Shown: one piece after another, positions 1 through 5,183 of the stretch
Numbering within the stretch: the first letter of the stretch is position 1
Layout of the letters: each line of letters starts with the position of its first letter
Assembly (NCBI GenBank): GCA_003563255.1
Contig: PWSL01000253.1
Span: 1 to 5,183 of the forward strand
Reading direction: 5' to 3'
Length of the DNA stretch: 5,183 nt
Source: Desulfonatronospira sp.
Lineage (GTDB): Bacteria; Desulfobacterota; Desulfovibrionia; Desulfovibrionales; Desulfonatronovibrionaceae
Notes under the pieces: model-generated
What the model saw: only the letters and a program-made list of their open reading frames with translations
What the model was told of the DNA's origin: nothing
Database searches by the model: none
Position numbers and translations under genes: made by a program

Positions 1-1
1 C

Positions 2-52
2 CTTGGGGGGAATGAAGAGAAGAGAGAAGAAGGACTCACGCTAAGGCGCTAA
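2..52 (+). CDS. Possible C-terminal tail of an upstream gene, encoded in the repeat
   Basis: The frame starting at base 2 is open from the window edge to a TAA at 50-52 and ends in the residues NEEKREEGLTLRR. The GxxExxY gene at 123-551 ends in RHEERREERVTLSR, encoded by the next copy of the same repeat and also closed by a TAA in the CGCTAAG motif. The matching tails suggest that a protein-coding gene upstream of the window runs into the repeat and stops in it. That gene could be another GxxExxY copy or an hsdM/hsdR-type gene; only about 16 residues are visible, so this cannot be decided. The open frame may also be chance. Confidence 0.25.
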   Translation, partial: LGGNEEKREEGLTLRR

Positions 53-117
53 GACGCTAAGCTTTTCAGAGCTTTTTCTTTGCGCCGTTGCGCCTTTGCG
101 TGAGACAATTCTTAAAT
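11..117. repeat. Palindromic repeat, copy A, left of the GxxExxY gene
   Basis: A purine-rich lead-in (11-33) is followed by an imperfect inverted repeat: arm 36-61 (TCACGCTAAGGCGCTAAG...) pairs with arm 78-103 at 21 of 26 positions across a 16-nt loop. The right shoulder continues to the TTCTTAAAT motif at 109-117. The whole block recurs after the GxxExxY gene at 511-617, and its right half recurs again at 628-663. It looks like a dispersed palindromic element and could form a stem in RNA or in single-stranded DNA. There is no T-tract directly after the stem, so it is not a classical terminator. Confidence 0.8.
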
Positions 118-122
118 AAACT

Positions 123-551
123 ATGCGTGATCAATCAGAATACATTGAAAAGCTTGCATCCACAGTCATTGACACTGCCTTTCACCTGCACCGTGATCTA
201 GGGCCGGGACTGCTGGAATCCGTATACGAAGCTGTACTGGCCCATGAACTTGGGGCAAGGGGCTTGATGGTGGAACGGCAGAAGCCGGTACCCGTTCATT
301 ATCAAGGCGTTGTGCTTGATGAGGGTTTCCGGCTGGACCTGCTTGTGGAGAAAAGGCTGATCGTTGAACTCAAATCAGTTGAAGAGCTTCATCCTGTCCA
401 TCCAAAACAGGTCCTGACCTATCTGCGGCTCATGGACCTGCCTTTGGGGCTCTTGATCAATTTCGGGGCTCCTTTGTTGAAGCAGGGGCTTAAGCGGGTG
501 GTGAACAGGCATGAGGAGAGAAGAGAAGAAAGGGTCACGCTAAGCCGCTAA
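123..551 (+). CDS. GxxExxY family protein (PDDEXK_3, nuclease-like fold)
   Basis: This 142-residue protein belongs to the GxxExxY family, whose cellular role is not established. The naming motif is seen as G29-L-L-E32-S-V-Y35 in LGPGLLESVYEAVLAHEL. A PD-(D/E)XK-like core follows: D72 in RLDLLVE, then E82 and K84 in IVELKS, and Q96/Y100 in KQVLTYL, a place where this fold often has a conserved Gln. The predicted active-site residues are therefore present, but nuclease activity is inferred only from the fold. The ATG at 123 is the first plausible start and precedes all motifs. No Shine-Dalgarno sequence is visible, because the bases just upstream belong to repeat copy A. The last 13 or so residues (HEERREERVTLSR) are encoded by repeat copy B and are probably not part of the ancestral fold. 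The gene sits between palindromic repeats just before hsdS, which suggests insertion of a cassette into a type I restriction operon. Confidence 0.9.
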   Translation: MRDQSEYIEKLASTVIDTAFHLHRDLGPGLLESVYEAVLAHELGARGLMVERQKPVPVHYQGVVLDEGFRLDLLVEKRLIVELKSVEELHPVHPKQVLTYLRLMDLPLGLLINFGAPLLKQGLKRVVNRHEERREERVTLSR

Positions 552-617
552 GCCGCAAAGCTTTTAAACCCCTTTTTCTTAGCGCCTTTGCGTCTTCGCG
601 TGGAACAATTCTTAAAA
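511..617. repeat. Palindromic repeat, copy B, overlapping the 3' end of the GxxExxY gene
   Basis: This block repeats copy A in the same order: a purine-rich lead-in (511-533), inverted arms 536-560 and 578-602 (20 of 25 positions pair), and a right shoulder ending ACAATTCTTAAAA. It lies about 500 bases downstream of copy A in the same orientation. Its left part is translated as the C-terminus of the GxxExxY protein, with the stop TAA at 549-551 inside the left arm. Confidence 0.8.
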
Positions 618-627
618 GACTTTCTTA

Positions 628-663
628 GCGCCGTTGCGCCTTTGCGTGAGATAATTCTTAAAT
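628..663. repeat. Third repeat half-copy, nearly identical to 82-117
   Basis: The 36 bases 628-663 match 82-117 at every position except C106 versus T652. They include GCGCCGTTGCGCCTTTGCG and end in TTCTTAAAT. Only the right half of the palindrome is present here, placed in tandem after copy B. Copies A and C thus form near-perfect direct repeats flanking the GxxExxY gene. The first possible ATG of hsdS (662) overlaps the last two bases of this copy. Confidence 0.85.
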
Positions 664-2374
664 GAGACATATGACAACAGACCTTTTATTCAAAAACTTC
701 CATCTCCTGGCAGGTACACCCGACGGAGTAAAGCAACTGCGCCAGCTCATCCTCCAGCTGGCTGTCCAGGGCAGGCTGGTTCCTCAAAATCCTGATGATC
801 CTCCTGCAAGTAGGCTTTTACAACAGATCAAGGCAGAAAAACAGAGGCTGATCAAAGAAGGCAAAATCAAAAAGCAAAAGCCCCTGCCTGAGATTAAGCC
901 GGATGAAGTGCCCTTTGAGCTGCCTAAAGGATGGGAGTGGGCACGTTTAAAATACATCAGCTTTGATTTAGGCCAAAAAAAACCCGACATGGAGTTTACA
1001 TATATAGACGTGGCCTCGATTGAAAATAATTCAGGAAAAGTTTCAAGAGATCTTCAAGTTATACAACCTCAAAACGCACCTTCAAGGGCAAGAAAGATTG
1101 TCCTTAAGAACACGGTTATTTTTTCCACTGTAAGACCTTACCTGCTTAACATAGCAGTTATCGAAGACGATTATTCTCCTGAACCCATAGCCAGTACGGC
1201 CTTTGCCATTCTGCACCCCTGCTCAGGCATCTCCAGCAAGTTCTTGTTTTATTATTTGAGAAGCAATGTCTTTATTGATTACGTAAACTCAAAAATGACT
1301 GGTATAGCATATCCTGCAATTAACGATTCCAATTTCTTTTCAGGACCAATTCCAATTCCGCCCTCCCCTGAACAACACCGAATAGTCGCCAAAGTTGACC
1401 AGCTCATGGCCCTGTGCGATGAACTGGAAGCCAGGCAGGAAAAACAAAAAGTGGTTCATGCCCGGCTGAACAAATCCGCCCTGCATGTCCTGACAAAATC
1501 CAGAACCAGGGACGAACTGTCCTTCAACTGGACCAGGCTTAAGGACAACTTCAGCCTTGTTTTCACCACCCCGGAATCAATCCAGGAACTCCGCTCCTCA
1601 ATCCTCCAGCTGGCTGTCCAGGGCAGACTTGTCCCTCAAAATCCTGATGATTCTCCAGCACAGGCAGTCTTAGAAAAAGCAAAACCTTTTTTTGAAGGCT
1701 TGGTTGTCCAGAAAAAACTGAAAAAGTTACAAACATTGCCAGCCGTAACTGATCAAGATAAACCTTTTACACTCCCGACCGGTTGGGCTTGGAGTCGTTT
1801 GGGAGAACTAATTAAGGTATCATCAGGTGATGGTTTGTCGTCAAAGGATATGATTGAAGGTCATATCCCAGTCTACGGTGGAAATGGCATTGCCGGTTTT
1901 CATAATAAGCACAACATTGAAAAGCAAACATTGGTGATAGGTCGTGTTGGATATTATTGTGGCAGTGTTCATATTACTCCAGACAAAGCATGGGTTACTG
2001 ACAATGCTTTCATTACATATTTTAATGATCACCTTCTAAGCATTTGGTTTCTGAAGTATCTGTTGAATGCTACAGATTTTCGTAAGCACGACAATGCAAC
2101 CGCACAGCCAGTTATTTCTGGCGCAAAAATTTATCCAATAATCATTGGGCTCCCCCCACTCCCTGAACAACACCGCATAGTTTCCAAAGTTGACCAGCTT
2201 ATGGCCCTGTGCGATGAATTGGAAGCCAGCCTGACCAGATCCCAGGCAGACGGACAGAAGCTCATGCAATCGGTTGTGGTGGGTTGTTATCCTCAGCCAG
2301 TGATCAGCCAGAAAATGTTCAATGGTAGTGAAAAAACATACCCGCACAAAATCATATTCCAGGAGTCAATATGA
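662..2374 (+). CDS. hsdS: Type I restriction-modification specificity subunit (S)
   Basis: HsdS selects the DNA target of a type I methylase/restriction complex and binds HsdM. The 570 residues show the standard two-fold layout: a conserved segment (res 25-48, ILQLAVQGRLVPQ), TRD1 (about 88-235, opening LPKGWEWARL), a helical spacer (PEQHRIVAKVDQLMALCDEL, 236-255), the conserved segment again (309-332), TRD2 (371-500, opening LPTGWAWSRL) and the second helical spacer (501-520). Both TRDs look intact. Numbering is from the ATG at 662; the ATG at 671 (MTTDLLFKNF) fits the usual start of the family better, and 662 lies at the edge of a repeat. Neither has a strong ribosome-binding site. The last 30 or so residues after LMQSVVV look unlike a usual HsdS end. 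The stop overlaps the next gene by ATGA. No hsdM or hsdR is in the window; they are presumably upstream, beyond the GxxExxY cassette. Confidence 0.95.
   Translation: MRHMTTDLLFKNFHLLAGTPDGVKQLRQLILQLAVQGRLVPQNPDDPPASRLLQQIKAEKQRLIKEGKIKKQKPLPEIKPDEVPFELPKGWEWARLKYISFDLGQKKPDMEFTYIDVASIENNSGKVSRDLQVIQPQNAPSRARKIVLKNTVIFSTVRPYLLNIAVIEDDYSPEPIASTAFAILHPCSGISSKFLFYYLRSNVFIDYVNSKMTGIAYPAINDSNFFSGPIPIPPSPEQHRIVAKVDQLMALCDELEARQEKQKVVHARLNKSALHVLTKSRTRDELSFNWTRLKDNFSLVFTTPESIQELRSSILQLAVQGRLVPQNPDDSPAQAVLEKAKPFFEGLVVQKKLKKLQTLPAVTDQDKPFTLPTGWAWSRLGELIKVSSGDGLSSKDMIEGHIPVYGGNGIAGFHNKHNIEKQTLVIGRVGYYCGSVHITPDKAWVTDNAFITYFNDHLLSIWFLKYLLNATDFRKHDNATAQPVISGAKIYPIIIGLPPLPEQHRIVSKVDQLMALCDELEASLTRSQADGQKLMQSVVVGCYPQPVISQKMFNGSEKTYPHKIIFQESI
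749..804. repeat. Intragenic direct repeat in hsdS (partner at 1601-1656)
   Basis: The two 56-base segments match at 52 positions and encode ILQLAVQGRLVPQNPDD in both halves of HsdS. They reflect the internal duplication of the subunit, but the DNA identity is high enough for homologous recombination. Exchange between the copies would delete or swap TRD1. Confidence 0.85.
1366..1434. repeat. Intragenic direct repeat in hsdS (partner at 2161-2229)
   Basis: The two 69-base segments match at 64 positions and encode PEQHRIVxKVDQLMALCDEL, the start of each helical spacer after a TRD. With the pair 749-804/1601-1656 they bracket each TRD with near-identical DNA, while the TRDs themselves are unrelated to each other. 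This is the layout expected for exchange of specificity domains. Confidence 0.85.
2361..2365 (+). promoter_or_regulatory. Ribosome-binding site for the AAA ATPase
   Basis: AGGAG lies five bases before the ATG at 2371, inside the last codons of hsdS. Together with the ATGA stop/start overlap it supports translational coupling of the ATPase to HsdS. Confidence 0.75.
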
Positions 2375-3555
2375 TCAACACAATAAATATTGATGGTTTT
2401 AAATCCTTGAGAAATTTTGAGATGGAACTTGGCCTGGTCAATGTTTTGATCGGGGCCAACGGCAGCGGAAAAAGCAATATCCTGGAAGCCATAGGCGTTC
2501 TGTCCGCTGCCGCCTCAGGGCGGGTAGACGATGAATCCCTGATGCGGAGAGGCGTGCGCCCTGGGTTGCCAAGCCTTTATAAATCCTCATTCAAGGCAGA
2601 CCGGACTCCTCCACATATTACCATGGAGGTCAATGCTCCAGAATCTTCATACAGGATTTCGCTTTTAAATCCATTGCAGGACCCCAGGCCTGCCTGGGAA
2701 TTCAAGACCGAGCACCTTGCTTCAAAGACTTCTACTATTGTCAGTCGTGGAGTACGCCGGAAGAACGATTATGATCCGGCCCTTGGCCTGGCCGCTTTAA
2801 AAGCAGTTGAGTTAGACAAACAGGACCCGGCCGGTCGGTTATTGAACACCTTGCAGGACTATGCCATTTATTCCCCGCATACAGCTGCTTTGCGTGGCAT
2901 AGTACCCGACCCTCAGACCAGGGAGCCCGTAGGACTTTCAGGCGGCGGCCTGGCTGCAGCCATGCATGAGTTGCAAGCACTTGCGGTCATTGATGATAGG
3001 GTTGAAGAAGCCCTGGAGGATGTGCTTTCCTGCATGGATTGGGTTGAAGGATTTGACACCAGCCTGAGTGCATCACAGCTGCTGTCTCCGTCCGTGCCCC
3101 GTTCAAAGAGGATTCTGCGTTTTACTGATCGCTACATGATAAAGGAGCGCAACAAGCTCACCGCTTATGACGCCAGTGAGGGATCGCTTTACGCTCTGTT
3201 TGCTGCGGCCCTGACTTTATCTCCTTCTTCCCCGTCTTTTTTGGCCATAGATAACCTGGATCATGCTCTAAACCCCAGAATGGTCAGGGAGTTGACCAGG
3301 ATGTTATGTGAGTGGGTGTTGGAAGCCAACAGACAGCAGATTATTTTCACTGCTCATAACCCGGCAGTGGTGGATGGACTGGATCTTGACAATGAAAACA
3401 TCAGACTTTTTGCAGTGGACAGAAACAGTATGGGACACAGCCTGGTGAGCAGAATTGAAATAACGCGGGAATTGTCTGATCTTGCAGCCAAAAATGACTG
3501 GCCTCTTTCCAGACTGTGGATGATGGGACATATCGGTGGAGTGCCCAATGTCTGA
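2371..3555 (+). CDS. SMC/OLD-type AAA family ATPase (AAA_21-like)
   Basis: This 394-residue ATPase has an ABC/SMC-like head without a long coiled coil. The N-terminus (INTINIDGFKSLRNFEMEL) is the usual first strand of RecF/OLD-type heads. Walker A is G28-ANGSGK-S35, the signature-like motif is ASEGS (268-272) in DASEGSLYALFAAALTL, Walker B is FLAIDN (290-295) followed by the D-loop-like HALNP, and the H-loop-like motif is FTAHNP (326-331). The Walker B Asp (D294) is followed by Asn (N295) where a catalytic Glu is expected. The C-terminus ends LSRLWMMGHIGGVPN. There is no TOPRIM domain in this chain; one is encoded by the next gene, giving a split OLD-like pair. The start is fixed by AGGAG at 2361 and the ATGA overlap with hsdS; the stop overlaps the next gene by 8 bp. 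A defence role as ATP-driven sensor or regulator of the partner is inference. Confidence 0.9.
   Translation: MINTINIDGFKSLRNFEMELGLVNVLIGANGSGKSNILEAIGVLSAAASGRVDDESLMRRGVRPGLPSLYKSSFKADRTPPHITMEVNAPESSYRISLLNPLQDPRPAWEFKTEHLASKTSTIVSRGVRRKNDYDPALGLAALKAVELDKQDPAGRLLNTLQDYAIYSPHTAALRGIVPDPQTREPVGLSGGGLAAAMHELQALAVIDDRVEEALEDVLSCMDWVEGFDTSLSASQLLSPSVPRSKRILRFTDRYMIKERNKLTAYDASEGSLYALFAAALTLSPSSPSFLAIDNLDHALNPRMVRELTRMLCEWVLEANRQQIIFTAHNPAVVDGLDLDNENIRLFAVDRNSMGHSLVSRIEITRELSDLAAKNDWPLSRLWMMGHIGGVPNV
3535..3541 (+). promoter_or_regulatory. Ribosome-binding site that decides the TOPRIM gene start
   Basis: GGTGGAG lies six bases before the ATG at 3548. The alternative GTG start at 3536 falls inside this site and has no site of its own, so ATG 3548 is preferred. 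Confidence 0.65.
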
Positions 3556-4210
3556 GCTCAAAATTGGATTGGTTGTGGAGGGACCCACTGACGCAGTTGT
3601 TTTGCAGGCTGGCCTGGCCGCCTTTCTTGGAACTCCATTTATTGCAACAACCCTTCAGCCTCAAGTGCCTGCGGGCTCACCTGGAACCGGCTGGGGCGGG
3701 GTTTACAGGTGGTGCAGACAAGTGGCTTCTCTTAAGTCGGAGACATTATCTGAAAATCCCATTCTGCGGAATCTGGATGTGATAATTATCCAGATAGATG
3801 CGGACGTTGCAGGAATGAGTTACGCCGATGCCGGAATTCATGAGCCGGTATTAAATGATTTACCTTGTGAGGTGCCCTGTCCACCGGCCTCGGATACGGT
3901 TGATCTACTTTTCAGTGTTGTTCATGGGTGGCTTTCACCGACCATACCCGGAGATAGTGGAGTCATCTGTGTGCCTTCAAAATGCATTGAAGCATGGGTG
4001 GCAGCCGGGCTTTACAGTCAAACAACTCCCGAACTCATGGATGATCTTGAATGTTCTAATGCGATTCTTGCCTATTTTCAAAACAAGCCAGCCAGGAAGC
4101 GTCTTATCCGCAGTAAAAAAGGCAAACCAAAAAAGATAAGAAGCAGATATCTGGAAATATCAGAATCTCTTACAAAAGAATGGGAAAATATTACAAAATA
4201 TTGTCCATAA
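3548..4210 (+). CDS. Small TOPRIM-like protein, partner of the AAA ATPase
   Basis: This 220-residue protein is probably the nuclease or effector partner of the preceding ATPase. A TOPRIM-like pattern is visible: E11 in IGLVVEGPTD and the D84-A-D86 pair in IIIQIDADVAG, the expected metal-binding acidic residues. Other segments look like family motifs: GTGWGGVYRWCRQ (46-58), DLPCEVPCPPASDTVDLL (104-121) and CVPSKCIEAWV (141-151). The C-terminal part is basic (KPARKRLIRSKKGKPKK) and may bind nucleic acid. It is shorter than, and I cannot align it to, the DUF4435 TOPRIM protein (AriB) of PARIS, and it lacks the usual DUF4276 pattern. I chose the ATG at 3548 over the GTG at 3536 because of the GGTGGAG site; the overlap with the ATPase gene is 8 bp. 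The reading frame continues sensibly past the stop (see 4211-4264), so the C-terminus may be shortened. The TOPRIM call is from motifs only. Confidence 0.8.
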   Translation: MSELKIGLVVEGPTDAVVLQAGLAAFLGTPFIATTLQPQVPAGSPGTGWGGVYRWCRQVASLKSETLSENPILRNLDVIIIQIDADVAGMSYADAGIHEPVLNDLPCEVPCPPASDTVDLLFSVVHGWLSPTIPGDSGVICVPSKCIEAWVAAGLYSQTTPELMDDLECSNAILAYFQNKPARKRLIRSKKGKPKKIRSRYLEISESLTKEWENITKYCP

Positions 4211-4264
4211 GCTGGTTTGTTTCAGAAAGCCGTTGAAAACTCAATGGCAAGGCTGAATGTATAA
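4211..4264 (+). other. In-frame extension of the TOPRIM gene beyond its TAA stop
   Basis: After the stop at 4208-4210 the same frame stays open for 17 codons (AGLFQKAVENSMARLNV) and ends at a TAA at 4262-4264. The junction reads C-P-stop-A-G-L-F-Q-K-A. A single C-to-T change of CAA (Gln) to TAA would give this stop, so the protein may have lost an amphipathic C-terminal tail of about 18 residues. A stop-free run this short can also be chance. Confidence 0.35.
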
Positions 4265-4474
4265 TGGCCATAATTGTTTAAAAAAGCTGAAGCCGCCCCT
4301 GGGGACGACTTCGTAACTCCTTCCACTCCTGGTGGATGAGCTATTGAAATTTGTATATCCATAATATCAAGATCGTCAAAAGTTTTTTCATCTGGGTCAT
4401 CAACTAATTTCGGGAAAAACAGAAATCAATGATTTCCGAATTACAGGACCGCTTTCATCTGACGATCACTAAAG

Positions 4475-4500
4475 ATATTGTGGGACCCTGTCCCCAATAT
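4475..4500. repeat. Compact inverted repeat, GGGAC-N3-GTCCC core
   Basis: ATATTG-T-GGGAC pairs with GTCCC-CAATAT across a three-base CCT loop: 11 base pairs with a single bulged T at 4481. There is no following T-tract, so a terminator is unlikely. It resembles short interspersed palindromes often seen between genes. Only one copy is in the window. Confidence 0.6.
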
Positions 4501-4602
4501 TACATATCCTCCACTAGATCGGGATGACCTCTATTGTTGATTGATACTGTGATTAATGGATAGAGGCATTCTGGATTATCAGTTTCAGTTTCAATTAAGC
4601 CT

Positions 4603-4634
4603 GGATATTTTTAAACTTGACTTTTAAAATATCC
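4603..4634. repeat. AT-rich inverted repeat upstream of the DUF4143-type gene
   Basis: GGATATTTT (4603-4611) pairs with AAAATATCC (4626-4634), with a partly complementary AT-rich interior. It lies just before the ATG at 4651 and overlaps the promoter candidate, so it could be an operator. The motif TATTTTTAAACT occurs twice, at 4606-4617 and 4639-4650. Confidence 0.45.
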
Positions 4635-4644
4635 ACGCTATTTT
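4617..4644 (+). promoter_or_regulatory. Weak promoter candidate for the DUF4143-type gene
   Basis: TTGACT (4617-4622) resembles a -35 box, and TATTTT (4639-4644) after a 16-base spacer is a poor -10 box. Transcription would begin near 4651, at the ATG itself, which would make the mRNA leaderless; this agrees with the lack of any Shine-Dalgarno sequence. The region is AT-rich, so chance matches are likely. Confidence 0.25.
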
Positions 4645-4650
4645 TAAACT

Positions 4651-5183
4651 ATGTTTTCAAGATGGCTGACCATTCCTTCAGACAGCAGCTGTCTGCTCAT
4701 CGGCCCCCGCCGGTCAGGCAAGACAACCCTTCTCAGGGGATTGTTCCCTGATTTCAACTACACCACCCTGGATGACCTGGATTATTTGGACTGGGCTGAA
4801 CGCGATCCAAAAGGTTTTGTCCAGGATCTGGGTAAGTCATGCATAATTGATGAAATTCAGCGCACCCCCAGGCTGACCATTGCGGTCAAGCATGCCATTG
4901 ATCAGAGCGGTGCAAAAATTTTCATGACCGGCTCCAGTTCAATCGGATTGTTGGATGCTGCAGCAGACACCATGGCTGGAAGGATTGAAATTCTGTCTTT
5001 GCCTGCACTTTGCTGGGGGGAGGAACTGGGTAGACCAACCCATAATGTTTTCATTGAAGAACCAAACCATGTTCAGCTCAAGCAGGGGGCAAGAATGCTG
5101 GATCAGGCCGTAACCTTCGGCGGATTTCCGGAAGTGGCTGAACAGAAGAATGAAGAGGGGAAGGCAAAGATACTGATCCGTTA
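4651..5183 (+). CDS. AAA_14/DUF4143-type ATPase, 5' part
   Basis: The frame is open from ATG 4651 to the window end, giving 177 residues without a stop; the rest lies beyond the window. Family motifs appear in order: Walker A G18-PRRSGKT (LLIGPRRSGKTTLL), LDDLDYLDWAERDPKGF (40-56), Walker B IIDEIQ (65-70), a sensor-like FMTGSSS (91-97), AGRIEILSLPAL (109-120) and FGGFPEV (157-162). This is the pattern of the large family of ATPases with an N-terminal AAA_14 domain and a C-terminal DUF4143 domain, usually near 400 residues. Their function is mostly unknown; they are common in accessory regions. A TAA directly upstream in frame (4645-4647) makes 4651 the first possible ATG, although no ribosome-binding site is seen. 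The 386-base gap to the preceding genes suggests a separate transcription unit. Confidence 0.88.
   Translation, partial: MFSRWLTIPSDSSCLLIGPRRSGKTTLLRGLFPDFNYTTLDDLDYLDWAERDPKGFVQDLGKSCIIDEIQRTPRLTIAVKHAIDQSGAKIFMTGSSSIGLLDAAADTMAGRIEILSLPALCWGEELGRPTHNVFIEEPNHVQLKQGARMLDQAVTFGGFPEVAEQKNEEGKAKILIR

Follow-up and report, generated by a model that had tools for sequence, protein, structure and literature searches.

What is a pair of genes for an ABC-type ATPase and a predicted TOPRIM nuclease doing directly behind the gene for a type I specificity subunit? The question is raised by the window, by which we mean the whole stretch of DNA analysed here, a contig of 5183 bp (G000:C248) from a 3.5-Mb draft genome in 532 contigs. 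All of its genes, i.e. the GxxExxY gene, hsdS, gene A, gene B and an AAA_14 ATPase gene, lie on the plus strand:

123 to 551, plus strand: GxxExxY (PD-(D/E)XK_3) gene (TIGR04256, E 6.9e-43; PF13366, E 5.7e-41)
662 to 2374, plus strand: hsdS, specificity subunit of a type I restriction-modification system, 570 residues (PADLOC Specificity_I, 486 bits; PF01420 in two stretches)
2361 to 2365, plus strand: AGGAG, ribosome-binding-like site for gene A, within hsdS (read from the sequence)
2371 to 2374, plus strand: ATGA overlap of hsdS and gene A (sequence and ORF listing)
2371 to 3555, plus strand: gene A, ATPase of the ABC/SMC-head type, PDC-M31A, 394 residues, ATG start (PDLC04570, PF13304)
3535 to 3541, plus strand: GGTGGAG, ribosome-binding-like site for gene B, within gene A (read from the sequence)
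3548 to 3555, plus strand: 8-bp overlap of genes A and B, ATGTCTGA (8 bp in 78 of 80 junctions)
3548 to 4210, plus strand: gene B, predicted TOPRIM nuclease, PDC-M31B, 220 residues from the ATG (PDLC04571, 233 bits)
4211 to 4261, plus strand: untranslated in-frame remainder, homologous to the last B helix of relatives (profile match reaches 4249)

The mechanical open reading frame of gene B begins at a GTG 12 bp upstream of this ATG (3536). Downstream of gene B, 440 bp without a recognised gene precede the AAA_14 gene, which runs from 4651 to the contig end, 973 bp past gene B. The GxxExxY gene has repeats on both flanks and is directly followed by hsdS. Within the first 100 bp of the window there are short matches (27 to 64 bp) to two other contigs. 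On this contig hsdS is the sole hsd gene, hsdM and hsdR not being visible there. Elsewhere in the genome, N6_Mtase matches are found on contigs C434, C467 and C61 and weakly on C412 and C249, and HSDR_N matches on C434, C467 and C61; a search of the draft for the hsdM and hsdR genes of the window gave no clear unassigned copy.

The pair has already been catalogued as a candidate defence system, PDC-M31 of PADLOC, and is uncharacterised as far as our searches show. Protein A matches PDLC04570 (PDC-M31A) with 569.8 bits (E 8e-172, residues 1-394 on positions 1-395 of 395), and protein B matches PDLC04571 (PDC-M31B) with 232.8 bits (E 1e-69, residues 1-219 on positions 1-216 of 233); the two are thus members of this candidate system, adjacent, in the same order and matched over most of their length. 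The name PDC-M31 was found in no paper of the literature searched, which was the open-licence part of PubMed Central. According to PMC12988326, PADLOC candidates of this kind derive from a 'guilt-by-embedding' approach and most are without experimental validation; the underlying 2024 preprint by Payne et al. is cited in PMC13356809 and PMC12255303. Since the candidates are listed by embedding, the idea of an earlier note on this DNA, namely that genes lodged in a restriction operon form a defence unit, is the very logic of the listing. The same note had allowed that profile hits might place the pair in a described system, and this is largely what was found. PDC-M31 is one of many embedding-listed candidates and, as far as searches show, is itself without explanation.

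General libraries identify A as an ABC-type ATPase of the AAA_21 group (PF13304), which bears out the earlier assignment. We take its motifs to be a Walker A (GANGSGKSN), a signature (ASEGS), a Walker B (AIDN) and a switch histidine (His329). At the position where ABC ATPases have the catalytic glutamate, A carries an asparagine (Asn295 in Walker B), and this residue is Asn in 79 of 79 aligned sequences. The structure model of A has a pLDDT of 89.4. Among the PHROGs, 16 families match A, the best of which is of unknown function and the weak ones of which are SbcC-like and similar.

For B, the general libraries (Pfam, NCBIfam and PHROGs) give nothing above cut-off, with no PHROGs match at all; a PDB sequence search returned chance-level rows only, and Foldseek alone gave no match at E ≤ 0.001. 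We found 396 homologues; for the 90-row alignment (A3), the B sequence of the window was combined with 82 of the 120 that were listed and with seven proteins from the loci. TOPRIM nucleases have an acidic E-x3-D motif, a DxD motif, and a later Ser/Glu and Lys. This acidic/Ser/Lys pattern recurs in B: E11 is conserved in 90/90 rows, D15 in 89/90, D84 in 89/90, D86 in 82/90, S144 in 83/90, E148 in 80/90 and K196 in 90/90. In the fold comparison, the best-scoring solved folds are OLD class 2 TOPRIM domains, and the model of the relative P0001 has a pLDDT of 94.6. Based on model and alignment, B is thus predicted to adopt a TOPRIM fold whose acidic residues resemble those of OLD, and the earlier designation of B as TOPRIM-like is borne out as a prediction. 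In addition, B has four near-invariant cysteines (C107 in 87/90, C111 in 90/90, C141 in 89/90 and C169 in 90/90), which, at a guess, may bind zinc.

Several known systems resemble the pair in part. (i) OLD and the Gabija protein GajA combine an ABC-type ATPase with a TOPRIM nuclease, as the pair is predicted to do, and the best-scoring fold matches of B are class 2 TOPRIM domains of OLD (for the class, see PMC10568477). In these systems, however, ATPase and TOPRIM reside in one chain whereas A and B are two polypeptides, and their Walker B glutamate is replaced by asparagine in A. A UvrD-like GajB was not found among the five window proteins scanned, on a contig that ends shortly after B. (ii) In AbiL, formed by AbiLi and AbiLii, the AbiLi model matches A with 79 bits; for AbiLii (RloB), B has no match at E ≤ 1 in PADLOC. 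(iii) PARIS, composed of AriA and AriB, has a separate ABC ATPase and TOPRIM protein, as is predicted for the A/B pair. The PADLOC AriA model matches A with 80 bits, a score that we attribute to the general AAA_21 domain; for B, only the PDC-M31B models of PADLOC match, and AriB does not at E ≤ 1.

The likeness to PARIS raises the possibility that B cuts RNA, namely tRNA, rather than DNA. AriB is described as a two-metal TOPRIM tRNase that works with a separate ABC ATPase (PMC12409363), and the two-gene split is common to both systems. Nevertheless, the missing AriB profile match and the fact that the best-scoring solved folds for B are TOPRIM domains from DNA-cutting OLD proteins (PMC10568477) make an RNA target rather unlikely; AriB is also not among the fold matches listed for B, which excludes nothing. 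An entirely different role would be that of a repair or loading pair similar to RecF and RecR, in which an ABC ATPase and a TOPRIM protein act without nuclease activity and outside of defence. RecR has a TOPRIM domain, and A does match the RecF model (E 1e-11), but with 44.6 bits against a cut-off of 172. Moreover, the acidic residues and the lysine of B are conserved as in TOPRIM nucleases, the pair is patchy in occurrence (5 of 81 genomes, its own included), and it recurs in hsd operons and is present on a conjugative plasmid, where a CBASS-like operon is its neighbour. We therefore consider a repair function highly improbable.

How are A and B made? The overlaps and the two purine-rich sites described by the earlier note are present at the positions given above. 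From 128 relatives we kept the best 80 as genomic loci, which span ten named phyla (phylum assigned for 76 of 80). In 78 of these loci gene A immediately precedes gene B; the remaining two, L016 and L064, are on contigs that break off a little upstream of B. Of 80 junctions, that of the window among them, 78 have an overlap of 8 bp; the exceptions are L066 and L071, and L046 carries two pairs. Our script picked the in-frame start codon nearest to 8 bp, before the EGxTD motif. This choice is sound because the starts so placed are ATG in 76 of 77 cases and the beginning of the B proteins is conserved, with M1 and S2 present in at least 90%. The 77-junction counts leave out L066 and L071, which lack the 8-bp overlap, as well as the second pair of L046; like all our junction and codon counts, they treat related sequences as independent. 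Within these 77 aligned junctions, G-13, G-12 and G-10 before the ATG of B are invariant. The second codon of B, for serine, is TCT in 75 of 77, whereas TCT accounts on average for 12.6% of the remaining serine codons of B; this bias stems largely from the reading frame that the overlap imposes. At the glycine codon overlying the ribosome-binding-like site, the third base is a purine in 66 of 77 junctions, as compared to 41% for glycine codons elsewhere in A. This second bias does not stem from the frame and speaks for a kept ribosome-binding site, i.e. for coupled translation of A and B. The earlier note had proposed coupled synthesis of HsdS, A and B. The signs support this for A and B; the ATGA overlap of hsdS with A (-4) recurs in 7 of the 80 other loci, from two gene orders and two phyla.

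Three lines of evidence bear on the relation of the pair to restriction genes. First, type I genes lie on the strand of the pair in 24 of the 80 loci, in the order hsdM-hsdS-AB-hsdR in 12, hsdR-hsdS-AB-hsdM in five, and cut or partial in seven; they were detected with profiles built from Pfam-checked HsdM/S/R seeds inside these loci at an 80-bit cut, which may miss remote families. The hsdS gene is upstream of the pair in 23 loci, at a distance of at most 100 bp in 11; in the other 12 the gap extends up to 5.2 kb, with other open reading frames or spacers between. Within 5.3 kb and on the same strand, hsdS lies upstream in 10 of 50 loci tested, while about 0.2% would be expected by chance. This estimate assumes independence and is based on the genomes in which the first 50 of the 80 loci lie; they amount to about 277 Mb and contain 213 Methylase_S matches. 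In this sample of loci, the pair thus recurs beside type I restriction genes far above chance, and the link drawn by the earlier note is non-random.

Second, 56 of the 80 loci have no hsd gene on the strand of the pair in the fetched stretch, and 29 of these extend for at least 5 kb on both sides, as do 13 of the 24 linked loci; many contigs are short. Among the loci counted as unlinked, the opposite strand of L085 carries hsdR-hsdS(-hsdM), beginning about 5.5 kb downstream, and an HsdR-like match in L046 scores 61 bits, below the cut. We therefore reject the idea that the pair is specific to restriction loci; that homologous pairs might lie mostly outside of such loci had been foreseen by the earlier note, and this is largely the case. 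A third constant partner in the 56 unlinked loci was sought as well and rejected: with 83 upstream and 95 downstream neighbours (at most two per side, at least 110 residues, within 5 kb), no neighbour family had more than four members, although these ORFs come from simple calls and some are surely spurious in GC-rich DNA.

Third, the hsd/no-hsd state changes at least 12 times on a tree of A if 57 of the 79 rows are counted, i.e. 25 linked ones (window included) and 32 unlinked ones with 4 kb upstream and 2 kb downstream; with all rows there are 13 changes. This is a quick tree without bootstraps that leaves gain and loss indistinguishable, and the open A frame of L062 was cut to its last 400 residues. 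The unlinked majority, the lack of a shared partner and the repeated changes of state lead us to conclude that the pair stands by itself and that it has entered or departed from hsd operons on repeated occasions. As judged from the loci, it is a self-sufficient two-gene module that repeatedly lodges in hsd operons.

Some related operons lack the pair. In the same genus, contig 27 of G003 (L120) carries hsdR-hsdM-GxxExxY-hsdS, with a GxxExxY homologue between hsdM and hsdS, and its hsdS is 84% identical to that of the window over residues 2-340; A and B are both absent from this contig, of which 415 bp remain beyond hsdS. Similarly, G078, from the same order as the organism of the window, has hsdR-hsdM-hsdS without the pair directly behind hsdS. 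The two arrangements suggest that the missing hsdR and hsdM of the window are located beyond the upstream end of the contig and that the presence of the pair behind hsdS is optional. The notion of a unit fused to hsdS, as put forward in the earlier note, has to be given up in favour of a separate two-gene unit, present behind the hsdS of the window but not immediately after its close relative in the same genus. In another genus, that of L079, the HsdR of this locus matched 7 of 148 genomes searched at E ≤ 1e-100, its own included; we read the gap between hsdS and hsdR in L079 and five others, leaving out G153 in which the match is in pieces. The gap holds A and B in two of the six (L079 and L116, the latter with a GmrSD-type gene as well), two GmrSD-type genes in L115, a SLFN_AlbA/HATPase gene in L113 and L114, and an AAA_21 gene together with a SLFN_AlbA/HATPase gene in L112. 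Judged by its gene content, this gap is a swappable slot. The presence/absence pattern is an added case for the site behind hsdS as a slot for second-line defences: PrrC (PMC3014915), TgvAB (PMC11411939) and DarTG2 (PMC12255303) are encoded between hsdS and hsdR according to these papers. PrrC (of the EcoprrI operon), TgvAB and DarTG2 are lodged in type I operons as the pair is, but the proteins differ from A and B; a PrrC/RloC-type family is absent among the Pfam, NCBIfam and PADLOC matches of B and of A (for A, among the best 25 of 131 in PADLOC and the best 25 of 63 in NCBIfam).

Does the neighbouring enzyme control the pair? PrrC is held by its restriction-modification enzyme, and by analogy, the type I enzyme might silence A and B until anti-restriction proteins similar to Ocr or Stp disable it and release the pair. 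The position of the pair is that of prrC in hsdM-hsdS-prrC-hsdR (PMC3014915 and PMC3874165), the enrichment near hsd genes and the recurrent ATGA overlap would fit, and in sister operons the slot holds GmrSD- and SLFN-type genes. However, the at least two hsd gene orders around the pair imply no specific contact with one enzyme, and a trigger that needs the restriction complex cannot be general given the 56 loci without an hsd gene. We thus regard an alarm of this type as improbable. The earlier proposal of a backup that acts when restriction is blocked is accordingly narrowed: as a general requirement it is excluded, but for hsd-embedded copies such a role is possible, with PrrC as a precedent (PMC3014915).

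The reading that we prefer, with a probability of roughly 0.58, is that of a pair matching PDC-M31 behind hsdS, in which A probably acts as the sensor of infection and holds B inactive until B would attack nucleic acid, with DNA as the likeliest target. What the sequence itself shows is the order of the genes and their overlaps, the match to the profiles, the conservation of residues and the enrichment near type I genes. Coupled translation would provide A and B in a fixed ratio, and the two may form a complex. Protein A would bind ATP and hydrolyse it slowly or not at all due to the asparagine in place of the catalytic glutamate, thus acting as a nucleotide-gated clamp rather than as a motor. 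Phage infection, by depletion of nucleotides or through a phage protein, might alter the clamp and free B, which would then cut nucleic acid by two-metal TOPRIM chemistry and halt phage growth. The link to hsdS would reflect shared expression and shared mobility, with the pair as self-sufficient cargo that adds a further line of defence against phages evading restriction. A more specific version is speculative and rather doubtful as a whole: PDC-M31 might be a hydrolysis-locked variant of OLD in which the ATP clamp with Asn for Glu holds a cysteine-rich, zinc-bound TOPRIM nuclease at a ratio set by the 8-bp junction and is opened by phage-induced ATP/dATP depletion, the hsdS-linked copies serving as a restriction fail-safe. 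The fixed junction, the asparagine and the four cysteines were not met in the parts of the literature covered by our searches, and they make the mechanism of PDC-M31 testable. If the asparagine locks A, the protein would be a naturally occurring 'EQ-type' trap that serves as a sensor, and this would bear on the control by ATP of GajA, PtuA and other ABC-type defence ATPases.

The plasmid-borne pair has no blastn match in E. coli genomes. In tblastn searches with A, a single record matched in each of two collections, the 72,556 plasmid records (E ≤ 1e-40) and the 50,697 phage records (E ≤ 1e-20), the matching phage record being unannotated.

Finally, gene B of the window has an early in-frame stop that had gone unnoticed in the earlier note. 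The TAA at 4208-4210, the only stop in the profile match of 3548-4249, leaves the last 17 positions of the PDC-M31B model unmatched. As compared to P0001, which is 97% identical yet full length, B is 18 residues shorter, and the missing residues make up most of the last helix (220-235 in the P0001 model), which is confidently modelled and conserved (A222 in 85/90, F225 in 88/90). This copy may be damaged or shortened, or else the draft sequence contains an error; without its last 18 residues, B may be impaired. The unit might thus be decaying in this genome, with the stop inactivating it and the coupling left as a relic, a reading that is compatible with the others. The position of the stop inside the profile match, the conservation of the lost helix and the intact close relative all give this idea some weight. 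It appears to be the less probable course all the same, since an error is conceivable in a draft of so many contigs, and all of A and the rest of B keep their conserved residues.

Two further features lie around the hsdS operon, one of them next to the GxxExxY gene directly upstream of hsdS:

9-117 and 508-663, repeats (43 and 69 nt) on both sides of the GxxExxY gene
4651-5183, 5' part of a gene for an AAA_14 ATPase that matches PADLOC PDC-S01, truncated by the contig end

Such repeats also accompany the GxxExxY homologue of a locus from the same genus (L120), where the gene is placed between hsdM and hsdS, and 33-37-nt pieces of the flanking repeat were matched in 15 other contigs of the window's genome.

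The same genome carries a second ATPase pair (L103:499-2459, contig G000:C253): an ATPase related to PDC-M31A, with Glu-Glu in its Walker B motif, and a DUF4276 protein, their genes overlapping by 13 bp.

The pair of ABC-type ATPase and predicted TOPRIM nuclease was also seen in other settings. In five hsd loci of one genus (L112-L116), the slot between hsdS and hsdR is occupied by GmrSD-type, SLFN_AlbA/HATPase or AAA_21 genes, or by this pair. On the conjugative plasmid pE5_001 (L099:10001-18008), the pair is flanked by traI-DsbA and a SAVED/ThiF/Mov34 (CBASS-like) operon, and a single contig holds two such pairs in tandem (L046:282-4421).
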